Source: Rubrobacter taiwanensis (lineage in GTDB: Bacteria > Actinomycetota > Rubrobacteria > Rubrobacterales > Rubrobacteraceae). Taken from it: a stretch of DNA of 47,998 bases. A program made the translations under genes and the position numbers. Position 1 is the stretch's first letter. Every line of letters starts with the position of its first letter. The stretch covers positions 1-47,998 of the forward strand of contig NZ_SKBU01000042.1 of assembly GCF_004337705.1 (NCBI RefSeq). Direction: 5' to 3'. Shown piece after piece: positions 1-47,998 of the stretch. Below the pieces are notes generated by a model. It saw nothing but the letters and a program-made list of their open reading frames with translations, did not search any database and was not told where the DNA came from.

Positions 1-81
1 TGTTGTTGTCGATTAGGTTTCGCACCAACCGACGCCGTTAATATACACCTCTAGTCACACTTTGTAAAGGGCTTGAAACAG

Positions 82-98
82 AAAATTTGATAAATTTT
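82..98. repeat. AT-rich perfect inverted repeat
   Basis: A 7-bp perfect dyad (AAAATTT, spacer GAT, AAATTTT) lies just downstream of the VanY-like gene stop (113-115 on the minus strand). It is striking in a region of very high GC. It has no GC-rich stem, so it is not a classical terminator. Bases 1-112 otherwise hold no gene I can support. Confidence 0.5.
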
Positions 99-112
99 TG
101 AGCCGGGTGGTT

Positions 113-937
113 TTAGCAGTGGGGTATCACGCCGTTCTGCTGCAGGAAGGCTTGGAGGCTGAGGCCGCTCTCCCGGAGCTCCCGGGCGTTCTCTACCCCG
201 ATATATCGGTAGTGCCAGGGCTCCCAGTTGTATCCGGTCTCCTCTTCCCGGCCCCGGGGATAGGAGAGTATGAAGCCGTATCGGTGAGCGTTCTCCTCCA
301 GCCAGGCGCTGGCCGTGGTGTCGCCGAAGGGCCACCAGAGTTCGTAGCCTGCGGCGGCGTTGGTGAAGTCCACGGCGGTACCGAGCTGGTGTTCGCTGTG
401 ACCGGGGACGGCGCTCATCCCGCCGGCGCCCTCGCCGTAGAGCGCTGTCCAGCGGGCGTGAGTCCGCTGCTGTTCGCCGAAGGAGCGGTAGCCGGAGGCT
501 ACCACCAGCTCTTCTCCGGCTGCTGCGGCGTCGGCGAGGAGTTCGGCGAGTCGATCTGCGGCCTCCCGGCGCAGGAACTGCTCCCCGTTCAGCACGGGTA
601 TTCCGTGGGCCGAGAGGGGGACTAGATCTTCCGGTTCGTAGTGCGGCGGGAGGCCGTGGTCGTGGTCCACCAGCGCGAGCAGGTCGCCGCAGGCGCCGGA
701 GGTGGGACGCTCCTCTTGCGGTCCGGTCTCCTGGGCCGGCGGGGCTTCTTCCCGTTCTGTTCCGGCTGCCGGAGGGGCCGGGTCCTCGCCGTCCGGGGAG
801 CCCAGGAAGGCGAACGAGAGGCCGAAGACCGCTGCCAGCAGGATCAGGGCAGCCGCCCGCCGGCGGCGCCGGTGTCTGCCGAAGCGCGGCTGCGGGCGGC
901 CGGTTCGCCATAGCCTGTATCCGGGGTGCGGCCGGAT
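113..937 (-). CDS. VanY/LAS-family D-alanyl-D-alanine carboxypeptidase, membrane-anchored; start codon uncertain
   Basis: Zinc peptidase that trims D-Ala from peptidoglycan stem peptides outside the membrane. The family motifs are visible: GYRSFGEQQ, the zinc motif GHSEHQLGTAVDF (H and D ligands) and EPWHYRY near the C-terminus. A GTG at 668-670 would give 185 residues but cuts through the conserved LALVDHDHGLPPHY block, so the true start lies upstream. The same frame stays open to a stop at 968-970 and encodes an Arg-rich stretch, a hydrophobic anchor (AAALILLAAVFGLSFAF, about residues 27-43) and a Pro/Glu-rich linker. That extension has no ATG, GTG or TTG. Either an AUC at 935-937, preceded by GGAGGGGG at good spacing, is used, or the ATG at 909-911 is the start and a one-base frameshift follows. 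The family call is firm; the start is not. Confidence 0.85.
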   Translation of the reverse strand: MRPHPGYRLWRTGRPQPRFGRHRRRRRAAALILLAAVFGLSFAFLGSPDGEDPAPPAAGTEREEAPPAQETGPQEERPTSGACGDLLALVDHDHGLPPHYEPEDLVPLSAHGIPVLNGEQFLRREAADRLAELLADAAAAGEELVVASGYRSFGEQQRTHARWTALYGEGAGGMSAVPGHSEHQLGTAVDFTNAAAGYELWWPFGDTTASAWLEENAHRYGFILSYPRGREEETGYNWEPWHYRYIGVENARELRESGLSLQAFLQQNGVIPHC

Positions 938-971
938 CGAGTCCCCCTCCGCGAGCTGTCCTGCACCTCAC

Positions 972-1000
972 TTTGTAGCACGGACGGGGGATAAGGTAAA
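972..1000 (-). promoter_or_regulatory. Sigma70-like promoter of the VanY-like gene
   Basis: On the minus strand TTTACC (995-1000) and TACAAA (972-977) are separated by 17 bp. Transcription would begin near 965, upstream of both candidate starts of the carboxypeptidase, supporting a coding region longer than the GTG-initiated version. Prediction from sequence only. Confidence 0.5.
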
Positions 1001-1062
1001 TGAGGCCGCAAGAAGAGCCGGAGCGGAGGCCCCGGCCCGATCGGGAAGCGCTTCTTTTCTCT

Positions 1063-1278
1063 CTACGAGGTGGTGTCCTCCAGCAGGAAGGTGACCAGCA
1101 TATTCACCTTATACTCTTTCACCTTCCCGTCCTCACCGACGCTGACCTCCTGCTCCTTGATCCAGGCGCTCTGGACGTGGCGCAGAGTCTTGGTCGCGCG
1201 GGCGATGCCGCGCTCAATAGCGTCCTCGAAGCTCTCGGGAGAGGTAGAGCTTATCTCGGTTACTCTAGCGACAGCCAT
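1063..1278 (-). CDS. Dodecin family flavin-binding protein
   Basis: A 71-residue protein beginning MAVARVTEISSTSPESF, continuing with EDAIERGIARATKTLRHV and a C-terminal strand KEYKVNMLVTFLLED. This is the whole of a dodecin, which assembles into a hollow 12-mer and stores or buffers riboflavin, FMN or related ligands in the cytoplasm. Length and ligand-facing regions match the family. A strong Shine-Dalgarno (GAGGAGG) sits 6 bases before the ATG, and a candidate -10 (TATACA, 1318-1323 minus) lies upstream, so it is probably monocistronic. Confidence 0.93.
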   Translation of the reverse strand: MAVARVTEISSTSPESFEDAIERGIARATKTLRHVQSAWIKEQEVSVGEDGKVKEYKVNMLVTFLLEDTTS

Positions 1279-1359
1279 GCGGTGCCTCCTCGCTCTCGCC
1301 TGTTCTCCTGCACCCCTTGTATACCCGGTTACCGGACGGTTAAACCGCCCAGAGCGGCT

Positions 1360-1803
1360 CTACTCCGCCAGCCCCTTCTCCCGCAGCTGTCCCAACGCCT
1401 CCCCGGTCTTCTTCAGGTGGCCGAGCCCCATGCCCCTCAGTACCTCCGGGGCCTTGGTGAACTGGATGTCGCGGTATTCGACCACCTGCCAGCGGTTGCC
1501 CCAGGGGTCCAGGAAGTCCAGGCCGCGGCCGGGCAAAATCTCCGCGTCCGTCTCCGCCAGCGCCCGCCGCAGGGCCTCCCGGTCGTCTACTACGAGGCCG
1601 ATGTGGCGGTGCTCGTCCGGGGGTTGGGTGCGGCCTTCGGAGATGGCGAGGAACTGGTCTCCGGCGTCTATGAACGCCATGCCGGGCGCGCGGCCGCGCA
1701 GCTCGAAGTCCAGGATGCTGCCGAAGAACTCCAGTGCCTCCTCCACGCTCCCCACCTCGACGGCGACGTGGTTGAAGCCGATCAGGCACGCCTTCCCGCT
1801 CAT
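1360..1803 (-). CDS. VOC/glyoxalase-like family protein
   Basis: A 147-residue single vicinal-oxygen-chelate domain. The first beta-alpha-beta unit begins IGFNHVAVEVGSVEEALEFF, and the second contains HIGLVVDD and DPWGNRWQVVEYRDIQF. Such proteins are metal-dependent lyases, dioxygenases or antibiotic-sequestering proteins; the substrate cannot be told here. The ATG at 1801-1803 is chosen because a consensus TATAAT lies 7 bases upstream. It follows the methyltransferase gene by 8 bases on the same strand, so it may also be cotranscribed. Confidence 0.88.
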   Translation of the reverse strand: MSGKACLIGFNHVAVEVGSVEEALEFFGSILDFELRGRAPGMAFIDAGDQFLAISEGRTQPPDEHRHIGLVVDDREALRRALAETDAEILPGRGLDFLDPWGNRWQVVEYRDIQFTKAPEVLRGMGLGHLKKTGEALGQLREKGLAE

Positions 1804-1810
1804 AACGCAG

Positions 1811-1816
1811 ATTATA
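1811..1816 (-). promoter_or_regulatory. Consensus -10 box for a leaderless VOC transcript
   Basis: TATAAT on the minus strand ends 7 bases before the ATG at 1803 and overlaps the TAA stop of the upstream methyltransferase (1812-1814). Transcription would begin at or next to the A of the start codon, giving a leaderless mRNA. Confidence 0.5.
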
Positions 1817-2420
1817 TTGGTTTTTTGAAGTTGACGGTGAACGAGAGGAAGCTGCCCGCCTCGCCGGCATAGCGGAACCCGGCGCTCTCGCCCAGCTCCC
1901 GCACCGCCCGTCGACCCCTGTAGTCCGGGTCGCCGAAGACCTCGGTAATAGACAGCAGCCCGCCGGGCCGGAGCGCGCGGTGCACGGCGCGCAGCGCTCC
2001 CTCGCGGTCCCGCAGCTCCCCCAGGACCCCGACCACCAGCGCCAGGTCGAAGTACCCCTCTTCGAGGGGGGTTTCCACCACGTCTCCGGCTACGAAGCGG
2101 ACGTTGGAGAGGCCGCGCGCCTTCCGCCGCGCGCGGCGCAACATCTCCGGCTGGAGGTCCAGGCCCACGACCTCGCCCGCCGGTCCCACCCGCCGGGCGG
2201 CGGGGACGGTGACCCTTCCCGTACCGCAGCCCACGTCCAGCACCCGCATCCCGGTCCGGACCCCGGCGCGGTCCAGCAGCGCCGCCCCGCCCGCCACGCG
2301 CTCCACGTAGGGGTTCTCCAGCACGAAGGCCAGCCAGACCGGGCAGGGGACCGGGTTGCGCCGCAGCCACAAGACACCCGCGACCCCCGCCAGGACCGCC
2401 GCCGTGAGCAGGCGCTTCAC
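1812..2420 (-). CDS. Class I SAM-dependent methyltransferase with N-terminal hydrophobic segment
   Basis: A 202-residue protein with a Rossmann-fold methyltransferase domain: motif I VLDVGCGTGRVTVPAA, then VVGLDLQPEM, VRFVAGDV and the late motif ALRPGGLLSITEVFGDP. The N-terminus (KRLLTAAVLAGVAGVLWL) is a likely membrane anchor. This arrangement resembles UbiE/menaquinone-type and phospholipid methyltransferases, but the substrate is unknown. GTG at 2418-2420 is preferred because AGGAGAGGAT sits 7-8 bases upstream; the longer open frame to 2726 has a less plausible N-terminus and overlaps the divergent topoisomerase gene. Confidence 0.85.
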   Translation of the reverse strand: MKRLLTAAVLAGVAGVLWLRRNPVPCPVWLAFVLENPYVERVAGGAALLDRAGVRTGMRVLDVGCGTGRVTVPAARRVGPAGEVVGLDLQPEMLRRARRKARGLSNVRFVAGDVVETPLEEGYFDLALVVGVLGELRDREGALRAVHRALRPGGLLSITEVFGDPDYRGRRAVRELGESAGFRYAGEAGSFLSFTVNFKKPI

Positions 2421-2604
2421 GGGTTCAGATCCTCTCCTGCTCCGGGTCCCCAGCGACCGGCAGCAGGCGCTGCCGGCTCGTGAGTGTGCGGCCGGCCTGA
2501 GACCCTTCCTGTAGCCCTCAGATAGCAGAACTGTTCGTCGAGCGGCGCCATCCCGGCTCCCGATGATAGCAGCCTTCACCGCTGATGGCCGCTCCCCGGT
2601 CCCG

Positions 2605-2610
2605 TATACT
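2605..2610 (+). promoter_or_regulatory. -10 box for a leaderless topB transcript
   Basis: TATACT ends 6 bases before the ATG at 2617. There is no ribosome binding site between the two, so the transcript is probably leaderless. A convincing -35 is not visible. Confidence 0.45.
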
Positions 2611-2616
2611 CCCGCT

Positions 2617-4728
2617 ATGCGCCTCATAGTCACCGAGAAGCCGTCCGTCGCGCGGGACATAGCCGGCTCTTTGGGCAAGCACCGCCGCGAGAAGGGCGCG
2701 CTCCGGGGCGATGGCTGGACCGTCACCTGGGCACTCGGGCACCTGGTGGAGCTGGCGCCTCCCGACGCCTACGGGGAGGAGTACAGGCGCTGGCGGCTCG
2801 AGACCCTCCCCATACTCCCCGGGCGCTTCAAGATGAAGGTGAACCCAAAGACGCGCGAGCAATACTCCCTCGTCAAGCGGCTCATGCGGGACCCCGCCGT
2901 CACGGAGATAGTCAACGCCTGCGACGCGGGGCGGGAGGGGGAGCTGATCTTCGCCTACCTCTACCAGCTCGCCGGCTGTGACAAGCCCGTGAAGCGGCTC
3001 TGGATCTCTTCCCTCACCCCCGAAGCCATCCGGGAGGGGTTCGGTAATCTGCGCGCCGGGCGGCAGATGCTCCCGCTGGAGCACGCCGCCCGCAGCCGCT
3101 CGGAGGCGGACTGGATCGTGGGCATGAACGCTACCCGCGCCTACTCCGTGAGGTTCGGGCGGCCCGGCAACGTGCTCTCCGTCGGCCGTGTCCAGACCCC
3201 GACCCTCAAGCTGCTCGTGGACCGCGAGCGCGAGATAGAGAACTTCAAACCCGAGAAGTTCTGGACCGTCCACGCCCGGTTCTGCCGCGGGAAGGACTCT
3301 TACGACGGCGTCTGGTTCAGGGGCAGGCAGAACCGCCTCAAGGAGCGCGAAGCTGCCCAAGAGATAGCGGAGAAGGTCCGGAGGAAGACCGGGACCGTGC
3401 AGAAGGCCGAGCGGCGGGAGAAGACCGAGCGGCCGCCGCTCCTCTACGACCTGACCGAGCTGCAGCGCAACGCTAACGCGAAGTACAACTTCACCGCCGA
3501 AAGGACGCTGAAGGCCGCCCAGCGGCTCTACGAGGAGCGCAAGCTCATCACCTACCCGCGCACCTCCAGCCGCTACCTCTCGCAGGATATGGTCCCCTCT
3601 TTCAAGCGGCGCATCGAGGCTGCGGCCGCTCTGCCGGAGCTGGCGAGGTTCGCAGAGGAGCTGCTGGCGCTCCCGAAGCTGCCGGTCAACAAGCGCATCG
3701 TGGACGACGGCAAGGTGACCGACCACCACGCCATCGTCCCTACGGGCAAGAGGCTCTCCGGCGAGCTGCCCCCGGACGAGGCGAAGATCTACGACCTCAT
3801 CGTCCGGCGTTTTCTGGCGGTCTTCTTCCCGGCGGCCCGGTTCGAGAACACCACCGTCGTCACCGGGGTGGCGGGCGAGACGTTTCTCTCGAAGGGCCGG
3901 GTGGTGCTGGAGGCGGGCTGGCGCGCGCTCTACCTCGACGGCGTGGGCGGCAAGCGGGAGAAGGAACCCCCGGTGCTGCCGCCCGTGGAGAAGGGGCAGG
4001 AGTGGGAGGTGGCGAAGGTCGCCGTGAAGGAGGGCGAGACCAAGCCGCCGCCGCGTTACTCGGAGGCGGCGATCTTGGGCGCTATGGAGACGGCCGGGAG
4101 GTTCGTAGAGGATGAGGAGCTGCGGCAACAGATGAAGGACTCCGGGCTCGGGACGCCGGCCACGCGGGCTGCGATCCTCGAGCGCCTGATACAGGTGGGC
4201 TACGCCGAGCGCCGGGGGAAGACGCTCGTCCCGACCGTGAAGGGTAAGGAGCTCATCTCCTTGCTCGGCGAGAGCACGCTCACGCTTCCGGAGCTCACCG
4301 CCCGTTGGGAGGAGCGGCTGGCTAAGATGGAGCGCGGCGAGGAGAGCCGGGAGGCGTTCATGGGCGATGTGCGCGAGTTCGCAACGAGGGTCGTGGAGCA
4401 CGTCCGCAACCTGGAGGGCGAGCGGCTCGCCCCGCCGCAGAAGGACGTTCTGGGCGAGTGCCCGAAGTGCGGCGCGCCGGTCGTGGAGACCAAGAAGTCC
4501 TACGGCTGCTCGGCGTGGAAGCGGGGCTGCAGGTTCGTCATCTGGAAGACCGTCGCGGGCAAGCGCGTCACCGCAAACCAGGCGCGGCAGCTCCTGAAGG
4601 AGGGCAGGACCGCCCGGCTCAAGGGCTTCAAGAGCCGGTCCGGAAAGCCGTTCTCCGCCGTGCTGAAGCTGGACGGGGAGCACAGGGTGACGTTCGAGTT
4701 CGAGGATCGCGCAGGCACTAGAGAATAA
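2617..4728 (+). CDS. topB: DNA topoisomerase III (type IA)
   Basis: A 703-residue type IA topoisomerase that relaxes and decatenates DNA through a 5'-phosphotyrosine intermediate. It starts with the Toprim strand LIVTEKPSVARDIAG, has the metal-binding DAGREGEL (D103) and the catalytic YPRTSS with Tyr313. A C-terminal Cys motif (CPKCG at about residue 615, then CSAWKRGC) is a degenerate topoisomerase zinc finger. The ATG at 2617 is chosen over an upstream ATG at 2563 because the Toprim domain begins at once and a -10 box immediately precedes it. The 3' end overlaps the convergent chrA by 11 bp. Confidence 0.96.
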   Translation: MRLIVTEKPSVARDIAGSLGKHRREKGALRGDGWTVTWALGHLVELAPPDAYGEEYRRWRLETLPILPGRFKMKVNPKTREQYSLVKRLMRDPAVTEIVNACDAGREGELIFAYLYQLAGCDKPVKRLWISSLTPEAIREGFGNLRAGRQMLPLEHAARSRSEADWIVGMNATRAYSVRFGRPGNVLSVGRVQTPTLKLLVDREREIENFKPEKFWTVHARFCRGKDSYDGVWFRGRQNRLKEREAAQEIAEKVRRKTGTVQKAERREKTERPPLLYDLTELQRNANAKYNFTAERTLKAAQRLYEERKLITYPRTSSRYLSQDMVPSFKRRIEAAAALPELARFAEELLALPKLPVNKRIVDDGKVTDHHAIVPTGKRLSGELPPDEAKIYDLIVRRFLAVFFPAARFENTTVVTGVAGETFLSKGRVVLEAGWRALYLDGVGGKREKEPPVLPPVEKGQEWEVAKVAVKEGETKPPPRYSEAAILGAMETAGRFVEDEELRQQMKDSGLGTPATRAAILERLIQVGYAERRGKTLVPTVKGKELISLLGESTLTLPELTARWEERLAKMERGEESREAFMGDVREFATRVVEHVRNLEGERLAPPQKDVLGECPKCGAPVVETKKSYGCSAWKRGCRFVIWKTVAGKRVTANQARQLLKEGRTARLKGFKSRSGKPFSAVLKLDGEHRVTFEFEDRAGTRE

Positions 4729-5863
4729 AGCCGTGGAGCAGACCGGCCACCCCGCCGCCGAGCACGAGCCAGGCCGAGTTCACCCGGAAGCGGAAGAGCA
4801 CGAAGAGCGCCGCGAGCGCGAGTGCGGCCGTGAGCGGGTCCACGATGGCCGCCAGGCCGAGCTGAATCGTCACCGCGGCCATGAGCGCCAGGGCGACCAC
4901 GTTCACGCCGTCCAGGAGGTCGGCCGCCACGGGGGAGCTCCTCAGCCGGGGGATGAACGGGCTGATGAGCGCCACGAAGACGAACGCCGGGATGAAGATG
5001 CCGAAGGTTGCGGCTACGGCTCCGGGGAGGCCCTCCAGCAGGTAGCCGACGAAGGTGGCGGTGGTGAAGACCGGCCCCGGGGTAAACTGCCCGACCGCCA
5101 CGGCGTCTATGATCTGCTGCTCGGTCAGGAGCCCCGGCTCGACGAAGTTGGAGCGCAGGAACGCCAGCAGCACGTAACCGCTGCCGAAGAGTACCGAGCC
5201 TATCTTCAGGAAGGTGAGGAAGATGGAGGCCACCGGAGGTACGGCGGGGAGCGCGCTCGCCAGCCCCACCGGCGCTCCGATCGGCAGAAGGGCGGCATGC
5301 TCGCCGCGGCCCGGCGTGCGCGCCAGGAAGACCACCAGCGCCCCGCCCGCTAGCAGCGGTATCTCCGGCACCCGCAGCAGGAAGTAGAGCAGGAAGGCCG
5401 CCGCTCCGACCAGGGCGGTCAGCCAGTCCTTTACCGCCGTCTTCGAGAACCCCCACAGCGCCTGGGCGACGATGGCTATGATCACGGGCGCTATCCCGTA
5501 CATCAGGCTCTCGCCCTGCGGCGTCTCGCCGTACTGCACGTACAGAACGGCCAGCGCCAGCGTGATGAGCGCCGCCGGCGTGATGAAGCAGACCCCGGCC
5601 AGGATCAAACCCCGCCACCCGGCCCGGATCCTCCCTACATGGATGCCCATCTGGGTCGAGTTCGGTCCCGGGATGAGGTTCGTGACCCCTACCAGGTCCA
5701 GGAACTCCTGCTCGCTCATCCACCGGCGGCGTACCACGACCTCGTCGCGCATCATCGCGATGTGCGCCGCCGGACCGCCGAAGGCGATGAACCCCAGCTT
5801 GGTGAACAGCCGGAAGAGCTCCCACAGCTCTTCCCTCCGGCTACCCGGGGTCCGGTCCTTCAC
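4718..5863 (-). CDS. chrA: Chromate transporter ChrA, two-domain form
   Basis: A 381-residue membrane protein of the CHR family, which exports chromate or related oxyanions. Each half has the signature region: FGGPAAHIAMM with the VTNLIPGPNSTQMG loop in the first, and FGSGYVLLAF with GQFTPGPVFTTATF in the second. About ten hydrophobic segments are visible. The GTG start overlaps the padR stop by 23 bp and is preceded by GGTGGTAGAGG, so the two genes are translationally coupled. The stop codon lies inside the end of topB. Confidence 0.94.
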   Translation of the reverse strand: MKDRTPGSRREELWELFRLFTKLGFIAFGGPAAHIAMMRDEVVVRRRWMSEQEFLDLVGVTNLIPGPNSTQMGIHVGRIRAGWRGLILAGVCFITPAALITLALAVLYVQYGETPQGESLMYGIAPVIIAIVAQALWGFSKTAVKDWLTALVGAAAFLLYFLLRVPEIPLLAGGALVVFLARTPGRGEHAALLPIGAPVGLASALPAVPPVASIFLTFLKIGSVLFGSGYVLLAFLRSNFVEPGLLTEQQIIDAVAVGQFTPGPVFTTATFVGYLLEGLPGAVAATFGIFIPAFVFVALISPFIPRLRSSPVAADLLDGVNVVALALMAAVTIQLGLAAIVDPLTAALALAALFVLFRFRVNSAWLVLGGGVAGLLHGFIL

Positions 5864-6185
5864 CCTCTACCACCTCCCGGTGCAACTCCCGGATCACACG
5901 CCGCGCCCGCTCCAGCTCCGCCCGCCCCCTCTCCGTCGCCGTGTAGTACTTGCGTACCCTCCCACCCTCCACCCGGTCCTCCCGCTTTAACAATCCCTGC
6001 TCCTCCATCCTGTGCAGCGCCGGGTAGAGCGTGCCGTAGCTGAGCTCGTAGCCGTGCCGCCGCAGCTCCTCGAACATCCACGAACCGTACACCGGCGCTC
6101 GCGCAGCGTGGTGCAGGATGTGCACCCGCACCGCTCCCAGCTCCAGATCCCTCAGCACCGGACTTCCTCTCTCAAAATCCCTCAT
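5841..6185 (-). CDS. PadR family transcriptional regulator
   Basis: A 114-residue winged-helix repressor: ILHHAARAPVYGSWMFEEL, the recognition region YGTLYPALHRMEEQGLL and the wing YYTATERGRAELE are classic PadR. It is the first gene of an operon with chrA and presumably represses it, responding to chromate or a related signal (inference from context). A perfect 7-bp inverted repeat 25 bp upstream, over its own promoter, is the likely operator. Confidence 0.93.
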   Translation of the reverse strand: MRDFERGSPVLRDLELGAVRVHILHHAARAPVYGSWMFEELRRHGYELSYGTLYPALHRMEEQGLLKREDRVEGGRVRKYYTATERGRAELERARRVIRELHREVVEGEGPDPG

Positions 6186-6194
6186 TGCCGATAC

Positions 6195-6228
6195 AGTATA
6201 ACGGATACGGATATCGGTAAACGATATC
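6195..6228 (-). promoter_or_regulatory. padR-chrA promoter with palindromic operator
   Basis: The dyad GATATCG-GTAAA-CGATATC (6210-6228) is perfect over 7-bp arms. On the minus strand a -10 TATACT occupies 6195-6200, 9 bases from the PadR ATG; the operator covers the -35 region. This is the expected geometry for an autoregulated PadR repressor, and the mRNA would have a near-absent leader. Confidence 0.6.
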
Positions 6229-6319
6229 AGGGGAGAGGCGCGGGCGGTGCTCTGACGGGCTTGGTTTGGGGATGGTTACGCACCTTCCGGCGTGGTGGAG
6301 GTTATGCTACGGCATCCCG

Positions 6320-6335
6320 GGTGGTCATGACCACC
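6320..6335. promoter_or_regulatory. Perfect 16-bp palindrome overlapping the -35 region of the FAD-oxidoreductase operon
   Basis: GGTGGTCATGACCACC is fully self-complementary. TGGTCA inside it is spaced 17 bp from a -10 TAAACT (6345-6350), which lies 10 bases before the ATG at 6361. It is a likely operator for a dimeric regulator that is not encoded nearby. Confidence 0.5.
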
Positions 6336-6360
6336 GCTCGGGGGTAAACTTTGCGGCAGC

Positions 6361-7608
6361 ATGAAAATTTTCGTTATCGGCGCGGGGGTCTCCGGGCTTA
6401 CCTGCGCGAAGGTTTTAACGGAGCAGGGTTTAGAGGTTGAGGTCTTCGAGGCGTCGGACGGCGTCGGGGGGCGGGTCCGGACGGACGAGCGGGAGGGTTT
6501 TCTGCTGGACCGGGGCTTTCAGGTGCTCTTCACGGCCTACCCGCTGGTCCGGAGGCACCTGGACCTGCGGGGGCTGGAGCTGCGGGTGTTCGATCCCGGG
6601 GCTATCATCTGCCGGGGCCGGGAGAAGAGCGTTCTCGCGGACCCCTTCCGGGACCCGGTGTCGTTCTTGCCCTCGGCGCTCTCCACTGCGGCCACGTTGC
6701 GGGACAAGCTGAGCACGCTCGGGCTGGCTGCGAGGGAGTTGAGGGGGGGTGCTGTGGCTGCCGGGGAGGAGGACGGCGGGCTGGACACGACCACGCGGGA
6801 GTATCTGCGGCGCCTAGGCTTCTCCGAGCGGTACATCGGCTCCTTCTTCCGGCCGTTTTACGGCGGGATCTTCCTCGACCGGTCGCTCTCGACCAGTGCG
6901 CGCGTCTTCCGGTTCACCTTCCGGATGCTCGCTGCGGGGAGGGCTGCTGTGCCGGCGCGTGGGATGGGCCGGATCCCGCAGCAGCTCGCCGCCCGGTTGC
7001 CTGAGGGTACGATTCACCTGATGAGCCCGGTGGAGGGGCTGTTGGAGGACGGTGGGAGGATTCGCGGCGTGAGGGTGAACGGGCGGGAGCGTGAGGCCGA
7101 TGCCGTGGTGCTCGCCACCGACGCGCCCGCTGCCGGGAGGCTGGTTGGGGTCAAGGTTCCCGGAGGGGCGGTCGGGGAGGTGTGCGTCTACTACGCCACG
7201 AATGGGCTCGGGGCCGGGAAGAAGATCCTGCTCAACGCCTCCGAGGGCGCCTTCATAAACAACGCTGCGGAGATGAGCAAGGTCTCCGAAGAGTATGCGC
7301 CCCGGGGGCGGCACTTGCTGAGCGCCGTAGCGCCCGGCGTCCACGACGGCCTCTCGGACGAGGAGATCTACCGCCGGGGGATAGAGGAGATCAGCCGCTG
7401 GTTTCCCGAGGCGCGTCTGGAGCCGCTAACCTTGTACCGCATCCCGTACTGCCAGTTTGCCCAGCCGCCCGGCTTCCGCACGGCGCTGCCGAAGACGCGC
7501 ACCCGGACGCCCGGGCTCTTCCTGGCCGGGGAGTACACCGTTGATTCGTCCATCAACGGGGCGATGCTCGCCGGGGAGCGCGCCGCCCGGGAGGTGCTGG
7601 CCGGGTGA
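6361..7608 (+). CDS. NAD(P)/FAD-dependent oxidoreductase, amine-oxidase/phytoene-desaturase-like
   Basis: A 415-residue flavoprotein. The N-terminus has the dinucleotide-binding fold (FVIGAGVSGLTCAKVL), then VEVFEASDGVGGRVRTDE, which is typical of the CrtI/monoamine oxidase/protoporphyrinogen oxidase superfamily. The C-terminal FAD motif reads GLFLAGEYTVDSSINGAMLAG. Substrate unknown; similar genes act on carotenoids or other polyisoprenoids. Its TGA overlaps the GTG of the ABC ATPase, so it leads a four-gene operon with an ABC-2 exporter and a membrane glycosyltransferase. One possibility is modification and export of a lipid, which is inference. Confidence 0.88.
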   Translation: MKIFVIGAGVSGLTCAKVLTEQGLEVEVFEASDGVGGRVRTDEREGFLLDRGFQVLFTAYPLVRRHLDLRGLELRVFDPGAIICRGREKSVLADPFRDPVSFLPSALSTAATLRDKLSTLGLAARELRGGAVAAGEEDGGLDTTTREYLRRLGFSERYIGSFFRPFYGGIFLDRSLSTSARVFRFTFRMLAAGRAAVPARGMGRIPQQLAARLPEGTIHLMSPVEGLLEDGGRIRGVRVNGREREADAVVLATDAPAAGRLVGVKVPGGAVGEVCVYYATNGLGAGKKILLNASEGAFINNAAEMSKVSEEYAPRGRHLLSAVAPGVHDGLSDEEIYRRGIEEISRWFPEARLEPLTLYRIPYCQFAQPPGFRTALPKTRTRTPGLFLAGEYTVDSSINGAMLAGERAAREVLAG

Positions 7609-8366
7609 TCAATGGCGAGCGGAACGGCGTCCCGGCGCTGCAGGTGAAGAACCTGACCAAGACCTACGCGAACGGGGTTGTGGCGCTCAACGACGTGTCG
7701 CTGGAGATTCCGGCCGGCAGGTTCTTCGGGCTGCTGGGGCCGAACGGGGCCGGGAAGACGACCCTCATCAACAGCATCGTGGGGCTTGCCCGGCCGGACT
7801 CGGGAGAGGTGAAGGTCTTCGGCCGGGATGCGCACCGGGACTACCGCTACGCGCGGCGCATGATCGGGGTCTCGGCGCAGGAGGTGAACCTGGATAAGTT
7901 CCTCACCGTCGAGGAGGTCCTGCTCTACCACGCCGGGTATTTCGGTGTTCCCAGGGACAAGGCCCGGGAGCGGGCCGAGGAGCTGCTGGACCGCTTCGCG
8001 CTGCAAGAGAAGCGCCGGCAGCGGGTAAACACCCTCTCCGGCGGCATGAAGCGGCGGGTGCTCTTTGCGCAGGCGCTCATGCACGACCCGGAGATCCTTT
8101 TCCTGGACGAGCCGACGGCCGGGGTAGACATCGAGCTGCGCTACCGGCTGTGGGGCTACATCCGGGAGCTGAACCGGGGCGGGCTGACCATCCTGCTCAC
8201 CACGCACTACCTCGAGGAGGCCGAGGAGCTGTGCGAGGAGGTCGCCATCATCTCCGGCGGCGAGATCGCGGCCCGGGGGGCCAATGGGGAGCTCAAGGAG
8301 CGCTACGGAGCGCGGACGCTGGAGGAGGTCTACCTGAAGGTGGTCGGCAATGACCTTGTTCGATAG
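7605..8366 (+). CDS. ABC-2 exporter ATP-binding protein
   Basis: A 253-residue ATPase of the drug/lipid-exporter class. Walker A GPNGAGKT, signature LSGGMKRR, Walker B ILFLDEP and the H-loop TTHYLEEAEE are all intact. The GTG start overlaps the previous stop by 4 bases (GTGA), and the 3' end overlaps the permease start by 17 bases. It powers the membrane subunit encoded at 8350. Substrate not identifiable. Confidence 0.94.
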   Translation: MINGERNGVPALQVKNLTKTYANGVVALNDVSLEIPAGRFFGLLGPNGAGKTTLINSIVGLARPDSGEVKVFGRDAHRDYRYARRMIGVSAQEVNLDKFLTVEEVLLYHAGYFGVPRDKARERAEELLDRFALQEKRRQRVNTLSGGMKRRVLFAQALMHDPEILFLDEPTAGVDIELRYRLWGYIRELNRGGLTILLTTHYLEEAEELCEEVAIISGGEIAARGANGELKERYGARTLEEVYLKVVGNDLVR

Positions 8367-9117
8367 ACCCTTCCGCACCCTGCTCTCGCGCGAGATCCTG
8401 CGCTTCACGCGGGTGTGGATGCAGACTATAGTCCCTTCGCTGCTGACCTCGCTGCTTTACGTGATCGTCTTCGGGCTGGCGCTGGGCAGCCGCATCCGGG
8501 AGGTGAACGGGGTTCCGTACCTGGAGTTCATCCTGCCGGGGATAGCGATGATGACGCTCATCACCGGTGCATATATGAACTCCTCGTGGTCGGTCTTCGA
8601 CGCCAAGCGCGAGCGGTACATAGACGAGGTGCTTATCAGCCCGATGAGCGACTTCCAGATCACGCTCGCCTACACTTTAGGCGGTACGCTGCGCGGCATA
8701 ATCGTGGGCGCTGGGGTCCTCGTGCTCGGAGCGCCGTTCGCTGGAGTGGAGGTGGCGCATCCGCTCCTGCTCCTCTTCGCCGGGCTCTGCGTCTCGTTCA
8801 CCTTCGCGGCGCTGGGAGTCCTGGTGGGGGTGCTAGCTACGCGCATAGAGCATATCTCGTTCCTGATGAACGTGATCCTGCAGCCCCTCACCTTCCTGGG
8901 CGGGGTCTTCTACTCGGTAGAGATGCTGCCGGAGGCTCTGAGGGTCGGAACGCTCTTCAACCCCATCTTCCACATGGTGGACGCGACCCGCTACGCTACC
9001 CTCCAGGTCTCGGACCTCGTTCCCTACCCCACCTTCGCCGCCGTCTTCTTCCTGGCGCTGGCGGCTTTCGGTGCGGCCTGGTGGGTGGTGAGCCGGAGCA
9101 AGCGGCTGCGCTACTGA
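8350..9117 (+). CDS. ABC-2 type exporter permease
   Basis: A 255-residue integral membrane protein with about six hydrophobic segments and the ABC-2 layout: the amphipathic start FRTLLSREILRF, the EFILPGIAMMTLI segment and the conserved ILQPLTFLGGVFYSVEMLP near TM5. It pairs with the preceding ATPase, with which it overlaps by 17 bp. Confidence 0.92.
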   Translation: MTLFDRPFRTLLSREILRFTRVWMQTIVPSLLTSLLYVIVFGLALGSRIREVNGVPYLEFILPGIAMMTLITGAYMNSSWSVFDAKRERYIDEVLISPMSDFQITLAYTLGGTLRGIIVGAGVLVLGAPFAGVEVAHPLLLLFAGLCVSFTFAALGVLVGVLATRIEHISFLMNVILQPLTFLGGVFYSVEMLPEALRVGTLFNPIFHMVDATRYATLQVSDLVPYPTFAAVFFLALAAFGAAWWVVSRSKRLRY

Positions 9118-9121
9118 TCTC

Positions 9122-10282
9122 TTGAACGGGGGCTTCAGGTTCGTCCTCGGAGCGTTTCTCGCCTCCCGCGCCCTCTTCCTCGCCGCCGGAGCGCTCGCAG
9201 CGGCCCTCCTGCCCCGGTCCGAGCCTGGCGGGGAGCCGCTGGAGACGCCGGGTATCCTGAGCTACTGGGCGCACTGGGATGGGGCCTGGTACTCTGAGAT
9301 AGCCCTGGAGGGCTACGAGGTCCGTGCCCCGGAGTCCACCGCTTTCTTCCCGCTCTACCCGATGCTCGTCCGCGCCGGAGCGGCTCTGGGCGGCGGGCCC
9401 GCGCTCTGGGGCGTGTTCTTCTCCTTGGTCTTCACCCTCCTCGCCCTCTACTTCCTCTACCGCCTCGCGGAGACGCTGTGGAGCGGAGAGGCCGCCCGGG
9501 CCGCCACGCTCGCGCTCGCCTTCTTCCCCACCGCCTTCTTCCTGAACGCCGCCTACACCGAGGCGCTCTTTCTGGCGCTGACCACCGGAGCCGTCTGGGC
9601 GGTGCGGGTCCGAAGGGATATGCTGCTGGCCGGTGTGCTGGGGTCTTTGGCGGCTCTGACCCGCAACGCGGGGGTCCTCGTCGTCATCCCGCTCCTGTAC
9701 GAGTGGTACAGGGGCCGGGATAGCTTCGGGTGGCGGGGAGCCGCCGCGCTCGCGCTGCCGCCGCTCGGGCTCGCGGCGTACATGGCGTATCTTCGGCAGC
9801 GCTTCGGCGACCCGCTGCTCTTCGCACGCCAGCAGGAGGAGTACTGGGGCCGGGAGTTCACCGCCCCTCCGGAGACCCTGCGCGCGGCGTGGCAGGCGGC
9901 CGGAGAGGGCCTTCCGTACCTGATGGACCCGGGGGCGCTCTTCCTGGATCCCTCCGCCGCTCCGGCGCTCGCGGCCTCCAACGCTCTGAACCTCGCCTTC
10001 TTCGGGCTGCTTGCGGCGCTGCTCGCAGCCGCACTCCTCCTGCTGCCGCCGGGGCTCTCGCTCTACGCCCTCGCGCTCACCGTCCCGCCGCTGCTTGTGC
10101 CCGGCCCGCTCTTCCCGCTCATGAGCCTGCCGAGGTTCATGCTCGGGGCGTTCCCGCTCTTCCTGGTGCTGGGGGTCCTGCTCGCCCGCAGCCGGTGGCT
10201 GCTCGCGGCGTGGCTGGCTGCGAGCTCGGCGGCGGGGGTGCTGCTGGCGGCGCTCTTCGCGAGCTGGCGCTGGGTCGCCTAG
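9122..10282 (+). CDS. PIG-V-like membrane mannosyltransferase
   Basis: A 386-residue multi-spanning protein related to the GT-C mannosyltransferases of the PIG-V family. The diagnostic HWDGAWYSEIALEGY loop follows the first TM segment, with FFPLYPMLVR after it and NAAYTEALFLAL further on. GT-C enzymes transfer sugars from polyprenyl-phosphate donors on the outer face of the membrane. The TTG start 4 bases after the permease stop places it in the same operon, suggesting work on the exported lipid or glycan (inference). Confidence 0.85.
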   Translation: MNGGFRFVLGAFLASRALFLAAGALAAALLPRSEPGGEPLETPGILSYWAHWDGAWYSEIALEGYEVRAPESTAFFPLYPMLVRAGAALGGGPALWGVFFSLVFTLLALYFLYRLAETLWSGEAARAATLALAFFPTAFFLNAAYTEALFLALTTGAVWAVRVRRDMLLAGVLGSLAALTRNAGVLVVIPLLYEWYRGRDSFGWRGAAALALPPLGLAAYMAYLRQRFGDPLLFARQQEEYWGREFTAPPETLRAAWQAAGEGLPYLMDPGALFLDPSAAPALAASNALNLAFFGLLAALLAAALLLLPPGLSLYALALTVPPLLVPGPLFPLMSLPRFMLGAFPLFLVLGVLLARSRWLLAAWLAASSAAGVLLAALFASWRWVA

Positions 10283-10320
10283 CGGTCCGCGAAACCCGGG
10301 GGGCCGTCGAACGTATGAGA

Positions 10321-10351
10321 TAATGCGGGGGGCGTCCGCGATCCCGCATTA
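10321..10351. repeat. 9-bp inverted repeat in the leader of the small membrane protein gene
   Basis: TAATGCGGG (10321-10329) and CCCGCATTA (10343-10351) are perfectly complementary around a 13-base loop. A GATAAT (10318-10323) overlaps the left arm. It may be an operator at a promoter or a hairpin in the transcript. No run of T follows, so a rho-independent terminator is unlikely. Confidence 0.5.
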
Positions 10352-10394
10352 AATCCACGGGCGGTCAGAAAGAGAGGAAGGGGTGACCTGGCAG

Positions 10395-10709
10395 ATGGAG
10401 CGCGCGAAGCAGAACGATGGCCAGACCAAGGTATTCGTGGGGCACGTCATCTCCGTGCTCGCGCTGATGATGGGGGTTCCGGTGGCCTTCTTCCCGGCGC
10501 TGGGCTCCACGCTCTTCCTGGAGGCCGTGGCTTCGCTGGGGACCATCGCGATTACGCTTGGGATCATCGGCTACTATCTGGGCTCTCGGCTGGGCGGCTG
10601 GGCCGTATACCTCACGATGGGGGCCATCCTCTTCGGGATCGCGATGAGTCAGGGGATGGTGCCCGGCATCGAGCCGACCGACACGGCCCTCCCCGGCGAC
10701 CTGTCCTAG
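10395..10709 (+). CDS. Small hypothetical membrane protein
   Basis: A 104-residue protein with three or four hydrophobic stretches (VISVLALMMGVPVAFFP, AVASLGTIAITLGIIGYYLG and AVYLTMGAILFGIAMS) and a charged N-terminus. I do not recognise the family. The ATG at 10395 is preferred because GGGGTG lies at normal spacing; a GTG at 10383 would add four residues but sits almost on the purine tract. It stands alone between the mannosyltransferase and PHP operons. Confidence 0.7.
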   Translation: MERAKQNDGQTKVFVGHVISVLALMMGVPVAFFPALGSTLFLEAVASLGTIAITLGIIGYYLGSRLGGWAVYLTMGAILFGIAMSQGMVPGIEPTDTALPGDLS

Positions 10710-10740
10710 GGGGCTTCCGGCGGTAGAGTTCTCCGGCGAT

Positions 10741-10757
10741 CCCTCTACAATAGAGGG
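10741..10757 (+). promoter_or_regulatory. Promoter -10 inside a short palindrome, PHP-alaX-DUF192 operon
   Basis: TACAAT (10746-10751) lies inside the dyad CCCTCT-acaat-AGAGGG. The GTG start of the PHP protein is 17 bases downstream, leaving a leader of about ten bases. The dyad could bind a regulator. Confidence 0.4.
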
Positions 10758-10768
10758 GTCGTGAGAAC

Positions 10769-11551
10769 GTGCGAGACCGGGAGACCTTATCTGTGATCGA
10801 CTACCACCTCCACGTCGTGGCCCACGGGGAGCGGCCGATGACGGTGGAGAACATCCTGGCCTACTGCGAGGTCGCAAGGGAGCGGGGCATCCGGCAGCTG
10901 GGGATAACCGAGCACGACCGCTACCTGGAGGAGATAGACCTGGCGGCCTACGAGGAGGCGCAGGAGCGCTCTGAAGATGTGGAGCTGCGGCTGGGCATAG
11001 AGATAGACTACGTGCCCGGCGACGATGAGCGGATGGAGTACTACGCCACCGAGCTCCCCTACGACTACGTGATCGGGAGCGTCCACCGGGTGGACGGCCG
11101 GGAGGTGGATCGCGCGACCGACCGGTCCATCTACGAGGACTACGAGACCTACGAGCTCTACGAAGCGTACTTCGCCAACGTCCGGCGGGCCGCGCTTTCG
11201 GGCCTGTTCGACGTGCTGGGGCACCCGGACCTGATCAAGATCTTCCGCCACCGTCCGGAGCGGGACATAACGCCCATCCTGGAGGAGACGGCCGACGCGG
11301 TTGCTGCCTCCGGCATCGTGGTGGACGTGAACTCCGCGGGCCTCCGCAAGCCGGTCGGGGAGGTCTATCCCTCCCGCAGGCTTCTCGAGATGTTCCATCG
11401 CCGGGGGGTGCCCGTGATCCTCTCCTCCGACGCTCATGCCGCTCACGAGGTGGGCGCCGGCTACGAGGTGAGCATCCCGCTGGTCCGGGAGGTCGGATAC
11501 ACGGAGGTCACGACCTTCAAGGCCCGCGAGCGGGGGACCCTGCCGCTGTGA
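10769..11551 (+). CDS. PHP-domain phosphatase, histidinol-phosphatase (HisK/HisJ) like
   Basis: A 260-residue PHP superfamily protein with metal ligands in order: YHLH near residue 13, ITEHDR, GIEID, GSVHRVDG, LGHPDL and SSDAHAAHEVG. The layout matches polymerase-and-histidinol-phosphatase enzymes that remove phosphate from histidinol phosphate. There are no other his genes here, so a different small phosphoester cannot be excluded. Its TGA overlaps the GTG of the AlaX gene. Confidence 0.87.
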   Translation: MRDRETLSVIDYHLHVVAHGERPMTVENILAYCEVARERGIRQLGITEHDRYLEEIDLAAYEEAQERSEDVELRLGIEIDYVPGDDERMEYYATELPYDYVIGSVHRVDGREVDRATDRSIYEDYETYELYEAYFANVRRAALSGLFDVLGHPDLIKIFRHRPERDITPILEETADAVAASGIVVDVNSAGLRKPVGEVYPSRRLLEMFHRRGVPVILSSDAHAAHEVGAGYEVSIPLVREVGYTEVTTFKARERGTLPL

Positions 11552-12258
11552 CCGAAGAACTCTTCCTGCAAGACTCGTACCTGAAGGAGTTCGAGGCCCG
11601 GGTTGTGGAGCTGAGCGGGCGCGAGCTCGTCCTGGACCGGACGGCCTTCTACCCCGGCGGCGGGGGCCAGCCGCCGGACAAGGGCCGGGCCGGCGTCGGG
11701 CCGGTCCGCGCGAACGTGGTGGACGTCCGGCGCGCCGGCGGGGAGATCGTCCACGTCCTGGACGACCCCATCCCGGAGACCGTGCGCGAGCTGCGGGGCG
11801 AGCTGGACTGGGAGCGGCGCTACGCCCACATGCGCTACCACACCGCGCTGCACGTGCTCTCCGGCGTGATCTGGCAGAACTTCGGCGCGAAGGTGACCGG
11901 CGGCCGGATGCGGAGCGGGCGCGCCCGCATGGACTTCTCGTTCCCCGGCGAGTGGACGGTGGAGGTGGTGAGCGAGATAGAGCGCCTGACGAACGAGGCC
12001 CTCGCGCAGGAGCGCCCCGTGCGGATCTACGAGCTGCCGCGCGAGGAAGCGCTGGAGGACCCGGACCTGATCCGCACCCGGGTGAACCTGATCCCGGAGC
12101 ACGTGCGAAGGGTCCGCATCGTGGAGATCGAGGGCATAGACGCCCAGGCCGACGGCGGCACCCACGTCGCCAACACCCGCGAGGTGGGACGCCTGCGCAT
12201 CACGGACCACAAGAGCAAGGGCCGCCAGAACAAGCGCGTGGAGTTCGTCCTCGAATGA
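11548..12258 (+). CDS. Free-standing alanyl-tRNA editing protein (AlaX type)
   Basis: A 236-residue trans-editing domain that hydrolyses mischarged Ser-tRNA(Ala) or Gly-tRNA(Ala). The N-terminal lobe has the Gly-rich FYPGGGGQPPD, followed by the metal site HTALHVLS (His-x3-His) and GGTHVANTREVG. The usual Cys before GGTHV is replaced by Asp (QADGGTHV), which would change the metal coordination; similar substitutions may exist in other AlaX proteins. GTGA overlap with the PHP gene and ATGA overlap with the DUF192 gene indicate one operon. Confidence 0.9.
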   Translation: MTEELFLQDSYLKEFEARVVELSGRELVLDRTAFYPGGGGQPPDKGRAGVGPVRANVVDVRRAGGEIVHVLDDPIPETVRELRGELDWERRYAHMRYHTALHVLSGVIWQNFGAKVTGGRMRSGRARMDFSFPGEWTVEVVSEIERLTNEALAQERPVRIYELPREEALEDPDLIRTRVNLIPEHVRRVRIVEIEGIDAQADGGTHVANTREVGRLRITDHKSKGRQNKRVEFVLE

Positions 12259-12728
12259 GGCTCGCAGTAGCGGCCCTCGTCTGCGTTCTCCTGCTCACCG
12301 GATGCTCCGCAAACGAACCCGCGCCCGAACCGCCCGCCACCCCAGAGAACGAACTCCCCACCCTCACGATAGACGCCTCCGGAGGCGGCGAGGTAGCCGT
12401 CAGGGTGGAGATAGCCTCCACCCCCGCAGAAAGGTCCCGGGGGCTCATGGGACGCACCGCGCTGGCCGAAGATGCCGGCATGCTCTTCGTCTTCGAGCGG
12501 GAGCAGACCCTCTCGTTCTGGATGAAGGACACCCTCATCCCGCTCTCCATAGCCTTCATCTCCGCCGAAGGAGAGATAGTGGACATCCAGGACATGCAGC
12601 CGCTGGACGAGACCCCCCACCGGTCCGCCCGGCCCGCACGGTACGCCCTGGAGGTCAACCAGGGCTTCTTCGAAGAGCGGGGGGTGAAGGTGGGAGATGC
12701 AGTGAAACTGCCCGAAGAAGCCCTCTGA
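12255..12728 (+). CDS. DUF192 lipoprotein
   Basis: A 157-residue secreted lipoprotein: signal peptide MRLAVAALVCVLLLTGC with the lipobox cysteine at residue 17, then a DUF192 domain with RSRGLMGRTALAEDAGMLFVF, SFWMKDTLIPLSIAFI and ALEVNQGFFEERGVKVGD. The function of DUF192 is unknown. The start codon overlaps the AlaX stop (ATGA). Confidence 0.9.
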   Translation: MRLAVAALVCVLLLTGCSANEPAPEPPATPENELPTLTIDASGGGEVAVRVEIASTPAERSRGLMGRTALAEDAGMLFVFEREQTLSFWMKDTLIPLSIAFISAEGEIVDIQDMQPLDETPHRSARPARYALEVNQGFFEERGVKVGDAVKLPEEAL

Positions 12729-12750
12729 ACCCCACACGGCGCAGATACTA

Positions 12751-12789
12751 TATAATGTCTATACCAGAGAGCCGGGAGGATTCTCTCGG
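12751..12789 (+). promoter_or_regulatory. nagE promoter with dre-like operator and leader hairpin
   Basis: A consensus TATAAT (12751-12756) precedes the PTS operon. Overlapping it, ATGTCTATACCA (12755-12766) matches 9 of 12 positions of the DasR/NagR operator core TGGTCTAGACCA. Downstream, CCGGGAG-GATT-CTCTCGG (12772-12789) forms a 7-bp stem with one G-U pair and a four-base loop in the transcript. Control by an amino-sugar-responsive GntR regulator is plausible but inferred. Confidence 0.45.
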
Positions 12790-12819
12790 GCAGGAATACG
12801 GGGAGAAAGGGGTCTTTCC

Positions 12820-14325
12820 ATGGCGGGTGCCACCACTGATTCCGGCGGGATCTGGAGCAGGATCCTCGGGCCGCTGCAGAGCATCGGCCGGGCGCTGATG
12901 CTTCCCATCGCGGTGCTGCCGGCGGCGGCCTTGTTGTTGCGGCTGGGGCAGCCGGAGCTGCTGGATCTGCCGTGGATGGCGGCGGCGGGCGATGCGCTCT
13001 TCGCCAATCTGGCGCTGCTCTTCGCGCTCGGCATCGCGGTCGGTCTTACCGGTGGCGCGGGGGCAGCGGGGCTTGCGGGGCTGGTGGGGTTCCTGGTCTT
13101 CGACCAAGTGTTCAACACCCTGATCCCGCAGGTAGACGGTGAGCCCGACCCGACCATAGACATGGGGGTGCTCTCGGGCATCATCATCGGGCTCGTGGCG
13201 GCCGGGCTCTACCGGCGCTACCAGGACATCCGGCTGCCGGACTATCTGGCGTTCTTCGGCGGGCGGCGGTTCGTCCCGATTATCACGGCGTTCGCCGCTC
13301 TCATACTCGGCGGCTTCTTCGGGCTGGTTTGGCCGACCATCCAGGTCGGCGTCAACGCGATGGGCGAGGCCATCGTGGGGCTCGGCGCTCTGGGGACCGG
13401 GCTCTACGGGTTCTTCAACCGGCTTCTGATCCCGGTGGGGCTGCACCACGTCCTGAACAGCTACGTATGGTTCCAGCTCGGGACCTACGAGGGTCCGGAG
13501 GGGGTCGTGCACGGCGACCTCACCCGGTACTTCGCCGGGGACCCGACCGCCGGCATCTTCATGGCCGGGTTCTTCCCGATCATGATGTTCGGGCTGGTGG
13601 GGGCGTGTGTGGCCATGATCCGGCACGCCGAGTACCCGAAGGTGGCGTTCGGCATCCTGGGCTCGGCGGCCTTCGCCTCGTTTCTGACCGGGATCACCGA
13701 GCCCATAGAGTTCGCCTTCCTCTTTGTTGCGCCCCTGCTCTACCTGGTGCACGCGGTGCTGACCGGCACCTCGCTGGCGATAGCCACGCTGCTGGAGATC
13801 CACATCGGCTTCGGGTTCTCGGCCGGGGCCATAGACTACGTACTGAACTTCCGGGCTCCGAATACCCAGAATCCGCTGCTGGTACCGGTGATGGGTGCGG
13901 TGTACTTCGTGCTCTACTACGCGATCTTCAGCTTCTTCATCAAGCGGTTCGACCTGGCCACTCCGGGCCGCGGCAAGGGCTCTACCGGGCTGGGGGCGGA
14001 CTGGATCCTGCCGGAGTCCCAGCGCGGTCCCGCTCCGGGGCAGCGGGAGGCGGAGCCTGCCCCCGCCGGGCGCGACAAAGACGACGTGCTGGCCGAGAAC
14101 GTGATCCAGGCGCTGGGCGGCCGGGAGAACATCGAGAGCGTCGAGGGTTGCATAACGCGCCTGCGGCTCTTCGTCGGGGACTCCGGCAGGATAGACGAGC
14201 CGCGCCTCAAGGAGCTCGGCGCCTCCGGGGTGATCCGGCGCGGCAAGATCGTACAGGTGGTGATGGGCACGCAGTCCGACCGGATCGCGGCCCGCATGAA
14301 CAGGATGCTGAAAGGCGGTGGGTAG
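12820..14325 (+). CDS. nagE: PTS N-acetylglucosamine-type EIICB component
   Basis: A 501-residue permease and phosphotransferase. The EIIC domain (about residues 10-385) has roughly ten membrane segments with VGLHHVLNSYVWFQLG and FLTGITEPIEFAFLF, typical of the glucose/GlcNAc superfamily. An EIIB domain follows, with the phosphorylated cysteine at residue 444 (VEGCITRLRLFV). It takes up and phosphorylates the sugar using phosphate from the EIIA encoded next. GlcNAc specificity is inferred from linkage to nagA. ATG chosen with GGAGAAAGGGG upstream. Confidence 0.93.
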   Translation: MAGATTDSGGIWSRILGPLQSIGRALMLPIAVLPAAALLLRLGQPELLDLPWMAAAGDALFANLALLFALGIAVGLTGGAGAAGLAGLVGFLVFDQVFNTLIPQVDGEPDPTIDMGVLSGIIIGLVAAGLYRRYQDIRLPDYLAFFGGRRFVPIITAFAALILGGFFGLVWPTIQVGVNAMGEAIVGLGALGTGLYGFFNRLLIPVGLHHVLNSYVWFQLGTYEGPEGVVHGDLTRYFAGDPTAGIFMAGFFPIMMFGLVGACVAMIRHAEYPKVAFGILGSAAFASFLTGITEPIEFAFLFVAPLLYLVHAVLTGTSLAIATLLEIHIGFGFSAGAIDYVLNFRAPNTQNPLLVPVMGAVYFVLYYAIFSFFIKRFDLATPGRGKGSTGLGADWILPESQRGPAPGQREAEPAPAGRDKDDVLAENVIQALGGRENIESVEGCITRLRLFVGDSGRIDEPRLKELGASGVIRRGKIVQVVMGTQSDRIAARMNRMLKGGG

Positions 14326-14775
14326 GTGGAGGTAAAGGCTCCCATCTCGGGCCGGGTGGTCCCCTTGAGCGAGGTTTCGGACGAGGTCTTCGCCGGGGGC
14401 ATGGCCGGGGACGGCGTCGCGATAGTGCCCGAAGCGGGCGGAGAGGCGGTGGCCCCGGTCTCCGGGGAGCTGGTCAAGCTGTTCGAAGGCGGGCACGCCT
14501 TCGGCATCGTCTCCGACGAGGGGGTGGAGCTGATCGTGCACCTCGGCCTCGACACCATCGAGCTGCGCGGCAAGGGGTTCGAGAGGATCGCCGCCGAGGG
14601 CGACCGGGTGCGGGCCGGGCAGCCCATCGTGCGCTTCGATCTCGACACGATAAGAGATGCCGGATACGAGGTCGTGACGCCGGTCGTGGTCAGCAACTCC
14701 GACGAGTTCCCGGTGAGCGCTCCGGCAGACGGCAAGGTAAGCGCGGGCGACACGCTCTTTCGCGTAAAGAGTTGA
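14326..14775 (+). CDS. PTS glucose-family EIIA component
   Basis: A 149-residue soluble EIIA domain. It has GGHAFGIVSDEG (His57) and the active-site LIVHLGLDT with the phospho-accepting His72, followed by FDLDTIRDAGYEVVTPVVVSN. It passes phosphate from HPr to the EIIB domain of the upstream protein. The GTG start immediately follows the EIICB TAG with no gap, so translation is coupled. In many bacteria this domain is fused to EIICB; here it is separate. Confidence 0.94.
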   Translation: MEVKAPISGRVVPLSEVSDEVFAGGMAGDGVAIVPEAGGEAVAPVSGELVKLFEGGHAFGIVSDEGVELIVHLGLDTIELRGKGFERIAAEGDRVRAGQPIVRFDLDTIRDAGYEVVTPVVVSNSDEFPVSAPADGKVSAGDTLFRVKS

Positions 14776-15581
14776 AGCGCATCCTGGACTGCGGCCGGCG
14801 CGACTTCGAGCGCATGAGCGGGGAGGAGCTGCTCGAGTCCATCCGCAGGGCCGAGGGGCGCACGATCCTCTGCGAGGTCCTGTCTCCGGCGGCCCCGCTC
14901 GCGGACGGCGTCTCCAACACGGAGGTCGCAGCGGCCTTCGGGGCCGACCTCGTCCTGCTGAACATGTATGCCGGAGACGGGATCACAGAGCACCGGCGGC
15001 GGCTCGGCCGTCCGGTGGGGGTGAACGTGGAGCCCTCGGACTCCGTGCCGGAGCATCGCCGGGCGAGCCGGGAGAACCTCCGGCGGCTGGCAGATGCGGA
15101 CTTCTTCTGCGTCACCGCCAACCCGGACGCCCGGGTGGGAGCCCGGGAGATCGCGGCGGCGGTCGAGACGGTCCGGGCGGAGGTCCCAGGCACACCCGTC
15201 TTCGCGGGCAGGATGCACGGCAGCGGCGGCCGCGGGCTGCCGGACCCGGAAGAGGTTGAGCAGATCGCCGCTCTTGCAGACGCCGTTCTCCTCCCGGCCC
15301 CCGGCACCGTGCCCGGCAGTCTGGAGGCGCGCATCGCCGGGCTCGTGGACGCGGCTCACGGGATGGGCGCGCTCGCCGTCGCTGCCGTCGGGACCTCTCA
15401 GGAGGGGGCCGATGCGGAGACGGTCCGGCAGCTGGCCCTCGCTGCCAAGCGCTGCGGGGCGGATGTGCTGCATCTGGGAGACGCCGGTGTCTCCGGCATC
15501 GCGGATCCGCTGAACATACTTGCCGCCTCGCTGGCGATTCGGGGCCGCCGCCACACCTTCCGCCGCATGGCGCTGCGGTGA
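14772..15581 (+). CDS. PTS-associated TIM-barrel-like protein of unknown function
   Basis: A 269-residue protein starting at a TTG that overlaps the EIIA stop (TTGA). Segments such as GADLVLLNMYAGDG, RPVGVNVEPSD, FFCVTANPDA and CGADVLHLGDAGVSG look like the beta-strand ends of a TIM barrel. It resembles a conserved family found beside PTS genes and often loosely labelled phosphonomutase-like or haloacid-dehalogenase-like; I cannot assign a reaction. Position between EIIA and NagA suggests a role in sugar phosphate handling. Confidence 0.75.
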   Translation: MKRILDCGRRDFERMSGEELLESIRRAEGRTILCEVLSPAAPLADGVSNTEVAAAFGADLVLLNMYAGDGITEHRRRLGRPVGVNVEPSDSVPEHRRASRENLRRLADADFFCVTANPDARVGAREIAAAVETVRAEVPGTPVFAGRMHGSGGRGLPDPEEVEQIAALADAVLLPAPGTVPGSLEARIAGLVDAAHGMGALAVAAVGTSQEGADAETVRQLALAAKRCGADVLHLGDAGVSGIADPLNILAASLAIRGRRHTFRRMALR

Positions 15582-15612
15582 GGCTGCACGCGCACTCCGG
15601 GGGTAAGAGAAT

Positions 15613-15696
15613 ATGGATCGTGTAAACGGAGCGTTGACGGAGGAGGTGCCCGCTTCTATGGTGCAGCATCATCCCGATACCGGGGAGGCGCGGTGA
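15613..15696 (+). CDS. Possible 27-codon leader ORF coupled to nagA
   Basis: An ATG at 15613 opens a frame (MDRVNGALTEEVPASM...) that ends in a TGA overlapping the nagA GTG start. An internal ATG at 15658 is preceded by GGAGGAGG, giving a 12-codon alternative. It may only serve to bring ribosomes to nagA. No family recognised; chance occurrence in GC-rich DNA is possible. Confidence 0.3.
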   Translation: MDRVNGALTEEVPASMVQHHPDTGEAR

Positions 15697-16817
15697 GCAC
15701 CGTTGCCCTCGTGGGAAACGTCGTGACCGACTACGAGATCTGGGAGGGGGGCTCGGTCCTCATCGAGGGGGCTGCGATCTCGGGCGTCTTCCGGGAGCCG
15801 GTGGAGGCGGACGAGGTGCACGAGTTCCACCGCAGCTATCTGATGCCGGGGTTCGTGGATCTACAGGTCAACGGCTCCTTCGGAGTGGACGTGGCCACGC
15901 AGCCGGAGCTGCTTCCCGAGCTCGGCCAGCGGCTGACGGCTACCGGCATCACCTCGTACCTGCCGACCGTGATCTCCATGGGCCGCGACGGGTACTCCGG
16001 CCTCCTCCCCGCTCTGGATGAGCGGTTCCGTGAAGGGGCGGAGGTACTCGGGTTGCACCTGGAGGGGCCTTTCCTGAACCCCGAAAAGCGCGGGGCACAC
16101 CCCCCGGAGAACATAGTCCGCCCGGACCCGGGACTGCTGGAGGAGCTGCTGCAGATGGCTCCCGTGCGCATGCTCACCCTGGCTCCGGAGCTGGAGGGTG
16201 CGTTCGAGCTCGTAGCCGCCGCCGGACGGCGGGGTGTTGTCGTCTCCGCCGGTCATACGGCCGCGGGCTTCGAGGTCGCCTACCGCTCGCTGGATTTCGG
16301 GGTCTCCGGGGTTACGCACCTCTTCAACGCCATGAGCCCGCTGCATCACCGGGAGCCGGGCGTTCCGGGAGCGGCATTCGCTCACCCGCGGGCGGTATGC
16401 GGTCTGATCTCCGATGGCCGGCACGTGCACCCCGAGGTGGTGAGCCTCGCCTTCAGGCTCCTGGGGCCGGACCGCATCTACCTCACCACCGACGCCATAG
16501 CCGCGGCCGGGATGGGGCCGGGCGAGTACGCGCTGGCCGGTCAGCGGGTCTATCTCGAAGGGGGCGTCCCGCGGCTGAAGAGCGGCGAGATCGCCGGCAG
16601 CGTCCTCACCATGAACGAGGCCCTGAAGAACACGCTCGCCTTCACCGGCTGCACGGTGCCCGAGGCCGCGCGCATGGCCGCGGCTACCCCCGCCCGCCTC
16701 ATCGGGGAGGGCGAGCGCAAGGGGCGCCTGGCCCCCGGTTACGACGCCGACGTGGTCGCGCTCTCGCCGGGAATGGACGTCGAGGCGGCCTGGGTAAGGG
16801 GCGAGCGGGTCAGATAG
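15693..16817 (+). CDS. nagA: N-acetylglucosamine-6-phosphate deacetylase
   Basis: A 374-residue amidohydrolase that converts GlcNAc-6-phosphate to glucosamine-6-phosphate and acetate. Family landmarks: PGFVDLQVNGSFGVD, the LHLEGPFLNPEKRGAH metal-site loop, SAGHTAAGFE, VTHLFNAMSPLHHREPG and YLTTDAIAAAGM with the catalytic Asp. The GTG start is supported by GGGGAGG 6 bases upstream. It completes the pathway started by the PTS permease; nagB is not in the window. Confidence 0.95.
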   Translation: MSTVALVGNVVTDYEIWEGGSVLIEGAAISGVFREPVEADEVHEFHRSYLMPGFVDLQVNGSFGVDVATQPELLPELGQRLTATGITSYLPTVISMGRDGYSGLLPALDERFREGAEVLGLHLEGPFLNPEKRGAHPPENIVRPDPGLLEELLQMAPVRMLTLAPELEGAFELVAAAGRRGVVVSAGHTAAGFEVAYRSLDFGVSGVTHLFNAMSPLHHREPGVPGAAFAHPRAVCGLISDGRHVHPEVVSLAFRLLGPDRIYLTTDAIAAAGMGPGEYALAGQRVYLEGGVPRLKSGEIAGSVLTMNEALKNTLAFTGCTVPEAARMAAATPARLIGEGERKGRLAPGYDADVVALSPGMDVEAAWVRGERVR

Positions 16818-16835
16818 CTCAGTAGTCCGGTGCGC

Positions 16836-16841
16836 TATACT
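16836..16841 (+). promoter_or_regulatory. -10 box for the OsmC-family selenoprotein gene
   Basis: TATACT lies 34 bases before the ATG at 16876, which has a strong GAAGGAGGG ribosome binding site. The short leader contains TCCGG-caacaa-CCGGA, a small hairpin. This gives the gene its own promoter, separate from nagA. Confidence 0.4.
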
Positions 16842-16875
16842 GGTCCGGCAACAACCGGAGAAGGAGGGATTCCGC

Positions 16876-17331
16876 ATGGGCGAGGTGGCGTACGTGTCGC
16901 GGGTGAGGGTGGAGCGGGTGAAAGGCAAGCTCCGGCAGGCCCACCTCCCCGCCGAGCCCGAGCCGGTGCTCTTCGGAGTTCACGGGGCGGTGGCCGAGCA
17001 CTACGGCGTCTCGCCGGATGCCGAAGAGCCGCACGCCACGACGCTGGACTACGTGGTGGCCGCCGCCGGCGGCTGACTGCTCGGCACCTTCGCGGGCGCG
17101 CTGGCAGCGCGCCAGATTTCTTTTACCGGCCTCTACGCCGACACGGTGGGCGAGGTGGAGGAAGAGGGGAAGGTTCTGGTCCTCAAGCGAATAAAGCAGA
17201 CCTTCCACCTCACCGCCGCCGAAGAAGACCGCGAAAGGATAGAGCGCGTACTGCGGGTCTACGCCGACTCGTGCCCGGTAGCCCGGTCGGTAAGAGGCAG
17301 CATCGAGATCACGAGCGAGCTGGCTGGTTAA
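16876..17331 (+). CDS. OsmC/Ohr-family peroxide reductase, probable selenoprotein (in-frame TGA = Sec67)
   Basis: OsmC/Ohr proteins reduce organic hydroperoxides with two cysteines. The frame from ATG 16876 runs 66 codons to ...YVVAAAGG, meets TGA at 17074-17076 and continues open for 84 codons with LLGTFAGAL, then a second half that ends SCPVARSVRGSIEI. Relatives have Cys exactly where the TGA falls (GGC-LxGTF), the peroxidatic cysteine. The resolving cysteine is intact as Cys133. The 151-residue total is the normal family length and codon use is coding-like on both sides. A perfect 7-bp hairpin with a G-containing five-base loop begins 18 bases after the TGA, matching bacterial SECIS geometry. 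I read the TGA as selenocysteine. The alternative, a nonsense mutation, would have to hit this one codon by chance. No sel genes are in the window, so this needs genome context. Confidence 0.82.
17095..17113 (+). promoter_or_regulatory. Bacterial SECIS-like hairpin
   Basis: GGCGCGC (17095-17101) pairs perfectly with GCGCGCC (17107-17113) around the loop TGGCA. The loop begins 25 bases after the TGA, and its second base is G; bacterial SECIS elements have a stem-loop with a G among the first two loop bases about 16-37 bases from the UGA. Such elements bind SelB to deliver Sec-tRNA. Confidence 0.7.
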
Positions 17332-17360
17332 CAAAACTTCAAAAATTCGTAAGAAATGTG

Positions 17361-17389
17361 TTGACACGCGCTCCGTGTGGGAGTAGTGT
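17361..17389 (+). promoter_or_regulatory. Sigma70-like promoter of the leader/ABC exporter operon
   Basis: TTGACA (17361-17366), 17-bp spacer, TAGTGT (17384-17389). A consensus -35 with optimal spacing makes this among the best promoters in the window. The transcript would start near 17396, giving a leader of about 280 bases before the ORF at 17676. Confidence 0.65.
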
Positions 17390-17431
17390 GAGAACCGTAC
17401 GTAGTTCGAGGACAGAAGGGAGGCGCGACAG

Positions 17432-17530
17432 ATGAATAAGATCCGCGTCTTTCTCGCCACGCCGCGAGCGGGCACTGCGCCTGCGCTCGGGGCGGAGTGC
17501 GTCCCGATGTCCTCGAAGCCTCCCCGTTGA
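17432..17530 (+). CDS. Putative 32-residue leader peptide
   Basis: ATG at 17432 with GAAGGGAGG 8 bases upstream opens a 33-codon frame, MNKIRVFLATPRAG..., ending at TGA 17528-17530. It is the first start codon on the predicted transcript. Downstream are two strong hairpins, the second masking the ribosome binding site of the next gene, so this looks like a regulatory leader peptide rather than a functional protein. No database family is known to me. Confidence 0.45.
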   Translation: MNKIRVFLATPRAGTAPALGAECVPMSSKPPR

Positions 17531-17560
17531 GTAGCGTCTGATCCAGATCCTGAGGAGGCT

Positions 17561-17579
17561 CCCGGACGTCGGGTCCGGG
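17561..17579 (+). promoter_or_regulatory. Leader hairpin 1
   Basis: CCCGGAC-GTCGG-GTCCGGG is a perfect 7-bp stem with a five-base loop, 31 bases downstream of the leader-peptide stop. It is not followed by T residues, so it is more likely an attenuator or stability element than a terminator. Confidence 0.45.
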
Positions 17580-17618
17580 GGCCGGAGCTCTGTGCGCCCA
17601 GACCAGGGCTCTCCCGCC

Positions 17619-17673
17619 CGGCTTCCCGGGGCACCGTTCCGGATTTGCACGAACCTGTAAGAAAGGGAAGCCG
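17619..17673 (+). promoter_or_regulatory. Leader hairpin 2, sequesters the ribosome binding site of the next ORF
   Basis: CGGCTTCCC (17619-17627) is perfectly complementary to GGGAAGCCG (17665-17673). The right arm contains the GGGAAG Shine-Dalgarno of the ORF at 17676. With the upstream leader ORF this is the architecture of ribosome-mediated translational attenuation. Folding in vivo is inferred. Confidence 0.5.
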
Positions 17674-17675
17674 CG

Positions 17676-17900
17676 ATGATGTTCAGAGACGATTTTATGC
17701 ACGAGTTCGCCCGGCAGTACATGGCCGAGCGGCAGCGATTCGCCGAGCAGTGCCGGATGGCGCGCCGGGCCAAACGCAGGCCATCGTGGCGCGCCCGGGC
17801 GGCGCGCAGGTTCTTCGACATGGCGTTCGCCGTCGAGCCGGACGAAGCCTGGCGCGCCGTCTGGGAGCGGATGATGCGCGGGGAGGGTGCCCGCCGTTGA
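17676..17900 (+). CDS. Small hypothetical basic protein
   Basis: A 74-residue protein rich in Arg, Met and aromatic residues (MMFRDDFMHEFARQYMAERQ...), with a likely helical N-terminal half and a second helix around FFDMAFAVEPDEAWRAVW. No family recognised. It has the ribosome binding site GGGAAG and lies between the long leader and the ABC exporter genes, about 100 bases upstream of the ATPase. It may be a regulatory or accessory subunit of the exporter. Confidence 0.65.
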   Translation: MMFRDDFMHEFARQYMAERQRFAEQCRMARRAKRRPSWRARAARRFFDMAFAVEPDEAWRAVWERMMRGEGARR

Positions 17901-18003
17901 GCTCCGGCCCGGAGCGAAGACCGGACGATCGTCCGTGTTGTCGGGGTGGCACTCCCGCACCGGGGTTGCGGGAGCGCCGCTCCGGAGTAGAGGAGGTCTT
18001 AAG

Positions 18004-18789
18004 ATGAATGCTCTGGAACTCAGAAACGTGCGCAAACGCTTCAAGAAGCGCCGCGGGGTATGGGTGGACGCGCTCGACGACATCTCGCTCACCATCCGGC
18101 GGGGCGAGGTGGTCGGCATCCTGGGACCGAACGGGAGCGGGAAGAGCACGCTGGTGCGCGTGATCTCCACGCTGGTTATCCCCGACTCCGGAGAGGTGCA
18201 TGTCTTCGGGGTGGACGCCGTTGCGCACCCCAAGGTGGTGCAGCGCAACATGAACCGGGTCAGCGTGGAGGCCAGCTTCTTCAAGAAGCTCTCGGCGCTG
18301 GAGAACCTGCTCTATGGAGCCAAGCTCTACGGCGTCACCGACCGGGAGGCGCGGGAGCGCATCCGGGAGATCCTGGAGCACATCGGCTTCGACTACAAGC
18401 GGGCTCAGGAGCCCATGGAACACCTCTCGCGGGGCATGCAGCAGAAGGTAGCGCTGGCCCGGGCGCTTCTGACCAGCCCAATGCTCATGCTCCTGGACGA
18501 GCCGACCACGGGGCTCGACCCGCGCAGCAAGCGCGAGGTGCAGGCTTTCATCCGCCGGATCCGCGAGCGGCATGACGCTTCGATCCTCCTGTGCACCCAT
18601 GACATGCGTGAGGCCGAGGAGCTGTGCGACCGGGTCGGGATCATGGTGGATGGCCGGATACTCGCGCTGGACGAGCCGCGGGCGCTCAAGGAGCGCTACG
18701 CGGCCGACGGGCGCATCCCGGATCTCGAAGAGGTTTTCATGGCCGCAACCGGCTACTCGGTCGAAGAAGCCGCAGCAGAGGAGGAATGA
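18004..18789 (+). CDS. ABC-2 exporter ATP-binding protein
   Basis: A 261-residue ATPase with Walker A GPNGSGKS, signature LSRGMQQK, Walker B LMLLDEP and CTHDMREAEE. The SRG signature variant and C-terminal extension (YSVEEAAAEEE) are typical of drug or antibiotic exporters of the NatA/DrrA type. The ATG at 18004 is chosen because AGAGGAGGT sits 7 bases upstream; the frame is open further up but without coding character. One base separates its stop from the permease ATG. Confidence 0.94.
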   Translation: MNALELRNVRKRFKKRRGVWVDALDDISLTIRRGEVVGILGPNGSGKSTLVRVISTLVIPDSGEVHVFGVDAVAHPKVVQRNMNRVSVEASFFKKLSALENLLYGAKLYGVTDREARERIREILEHIGFDYKRAQEPMEHLSRGMQQKVALARALLTSPMLMLLDEPTTGLDPRSKREVQAFIRRIRERHDASILLCTHDMREAEELCDRVGIMVDGRILALDEPRALKERYAADGRIPDLEEVFMAATGYSVEEAAAEEE

Positions 18790-18790
18790 G

Positions 18791-19639
18791 ATGCAGCCGG
18801 CCCTGTCGAGAAGACCCCGGTGGATGACGGAGCTTATCGCCGTCTGGGGCTACGTGCAGCGCAACTACTACCTGACCCGGCGCTACTGGATGTGGGAGCT
18901 GGTGTGGCTCGTCTACACCCTGATGAACGCTCTGGCGATCACCTTCATCGGCGCGGGGGTGGAGACGCTGGAGGGCGGCGGGGGCATAGATACCGCCCGC
19001 CTGATGACGTTCCTGCTCATCGGGGCACTCATCTGGAGCTACCTGTCCATGATCTTCGACGTCATCTCGGAGACGGTGAGCTGGGAGCGCTGGGAGGGGA
19101 CGATGGAGTACACCTTCATGAGCCCGGCCAGCCGCGCCACCCACCTGCTGGGGATGGGGGTCTACGCCATCGTCTACGGCATCCTGCGCACGGCGGTGGT
19201 GCTCGGGGTCGCGATGCTCTTCTTCGACCTCGAACTCTCGAACGCCAACTACCTGAGCGCGCTCGTTGTGCTCGCCATATGCAGCGTCTCGCTCGTGGGC
19301 TTCGGGATCGTGGCCGCCGTCATGCCGCTGCTCTCCCCGGAGAAAGGCCAGCAGGTCACCTACATCATCTCCGCCATCCTGCTCCTGATCTCCGGCGTCT
19401 ACTACGACGTCTCGGTGCTGCCGGGCTGGATGCAGTGGATGGCGCAGTTCTCGCCCGTCACCTACGCTCTGGACGGCATCCGGTCCGCGCTGCTCGACGG
19501 CGCGCCGCTCGGCAGCCTCCGGGACGCCATCTGGCCGCTGCTTCTCATGGGCGCGGTCTTCGTGCCGCTCGGCTTGTGGGTCTTCCACCTCGGCGAGCGC
19601 TACGCTAAGCGCACCGGCAAGCTCAAGCGGAGCGGTTAA
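18791..19639 (+). CDS. ABC-2 exporter permease
   Basis: A 282-residue membrane protein with about six TM segments. It has TFLLIGALIWSYLSMIFDVI, the short EGTMEYTFMSPASRATHLLG cytoplasmic loop and ILLLISGVYYDVSVLPGWMQ before the last segments, all ABC-2 features. It partners the preceding ATPase. The 3' end is 14 bases from the convergent binding-protein gene, with no terminator evident. Confidence 0.92.
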   Translation: MQPALSRRPRWMTELIAVWGYVQRNYYLTRRYWMWELVWLVYTLMNALAITFIGAGVETLEGGGGIDTARLMTFLLIGALIWSYLSMIFDVISETVSWERWEGTMEYTFMSPASRATHLLGMGVYAIVYGILRTAVVLGVAMLFFDLELSNANYLSALVVLAICSVSLVGFGIVAAVMPLLSPEKGQQVTYIISAILLLISGVYYDVSVLPGWMQWMAQFSPVTYALDGIRSALLDGAPLGSLRDAIWPLLLMGAVFVPLGLWVFHLGERYAKRTGKLKRSG

Positions 19640-19653
19640 TCACCGGTATGGAG

Positions 19654-20721
19654 TCACGAGGCCGGCGGCACTTCCGTTTCGGGATCGCCGTCTATTGCGG
19701 CGGCGAGCATCGGCGTTATCCTCTCCAGCAGGAACGGGAGGCTGAGCACGGTGTTGAACTGCAGCGCGTCGTCGAGCACGCCTTCGACGAAGACCATGCG
19801 CCCCTCCCGAGCGGCAGTGAGCCGCCGGATGAGCGGGTCGGACTCTATCGCCTCCCGGCCCCCTTCGGTTAGCGAGAGCTGGTTCCAGACCAGCACGTCG
19901 CGGTCGAGCAGGTCCAGCCGCTCGCCGCTGATCGTCCCGAAGAACTGATCCCCGGCTATCTCGTCCAGTTCCCCGGGGATCGTGAAGCCGAGGTCGGTGA
20001 AGAAACGCGCCCGGATATCCTGGGAGGCGAAGAAGCTGATCTCGCCGCCGCCCGCGTAGGTTGCAACCGCGACGGTTGCTCCCTCGAACTCCGGATGCTC
20101 CTCCCTGACGGCCTGAAAGCGCCGCTCGACCTCTTCTACCAGCTCCGCGGCGCGTTCCTCGCGGCCGAGCGCGCGCCCGACGAGGAGCGTGTGCTCCCGC
20201 CACGGCACCCCGAAGTCTATGTAATCCCCGGGCTGGGCCACGGTGGGTGCTATCTCGGAGAGCGTCTCGTACTCGTCTTCGGTTATCCCCGAGTAGATGC
20301 CCAGTATGAGATCGGGTTCCAGCGCGGCGATCCGCTCGAAGTTCAGCTCCCCGAAGGGCATGTTGAGGATCTCGGGATCGGCGTCCCCCGCCTCGTCCTC
20401 GGCCCAGGGGAAGATGACGTCGTCCTCATCGCCGAACCAGTAGCGGACCGCAATGGGTTCGACCCCGAGCGCGAAGATGGCGTCGTGCTCCTGGTAGCCT
20501 AAAGAGAGCACGCGCCGGGGCTCGGCGGGAACCTCGGTCGCGCCGTACTTGTGTTCGACGGTGCGGGTGCCGGATGCGGTGTCGCCGGTATCCCGGCCGG
20601 TGACACCGCATCCGGCGGTACCTATCAGCAGCAGGCTGCCGGCTCCGATGAGAAATTCCCGCCGGCTCGGACGCAGCTTCGAGCTCCTGCTTCCTCCCAG
20701 GCCGGAAGTTCTAACCCTCAA
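19654..20721 (-). CDS. Iron-siderophore ABC transporter binding lipoprotein (FecB family), Tat-exported
   Basis: A 355-residue substrate-binding protein. The N-terminus has a twin-arginine motif (SRREFLIGAG), a hydrophobic core and a lipobox (GTAGC), so the protein is folded before export and lipid-anchored. The mature part has the TRTVEHKYG start, RRVLSLGYQEHDAIFALG and [16 protein letters not shown] of the FecB/FepB class. It is closely similar in sequence to the binding protein at 32653. The TTG start overlaps the upstream binding-protein stop by 11 bases and has GAGAGG ahead, so both are cotranscribed. Confidence 0.9.
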   Translation of the reverse strand: MRVRTSGLGGSRSSKLRPSRREFLIGAGSLLLIGTAGCGVTGRDTGDTASGTRTVEHKYGATEVPAEPRRVLSLGYQEHDAIFALGVEPIAVRYWFGDEDDVIFPWAEDEAGDADPEILNMPFGELNFERIAALEPDLILGIYSGITEDEYETLSEIAPTVAQPGDYIDFGVPWREHTLLVGRALGREERAAELVEEVERRFQAVREEHPEFEGATVAVATYAGGGEISFFASQDIRARFFTDLGFTIPGELDEIAGDQFFGTISGERLDLLDRDVLVWNQLSLTEGGREAIESDPLIRRLTAAREGRMVFVEGVLDDALQFNTVLSLPFLLERITPMLAAAIDGDPETEVPPAS

Positions 20722-21634
20722 GGATGTACCTCTCCAGGTCGTCTATGACGCCGTTGGCAGCGGTGTAGCCGATGCCGAGCATCCAGAGGTCGTCGGAGAC
20801 CCGGTAGGCCCGGCCCTCCCGCACGGCTTCGAGCTGCCGCCAGAGCGGATCGGAGGTGATTTCGTCGAGTGTGGTCTCGTCCTCGGGGCCGTAGACGGTG
20901 TAGAAGATCACGTCCCCGCCCATCTCCGGGATCGCCTCGCGGCTGACGTTGAGCATCGCGAAGTCCTCGACGTCCTGCGCCTCAGGACGCGGCAGCCCGG
21001 CGTCTTCGAGCACCGTGCCGATGAAGGACTCCTTCTGGTAGATGCGGGTGTCTCCCGGCAGGAAGCGGACGACCGAGACCTCGGGCGGGTCTTCGCCGAG
21101 AGCTTCCCGGAACTCCCGCATGCGCGCCTCATACTCCGATACAACCCGTTCCGCTTCCTCCTCCCGGCCCAGAGCCTCGGCGTGCACCTCGAAGTTCTCC
21201 TTCCAGGTCACGCCGGTGGTCTCGGTGAAGACGGTGGGCGCTATCTGCGAGAGTTCGTCGTAGATCGCCTCATGCCGCAGCTTACTGGAGAGTATAAGGT
21301 CGGGCTCCAGCGCAGCTATCCGCTCCAAGTTGGGCTCCTCGATGGTGCCCACGTTCTCCACACCTTGCGTGTGCTCATCCAGATAAGACGGATAGCCAAG
21401 CCCCTCGACCGCCTCGACGGCCCCGACCGGCGTTACGCCGAGCGTGATCGCACTGTCCAGCTCACCCGTGTCCAACACCACTACCCGCTCCGGCCGCTCC
21501 GGAACCTCGGTCTCGCCCATCGCGTGCTGAACGGTGCGGGCTTCCCCGGAACCGCCTCCACCCGTATCCCCGGCCCCGCCACAGGCAGCTAGTAGCGCCG
21601 CCGCCAGCAGAACCACGAAGATCCTTCTCCTCAT
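20711..21634 (-). CDS. Iron-siderophore ABC transporter binding lipoprotein (FecB family), Sec-exported
   Basis: A 307-residue substrate-binding protein with a Sec-type lipoprotein signal ([17 protein letters not shown]). The mature domain has the family motifs [32 protein letters not shown] and the C-terminal [18 protein letters not shown]...[10 protein letters not shown]. The ATG at 21634 is preferred over 21679 because GGAGGGAG is directly upstream and the signal peptide then starts properly. It is divergent from the permease genes and shares a control region carrying an inverted repeat. Confidence 0.91.
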
Positions 21635-21684
21635 CTCCCTCCGCCTCTCTAGAACGATTGAGCCGGCCCGCAGGATCATGCTAT

Positions 21685-21745
21685 CTTTACAACGGTGATC
21701 CGGCTATTGACAACCATTATCAGCGCGAGAGGCAAGATAACGGTT
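21685..21745. promoter_or_regulatory. Divergent siderophore-transport control region with long inverted repeat
   Basis: AACCATTATC (21712-21721) and GATAACGGTT (21736-21745) form an inverted repeat with 9 of 10 matches and a 14-bp spacer. TTGACA (21707-21712) points toward the permeases. On the minus strand TTGTCA (21708-21713) and TAAAGA, about 18 bp apart, serve the binding proteins. The repeat is a candidate operator for an iron-responsive regulator. It does not match the DtxR/IdeR consensus and is only loosely Fur-like. Confidence 0.45.
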
Positions 21746-21783
21746 CGAGCGGGAGCCGTCAAGGGGCGGCTGGGGGTTTGGGT

Positions 21784-22791
21784 GTGAGGGTGTGGCGCTC
21801 GGGTTACGGGAGGTTGCTGGGGCTGCCGGTGGGGGTTGTGGCTCTGGGGGGGTGTCTGGTGTTGAGTGTGCGGTTCGGGGCGGCGGAGATCTCCACGGCG
21901 GAGGTGATCAGGGCGTTCACGGACTTCGACGACCGGTCCACCGGCCACCTCATAGTACAGACCATCCGGGTACCGCGGGCACTGATAGCGGCGTGTGTGG
22001 GGGCGGCGCTGGCGGTAGCGGGGGCGATCATGCAGGGGTTGACGCGCAATCCGCTGGCCGATCCTGGGATACTGGGGATAAACGCCGGGGCGGCGCTGGC
22101 GGTGGTGGCCGGGGTGTTCCTGTTCGGGATCGGTTCGATCGGCGTGTACGCGCTGTTCGCGTTTCTTGGCGCCGCCGTCACGGCGGTGGTGGTGTACGGG
22201 CTTGGATCGCTCGGGCGCGGAGGGATGACGCCGCTCAAGCTCACGGTGGCCGGGGCGGCGCTGACGGCGTTGTTCTCGTCGCTGACCACCGCGATACTCA
22301 TCCTCAACGAGCGGACGCTGGAGGAGGTACGCTTCTGGCTCGCCGGATCGGTGGCCGGGCGGGATCTGGAGCTCTTCCTGCGGCTCCTGCCGTACATGGG
22401 GGTGGGGCTGGTGGTGGCGCTCTCGCTGGGGCGCCAGATCACGACGCTCAACCTCGGCGAGGACATAGCGCGGGGGCTCGGGCAGCGGACGGGTTGGGTC
22501 AAGGCCCTGGCCGCGCTGGCGGTGGTGCTGCTGGCGGGCGGGGCGGTTGCGGCCGCCGGTCCCATAGGTTTCGTAGGGCTCGTGATCCCGCACGTCGTGC
22601 GCTTCTTCGCGGGGGCAGACTACCGGTGGATACTGCCTTACTCGGCGATCTGCGGGGCGATGCTGCTCGTTCTCTCCGACGTGGCCGCCCGGCTCGTGCT
22701 GCGGCCGCAGGAGCTGCCGGTAGGGGTGATGATCGCGCTGCTCGGGGCCCCGTTCTTTATCTACCTGGCGCGCTGGAAGGTGAAGCGGTGA
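21784..22791 (+). CDS. FecCD-family iron-siderophore permease 1
   Basis: A 335-residue permease with about nine to ten TM segments. It has [40 protein letters not shown], the GLG box near [12 protein letters not shown] and [16 protein letters not shown], the coupling region to the ATPase. The GTG at 21784 is my choice; upstream open frame to 21658 is polar and unlike the family. The stop overlaps the second permease start (GTGA). It imports ferric siderophores with 22788 and 23848. Confidence 0.93.
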
Positions 22792-23834
22792 GGCGCTGGA
22801 TCGTCGTGCGGCCGCCGGGGCTACCCGTCTCCTTCCGGCTGGGGGCCCGGGTGCCGGCGGTGCTGCTGGCGCTCACGCTGGTCACGCTGGCCGGGATGGT
22901 CCTGAACGTGGGGTACGGCGAGTATCCCATCTCGCCGCCGGACGTGGTGCGCACGGTCCTGGGCATAGAGGCCGGGGACGGCAACTACGGCTTCATCGTG
23001 AACACTTTGAGGCTGCCAAGGGTGCTGGTTGCGTTTGCGGTCGGGGTGGCGCTGGCGGTGGCGGGAGCCATCCTGCAGGGGATAACGCGCAACCCGCTCG
23101 CCGCGCCGGAGATCGTGGGCGTCAACGCCGGGGCGGGGCTCGCTGCGGTGACGCTCATCGTGGCGCTGCCGGCGGTCTCGGTGGCCTACCTGCCGTTCGC
23201 AGCGTTCGGGGGGGCGCTGGTGGTCGCTACCCTGGTGTATCTCATCTCCTGGAAGGGCGGCGGGGCGTCGCCGATACGGCTGATCCTGGTGGGGATAGGG
23301 TTTGCGGCTATGGCCACGGCGCTGACGACGATCATGATCACCTTCGGGGAGATCTACGCCGTCCAGCAGGCGCTGGTCTGGCTCTCCGGCAGCGTCTACG
23401 CCCGGGGGTGGGCGGAGCTGTTCGCGCTGCTGCCCTGGCTCGCGCTCTTCCTGCCGCTGGCCTTCGCCGGCGCCCGGCAGCTGAACGCGCTCAACCTGGG
23501 CGACGACGTGGCCCGGAGCCTGGGCGGCCGGGTGGAGCTCCAGCGGCTCTCCCTCATCGTCGTCTGCGTGGCGCTGGCCGGAGCCGCGGTCGCCACGGCC
23601 GGGGCCATAGGCTTCGTGGGCCTTATGGCCCCGCACATCGCCCGGCGGCTGGTCGGTCCCTCGCACGAGGGCCTGATCCCGGTCGCCGCGATGACGGGCG
23701 GGATGCTGGTGGTACTGGCGGACCTCGTCGGCCGGGCGGCCTTCTCCCCGATCGAGATACCCTGCGGCCTCATCACCTCGGCGATAGGTGCGCCGTACTT
23801 TCTCTACCTGCTCTACCGGAGCCGCAACCTGTAA
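22788..23834 (+). CDS. FecCD-family iron-siderophore permease 2
   Basis: A 348-residue partner of the preceding permease, with the same landmarks: [54 protein letters not shown] and [19 protein letters not shown]. Two different FecCD proteins form the heterodimeric channel. The GTG start overlaps the stop of permease 1 and the ATPase follows 13 bases later. Confidence 0.94.
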
Positions 23835-23847
23835 GGAGGTTCTATCC

Positions 23848-24654
23848 TTGGCGACGCTCAAGACGGAAGATCTCAGCCTCTCCTACGACGGCGAGAGGGT
23901 CATAAGGGAGCTCTCGCTCGAGATCCCGCCCGGCAGGATCACGGCTATCGTCGGCCCGAACGGGTGCGGCAAGTCCACCCTGCTCAAGGGCATGGCCCGG
24001 CTGCTCAAACCCAAGGGCGGCTCGGTCTACCTCGACGGGGAGGCCATAGCGAAGATGCCCACCAAAGAGGTTGCAAAGAGGCTCGGCATCCTCTCGCAGG
24101 GGCCGGTCGCCCCGGAGGGCCTGACCGTGCGCGAGCTCGTCGCCCAGGGGCGCTACCCGCACCAGAGCTGGTTCCAGCAGTGGAGCAGGGAGGACGAGCG
24201 CATCTCGGCCAGGGCCCTAAAGATCACGGGCATGACCGCCTTCGCCGACCGGCCTCTGGATACCCTCTCCGGCGGGCAGCGGCAGCGGGCCTGGATCGCG
24301 ATGGCCCTCGCCCAGGATACCGAGATCTTGCTGCTGGACGAGCCGACCACCTTCCTGGACATGGCGCACCAGCTGGAGGTCCTGCACCTGCTCGAACGCC
24401 TGAACGCCGAGGAGGACCGGACCATCCTCATGGTCGTCCACGACCTCAACCACGCCGCGCGCTACGCGCACCACATCGTCGCCATCGCGGCCGGCCGGGT
24501 CTTCACCTCCGGCTCCCCGGCCGCGGTGGTTACGCCCGACGTGCTGCGCGAGGTCTTCAACGTGGAGGCGGACATAGTCCCCGACCCGCGCACCGGTGCT
24601 CCACTCTGCATCCCGCACGGCCTCAGTTCCGCCGCTCCCCAGAAGGTAGGCTAG
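23848..24654 (+). CDS. Iron-siderophore ABC transporter ATP-binding protein (FecE/FepC type)
   Basis: A 268-residue ATPase: Walker [20 protein letters not shown], signature [17 protein letters not shown], Walker [12 protein letters not shown] and [12 protein letters not shown], all specific to the FepC subfamily. The TTG start has AAGGAGG 9 bases upstream. The sucrase/ferredoxin-like gene begins at once after the stop (GTG at 24656), so it belongs to the same operon. Confidence 0.95.
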
Positions 24655-24655
24655 G

Positions 24656-25621
24656 GTGGCTTACCCGAAGAACCAGCTCTGCTCCGTGATCTCGCGCAAC
24701 AACGGCGACGATCCCATCGGCTCGGCCACCCCGTTCGACGGCTGCCTGATGGTCGAGGTCCCGCCGCCCTGGCGAGAGGACGTGGCCGACTCGAAGCACT
24801 TCCCGGCGGGCCTGTGGGACGTGGTGCGGCGCGTCTGGGACGCGGGACACCTCGGGAAGTTCGCCGCACTCCTGCCCGACGAGGAGCACTCCGTCCCGGA
24901 CCACACCCGCGTCTTCTACTGGCGGCGGCCAGCCGAGGCTTTCGCCGCGTACGAGAAGGAAGAGTTCGTGGTGCCGGCGGCAGAGCTGGTCCCCTTCCTG
25001 AAGTCGTACTTCGAGCGGCCCGGAGAGCTGGCCCGCTTCGAGGAGTACCGGCGGGACACCGCCAGCGTCCGGGACCTCGTCGTCTGTACCCACGGCAGCC
25101 GGGACGTCTGCTGCGGCAGGTTCGGCTATCCCGTCTACCGGGAGCTGAAGCGCGGCTACGCCTCGGACGAGCTGCGGGTCTGGCGCTCCAGCCACCTCGG
25201 CGGCCACCGCTTCGCCCCGACGCTCATGGACTTCCCGGAAGGCCGCTACTGGGGTCACGTCGAGGAAGACGCGCTGGAGAACATAGTCCGGCGCACCGGC
25301 GAGTTCGCGGAGGCCGGGCGCTTCTACCGCGGCTGGGCCGGGCTCGGGAGCAAGTTCGAGCAGATCGCCGAGCGCGAGATCCTGATCCGCGAAGGCTGGC
25401 GGTGGACGCGATACGCCAAGCGCGGGAAGCTCCTGGAGGTAGACGACGAGGAGACCGCCGCGACCGTGCGCATAGACTTCACCGCCGCCACCGGCGAGCC
25501 CGGCGCCTACGAAGCTGACATACGAGCCGCCGGCAGCGTCCTGACCCTCGCCAGCTCCGGGGCCGGGCCGCTGGACGAGGTGACCCAATACCGGGTCGAA
25601 CGCCTGGAGAAGATCTCCTAG
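24656..25621 (+). CDS. Sucrase/ferredoxin-like (Suc_Fer) Fe-S protein
   Basis: A 321-residue protein of the Suc/Fer-like family, a thioredoxin-fold [2Fe-2S] domain. The diagnostic CTHGSRDVCCGRFG cysteine motif (about residues 142-155) is followed by HLGGHRFAPT with the His used as a cluster ligand in relatives. Family members occur next to siderophore transporters, and a role in reducing ferric siderophores after uptake is plausible but inferred. The GTG start lies one base after the ATPase stop. Confidence 0.87.
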   Translation: MAYPKNQLCSVISRNNGDDPIGSATPFDGCLMVEVPPPWREDVADSKHFPAGLWDVVRRVWDAGHLGKFAALLPDEEHSVPDHTRVFYWRRPAEAFAAYEKEEFVVPAAELVPFLKSYFERPGELARFEEYRRDTASVRDLVVCTHGSRDVCCGRFGYPVYRELKRGYASDELRVWRSSHLGGHRFAPTLMDFPEGRYWGHVEEDALENIVRRTGEFAEAGRFYRGWAGLGSKFEQIAEREILIREGWRWTRYAKRGKLLEVDDEETAATVRIDFTAATGEPGAYEADIRAAGSVLTLASSGAGPLDEVTQYRVERLEKIS

Positions 25622-25682
25622 AGAGGGCGCTCGCCGGAGACGGGAGCAACGGTGCCCAGCACGACCACAATGGCCGGAGGGA

Positions 25683-25712
25683 GCTGGATCGCCTCCCCAG
25701 GGGCGATCCAGC
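25683..25712 (+). promoter_or_regulatory. Strong intergenic hairpin
   Basis: GCTGGATCGCC (25683-25693) and GGCGATCCAGC (25702-25712) are perfect 11-bp arms around an 8-base loop. It lies 61 bases after the Suc/Fer stop and 38 bases before a remnant gene. No T tract follows on either strand. It could be an RNA processing or partial termination point between transport and synthesis genes, or a relic of recombination. Confidence 0.55.
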
Positions 25713-25750
25713 AAGAGACCGGCGAACCTCTTCGGGAAAGGATTCACGCC

Positions 25751-25999
25751 GTGACGCAGACTATAGACGAGCCGCCGGGTTTCCCGTCCCTACCGGAAGT
25801 GGACGGCGCGCCGCGCCGGGAGTTCCCGGTCGCAGCCGCCGAGAGCGTGCCGGATAACCCCCTGTTGCGGCAGATCCCCGCCCTCCGCAACGGCGAGGCG
25901 CACCGGGCCGGCGTGGCGCAGTGGATGAATTCCGGTGGCCTGCGCTCCGCCCACCTCGCCCTCGACGTTATCGAGGAACACCTCACCCGAGAAGGGTGA
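25751..25999 (+). pseudogene. Internally deleted FecB-type binding-protein remnant (82 codons)
   Basis: The open frame encodes FPSLPEVDGAPRREF at its start, matching the PPLPEIDxxTRREF leader of the Tat-lipoproteins at 29853, 30942 and 32653. It ends with NPLLRQIPALRNGEAHRAG and SGGLRSAHLALDVIEEHL, the C-terminal lobe of FecB-type binding proteins. The whole ligand-binding middle and the lipobox are missing. The reading frame is still intact, so a short protein may be made from GTG 25751, which has GGGAAAGG ahead. A longer GTG start at 25652 would run through the hairpin. I interpret it as a decayed paralogue. Confidence 0.6.
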
Positions 26000-26017
26000 G
26001 CTCCGGGAGAGCCCGAG

Positions 26018-27949
26018 ATGCTTCAGGAGCCCGAAACAGCCCCGCCCGTCCGGCTCTCCGCCGCAGAGACCCGTTTCCTCAACGGACTGCGCTCCTCCCG
26101 CCCGGACCTCGCCGAGCCCTGGCTCGCGAACCTCCCGCGGGCCCGACGGGCCGCGCTCCACCGCCTGCTCCAGGGCTTCCTGATGGAGAACATCGGCGGC
26201 GTGGCCGAAGGGGGTTCGTGGCGGGACGGCGAAATGATTCTCCCCCTTCCTGGCGGCAGGACCCTCCGCCACCCCTGCTCGCGGCGCTACCTCTCCGGGC
26301 GCTTCGACCCGGCCGGAGGCGAGGCCCTGCTCGCAGGAGCCGGTGGCGTAGAGCGCGTCGAGAGTCCTTCGCGCCTGCTGGAGGTCTTCGCGGAGGAGGC
26401 GTTGCTGCCGGAGGGCGCCGACCCCACCCGCTTCCGCTCCGAGCTGGAGAACGGCGTCGCCAACCACGCGCTCTCCCTGGTCGGAGCCCGGAGGCGGCAG
26501 CGCGAGCTAGCGGCAACGGCGAGGGGTCTCGGGGCCGGCTCCTCGCTCGCGCTGGCACGAGCTCTCGCCGGAGAGATCGAGGGCTTCAGCCCGCTGGCCT
26601 TCTTCGAGCAGCTCGTCTCGGAGGGGCACCCGCTGCACCCCTGCGCGAAGCTCAAGGCCGGCCTCGCAGCGGCGGAGGCCGTCCGCTACTCGCCGGAGTG
26701 GGGCGTTGTCGTGGACCTCGCGCTCGCGGCGGTGCGCGAAGACGTCTGCCGGGAGGTCTCCTGCGATGGGAGCTTGCGGGAGATACTCTTGGGGGAGCAC
26801 CCGGGAGCCGGGCGCGCCTTCGAAGCGGCGCTGCGGGAGCGTGGCCTGGACCCCGCCCGCTACGTCCCGATCCCCCTCCATCCCTGGCAGCTGGAGAACA
26901 CCCTGCCCCGCCTCTACTCTGGGGCACAAGCGCGCGGGGAGGTCGTGCCGGTCCCGGAGGCCCGCATCCCGGCCCGGCCCCTGATGTCCTTCCGCTCCCT
27001 GGCTCCGGCCGGCGGCGGGCACCACGTAAAGACCGCCGTGGACCTCCGGCTGACGAACGCCGTCCGCACCGTCTCGCGGGGCTCGGTGGAGAACGCCGCG
27101 GAGCTGACGCGGGTGCTGCGCGAGGTGCGGCGGCGGGAGGGGTTCGGGGAGCGCTTCGCCGTCCTGGAGGAGCGGGCCGGAGCGTACTACGACCCCCCGG
27201 CGGAGACGAACGAGGACCGGCCGTTGCTGGCGAAGAACCTCGCGGCGATCCTGCGCGAAGACCCCTGGTCCCGCCTGCGCTCCGGCGAGCTCGCGATGCC
27301 CGCGGCGGCCCTGCTCGCCGAGTCCCCGGCCGGAGGCCCCGTGCTCGCCGAGGTCGTAGAGGAGTTCGCCCACACGATGGGGCTCCGTTGTATAGAGGAG
27401 GCAGCCGAGCGCTTCTTCCGGCGCTACTGCGCGGTTGCTCTGCCCGGCTTCCTCACGCTCATGAGCCGGTACGGGATCGGGCTGGAGGGCCACCTGCAGA
27501 ACTGCCTCCCCGTCTTCCGCGAGGGCGTCCCCGTCCGGATGCTCGTCCGCGACTTCGGCGGCGTGCGGGTGTTGCGCGGCCGGCTCCGGGCGCGGGGGCT
27601 CGGCGCGAGCCTCTACCCCGGCTCCGACGTGGCGGCCCGGGACGAGAGAGACCTGCGGGCCAAGGTCTTCTACCCGCTCTTCCTGAACCACCTCGGAGAG
27701 CTCGCCGCCGGCCTCTCCCGCACCCTCGACGCCGGCGAGGCTCGCTACTGGAGCGTGGCCGCCAGAGTCTGCCGCGAGGTCTACGCCGGGTTGCGGCGGG
27801 ATCCGGCAGCTCGGGCGGACGAGCGCGCGCTCTTCGCCCCGAAGATGCCCCTCAAGGCCCTCGCCACCATGCGCCTCCTCGGGAACGTGACGGACTACGT
27901 CTACGCGGAGGTCCCCAACCCCCTGGCAATCGTGGAAGGGAGGAGATGA
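26018..27949 (+). CDS. IucA/IucC-family NIS siderophore synthetase 1
   Basis: A 643-residue NRPS-independent siderophore synthetase that uses ATP to condense a carboxylate such as citrate with an amine or hydroxamate. Family landmarks: EQLVSEGHPLHPCAKLKAG, IPLHPWQLENTLP, HHVKTAVDLRLTNAVRT, then FLTLMSRYGIGLEGHLQNC and VRMLVRDFGG from the FhuF-like C-terminal region. Full length for the family. Its TGA overlaps the ATG of the second synthetase. Substrates cannot be read from sequence. Confidence 0.94.
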   Translation: MLQEPETAPPVRLSAAETRFLNGLRSSRPDLAEPWLANLPRARRAALHRLLQGFLMENIGGVAEGGSWRDGEMILPLPGGRTLRHPCSRRYLSGRFDPAGGEALLAGAGGVERVESPSRLLEVFAEEALLPEGADPTRFRSELENGVANHALSLVGARRRQRELAATARGLGAGSSLALARALAGEIEGFSPLAFFEQLVSEGHPLHPCAKLKAGLAAAEAVRYSPEWGVVVDLALAAVREDVCREVSCDGSLREILLGEHPGAGRAFEAALRERGLDPARYVPIPLHPWQLENTLPRLYSGAQARGEVVPVPEARIPARPLMSFRSLAPAGGGHHVKTAVDLRLTNAVRTVSRGSVENAAELTRVLREVRRREGFGERFAVLEERAGAYYDPPAETNEDRPLLAKNLAAILREDPWSRLRSGELAMPAAALLAESPAGGPVLAEVVEEFAHTMGLRCIEEAAERFFRRYCAVALPGFLTLMSRYGIGLEGHLQNCLPVFREGVPVRMLVRDFGGVRVLRGRLRARGLGASLYPGSDVAARDERDLRAKVFYPLFLNHLGELAAGLSRTLDAGEARYWSVAARVCREVYAGLRRDPAARADERALFAPKMPLKALATMRLLGNVTDYVYAEVPNPLAIVEGRR

Positions 27950-29856
27950 GCCCTCCGGTCGCCGGCAGCCGCCTGCGGGAGACCCCGGAAGCCCGGGTGC
28001 TGCGCTTCCTGGAGGAGGAGCGGCCGGAGCTCGCGGGAGCGTTCCGGGAGGCCCTCGGCGGAGCGCGGCGGGCCGTAATGCGGCGCCTCCTGGAGTCCGC
28101 CCTGCGCGAGGACCTCTGCGGGCTTCATTCCCGGCTCCGGTTGGACGGGGAGCTGGCGTCGGTGTCGCTCCCGGCAGAACGGCTCGTGTTCGGCGTAAAA
28201 ACGGTCCGCGCCTTCCGGCGCTTCGAGGTCGGGGAGGTGTGGCTCGTCGCGGGAGAGGCCGCGCGGCCGGCCGGATCCGCTACGGAGCTCATCTCCGCTC
28301 TCAGGGAAGCGGGAGAAGCGTCTCTGGCGTGGGACGGCCTGGAGCGGGAGCTTTCCAACGCCGCCGCCAACCTCGCCCTCGCCCGCGCCTACGCCGGGCA
28401 GGTGGGCGAACGTTTGCGCGAGCGGGCGGCGGGGCTGGGGGCCGGGGACTCCCTGGAGCTCGCAGCGCTGGAGGAGCTGCCCGCCGGGCTCTTCTTCGAG
28501 CGGCTGGGCGCGGAAGGCCACAACCTCCACCCGTCCGCGAAGACGAAGCTCGGGATGGAGCCCCGCGCCGTACTCCGCCACTCCCCGGAGTTGGACGGCG
28601 AGGCTCCGCTGCGCTTCGTAGCCGTCCACCGCGACCGCCTCCGCTCGGCGAGCGTGAGCGGCGAGGGCTTCGAGGAGGTGCTGGGCGCGCGGCTTCCGGG
28701 CGTGCGGGAGCGGGCGGCGGCGGAGCTCGCTGAGGCCGGGCTGCGGGCAGAGGACTACGCGCTCGTCCCGGTGCATCCCTGGCAGTACGAGCGGGTGCTG
28801 CCTGAGGTCTATGCCGGGGAGGTCGCCCGGCAGGAGGTAGTGCCGGTGCGGGGGGTCTGCGTGCCCGCCCGTGCGACGGCCTCGTTCAGGACGGTCGTGC
28901 CGGAGGGCGCGAGGCTCGCCGTCAAGGTCGCCGTCAGCAGCCAGATGACCTCTACGGTGCGCTCGATCTCCCCCCAGACCGCTCTCAATGCCCCGGAGAT
29001 CACCCGCATCCTCCGGGAGATAATGGCCCGCGAGCCGGACCTCGCGCGGACCTTCGTCCCGGTAAGCGAGCTCGCCGGAGTCCACTTCGCCGGGGATACC
29101 GGAGAGAAGCGCCGCTCTCTCTCCGCGGTGCTGCGGGAGGGTGTGGATAGCCACCTCGAGCCCGGGGACCTCCCCGTCGCCGGATGCGCCCTCTACGCGG
29201 AGTCTCCCGTGACGGGGAAGACGGTCCTCGCCGAGCTGGTCGAGGCGCACGCCTGCGCCACCGGCTCGGCGTCCCTCCAAGAGGCAGCCGTCTCCTTCGT
29301 CGGCGAGTACGCCGGCATCGCCGTCCCCGGCTTCCTCACCCTCATGAGCGTCTACGGCGTCGGCCTCGAAGGGCATTTGCAGAACTGCGTCCCCGTCTTC
29401 CGGCAGGGCCGTCCGGCGAAGCTGCTCTTCCGCGACTGGGGCGGGGCGAGGATCCACGCCGGCCGGCTAGAGCGGAGCGGGATAGAGGCCAATCTCGCGC
29501 CCGGCTCTCTCACCCTCGCCGACAGCGTGGGCGAGATGCGCCGCAAGGTCCTCTACACCGTCTTCCAGAACCACCTCGGAGAGGTCGTCCTGCAGGCGTC
29601 AAAAGGCTTCGGCGTCCCGGAGCGCGAGCTGTGGCGCGAGGTCCGCCGGGCGTGCGAGGAGGTCTTCCAGATCCTGGCGTCCCGCCCGGGGAGCGCCCCG
29701 AACACCCTCTCCGACAGGAGAGTGCTCTACGCCCCCGAAATCCCGCACAAGGCGCTCACCCGCATGCGCCTCGACCCCGGAAAAGGAGACATCTATGTGA
29801 GTGTGCCCAACCCTTTGTGCAAGGCCGGCCAACAAGAAAAGCGAGGAGGATCATGA
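27946..29856 (+). CDS. IucA/IucC-family NIS siderophore synthetase 2
   Basis: A 636-residue paralogue with the same blocks: ERLGAEGHNLHPSAKTKLGM, VPVHPWQYERVLPEVY, AVKVAVSSQMTSTVRSISP, then FLTLMSVYGVGLEGHLQNC and KLLFRDWGGARI. Two NIS synthetases in tandem usually carry out successive condensations on one scaffold. Start by ATGA overlap, ribosome binding site GGGAGG. No hydroxylase, decarboxylase or acyltransferase for the amine building block is present in the window. The end overlaps the decayed binding-protein gene by four bases. Confidence 0.94.
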   Translation: MSPPVAGSRLRETPEARVLRFLEEERPELAGAFREALGGARRAVMRRLLESALREDLCGLHSRLRLDGELASVSLPAERLVFGVKTVRAFRRFEVGEVWLVAGEAARPAGSATELISALREAGEASLAWDGLERELSNAAANLALARAYAGQVGERLRERAAGLGAGDSLELAALEELPAGLFFERLGAEGHNLHPSAKTKLGMEPRAVLRHSPELDGEAPLRFVAVHRDRLRSASVSGEGFEEVLGARLPGVRERAAAELAEAGLRAEDYALVPVHPWQYERVLPEVYAGEVARQEVVPVRGVCVPARATASFRTVVPEGARLAVKVAVSSQMTSTVRSISPQTALNAPEITRILREIMAREPDLARTFVPVSELAGVHFAGDTGEKRRSLSAVLREGVDSHLEPGDLPVAGCALYAESPVTGKTVLAELVEAHACATGSASLQEAAVSFVGEYAGIAVPGFLTLMSVYGVGLEGHLQNCVPVFRQGRPAKLLFRDWGGARIHAGRLERSGIEANLAPGSLTLADSVGEMRRKVLYTVFQNHLGEVVLQASKGFGVPERELWREVRRACEEVFQILASRPGSAPNTLSDRRVLYAPEIPHKALTRMRLDPGKGDIYVSVPNPLCKAGQQEKRGGS

Positions 29857-30266
29857 CGAGAACCACCGAACGGGCGCAAATCTTACCGCCCTTGCCCGAG
29901 ATAGACAACGTCACGCGCCGCGAGTTCCTGATCGGGGCCACCGGGTTGCTCTTGCTCCCGGCCGGGTGCGGCGGGAGCGCGTCGTCGTGGTGGACCGCCT
30001 CCAGGCTCTCACCGGCAACCCTCGGGGCCAGTTGGAGACGCTCGACCGGCTTATCGCCTACTTCAGCAAATCCCGTTGACCGTCCCGGCGAAAGAGGGAT
30101 TCTTGAGCGCCCGCGTGCTCGCGCTGCTCCGCCGCCGGACGCTCGGGCAGGCCATAGACCGGGGCATCGCGCAAAGAGACCTTGCGGACCTGAACCCGGT
30201 CGGGGCCCTCTTTCTGCCTGTCACCGCCGCCCCGCCTCAAGAGGTACCTGTCAGGAGGGGGCTTGA
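29853..30266 (+). pseudogene. Decayed binding-protein gene with foreign insert
   Basis: ATG 29853 (overlapping the synthetase stop, with GAGGAGG ahead) encodes LPPLPEIDNVTRREFLIGA and a lipobox PAGCGG, the Tat-lipoprotein leader shared with the downstream copies. After about 29965 coding character switches frame to an unrelated C-terminal fragment (RERVVVVDRLQALTG...AYFSKSR, stop at 30079). That stop overlaps a TTG opening another fragment (SARVLALLRRRTLGQAIDRG...). Around 30236-30250 the DNA could encode LKRYL, like the end of a FecB protein. I do not recognise the two inner fragments. The 420 bases after synthetase 2 hold only this wreckage. Confidence 0.5.
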
Positions 30267-30406
30267 TCTACACGAGCCTACAGACCCTCGTAGACCTCGT
30301 CGAGCGTAAGCTCCGTGTCCGGCGGGCAGGGTACGGGGAAACGCCCCACGTCCACAAGATCGGCCTTGCGCCAGAGGCCGTCCTCGCCCCGGAAGTGCCG
30401 CTCGAC
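30262..30406. repeat. Direct repeat A, copy 1 (Uma2 3' end)
   Basis: This 145-bp stretch recurs at 31985-32129 with a single mismatch seen by eye. It covers the shared C-terminal 43 codons of the two antisense Uma2 genes. Its left edge falls at the point where the decayed binding-protein gene ends. Confidence 0.85.
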
Positions 30407-30850
30407 TCGCTTGCGATCCTGCTCGATGATCAGGTACGCCTCTACGCTCGGGATCTGGCGGTATACCATCAGCTTCTCGCGACGGTCCGTGGAGGCGGTG
30501 TTCGGAGAGACGACCTCGACCACCAGGCACGGGGCGTCCTCGATGTAGGGGTCTTCGGGCTCTCTCCCGCAGACGACCATCACATCCGGGTAGTAGGCGA
30601 TGCCTCCGGGGATGACATCGCCGGCGACCTCCAACCTCACCGTCTCCATCGAGACCCGGCAAGGGCCTCCGGCGGCCGCGTCGGCAAGCCTGCGAAAGAT
30701 GTTGCCGCAGATGCGGTGGTGGCGCCGGGTAGCCCCGACCATAGCGTAGATCTCACCCGCCACGTACTCGTGGCGCACCGTGGCGCTCTCCTCGAGCTTG
30801 CGGTACTCCTCGATGCTCAGCGGCCCGTGCGGTGTGGCCTTCTCCGCCAT
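30278..30850 (-). CDS. Uma2-family (DUF820) PD-(D/E)XK nuclease-like protein 1
   Basis: A 190-residue protein with the Uma2 fold: SIEEYRKLEES, RHEYVAGEIYAM, YYPDVMVVCG (first Asp), LVVEVVSPNTAS (ExV) and REKLMVYRQIPSVEAYLII (Lys), the residues of a restriction-like nuclease site. Uma2 genes are abundant in cyanobacteria and some actinobacteria; function is not established. It lies antisense between binding-protein copies. A TATACT lies 6 bases before the ATG, so the message is probably leaderless. Confidence 0.88.
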   Translation of the reverse strand: MAEKATPHGPLSIEEYRKLEESATVRHEYVAGEIYAMVGATRRHHRICGNIFRRLADAAAGGPCRVSMETVRLEVAGDVIPGGIAYYPDVMVVCGREPEDPYIEDAPCLVVEVVSPNTASTDRREKLMVYRQIPSVEAYLIIEQDRKRVERHFRGEDGLWRKADLVDVGRFPVPCPPDTELTLDEVYEGL

Positions 30851-31060
30851 GTGCCCAGTATAGCTCACCAGACCCGTGCCCCACCCCGGAGAACCGCACC
30901 ACCGGATATGAAAGCCCGCCAGCGAACGAGAGGAGAAGGGCATGACGAAGGAGGCTGCAGAACGCGTGCGGACCTTACCGCCGCTGCCGGAGATAGACGA
31001 CGCGACGCGGAGGGAGTTCCTGATCGGGGCCGCCGGGCTGCTCCTGCTCCCAGCCGGGTG
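30828..31060. repeat. Direct repeat B, copy 1 (divergent promoter and signal peptide)
   Basis: This approximately 230-bp block recurs at about 32539-32768 with only scattered mismatches. It covers the Uma2 start, the intergenic promoter region and the first 40 or so codons (Tat signal and lipobox) of the binding protein. Sequence similarity falls sharply on both sides. Confidence 0.8.
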
Positions 31061-31989
31061 CGGGAGCGACGGAGAGAGGGGAGGCAGCGAACCATCCGGC
31101 GAGACCCGCACGTTCGAGCACGCCTTCGGCGAGATCGAGATCCCCGTGAGTCCCAAGCGGGTGGCCGTCCTCACCGCGCACGCGCTGGACGCGGTGGTCG
31201 CGCTCGGCATCGAGCCGGTAGCGGGCGTTACCGGCTACAGCGAACTCTATGCCGGCGCACTCGAAGACGCCGAGGTGAAGTTCCCTAACCAGGAGCCGAA
31301 CCTGGAGGCCCTCGCCAGGGTCGAGCCCGACCTGATGCTAACGCTGGGGTTCGAGGGGGAGCTGTTCTTTGGAGACTACGAGAAGCTCTCCGAGATCGCG
31401 CCCACCGCCGTCTTCGACTGGACCTCCGACGGGGAATGGAAACCCCACTTCCGCTTCTGCGCCGACGCCCTGGGCCGCCTGGAAGAGGCGGAGGTCCTGA
31501 TCTCGGAGCTTCTGCGCCGACGCCCTGGGCCGCCTGGAAGAGGCGGAGGTCCTGATCTCGGACTACGAGGAGCGGGTGGTCCGGTTGCGGGAAGACCTGC
31601 CGCAATCCCCGGAGGAGACCGGGGTCGCCGTGTTGCAGGTGAGTTCTGAGTACGTAGCCAACTACAGCGGCGCGGATTCTTTCGCGGGCGCGATCGTGGA
31701 CGAGATCGGCTTCGCTCCGGCGCAGAACATACCGGATTATGAGATCTCTCTGGAATTGATTCCCGACATAGACGCCGACCACATCTTCGTCCACGCTGCC
31801 GTCTCCGAAGAAGAGGATGCCGACGAGGTTTTGGATACGCTCCTATCCGAGCCTCTTTGGCAGCGCAACCCTGCGGTGAGAGAGGATCGAGCCTACGTCG
31901 TCGGCGAGCACTGGTACGGCTTCGGGCTGGTCGCGGCGAACGCAGTCCTTGACGACCTTGAGAAGTACCTGTTCGAAGAGAGGTCTTGA
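30942..31989 (+). pseudogene. FecB-type siderophore-binding lipoprotein gene, frameshifted by a 55-bp tandem duplication
   Basis: The frame from ATG 30942 encodes a Tat signal (TRREFLIGAAGLLLLPAGC) and a FecB-type first lobe (RVAVLTAHALDAVVALG, ARVEPDLMLTLG, YEKLSEIAPT). At 31454-31563 a 55-bp unit is present twice in exact tandem; 55 is not a multiple of three, so the original frame ends at 31649 after unrelated residues. The second lobe continues in the shifted frame to 31989 (SEPLWQRNPAVREDRAYVV, AVLDDLEKYL). Removing one unit restores a normal protein of about 330 residues. It could be a recent mutation, a reversible on/off switch or an assembly error. The ribosome binding site is GAGGAGAAGG. 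Confidence 0.88.
31454..31563. repeat. Exact 55-bp tandem duplication
   Basis: Copies 31454-31508 and 31509-31563 are identical over all 55 bases, each beginning GCTTCTGCGCCGACGCC. The duplication lies inside the binding-protein gene at 30942 and changes its frame. The lack of any divergence indicates a very recent event. Confidence 0.95.
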
Positions 31990-32129
31990 TCTACGCGAGC
32001 CTACAGACCCTCGTAGACCTCGTCGAGCGTAAGCTCCGTGTCCGGCGGGCAGGGTACGGGGAAACGCCCCACGTCCACAAGATCGGCCTTGCGCCAGAGG
32101 CCGTCCTCGCCCCGGAAGTGCCGCTCGAC
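31985..32129. repeat. Direct repeat A, copy 2 (Uma2 3' end)
   Basis: Second copy of the 145-bp block first seen at 30262-30406, offset 1723 bp. It begins inside the last codons of the upstream binding-protein gene and encodes the end of the second Uma2 protein. Confidence 0.85.
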
Positions 32130-32561
32130 CCGGCGGATGTCCTGGCTGACAACGAGGTATGCCCCGACGCTCGGGATGTTCTCGTAGACGAGCAGCTTCT
32201 CGCGGCGGTCGATCTGCTCGGTGCTCGGGGAGAGCACCTCGACCACCAGGCAGGGGTCTCTCTGGAAGTCGGGGTTGCCCGGCTCCGGCGGCCCGCACAC
32301 GACCATCACGTCCGGGTAGTAGAAGACGCTCTCAGAAGCCCTGAGCTTCATGTCGCTCATGTAGACCCGGCAAGGAGTGCCGCGGGCGGCGGCCAGCAGC
32401 CGCGAGGCGATGTTCAGCGAGATCCTGTTGTGCCGGTCTGTGGCCCCGGCGAGCGCGTAGGTCTCGCCAGCCACGTACTCGTGGCGGACGCTCGCCGACT
32501 CTTCGAGGGCCAGGTACTCCTCGACGCTCAGGGGCCGGTGCGGTGTGGCCTTCTCCGCCAT
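32001..32561 (-). CDS. Uma2-family (DUF820) PD-(D/E)XK nuclease-like protein 2
   Basis: A 186-residue paralogue of the protein at 30278. It keeps YYPDVMVVCG, LVVEVLSPSTE and REKLLVYENIPSVGAYLVV. The first 15 residues and last 43 are almost identical to copy 1, whereas the middle differs in many positions and by a few codons in length. Such a mosaic suggests recombination or gene conversion at the ends. It has the same TATACT 6 bases before the ATG. Confidence 0.88.
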   Translation of the reverse strand: MAEKATPHRPLSVEEYLALEESASVRHEYVAGETYALAGATDRHNRISLNIASRLLAAARGTPCRVYMSDMKLRASESVFYYPDVMVVCGPPEPGNPDFQRDPCLVVEVLSPSTEQIDRREKLLVYENIPSVGAYLVVSQDIRRVERHFRGEDGLWRKADLVDVGRFPVPCPPDTELTLDEVYEGL

Positions 32562-32768
32562 GTGCCCAGTATAGCTCACCGGACCCGTGCCCCACCCCGG
32601 AGAACCGCGCCACCAGATATGAAAGCCCGCCAGCGAACGAGAGGAGAAGGGCATGACGAAGGAGGCTGCAGAACGCGTGCGGACATTCCCGTCGCTGCCG
32701 GAGATAGACGACGTGACGCGGAGGGAGTTCCTGATCGGGGCCGCCGGGCTGCTCCTGCTCCCGGCCGG
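32539..32768. repeat. Direct repeat B, copy 2 (divergent promoter and signal peptide)
   Basis: Second copy of the block at 30828-31060, offset about 1711 bp. It carries the Uma2 start, the shared promoter region and the Tat-lipoprotein leader of the intact binding protein. Confidence 0.8.
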
Positions 32769-33717
32769 ATGCAGCAGAGGGGCCGTCGGCGGAGGCGGAG
32801 CCGATGCCCGCACCATCGAGCACAAGTACGGCGAGACGGTCGTCGAGGGCGTTCCGGAGCGGGTCGTCTCCGTGGGGTACACCGATCAGGACCCCCTACT
32901 CGCGCTCGGGGTCCGGCCGGTCGGTATTCGCAGGTGGTTTGGCGATCCGCCGAACGGCGTCTGGCCGTGGGCGCAGGGCGAGCTCGGGGATGCCAAGCCC
33001 GAACTTCTGCCCGCCGACGCAATAAACTACGAGCAGGTCGCGGCACTGGAACCGGACCTCATCGTTGGTATCTCTTCGGGAATGACGCGGAACGACTACG
33101 ACACCCTTTCGGAGTTCGCGCCTACCCTGCCCCAGTCAGGCGAGTGGGTGGACTACGGCGTCCCGTGGCAGGAACAGACGCGCATTATCGGGCGTGCTCT
33201 GGGCCGGGAGGAGCGGGCGGGAGAGCTCGTCTCCGATCTGGAGCGGCGGTTTGAGCAGGCGTGGGAGGAGTACCCAGAGTTCGAGGGGGCGACGGTCACC
33301 GTGATCGGAGCCGGCGGCGGGTTCTTCTACCTCTACTCGGAGGCGGACCGGAGCGTCCGTTTCTTTACCGATCTCGGGCTCCGGCTGCCCGGGAGGGCCG
33401 CGGAGGTGGCCACCGAGGACGACTACTACGTGGAGATAAGCGAGGAGCAGTTCGGCCTCGCCGAGGCCGACGTCATCATCTGCTTCTCCGCGAGCCCGGC
33501 AGACGAGGAGGAGATCCGGTCGCACGAGCTCTTCCGACGTCTCGATGCCGTGCGGGAGGACCGCGTCGTCTACCTGACCGAGAACGACGACCCGCTCAAG
33601 GGCGCGCTTTCGTTCAACACCGTCCTAAGCCATCCCTATCTGCTGGAGAACTTCGCTCCGCGTCTGGCGCAGATCGTCCGGAGAGCCCGGAGTAACGGCC
33701 GTGCCGCAAACGGTTAA
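32653..33717 (+). CDS. Iron-siderophore ABC transporter binding lipoprotein (FecB family), Tat-exported, intact array copy
   Basis: A 354-residue binding protein. The leader (TRREFLIGAAGLLLLPAGC) is nearly identical to the frameshifted copy at 30942, but the mature domain instead resembles the protein at 19654: RTIEHKYGETVVEG, GYTDQDPLLALGVRPVGI, RWFGDPP, VDYGVPWQEQTRIIGRALGR and ATVTVIGAGGG. So signal peptide and ligand-binding domain have different closest relatives. It probably serves the FecCD-FecE importer at 21.8-24.7 kb, as no permease is adjacent. ATG with GAGGAGAAGG upstream. Confidence 0.92.
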   Translation: MTKEAAERVRTFPSLPEIDDVTRREFLIGAAGLLLLPAGCSRGAVGGGGADARTIEHKYGETVVEGVPERVVSVGYTDQDPLLALGVRPVGIRRWFGDPPNGVWPWAQGELGDAKPELLPADAINYEQVAALEPDLIVGISSGMTRNDYDTLSEFAPTLPQSGEWVDYGVPWQEQTRIIGRALGREERAGELVSDLERRFEQAWEEYPEFEGATVTVIGAGGGFFYLYSEADRSVRFFTDLGLRLPGRAAEVATEDDYYVEISEEQFGLAEADVIICFSASPADEEEIRSHELFRRLDAVREDRVVYLTENDDPLKGALSFNTVLSHPYLLENFAPRLAQIVRRARSNGRAANG

Positions 33718-33751
33718 GAGAACCCCAGGTATTCCGTACGAGGCGTGGAGA

Positions 33752-33814
33752 ATGGCCGGGGCGGACCGTGAAGCGATCGGAGGGCCGGCCCCTCCCGGAC
33801 CGGAGTGGTTTTGA
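33752..33814 (+). CDS. Possible 20-codon ORF coupled to the FhuF-like gene
   Basis: ATG 33752 opens MAGADREAIGGP... and its TGA overlaps the TTG at 33811 (TTGA). Its own ribosome binding site is poor (GGAGA touching the ATG). It may be a chance frame; its main value is that the overlap supports TTG 33811 as the next start. Confidence 0.2.
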   Translation: MAGADREAIGGPAPPGPEWF

Positions 33815-34650
33815 GACCGGACGGGAACCCGGTGAGGCCCGAGTCCCCGCTGCGCTCCACGCTGGAAATGCTCGATTCCGGAGAGCGCCCCTTCAGGGCG
33901 CGCCTCGGTCTCCCCGCAGGGGGATGGATCGGCGCCGCCGCGCTTACGGGCGACGCTGCGCTCGCCGAGGTGCAATCCGAGCGCGCGATGGAGAGGTGGA
34001 ACCTCACCCGGCAGAAGGCCGGGGCCTACCTTATGGGCTCCTACGCGTGGCAGGTGAGCGGCCTCGCCTCCGCCTGTTACGTCCTCGGCGGCCGGGTCCC
34101 GGATGTGTCACCCGGGAACCTGGCCTTCCCCCTCGATGACCACGGTCTTGTGAGCGGTGTTGCGCTGATCGGGGGAAACTTCGCCTGCCTGCCCGACGAC
34201 CCGGACCGCGAGAGCCCGCACGCCACCGTCCTGCCCGACGAAGAGGCACAGCTGGGCTGGCTGCGCGAGCGGCTGGAGGCCGGGCTCGAGCCGCTCGCCG
34301 CCGTGCTGCAGGAGCGGACCGGGGCCAGGGCGCGCACGCTCTGGAACCGGGCCTCGGATATGGTGGCGCACGCCTTCCTCCTGATGGCCGGAGAGGCCGA
34401 AGATCCCCTGCGCTGCGGAGTGCGGGTCGAGACGCTCGTGAAGACCCCGGGCTCGCCACTGCGCGCCAACAACGCCTTCTTCACGGTCGAGCACGCGGGC
34501 CGGGGGCGGGTGTTCATGACCCGCAGCGTCTGCTGTCAGGCCTACAGGAGCGCCGGGTACGGCTACTGCGATTCCTGTCCCGTCCTATCTCAGAGGGAGC
34601 GCGAGCGCCGGGCGCGGGAGGAGCTGGCCCGGGGTACTGATCCGGGGTGA
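33811..34650 (+). CDS. FhuF-like ferric siderophore reductase
   Basis: A 279-residue protein with the IucA/IucC-FhuF C-terminal fold and a terminal Fe-S motif CCQAYRSAGYGYCDSC (Cys-Cys-x10-Cys-x2-Cys), the FhuF signature for a [2Fe-2S] cluster. FhuF-type proteins reduce the iron in imported ferric siderophores in the cytoplasm. TTG 33811 has GGAG 5 bases upstream and is preferred; GTG 33805 would add two residues. It closes the siderophore locus. With the Suc/Fer protein the locus would have two candidate reductases. Confidence 0.87.
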   Translation: MRPDGNPVRPESPLRSTLEMLDSGERPFRARLGLPAGGWIGAAALTGDAALAEVQSERAMERWNLTRQKAGAYLMGSYAWQVSGLASACYVLGGRVPDVSPGNLAFPLDDHGLVSGVALIGGNFACLPDDPDRESPHATVLPDEEAQLGWLRERLEAGLEPLAAVLQERTGARARTLWNRASDMVAHAFLLMAGEAEDPLRCGVRVETLVKTPGSPLRANNAFFTVEHAGRGRVFMTRSVCCQAYRSAGYGYCDSCPVLSQRERERRAREELARGTDPG

Positions 34651-34674
34651 GTTCCGGGCGGATCACAGACCCGG

Positions 34675-35802
34675 TTAGAGCGTCTCCAGCAGGCGGGCGA
34701 CGAGCGCCGCGCGCTGCGGCATGACGTCTACTCTCATGTGCTCGTGCGCGGCGTGAGCGCCGCCTCCTACCGCTCCCAGACCGTCCAGGGTCGGGACGCC
34801 CAGCGCCGCGCAGAAGTTCCCGTCGCTGCCGCCGCCGCTCATCTGCTCTTCAAGCTCGAAGCCGAGCCCGGCCGCGAGCCGGCGGGCGTGCTCGAAGAAC
34901 CGGGCCGTGCTCTCGGTGCGCTCCATCGGCGGGCGCACCATCCCGCCGCTGACCTCCACCCGGGCCTCATCGTTGTGCGGCTTCAGGTTGCGGATGAGGT
35001 CCGTCATGCGCCCGGCCTCCTCCTCGGTCACGACGCGCAGGTTCACCTTCGCCGAGGCCCGGCCGGCCACGACGTTGACGCGCGTGCCGCCCTCGACCAC
35101 GCCGACGTTCACGGTCGTGCCCGTCTCACGGTCGGTGTGGCCGTGCAGCTCCAGCGTGAGGCGGGCGAGCTCGTCTATGGCGCTCACGCCGCCGAACGGG
35201 TTGGAGCCCGCGTGCGCCTCGCGCCCGATTACCTCAACCCGGAAGGACCCCACCCCCTTGCGGGCCGTCGTCAGGCGGCCGTCCGTGCTGGACTCCAGCA
35301 CCAGGACCGCGGCGGCGTTCTTCGCCTCCCGCTCGATAAGCTCGCGGGAGTAGAGGCTGTGCATCTCCTCGTCCGAGTTGCAGAGAAACACGATGGGCCG
35401 GTCTACTCCCGAAACCTCGCGCAGCGCCCGCACGGCCCAGAAGCCCTGCACCAGCCCGCCCTTCATGTCGAAGACGCCGGGGCCGCGCGCAGTGTGACCC
35501 TCGATGCAAAACGGCATCCGCTCCAGCGTCCCCGCATCCCAGACGGTGTCGAAGTGTCCGAGGAGCAGGACCGGTTTGCCGCTCTCCTCGTCGCCCCAGC
35601 TCACGCGCAGATGGTCGCCGCGCTCTCTGACGGGTACGATCTCGGCCCGCCCGCCCATCGCCTGCGCGTAGTCTGCCAGGAACCGGGCGAAGGCATCGGT
35701 GAGCTCTTTGTCGGTTGTCGGAGTTTCGCGCGTCACGAACTCTTCCAGATCCCGCAGCATCTCCCGGTGGTGTACGTTTAGATAGCGCAGCAGCTCGCTC
35801 AT
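34675..35802 (-). CDS. M20-family metallopeptidase (glutamate carboxypeptidase/CPDG2-like)
   Basis: A 375-residue two-zinc peptidase. Ligand motifs are intact: LLGHFDTVWD (His), FDMKGG (Asp), NSDEEMHS (catalytic and ligand Glu), GREAHAGSNP and AHEHMRVD (His). The dimerisation insert lies between about residues 180 and 290. Relatives remove C-terminal glutamate or hydrolyse acyl-amino acids. The ATG start lies within the end of the upstream oxidase gene (4-base overlap), so both form one operon and may act on amino-acid conjugates. Confidence 0.92.
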   Translation of the reverse strand: MSELLRYLNVHHREMLRDLEEFVTRETPTTDKELTDAFARFLADYAQAMGGRAEIVPVRERGDHLRVSWGDEESGKPVLLLGHFDTVWDAGTLERMPFCIEGHTARGPGVFDMKGGLVQGFWAVRALREVSGVDRPIVFLCNSDEEMHSLYSRELIEREAKNAAAVLVLESSTDGRLTTARKGVGSFRVEVIGREAHAGSNPFGGVSAIDELARLTLELHGHTDRETGTTVNVGVVEGGTRVNVVAGRASAKVNLRVVTEEEAGRMTDLIRNLKPHNDEARVEVSGGMVRPPMERTESTARFFEHARRLAAGLGFELEEQMSGGGSDGNFCAALGVPTLDGLGAVGGGAHAAHEHMRVDVMPQRAALVARLLETL

Positions 35803-36905
35803 CCGCCCTCCTTCGCGTTACGGATCGGATGCTCCGTCATTCTTTGCTCTCGTAGCCGGCCCGGCCGGTAGGGTGCGGCGAGCGGGTGTACCTCCCCGCC
35901 GAGGATCTCACAGGCCAGCAAACGCCCGAGCAGCGGCCCGAGCGTGACGCCGCTGTGGGTGACCGCTTCGTAGTAGCCGGGAATCCCGGGTGCCGCACCC
36001 ACGCTCGGGTAACCGTCCGCCGGTACCGGGCGCGTCCCGACCCGCACCCCCGACACCCGGGCCTCCGGCACGGGTAGTATTCCCCGAGCCCGCTCCAGCA
36101 GCTCTACCGCGAGCCGGCGCTCGTCTTTGCCGCCCAGCCGCCGGTCCACCGACTCGTGGTGCGCGATGAGATACCCGGCTCCGTCCGGCCGGAGATTCAC
36201 CTCCGGCGCGTGGAGCACCCGCCGCAGTGGAGCCCCCCTCACCTCCAGCCGCACCAGCAGCCCGCGCCGCGGCGCGAGCGGGAGGGGGGAGCCCGCCATC
36301 CCGGCCACCCGGTCCGCATCCGGCCCCGCCGCGTTGACCACCGCATCTACCGCGACCCGCTCGCCGCCCGCAAGCCGAACGGCGGAGACTTCGGCCTCGA
36401 TCCCCACCACCGGACTCCCGGTCCTCACCTCAGCTCCCGCAGCCCGGGCCCGCTCCACCAGCTCCCGCACCAGCCGCGGCACGTCCACCCACGCTTCTTC
36501 CGGGAAGTAGGCGGCGGCCACGCCCGGTGACCGGACCTCCGGCTCCAGCTCGCGCGCCCGCTCCTCTCCGACCGTCTCCGCCGCGTAGCCCCACCCCCGC
36601 AGCCGCTCCACCCGCTCCCGCAGCCCGCGAGCATCCGCGCTCCACACCAGGTTTCCCCCGGGATGCAGCCACGGAGCCCCGCCGAACTCCTCCCGCAGCC
36701 GGTAGTGCTCCCGCAACCCGGCGTAGTTCAGGCCGAAGTACGCGCGCGGCTTCTTCTCGTTGGCGTTGACCCACGCGAAGCTCGCCGCGCTCGCCCCGCC
36801 ACCGGGCTCCCCGCGCTCCACCAGCGTGACCCGCGCCCCGCCCTCCGCCAGCCGGTACGCCACCGATGCTCCTAAGATACCGGCCCCGATCACGGCCACC
36901 TTCAT
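35799..36905 (-). CDS. FAD-dependent amino-acid oxidase/dehydrogenase (DAO/DadA family)
   Basis: A 368-residue flavoprotein. The N-terminal KVAVIGAGILGASVAYRLAEGG binds FAD, followed by VTLVERGEPGGGASAASFAWVNA, which is typical of DadA/glycine oxidase. Near the C-terminus are RVGTRPVPADGYPSVG and YYEAVTHSGVTLGPLLG. The probable reaction is oxidative deamination of a D- or N-substituted amino acid. The ATG at 36903-36905 is chosen because the Rossmann motif begins immediately. It leads the operon with the M20 peptidase. Confidence 0.9.
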   Translation of the reverse strand: MKVAVIGAGILGASVAYRLAEGGARVTLVERGEPGGGASAASFAWVNANEKKPRAYFGLNYAGLREHYRLREEFGGAPWLHPGGNLVWSADARGLRERVERLRGWGYAAETVGEERARELEPEVRSPGVAAAYFPEEAWVDVPRLVRELVERARAAGAEVRTGSPVVGIEAEVSAVRLAGGERVAVDAVVNAAGPDADRVAGMAGSPLPLAPRRGLLVRLEVRGAPLRRVLHAPEVNLRPDGAGYLIAHHESVDRRLGGKDERRLAVELLERARGILPVPEARVSGVRVGTRPVPADGYPSVGAAPGIPGYYEAVTHSGVTLGPLLGRLLACEILGGEVHPLAAPYRPGRLREQRMTEHPIRNAKEGG

Positions 36906-36929
36906 GCCACACTTTCTACCACGATCCGG

Positions 36930-36971
36930 TTGACAGGGGGTCCTACTGTGTATATTGTATATGTACAGTAG
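36930..36971 (+). promoter_or_regulatory. Promoter and YtrA/GntR-type operator
   Basis: TTGACA (36930-36935) with a TATTGT at 17-bp spacing (36953-36958) forms the promoter. Over it lies a 29-bp dyad, CTACTGT (36943-36949) to ACAGTAG (36965-36971), with additional internal ATAT symmetry. The operon encodes a YtrA-subfamily GntR regulator, which usually represses its own ABC genes from such a site. Confidence 0.65.
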
Positions 36972-36996
36972 TTGATGTATATGAGAGGAGGTTTGG

Positions 36997-37731
36997 ATGG
37001 CGGCGAGTTTTCGGGATGCGGTGTGGTTAGCTCGGGACGAGTTGAGGCGGACGTTACCGGTGCTGCTGGCCACCGGGGGGGCTACGTTTTTGTTTGGTTT
37101 GATCCTGGCTTTTATCTTCGAGGGTGTGTACTCGAACGTCGCGCGGGGGGAGCATCCTTCGGACTTCGGGCTCTCTCTTCTGCTGCTCGTTTTAGTTCCG
37201 AACCTGCTGCTCAACTGGTTTCTGGGGGCGTACATGTCTCCGTGGCGGGATTTCTTCACGCAGCAGATGGCGTTCTACCGGAGCATGCCGATTCCGGTCC
37301 GGGATCTCGTGCGGAGCCGGGCGATGACGATGCTGGTCACCCTGGCGTTTGCGGCTCCGGTGTTCTTCGCTCCGGCGTACCTGGTCTCCGGCAGTCTCCG
37401 GGCGGAGGTTGCGGTGTCGGACTACCTGGGGTTCGTGTTGTTCTGGATCGGGTACGCGCTGCTGGCCGGAGGTGCGCACCTCTGCGTCGAGCTGACGATA
37501 TCGGGCAGGAGCATGTTCGCGGTGCAGTGTGTCTTCGTGGCCGGGGTCTTCGCGGCGTTGTTCGTGCTCTACGCGGGGTATCAGGTGCCTCTGGCCACCA
37601 GTGTCATGGACCTCGTGCGGGCTTACGGTCCGGCATTGCCGGCCGCTTCCCTGCTGCTCGGCGCGGCCGGTTTCTGGGTCGGGGCGCGGGTTACCGGGCG
37701 GCGGCTGGCGCGGAGGGATCTGAGCGCATGA
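36997..37731 (+). CDS. ABC exporter-associated membrane protein
   Basis: A 244-residue protein with six hydrophobic segments and a layout similar to an ABC-2 permease: the N-terminal amphipathic DAVWLARDELRRTLP, the LLNWFLGAYMSPWRDFFTQQ loop and a last TM ending VGARVTGRRLARR. Sequence similarity to a specific family is weak. It is first in the GntR operon, ribosome binding site GAGGAGG, and its stop overlaps the regulator start (ATGA). It probably pairs with the ATPase at 38144. Confidence 0.8.
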   Translation: MAASFRDAVWLARDELRRTLPVLLATGGATFLFGLILAFIFEGVYSNVARGEHPSDFGLSLLLLVLVPNLLLNWFLGAYMSPWRDFFTQQMAFYRSMPIPVRDLVRSRAMTMLVTLAFAAPVFFAPAYLVSGSLRAEVAVSDYLGFVLFWIGYALLAGGAHLCVELTISGRSMFAVQCVFVAGVFAALFVLYAGYQVPLATSVMDLVRAYGPALPAASLLLGAAGFWVGARVTGRRLARRDLSA

Positions 37732-38144
37732 GCGAGGGGGCCGGGCGGGAGGTGCGTTTGCCCATCAGGCTCTCGATGGACGACGAGGAGCCGATGTACC
37801 GCCAGATCGAGGAGCAACTAAAGGGCCTCATTCTCAGCGGGCGGCTCCGGCCGGGGACTCCGCTGCCCTCCATCCGGGCGCTAGCACGGGAGCTCTCCTG
37901 CAGCGTGATAACCACCCGCCGGGCCTACCAGGACCTGGAGAGCGCCGGGTTCATCCGCACCCGGCAGGGGATGCGGGCGACGGTGGCGGATGTGGGGGAG
38001 GAAGAGAGGGAGCGCTACCGGCGCGAGGCCGTGCTGGAAGCTCTCCGGGCGGCGGTGGAGGCCGGCCGGCAGAGGGGCTTGAGCGCGGAGGAGCTGCGCC
38101 GGATGTTCGAGGAGACGTTGAGCGAGCTGGAGAGGAAAGAGTAA
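37728..38144 (+). CDS. GntR-family regulator, YtrA subfamily
   Basis: A 138-residue regulator. The winged helix begins PMYRQIEEQLKGLILSGRL and continues GTPLPSIRALARELSCS and TTRRAYQDLESAGFIRTRQG, the GntR signature. There is no large effector domain, only a short helical tail (ERYRREAVLEALRAAVEAG), which defines YtrA. Such regulators repress the ABC operon in which they lie and respond to cell-envelope antibiotics in Bacillus. ATGA and TAATG overlaps link it to both neighbours. Confidence 0.93.
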   Translation: MSEGAGREVRLPIRLSMDDEEPMYRQIEEQLKGLILSGRLRPGTPLPSIRALARELSCSVITTRRAYQDLESAGFIRTRQGMRATVADVGEEERERYRREAVLEALRAAVEAGRQRGLSAEELRRMFEETLSELERKE

Positions 38145-39079
38145 TGCTATCCGAGAGGAGCGGGATCATGCACCTTGCGCAGGAGCGCCCGGCCGTCGAG
38201 CTGGAAGGAGTGATCAAGGCCTACCCCGGTTTCCGGCTCGGGCCGGTGAGCTTCAAGCTTGAGCCCGGCTACGTAACGGCGGTCGTGGGTCCGAACGGGA
38301 GCGGCAAGAGCACCCTCTTTCGCCTGATGATGAACCTCGCCCGGCCGGATGGTGGAGAGGTCCGGGTGCTCGGCGGTTACTACCCGGGTGGCGACTACCC
38401 GGGGAGCGAGGTGGAGATCAAGCAAAAGATAGGCTACGTCCCCGAGCGGGCCGTCGGGCACGACGACTGGACGGCCCGCGAGCTGGGGCGCTTCTATGCT
38501 CGCTGGTACCCGCGCTGGAACGGTCCGCTGTACCGGGAGCTGCTGGAGCGGTTCGAGATCCCGCACGGCCGCCGCTTCAAGCGGCTCTCCAAGGGTTTGC
38601 AGCGCCGGCTCTCGTTCGCGCTGGCCCGCTCCTGCGAGCCGGAGCTGATGCTGCTGGACGAGCCGACCGATGGCGTGGACCCGTTCGCCCGCCGCGCGAT
38701 GGTGGACGAGATCTCGGCCTTCATGCAGTCCGGAGAGCGCACCGTGCTCTTCGCCACGCACGTCATGGAGGAGGTGAGCCGCCTGGCGGACTACGTGGTT
38801 TTACTGAGCGCCGGGGAGTTCCTGGGGTTCTACGAGAAGGACGCGCTGCTTGAGGAGTGGCGGGCCTTCTGGGTGGAGAGCCCGCCGGATCGGGCCGTCC
38901 CCGGCGTCGTGAGCGTGGAGGAGGCTGGCCCGGTCCGGATCGTCACCCGGTCGCCGGAGGAGACCCGCGCTGCGCTGGAGGAGGCGCGGATAGAGCTCTT
39001 CCGCAGCGAGGCGCTGCAACTGGAGGAGATCCTGGAGCTGCTCCTGCGGGAGCGCCGGGGAGCCGGGAGCCGGGTGTGA
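38144..39079 (+). CDS. ABC transporter ATP-binding protein (YtrB-like)
   Basis: A 311-residue ATPase with Walker A GPNGSGKS, signature LSKGLQRRLSFALA, Walker B LMLLDEPTDGVDP and ATHVMEEVSRL. The C-terminal 80 residues form an extra domain (DRAVPGVVSVEEAG...). It shares one base with the GntR stop (TAATG), and a second ATG at 38168 is possible. It probably energises the membrane protein at 36997. Confidence 0.92.
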   Translation: MLSERSGIMHLAQERPAVELEGVIKAYPGFRLGPVSFKLEPGYVTAVVGPNGSGKSTLFRLMMNLARPDGGEVRVLGGYYPGGDYPGSEVEIKQKIGYVPERAVGHDDWTARELGRFYARWYPRWNGPLYRELLERFEIPHGRRFKRLSKGLQRRLSFALARSCEPELMLLDEPTDGVDPFARRAMVDEISAFMQSGERTVLFATHVMEEVSRLADYVVLLSAGEFLGFYEKDALLEEWRAFWVESPPDRAVPGVVSVEEAGPVRIVTRSPEETRAALEEARIELFRSEALQLEEILELLLRERRGAGSRV

Positions 39080-39924
39080 GCCGGGCCATGGTCGAGGTGG
39101 AGGGCCTGCGCAAGCACTACGGGCCGGTGCGGGCGGTGGACGGCATCAGCTTCTCCGTAGGGGCGGGAGAGGTCTTCGGGTTGCTCGGCCACAACGGGGC
39201 CGGGAAGTCCACCACCATCCGGATGCTCACCGGCCGCTCCCGGCCCACCGGCGGCTCCGCGCGGATCGCGGGCCACGACGTGGTCTCCGAGCCGGAGGAG
39301 ATAAAGCCGCTCATCAACCTCGTCTTCGAGGACCAGAACCTTTACGAGCGGTTCAGCGGCCGCGACAACCTGGCCTTCTTCGCGCGCCTCTACGAGGCCC
39401 CCGCGTCGAGGGTGGACGAGCTGCTGGAGCTGGTCGGGCTCACCGGGGCCGCCGGGCGCAAGGTGAAGACCTACTCCACCGGCATGAAGCAGCGGCTGCT
39501 GATAGCCCGCGCCCTCATAAACAGACCCCGCATCCTCTTCCTGGACGAGCCCACGCGCGGCCTGGACCCCACCTCCGCGCGGGAGCTGCGCAACCTCATA
39601 GCCGACCTCAGCCGCCGGGGGACCACCGTCCTCCTGACAACCCACTACATGGAGGAGGCCGACGAGCTCTGCGACCGGGTGGCCTTCCTCAGCGCCGGCA
39701 GGATCGTCGCCCTCGACACCCCGCGCGAGCTGAAGCTCAAGCGCGGCGAGCGCGCCGCCACCGTCATCCTCCGGAGCCGCGAGGAGAAGACGATCCGGCT
39801 CGACGACCCGGCCGACGCCACCCGGCTTCAGGGGTGGATGGTCAAAGGCGATATCGTCGCCATCCACTCCCGCGAAGGGACGCTCGAGGACGTGTTCGTC
39901 GAGCTCGCCGGAAGACCGCTCTAG
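39076..39924 (+). CDS. ABC-2 exporter ATP-binding protein
   Basis: A 282-residue ATPase: Walker A GHNGAGKS, signature YSTGMKQRLLIARAL, Walker B ILFLDEPTRGLDP and TTHYMEEADEL, with the DVFVELAGR tail of NatA-type exporters. The GTG at 39076 overlaps the previous stop; an ATG four codons later is an alternative. It is followed 29 bases on by its permease, so the operon encodes two exporters. Confidence 0.93.
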   Translation: MSRAMVEVEGLRKHYGPVRAVDGISFSVGAGEVFGLLGHNGAGKSTTIRMLTGRSRPTGGSARIAGHDVVSEPEEIKPLINLVFEDQNLYERFSGRDNLAFFARLYEAPASRVDELLELVGLTGAAGRKVKTYSTGMKQRLLIARALINRPRILFLDEPTRGLDPTSARELRNLIADLSRRGTTVLLTTHYMEEADELCDRVAFLSAGRIVALDTPRELKLKRGERAATVILRSREEKTIRLDDPADATRLQGWMVKGDIVAIHSREGTLEDVFVELAGRPL

Positions 39925-39953
39925 CTACAACCCCCACATCCGGGAGGAACGCC

Positions 39954-41051
39954 ATGAACCTCAGACGAATGCTGACGATATTCTACAAGGACGCCCGGGA
40001 CGCCATCCGCGACGGCCGGGTGCTGGTAGCGATAGCCGTCCCGCTGGCTATCGGGCTCTTCTACAACGCCACGGCGGACGGTGACCCTGAGGACCTCACA
40101 CCCACGGCCGACGTGGCCTACACGGCGCAGAGCGCCGCGCTGGCCGAGGCCCTGCGGGAGTCCCTGGGAGGTGCGGTAGACGCCGGCTTCAAGGAGGCGG
40201 GAGCCGGAGAGGTCCGGGCGCTGGTCGAGCAAGGGGAGGCCGACGTGGGGATAATCGCGGCGGACGACCTCTTGCCGGCTCTGGAGGGGGGCGGGAGGCC
40301 CGAGGTCCGGGTGCTCCTGCCGGAGGGCGGGGGCGCGGGCGGAGAGCTCGTGGCCTCCGCAATAGATCCGGCGCTGCGGGCGCTGGCCGGTCAGCCCGCT
40401 CCGGCGGCCGTGCAGGTGGAGCCGGTGCCCGTCGGCGGCGAGGACTCCGCAGACGCCCTCGCGGTGCTCGGGTTCGACACCTACATGGTCCTGGCGTCGG
40501 TGGTCTTCCTGGTCGGCATGATCGCCGTATTCGTGGTTCCCATCCTGCTGGCCGAAGAGACTGAGAAAAAGACGCTGGACGCGCTGGTAATGATCTCCTC
40601 CTACCCCGAGGTGATCGGGGCCAAGACCCTGGTCGGGGTGCTCTACACGGTCATCTCCGTGACGCTGCTGCTCGGGATGACGCAGCTCCGGCCGGAGAAC
40701 CTGCCGCTCTTCGCGGGGACGGTGGTGCTCATGAGCCTCGCGCTCGTCGGGTTCGGGCTGCTCTTCGGCGGGTTCTTCCGCAACGCGAACCAGCTCAACA
40801 CCTGGGGCGGGTTCCTGCTCATCCCGGTCGTGGCCCCGGCCCTTGCCGCCGGTTTCGAGCCGGCGGGCTGGATGGGAGCCCTCGTCGCCGCCACCCCGAC
40901 GGGGCAGGGGATGCGGCTCGCGGTCAACGGCATGAGCGGCGAGGAGGTCTTCTCCGACCCGGCGCTCTCGTTCCTGGTGATGGCCGCCTGGTGCGCCGCC
41001 GGTTTCGGGGCGCTCCTGCTGAACCTCCGCTACCGGCAGGGCCGGAGCTAG
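39954..41051 (+). CDS. ABC-2 exporter permease with large extracytoplasmic domain
   Basis: A 365-residue protein of the NatB/ABC-2 (ABC2_membrane_3) type. One TM at about residues 24-40 is followed by an approximately 150-residue external domain (AYTAQSAALAEALRE...), then five or six TM segments with FVVPILLAEETEKKTLDALV, the canonical cytoplasmic elbow. Ribosome binding site GGGAGGAAC. It partners the ATPase at 39076. Confidence 0.92.
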   Translation: MNLRRMLTIFYKDARDAIRDGRVLVAIAVPLAIGLFYNATADGDPEDLTPTADVAYTAQSAALAEALRESLGGAVDAGFKEAGAGEVRALVEQGEADVGIIAADDLLPALEGGGRPEVRVLLPEGGGAGGELVASAIDPALRALAGQPAPAAVQVEPVPVGGEDSADALAVLGFDTYMVLASVVFLVGMIAVFVVPILLAEETEKKTLDALVMISSYPEVIGAKTLVGVLYTVISVTLLLGMTQLRPENLPLFAGTVVLMSLALVGFGLLFGGFFRNANQLNTWGGFLLIPVVAPALAAGFEPAGWMGALVAATPTGQGMRLAVNGMSGEEVFSDPALSFLVMAAWCAAGFGALLLNLRYRQGRS

Positions 41052-41143
41052 GGCTCGCGATGTTCGCCGGCAGGACCGCTTCCGGGCCAGACGCACCGGG
41101 CTGAGAGGGCACCCGCGCCCCTTCGCCGGTGGCCCGGGGCTTG

Positions 41144-41149
41144 TAAAAT
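41144..41149 (+). promoter_or_regulatory. -10 box for a leaderless alcohol dehydrogenase transcript
   Basis: TAAAAT ends 8 bases before the ATG at 41158, without a ribosome binding site in between. The 107-base gap after the ABC operon holds nothing else I can support. Confidence 0.45.
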
Positions 41150-41157
41150 CCCGGAAT

Positions 41158-42153
41158 ATGAGAGCGATGGTGCTGGACGGTCCCCGGCCGGTTGGGGAGG
41201 GACCTCTCGCTCTGCGGGAACTTCCGGACCCGCGGCCCGGACGGGGAGAGGTGCTGCTGCGGGTTCTTGCCTGCGGGGTGTGCCACACGGATCTGCACGT
41301 GGCGGAGGGGGAGCTGGAGCCGGTGAGACGGCCGCTCGTCCCCGGGCACCAGATCGTGGGCATCGTGGAGGAGTCGGGGCCGGACGTGGAGGGTGTGGGG
41401 CCCGGGCAGCGGGTGGGCGTTACCTGGCTCGGGTGGGCCTGCGGGAGCTGCGGCTACTGCCGGGAGGGGCTGGAGAACCTGTGCGACCGGGCCCGTTTCA
41501 CCGGCTACCATCTGGCCGGCGGCTACGCGGAGATGGCCGTCGCAAACGCGGACTTCGTGGTCCGGGTTCCCGACTCCTTCCCTGAACAGCGGGCGGCCCC
41601 GCTGCTCTGCGCCGGCATCATCGGGTACCGGTCGCTGCGGCTCTCGGGGATCCGGCCCGGGGGCCGTCTCGGGCTCTTCGGCTTCGGGGCCTCGGCGCAC
41701 CTGGCGATCCAGATCGCCCGGCACCGGGGGTGCGAGGTGTACGTGTTCACGCGGGGCGAGGGGCACCGGCGGCTGGCGCGCGAGCTCGGTGCGGCATGGG
41801 TAGGGGGTGCGGAGGACGAGCCGCCGGAGGAGCTGGACGCTGCGGTGACCTTCGCTCCGGCGGGGTGGCTGGTGCCGGCTGCGCTCGGGAAGCTGAGGAA
41901 GGGCGGCACGCTGGCGATCAACGCCATCCACATGTCTCCCATCCCGGAGATGCGCTACGAGCTGATCTACGGTGAGCGTGCGGTGCGCAGCGTGACCAAC
42001 CTGACGCGCCGGGACGCGCGGGAGTTCCTGGAGGCGGCGGCGGAGATCCCCATCCGGGTCGACGTCGAGACCTTTGCGCTGGAGGAGGCCAACGGAGCTC
42101 TCCGGAGGTTGAAGGCCGGGGAGATCAACGGCGCGGCGGTCCTGATTCCGTAG
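41158..42153 (+). CDS. Zinc-binding alcohol dehydrogenase family protein
   Basis: A 331-residue medium-chain dehydrogenase. Catalytic zinc residues lie in LACGVCHTDLH, with PGHQIVG replacing the usual GHE. The structural zinc lobe CGSCGYCREGLENLC has four Cys. The NAD(P) fold reads GLFGFGASAHLAIQIARHRG. It resembles the family described as zinc-binding alcohol dehydrogenases of about 330 residues and unknown substrate. It ends 13 bases from the convergent Bax-type gene. Confidence 0.92.
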   Translation: MRAMVLDGPRPVGEGPLALRELPDPRPGRGEVLLRVLACGVCHTDLHVAEGELEPVRRPLVPGHQIVGIVEESGPDVEGVGPGQRVGVTWLGWACGSCGYCREGLENLCDRARFTGYHLAGGYAEMAVANADFVVRVPDSFPEQRAAPLLCAGIIGYRSLRLSGIRPGGRLGLFGFGASAHLAIQIARHRGCEVYVFTRGEGHRRLARELGAAWVGGAEDEPPEELDAAVTFAPAGWLVPAALGKLRKGGTLAINAIHMSPIPEMRYELIYGERAVRSVTNLTRRDAREFLEAAAEIPIRVDVETFALEEANGALRRLKAGEINGAAVLIP

Positions 42154-42166
42154 AGAACCGCCGGGG

Positions 42167-43399
42167 TTAGAGGTTTTCCAGTACCGCCCGCGGGTCGAGG
42201 CGGGTCTTGTACCAGATCACCTCCTTGCCCAGCGCGGCATCCAGCGCTTCGGGTGTCGCTCCCAGGCCCTCCGGGGCGGCTACCAGGACACGGGCTCCCC
42301 GCTCTCCCGCCTCCCGGATCTGAGCCGCCCGGTCTATGAGGTGCCGCTCGGTCCAGAAGCCCAGGATCTCCAGGTGCGCCAGCTCGCCGGTCTCCCGGTT
42401 CAGAAGGGAGAAGTCCGGGACGAGGGCCGTTCTGAGGCCCGGCAGGGGGATTATCCCGGCGCCGCTCTCCAGCTCCCACCCGCCGGTGTCCCTGCTCCGC
42501 TCCCAGGCTTTCCTGAAGGCGCGGCGCACCTCGTCTCCGGGTTCGTCCCCCGGCCGCCGGTAGTGGCTTGTGAGTCCGGATGTCTCCGAATCCAGCTCCA
42601 GGACCGCCTCCCGGCCGCGCCAGAGCACGCCGGCAGATAAGCTCCACGGCTGCGTGAGCATCAGGCCGGGGACGAACTTGGCGATCCTGAGGCCGTACTT
42701 GCGGACCGGTCCGAAGAGCGAGAGCGGGCCGTCGAGGCAGAGCCGGTAGCCGGAGCCGGTCAGCTCTATCCGGTATATGAGCTCCATCAGCTTCGCGTAG
42801 CGGAAGATAAGCTCGGCGTCGGCCTCCCGGCCGAGATCCACTACAAGCTCGCGGGCCGAGTAGAGTACCCCCTGCACCTGTGCCAGGTTGTAGCGGGAGA
42901 TCAGCTCCTCAGGTGTGGGGCGCTCGAACTGGCGCAGGATCTGGGCCTTCTGCCGGTCGGCGTACATCACCTGCACCGGGTCTTCCAGCCCGGTTTCCCG
43001 GCTGACCCGGGAGATGACGTCTTCCCGGGTCGGGCTCTGCAGGAGGTCGGGCTTTTCGGCCGGGAACTCGGGCATCTGCGCGGCGAGCTCGAAGAGCCTG
43101 GTCCGCACGTGATAGGGATCGGCGGAAGTCGGCGGGGCCCACTCGGCCCGGTCCTGCAGCAGCTTGCCGAGCGCCCGCACGACCTTAAACCCGCGCCGCG
43201 CGTCCAGCCGCGGTCCCAGTTCCTCCTCCAGCAGCGCCAGCTCGCGCTCCAGCCGGGAGCGCGGGCCCTCGCGGTGGGACTCGTAACAGGCGATAAGCCG
43301 TTCGGCCACCTCCGTCACGCGCCCGTCGTCCGCAGAGAGGCGGTGCGGCACCACCCGCCCGCGGTTCACGTGGGCGAGGATGTGCTCGTTGCGCAGCAC
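42167..43399 (-). CDS. DUF790 nuclease, Bax partner of XPB helicase
   Basis: A 410-residue protein of the DUF790 family, known in archaea as Bax1. It begins LRNEHILAHVNRGRVVPHRL, has AQVQGVLYSARELVVD and SGYRLCLDGPLSLFGP, then a nuclease-like region LVPDFSLLNRETGELAHLEILGFWT with D-x-E residues. In characterised systems Bax1 binds XPB and cuts near DNA bubbles in repair. The GTG start shares one base with the helicase stop (TAGTG), so the two are strictly coupled. Confidence 0.9.
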   Translation of the reverse strand: MLRNEHILAHVNRGRVVPHRLSADDGRVTEVAERLIACYESHREGPRSRLERELALLEEELGPRLDARRGFKVVRALGKLLQDRAEWAPPTSADPYHVRTRLFELAAQMPEFPAEKPDLLQSPTREDVISRVSRETGLEDPVQVMYADRQKAQILRQFERPTPEELISRYNLAQVQGVLYSARELVVDLGREADAELIFRYAKLMELIYRIELTGSGYRLCLDGPLSLFGPVRKYGLRIAKFVPGLMLTQPWSLSAGVLWRGREAVLELDSETSGLTSHYRRPGDEPGDEVRRAFRKAWERSRDTGGWELESGAGIIPLPGLRTALVPDFSLLNRETGELAHLEILGFWTERHLIDRAAQIREAGERGARVLVAAPEGLGATPEALDAALGKEVIWYKTRLDPRAVLENL

Positions 43400-44754
43400 T
43401 AGAAGCGCACCTCACGCCGCCGGCGGGCGGTGAACTCCTCGCCGGTCGCGGTGGTCACGAGCTCGTACAGGATCGCGCGCTTCCCCTCGCGCGGCCGGAG
43501 TATCCTGCCCAACCGCTGCACGTACTCCCGCGGCGAGGCGCTCCCGGCCAGCAGGATCCCGACGTTGGCCTCCGGCACGTCCACGCCCTCGTTCAGCACG
43601 TCGGAGGCTATTATCGCCCGGTATCTTCCCTCGCGAAAGCGGTCCAGGATGTCTTTCCGCTCTCGGGCGAGCGTCTCGTAGGTAATTCCGGGGATGAGGA
43701 AGCGCTGCGAGAGCGCGTACACTTCGTCTACGCTCTTGGTGAAGACGATGGTGCGATCGGACCAGTGGCGCTTGAGCAGCGTCTCCAGCGTGGCCCCCTT
43801 GCGGTAGGCGGACTGCACGATCTCGCGCCGCCGCCGCGCCGCGAGCAGCGCTTCGCGCCCGCCGGAGTGGCTGGTCGCCGCCACCAGGATGAACCGCTGC
43901 CAGTCCTCCGGGGAGCGGACGGAGAGGCGGTGCTTGGCGAGGAAGTCCCGGTAGACGGCGTCGGCCTGCGCGTACTCCACCCGCTCGGCAGCAGTGAGCT
44001 CCACGGGTATGCGAACGAGCTCGTAAGGGGCCAGATACCGGCCGGCCAGCTCCTCCGGCGAGCGCCGGTAGACCACCTCTCCGACCAGCTCCGGGAGCAG
44101 ACGGTGCTCGCCGTCCGGGCGCTCGGGGGTGGCCGTGAGGCCCAGCGCGTAGGGGGCCAGGAGCATCTGGGAGATCACGCGGTTCTTCGGGGCCGGCAGG
44201 TGATGCACCTCGTCGTAGACGACGAAGGCGAAGCGGTCGCCGTAGCGTTCGGCGTGGATGTACGCGGAGTCGTAGGTGGTCACGGTGAGCGGCGTGACCT
44301 GATGGTAGCCGCCGCCCAGCAGCCCGACCTCCACCGACTCCCCGAAGGCGTCGTGCAGCACCGAGTACCACTGCTTCAGGAGCGCTAGCGTGGGCACGAC
44401 CACGAGCGCGCTGCGCCCCACGCGCCCGATCGCCTCCACCGCGACGGCCGTCTTCCCGGCTCCGGTGGGGAGCACGATCACGCCTCGCAGCCCCGCCGCC
44501 CGCCAGGCCCGCAGAGCCTCCACCTGGTACGGGCGGGGCTCCAGGGCGATCCGGGACTCCAGGCGGAGCCTCCCGAAAGCCGCAGCGGCGTCCCGGTGGG
44601 GAATATTCTCGCGGCGCAGGCGCAGGACCGTCTCCCGGTAGGCGCTCGCCGGAGCCCGCCACTGCTCGGTGCGTTCGTCCCACACGAAGGGCTCCGGCGG
44701 CCTCTCCGGACCGGTGGCGACCAGCGTCCCTGACTCGTAGGCTAGCCGGATCAC
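43399..44754 (-). CDS. XPB-like superfamily 2 DNA helicase
   Basis: A 451-residue helicase related to archaeal and eukaryotic XPB. The N-terminal damage-recognition domain precedes LEPRPYQVEALRAW, Walker A PTGAGKT, motif II DEVHH, LTATPER, then the second RecA fold with VFTKSVDEVYALS, ASDVLNEGVDVPEA and QRLGRILRP. It unwinds DNA at lesions with its nuclease partner downstream. The GTG at 44754 (MIRLAYESGTL) fits the family start and lies 10 bases after TATCCT; a GTG at 44781 would add nine residues. Confidence 0.92.
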   Translation of the reverse strand: MIRLAYESGTLVATGPERPPEPFVWDERTEQWRAPASAYRETVLRLRRENIPHRDAAAAFGRLRLESRIALEPRPYQVEALRAWRAAGLRGVIVLPTGAGKTAVAVEAIGRVGRSALVVVPTLALLKQWYSVLHDAFGESVEVGLLGGGYHQVTPLTVTTYDSAYIHAERYGDRFAFVVYDEVHHLPAPKNRVISQMLLAPYALGLTATPERPDGEHRLLPELVGEVVYRRSPEELAGRYLAPYELVRIPVELTAAERVEYAQADAVYRDFLAKHRLSVRSPEDWQRFILVAATSHSGGREALLAARRRREIVQSAYRKGATLETLLKRHWSDRTIVFTKSVDEVYALSQRFLIPGITYETLARERKDILDRFREGRYRAIIASDVLNEGVDVPEANVGILLAGSASPREYVQRLGRILRPREGKRAILYELVTTATGEEFTARRRREVRF

Positions 44755-44764
44755 GCTACGGAAG

Positions 44765-44770
44765 AGGATA
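44765..44770 (-). promoter_or_regulatory. -10 box for the XPB-Bax operon
   Basis: TATCCT on the minus strand lies 10 bases before the preferred GTG at 44754 and would give an almost leaderless message. On the plus strand TAAACT at about 44793-44798 could serve the divergent hexosaminidase gene. Confidence 0.35.
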
Positions 44771-44846
44771 CCCGAAAACACACCGCGTCTCAGCGGTTAA
44801 ACTACGGGAGTTGCACGCGGCGCGTACGGAGGGGTGTTGAGAGATC

Positions 44847-45995
44847 ATGATCCCGGACGGATTCTCTGCGGGACGGATTCTGGTTTCCGCTCTGCTGCTG
44901 GCGCTGCTCCTCGCCGGGTGTGCCGGAGAGTCCGGCCGGCAGGAGCAGCGGCAGAGCGAACCCCCGCCGGCCCGCCCTGCGGAGCCGGAGGCCGCAGATA
45001 AGATGAGCCTGCGGGACGCCGTCGGGCAGATGTTCATGGTCGGGATCGGGGGAACCGAGCCGGACTACTACATAGAGAAGATGGTCCGGGAGCGGAATAT
45101 CGGGGGTGTGATCCTCTTCGGCCACAACATGGTCGGCGAGGAGCAGACGCGCGCTCTCGTCTCCTCGCTGCAGGAGCTCTCGGTGAGTACCGAGCCCGGA
45201 ATCCCGCTCCTGGTCGCCGTGGACCACGAGGGCGGCATCGTCTCCCACGCGCCGTGGGTCTCCGAGGCGCCGTCCGCCATGCGCCTCGGGCAGTCCGGAG
45301 ATCCGCAGCGGGTCCGCAGCACTGCGGAGAGTATAGGGCGCCAGCTCCGGGAGGCCGGTGTGAACACCAACCTCGCACCCGTCGTGGACACGGGGTTCGG
45401 CGCGGCGATCGGCGAGCGCTCCTTCGGCACCGATCCGCAGCTGGTGGCGCGCATGGGAGCGGCGGCCGTGCGGGGTTTTGAGGCCGCCGGGATCGTCTCC
45501 TCTGCCAAGCACTTCCCCAACCACGGCCCGGCTACCGAGGACTCGCACGTCGGGCTGCCGGTGGTCGACCACGACCTGGAGACGGTCCTGGCGCATGACC
45601 TGCCACCCTTCAGAGCCGCCGTCCGGGCCGGGGTGCCGATGGTGATGGTGGGCCACCTCCTCTACCCGGCGATAGACCCGGACCTTCCGGCCAGCATGTC
45701 TCCCGAGGCCATCAGACTGCTGCGCGACGAGCTCGGCTTCGATGGCGTCGTCGTGACCGACGATCTGAACATGGCCGGCGCCCGGCGCGGCGGAACGGTC
45801 GCCGATGCGGCCGTCGAAGCCGTCTCCGCCGGGGCTGACCTCCTGATCGTGGGCGCTACCCCCGAAGAGCAGGCCGCAGCCTACCGGGCCGTGGTGTCGG
45901 CGGTGGAGTCCGGCGAGATCCCGCGCGAGCGCATAGATGAGGCCGTGGAGCGCGTGATGCGGCTCAAGGAGAGATACGAGCTCTACGACGACTGA
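44847..45995 (+). CDS. Glycoside hydrolase family 3 lipoprotein (NagZ-like beta-N-acetylhexosaminidase)
   Basis: A 382-residue enzyme. The signal peptide ends with the lipobox LLLAGC, so it is anchored outside the membrane, unlike cytosolic NagZ. The GH3 domain has GGVILFGHN, VDHEGGIV, TNLAPVVDTG, AKHFPNHGPATEDSH (catalytic His-Asp loop) and VVTDDLNM with the nucleophile Asp. It would release GlcNAc from wall fragments or chitin oligosaccharides, feeding the nag genes at 12.8-16.8 kb (inference). Confidence 0.91.
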   Translation: MIPDGFSAGRILVSALLLALLLAGCAGESGRQEQRQSEPPPARPAEPEAADKMSLRDAVGQMFMVGIGGTEPDYYIEKMVRERNIGGVILFGHNMVGEEQTRALVSSLQELSVSTEPGIPLLVAVDHEGGIVSHAPWVSEAPSAMRLGQSGDPQRVRSTAESIGRQLREAGVNTNLAPVVDTGFGAAIGERSFGTDPQLVARMGAAAVRGFEAAGIVSSAKHFPNHGPATEDSHVGLPVVDHDLETVLAHDLPPFRAAVRAGVPMVMVGHLLYPAIDPDLPASMSPEAIRLLRDELGFDGVVVTDDLNMAGARRGGTVADAAVEAVSAGADLLIVGATPEEQAAAYRAVVSAVESGEIPRERIDEAVERVMRLKERYELYDD

Positions 45996-45997
45996 AA

Positions 45998-46027
45998 TTG
46001 CTTGAAGCAGAAAAACTAGAGTATCAT
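45998..46027 (+). promoter_or_regulatory. Probable promoter of the sugar ABC transporter genes
   Basis: TTGCTT (45998-46003) and TATCAT (46022-46027) are 18 bp apart, giving a leader of about 90 bases before the MalK-type gene. The region is A-rich against a GC-rich background. The partial dyad GCTTGAAGC overlaps the -35. Confidence 0.35.
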
Positions 46028-46127
46028 TAGCGGAAAGAGCGGTGATCTTGTGCTCATGCTAACATTTGGAGTAGCTGCGGGGCCGGGGGGAAGCCTGCAG
46101 GCGCAAGAGGGATAAGGAGGTTCATCG

Positions 46128-47354
46128 ATGGCTAGTGTGGTCCTGGAGGAGGTCAACAAGGTCTACGGCGAGGACGTCCATGCCGTAAAGGACATGAATC
46201 TGGATATAAAGGACGGGGAGTTCATCGTCTTCGTCGGACCTTCTGGATGTGGGAAGTCCACGGCGCTGCGCATGATAGCCGGGCTTGAGGACATCACGAC
46301 CGGCAAGATCTACATCGGCGATCAGGTAGTAAACGACCTGCCGCCGCGGGACAGGGACATAGCCATGGTCTTCCAGAACTACGCTCTCTACCCGCACATG
46401 AACGTGCGGGAGAACATGGGTTTCGCGCTCAAGCTCAGGAAGGTGCCCAAGGACGAGATAGAGCGCCGGGTCCGGGAGGCGGCCCGGATACTCTCCATCG
46501 AGCAGTTTCTGGACAGGAAGCCCAAGGCCCTTTCGGGCGGGCAGCGGCAGCGCGTAGCTCTGGGCCGGGCGATAGTGCGGGAGCCCAAGGCGTTTCTGAT
46601 GGACGAGCCTCTCTCCAATCTGGACGCCAAGCTCAGGGTGCAGATGAGGACGGAGATCGGCAAGCTGCACAGCCGCATTGGGACGACGACCATCTACGTC
46701 ACCCACGACCAGACCGAGGCGATGACGATGGCCGACCGGATCGTGGTGTTGAAGGACGGGGTGGTCCAGCAGGTGGGAAGCCCGCAGGAGATGTACGATC
46801 ATCCGCAGAACATCTTCGTCGCCGGCTTCATCGGCAGTCCCGCGATGAACTTCCTCAGCGTCAACCTCAAGAAGAAGGATGGGGATGTGGTCGCGGTCTT
46901 CGGCTCTACGGAGATCCCGATCTCCGACGAGCTCCGGCGCAAGGCCGGGGACGAGCTGAACAAGTACGTAGATCGGGCGGTGATCCTCGGGATAAGGCCC
47001 GAGCACATAGAGGACCCGAAGGTTACCGAGGGTATGAGACACGCCAGCATCATCACCGTCAAGCCGCAGGTGATCGAGAGCATGGGATCTGAGAAGTACA
47101 TCTACTTCGAGGTACCGCACGAGCTGGCCGCTCACACCCGGAGCATCGATGAGATGCATGAAGAGGAAGGGGCTGCCGCGGGCGAGGACGGCGAGGGCAC
47201 GGCCTACGAGGCTTCGGCCACCGATACCGGGGAGCTGATGGTGGCCCGGGTGGCGCCCGAGAGCCGGGCCCGCAGGGGCGAGGAGATCCAGCTCGCCATA
47301 GACACGACCAAGATTCATCTCTTCGATCCCGAGACGGAGGAGGCCATATTCTAG
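46128..47354 (+). CDS. Sugar ABC transporter ATP-binding protein (MalK/UgpC/MsmX type)
   Basis: A 408-residue ATPase with Walker [26 protein letters not shown], signature [15 protein letters not shown], Walker [16 protein letters not shown] and [13 protein letters not shown], the hallmarks of carbohydrate importers. The C-terminal OB/TOBE region begins IRPEHI and contains an unusual acidic, low-complexity insert ([14 protein letters not shown]) at about residues 342-365. Ribosome binding site AAGGAGG. The adjacent binding protein suggests a dedicated importer, although such ATPases are often shared. Confidence 0.95.
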
Positions 47355-47418
47355 GTTTTTTAGCGGTCCGGGGGCGGAAGGTGAGGGACACTCTATCTGG
47401 AAGGAGGCGAGTCGCGGA

Positions 47419-47998
47419 ATGAGGCGAAAGGTCGCAAGGAGGCACATGACCCCCGTCGGCCGGCGAGTCAGCCGCCGGGACTTCCTGAAGCTCGGCGGCG
47501 CCGGGCTCGCCGGAGCCGCGCTGGTGGGGAGCGCAGCCTGCACGCCTGCGGGCAACGGCGGCGGTAACGGCGGCGAGGGGCCCGTCACCCTCACCTTCTC
47601 GTTCGGTCCGGACGAGTCCGGGACGATGCAGGAGCTGATCGACCGCTTCAACCAGCAGTATGAAGGTGAGATTCAGGTCAACCTCCGGACCATGTCCGCG
47701 GCCACCGGCCAGTACTTCGACCAGCTGCGCACCGAGTTCCAGGCCGGCGGCGGCGATATAGACGTGATCGGGGGAGACGTGATCTGGCCCGCGCAGTTCG
47801 CCGCCAACGGCTGGATCCTGGACCTCTCCCAGTACTTCACCGAGGAGATGCAGGCCGAGTTCCTCGAAGGCACCATCCAGTCCAACACCTACGAGGGGGC
47901 CATCTACGGGGTGCCCTGGTTCACCGACGCCGGCATGCTCTACTACAGGGCCGACCTGCTCGAAGAGGCGGGGGTGGAGCCGCCCACAACCTGGGACG
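47419..47998 (+). CDS. Sugar ABC transporter substrate-binding lipoprotein, partial (3' end outside window)
   Basis: The first 193 codons of an extracellular solute-binding protein family 1 gene. The long N-terminus carries a twin-arginine motif (SRRDFLKLGGAG) and a lipobox (GSAAC), so it is a Tat-exported lipoprotein. The mature start VTLTFSFGPDESGTMQELI and GGDIDVIGGDVIWPAQFAANGWILDL are typical of sugar-binding proteins. ATG 47419 has AAGGAGG upstream; ATG 47446 is too close to its purine tract. It lies 64 bases after the ATPase gene. Confidence 0.9.
   Translation, partial: MRRKVARRHMTPVGRRVSRRDFLKLGGAGLAGAALVGSAACTPAGNGGGNGGEGPVTLTFSFGPDESGTMQELIDRFNQQYEGEIQVNLRTMSAATGQYFDQLRTEFQAGGGDIDVIGGDVIWPAQFAANGWILDLSQYFTEEMQAEFLEGTIQSNTYEGAIYGVPWFTDAGMLYYRADLLEEAGVEPPTTWD

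Follow-up and report, generated by a model that had tools for sequence, protein, structure and literature searches.

The gene under study lies on the forward strand of the window, by which we mean the whole 47,998-nucleotide stretch of Rubrobacter taiwanensis DNA that was analysed, at positions 16876–17331: its reading frame is open from ATG to TAA save for a single TGA at 17074–17076 (codon 67), and when this codon is read through the product is a protein of 151 residues that matches the Pfam family PF02566 and has a predicted OsmC/Ohr fold. A strong ribosome-binding site is directly legible upstream (Shine-Dalgarno AAGGAGGG, 16861–16868, forward strand, 7 nt 5' of the ATG), whilst downstream of the TGA, on the same strand, a TGC codon at 17272–17274 encodes Cys133, which is invariant in the subfamily (alignment of 36 relatives) and is the presumed resolving cysteine. 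A preliminary description of this DNA had proposed a full-length OsmC frame interrupted solely by the TGA, together with a cysteine retained within an SCPVARS motif; the reading of the frame and the PF02566 match uphold the former and the translation bears out the latter. The 5' neighbour is an amidohydrolase resembling N-acetylglucosamine-6-phosphate deacetylase, placed after PTS genes, and the 3' neighbour is an ABC transporter; the adjoining genes gave no sign of a functional operon that would include the OsmC gene. In the same genome, TGA serves as the ordinary terminator of several neighbouring genes. Two more OsmC-like genes, both stop-free, are found elsewhere in this genome (L165, contig C9, 18374–18697; L173, contig C6, 286958–287326), with L173 exhibiting an ordinary cysteine in a GCTAMDV motif.

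The host genome (3.04 Mb in 57 contigs, 99.7% complete) encodes a machinery for selenocysteine (Sec) insertion. The genes for tRNA-Sec (anticodon TCA), selA and selB are clustered on contig C49 (136309–139565), and selD is located on contig C17 (L015), where it is a selenoprotein gene too, with an in-frame TGA near its start. The sequence past the selD TGA can be folded on paper into an 8-bp stem with a GGA triloop, and so matches in design the hairpin of the OsmC gene described below, which has 8 bp and a GGC triloop. Genes for SelA, SelB, SelD and tRNA-Sec, the components that the preliminary description had named as decisive by their presence or absence, are thus all found. A second tRNA-Sec match above the cut-off in this genome, on contig C19, proved to be a tRNA-Ser and was rejected.

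For the comparison with relatives, GTDB contigs were scanned with peptide patterns that exclude the Sec site and the best 80 relatives were taken. All 80 exhibit a stop at the position of codon 67 (79 TGA and one TAG, the latter from Geodermatophilus) and no further stop in the matched frames; they belong to the Actinomycetota (including Rubrobacteraceae), Chloroflexota, Acidobacteriota, Myxococcota, Thermodesulfobacteriota, Nitrospirota, Gemmatimonadota, Poribacteria and other phyla. In all, a stop at this same codon is seen in about a hundred relatives from many phyla. A search of the plasmid collection returned no relative of the gene. Some members stand apart: L182 and L183 (family f27) form a deep-branching pair with TGA and a UMMGT motif on long branches of the OsmC subfamily tree, L184 (G308:C346:3042-4093) is a broken second copy with several stops, and L185 (G245:C1:3821329-3822236) is a frameshifted single copy that reflects either decay or an assembly error.

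The distribution of the gene was surveyed in 296 Actinomycetota genomes, covering both TGA and stop-free forms: the TGA form, in a frame otherwise intact, is present in 30 genomes and stop-free forms in 4, all of the latter belonging to one family. These stop-free forms amount to 6 proteins, each with TGC or TGT at the Sec codon, and the alignment of the TGA with the catalytic cysteine of relatives, as originally suggested, therefore holds to the exact codon. Whilst selA is absent from all four genomes with the Cys form, selB or selA is found in 28 of the 30 with the TGA form, the two exceptions being drafts of 93% and 82% completeness; the association of gene form with Sec machinery has a Fisher p of 3e-4, uncorrected for shared ancestry. 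Other elongation factors blur the co-occurrence with SelB, and genomes in doubt were therefore judged by selA. Within the family of the host, the gene is absent from 9 of 27 sampled genomes (G029, G044 and seven others), most of which keep selB or selA, and the selenoprotein is thus dispensable in those members.

The lone TAG among the best 80 relatives belongs to Geodermatophilus pulveris, whose best tRNA-Sec match exhibits the anticodon CTA and adjoins selA and selB. A search of 99 Geodermatophilaceae genomes identified the OsmC gene in 14: each of the 14 genes carries one in-frame TAG, at the Sec codon, and ends in TGA as its true terminator, and a tRNA-Sec with a CUA anticodon is present in every one of these 14 genomes. 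By comparison, the tRNA-Sec anticodon is UCA in the host genome and in 16 other genomes with the TGA gene. In the tree the TAG genes form one clade (support 100/99) with TGA genes as its sister. To our knowledge, Sec decoding is the only explanation for such a covariation of codon and anticodon, and among the sequence comparisons it provides the strongest support for the Sec reading, from a direction that the preliminary description had not foreseen. This single gene thus occurs with UGA, with UAG or with a Cys codon, in every case in keeping with the Sec machinery of its host, which makes it a clean natural experiment. ARAGORN calls the tRNA-Sec genes with the CTA anticodon tRNA-Pyl, going by the anticodon (L113 and L202–L221, all but L201), and this label is a likely origin of wrong annotation for these tRNAs.

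Downstream of the TGA, the R. taiwanensis gene exhibits a hairpin at 17095–17113 (forward strand; GGCGCGCU-GGC-AGCGCGCC; minimum free energy −14.5 kcal/mol) that begins 18 nt past the stop and whose loop begins 26 nt past it. It satisfies all constraints of the published bacterial SECIS model, in which the spacing is 16–37 nt for most elements (PMC13188914). The SECIS-like hairpin put forward previously is hence real and starts at the distance given, but its stem is slightly longer than the 7 bp claimed: 8 bp closed by the triloop GGC. A hairpin of this length has a p of 0.004 in the R. taiwanensis gene under a codon-preserving null, whilst across all sequences the same test falls below 0.05 in 19 of 81 and is weak for each sequence taken singly. 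Synonymous-site freezing proved to be the informative SECIS test, as opposed to the search for any hairpin and to total folding energy, both of which are weak: in 15 sequences (Rubrobacteraceae and the window) the share of the major codon is 0.89 at codons +1 to +12 compared with 0.71 upstream and 0.70 downstream. Freezing is strongest from 0 to +12, and of 128 codon intervals the top two are those that begin at 0 and at +1, in this order. The hairpin-forming codons +7 to +12 are nearly invariant in the Rubrobacteraceae set; no compensatory changes were found in the proximal stem, which itself is nearly invariant. Total folding energy was not exceptional against codon-preserving controls, giving weak SECIS support in these GC-rich genes.

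Taken together, these comparisons strongly support the reading of the TGA at 17074–17076 as Sec, and make it about as secure as sequence alone allows. A stop within a gene may also be a nonsense mutation in a pseudogene or a misread TGC or TGT: one stop in one draft assembly might well be erroneous, and decayed copies of this gene are known in two related genomes. A stop that is kept at one codon across phyla excludes a local nonsense mutation or sequencing error, however, and with 79 TGA and one TAG at the same codon in the best 80 relatives, no other stop in their frames and conserved coding on both sides of the stop, we regard this explanation as already refuted by the conserved stop and its probability as negligible. 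The random stops elsewhere in the gene that the preliminary description had named as a refuting sign are not what close relatives exhibit, the stop being at the identical codon. Readthrough alone would leave the inserted residue unnamed, and the TGA might be read as another amino acid, such as Trp or Cys, through suppression or a changed code. We rejected a changed code on the ground that neighbouring genes are terminated by TGA, and an amino acid other than Sec is very improbable in general: the codon becomes TAG together with a tRNA-Sec that has the CUA anticodon, a SECIS-type hairpin follows the TGA, and the genomes with the Cys form are those without selA. The Sec part of the earlier proposal of a Sec-dependent enzyme thus stands: the machinery is present, the stop is conserved and the codon tracks the anticodon of tRNA-Sec.

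The proximal hairpin is not kept in the Geodermatophilaceae, nor in the sister sequences with TGA (L036, L062, L092). These sequences instead exhibit a distal hairpin, CCCCACC-GGUCU-GGUGGGG, with a loop that starts 51 nt past the Sec codon and thus outside the published 16–37 nt (L036, L038, L062, L092 and L187–L200; for example L199:1696-1770). Its pairing is maintained in 100% of cells over 16 sequences, including a double change from C-G to U-A in two of them. In the 14 TAG genes the frozen codons are +4 to +6 and +12 to +21, with several variable codons between them, and freezing reaches 0.986 over codons +12 to +21 compared with about 0.75–0.77 elsewhere. A further helix, UUCGCCG/CGGCGGA, can be built from the frozen segments and encloses the intervening stretch; judging from this pairing, such a helix would shorten the effective distance between Sec codon and hairpin. 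The distal hairpin is common to UGA and UAG genes. We favour, with some reserve, the view that these genes constitute an undescribed and widespread subfamily of OsmC selenoproteins with Sec as the normal state, and that one actinobacterial branch would use a distal SECIS element at 51 nt, where a conserved helix folds up the intervening RNA, and would have kept this element unchanged through the switch from UGA to UAG. The displaced hairpin makes the rule on SECIS spacing testable, given a linear distance of 51 nt where 16–37 nt are allowed. A hairpin similar to GGAGAC-GGUC-GUCUCC is found at about +54 in other Actinomycetota (L035, L044, L071, L149, L144, L148, L151, L152), and either this or a proximal hairpin is a candidate SECIS element there.

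Turning to the protein, the read-through product matches PF02566 with an E-value of 3.6e-13 and 50.2 bits (gathering score 27.5), and its predicted structure (pLDDT 94.7) has an OsmC/Ohr fold, also according to Foldseek: 2onf matches with a Z-score of 15.1, and many OsmC and Ohr structures match with Z-scores of 12–13.5 over about 137 residues, although identity to the solved structures is just 10–20%. In this model Sec67 lies in the central helix (residues 56–78) and Cys133 between the two helices at the C-terminal end. None of the 36 aligned relatives departs from these two residues, nor from R20, H36, H42, Y43, D58, G70, T71 and P134, and coding conservation in this alignment persists on both sides of the stop; the subfamily motif is U[LM]xGT, which reads ULLGT in R. 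taiwanensis. Comparison thus strongly supports a UGA decoded as Sec, a Sec that replaces the cysteine of relatives and a predicted OsmC fold.

Ohr and OsmC peroxidases employ a peroxidatic residue and a resolving cysteine, and by analogy Sec67 would be peroxidatic and Cys133 resolving. We are highly confident that the gene product is an OsmC/Ohr-superfamily selenoprotein with a SECIS-directed Sec67 and its partner Cys133, most likely acting on organic hydroperoxides. In the mechanism that we propose, SelB, docked on the hairpin at 17095–17113, would bring the tRNA-Sec (UCA) that reads the UGA at 17074–17076, resulting in the 151-residue protein with Sec67 in its central helix and Cys133 as partner. 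Sec67 would then attack, most likely, organic hydroperoxides to form a selenenic acid, which would condense with Cys133 to a selenenylsulfide and be reduced again by a cellular thiol. A peroxidase function is likely on the basis of the fold and the positions of Sec and Cys, from which we also infer the substrate and the reductant. The protein could also be a true selenoprotein but a different redox enzyme with the OsmC fold, acting for example on a thiol, a disulfide or a sulfur species. Many OsmC-fold proteins have functions that were never tested, which counts in favour of this, as do the low identity to solved OsmC/Ohr structures and scores below the cut-offs of the matched NCBIfam OsmC peroxidase models: TIGR03562 (OsmC) gives 16.6 bits against a cut-off of 85.8 and TIGR03563 (SACOL1771 peroxiredoxin) 27.7 bits against 166. 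On the other hand, the Sec of the central helix, followed after 66 residues by an invariant Cys, recalls the cysteine pair of OsmC/Ohr peroxidases, whose reactive pair is carried by the corresponding helices, and we consider a function other than that of a peroxidase unlikely, albeit worth keeping in mind.

OsmC-like selenoproteins were stated in the preliminary description to have been predicted from metagenomes, and there is indeed such a family from the Sargasso Sea survey, with a UxxT motif (PMC1088965). It is the sole OsmC entry in reviews from 2022 and 2026 (PMC9312934, PMC13188914), and OsmC is not mentioned for deep-Sep (PMC12013277). The literature on OsmC/Ohr and selenoproteins that was searched, with most subscription papers outside it, returned only the Sargasso family, the reviews and unrelated papers. 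The NCBIfam family NF041052, 'OsmC-related (seleno)protein', is probably the Sargasso Sea family, but filing the R. taiwanensis protein there was rejected: its score of 28.5 bits is far below the cut-off of 95, the motif differs, and the NF041052 member L158, which reads FULLT with an in-frame TGA, has no significant pairwise match to it. Sequence comparison thus argues that this is a separate Sec-using subfamily of OsmC, one that did not appear in the literature within reach of our search, and the selenoproteome gains a broadly distributed subfamily that the NCBIfam models miss at their cut-offs.

In comparison with known systems, the protein shares with the OsmC and Ohr peroxidases (PF02566; 1nye, 1ukk, 1n2f) the fold, the location of the reactive residue within the central helix and the presence of another cysteine near the C-terminal end, but has Sec in place of Cys, forms a subfamily of its own under the TIGR03562 and TIGR03563 cut-offs and has an activity that is here predicted only. 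With the Sargasso Sea selenoprotein it has in common the superfamily and a UGA-encoded Sec at the position of the catalytic cysteine; the two differ in motif (U[LM]xGT against UxxT), a separation for which the NF041052 score and the member L158 stand in for the original Sargasso sequences. Reassignment of the Sec codon to UAG in Geodermatophilaceae has been published for other selenoproteins, namely formate dehydrogenase, a UGSC-motif protein and AhpC (PMC5330540): the Geodermatophilaceae OsmC genes follow the same rule of UAG with a CUA tRNA-Sec, whereas OsmC is not named amongst those proteins and the R. taiwanensis copy has UGA.
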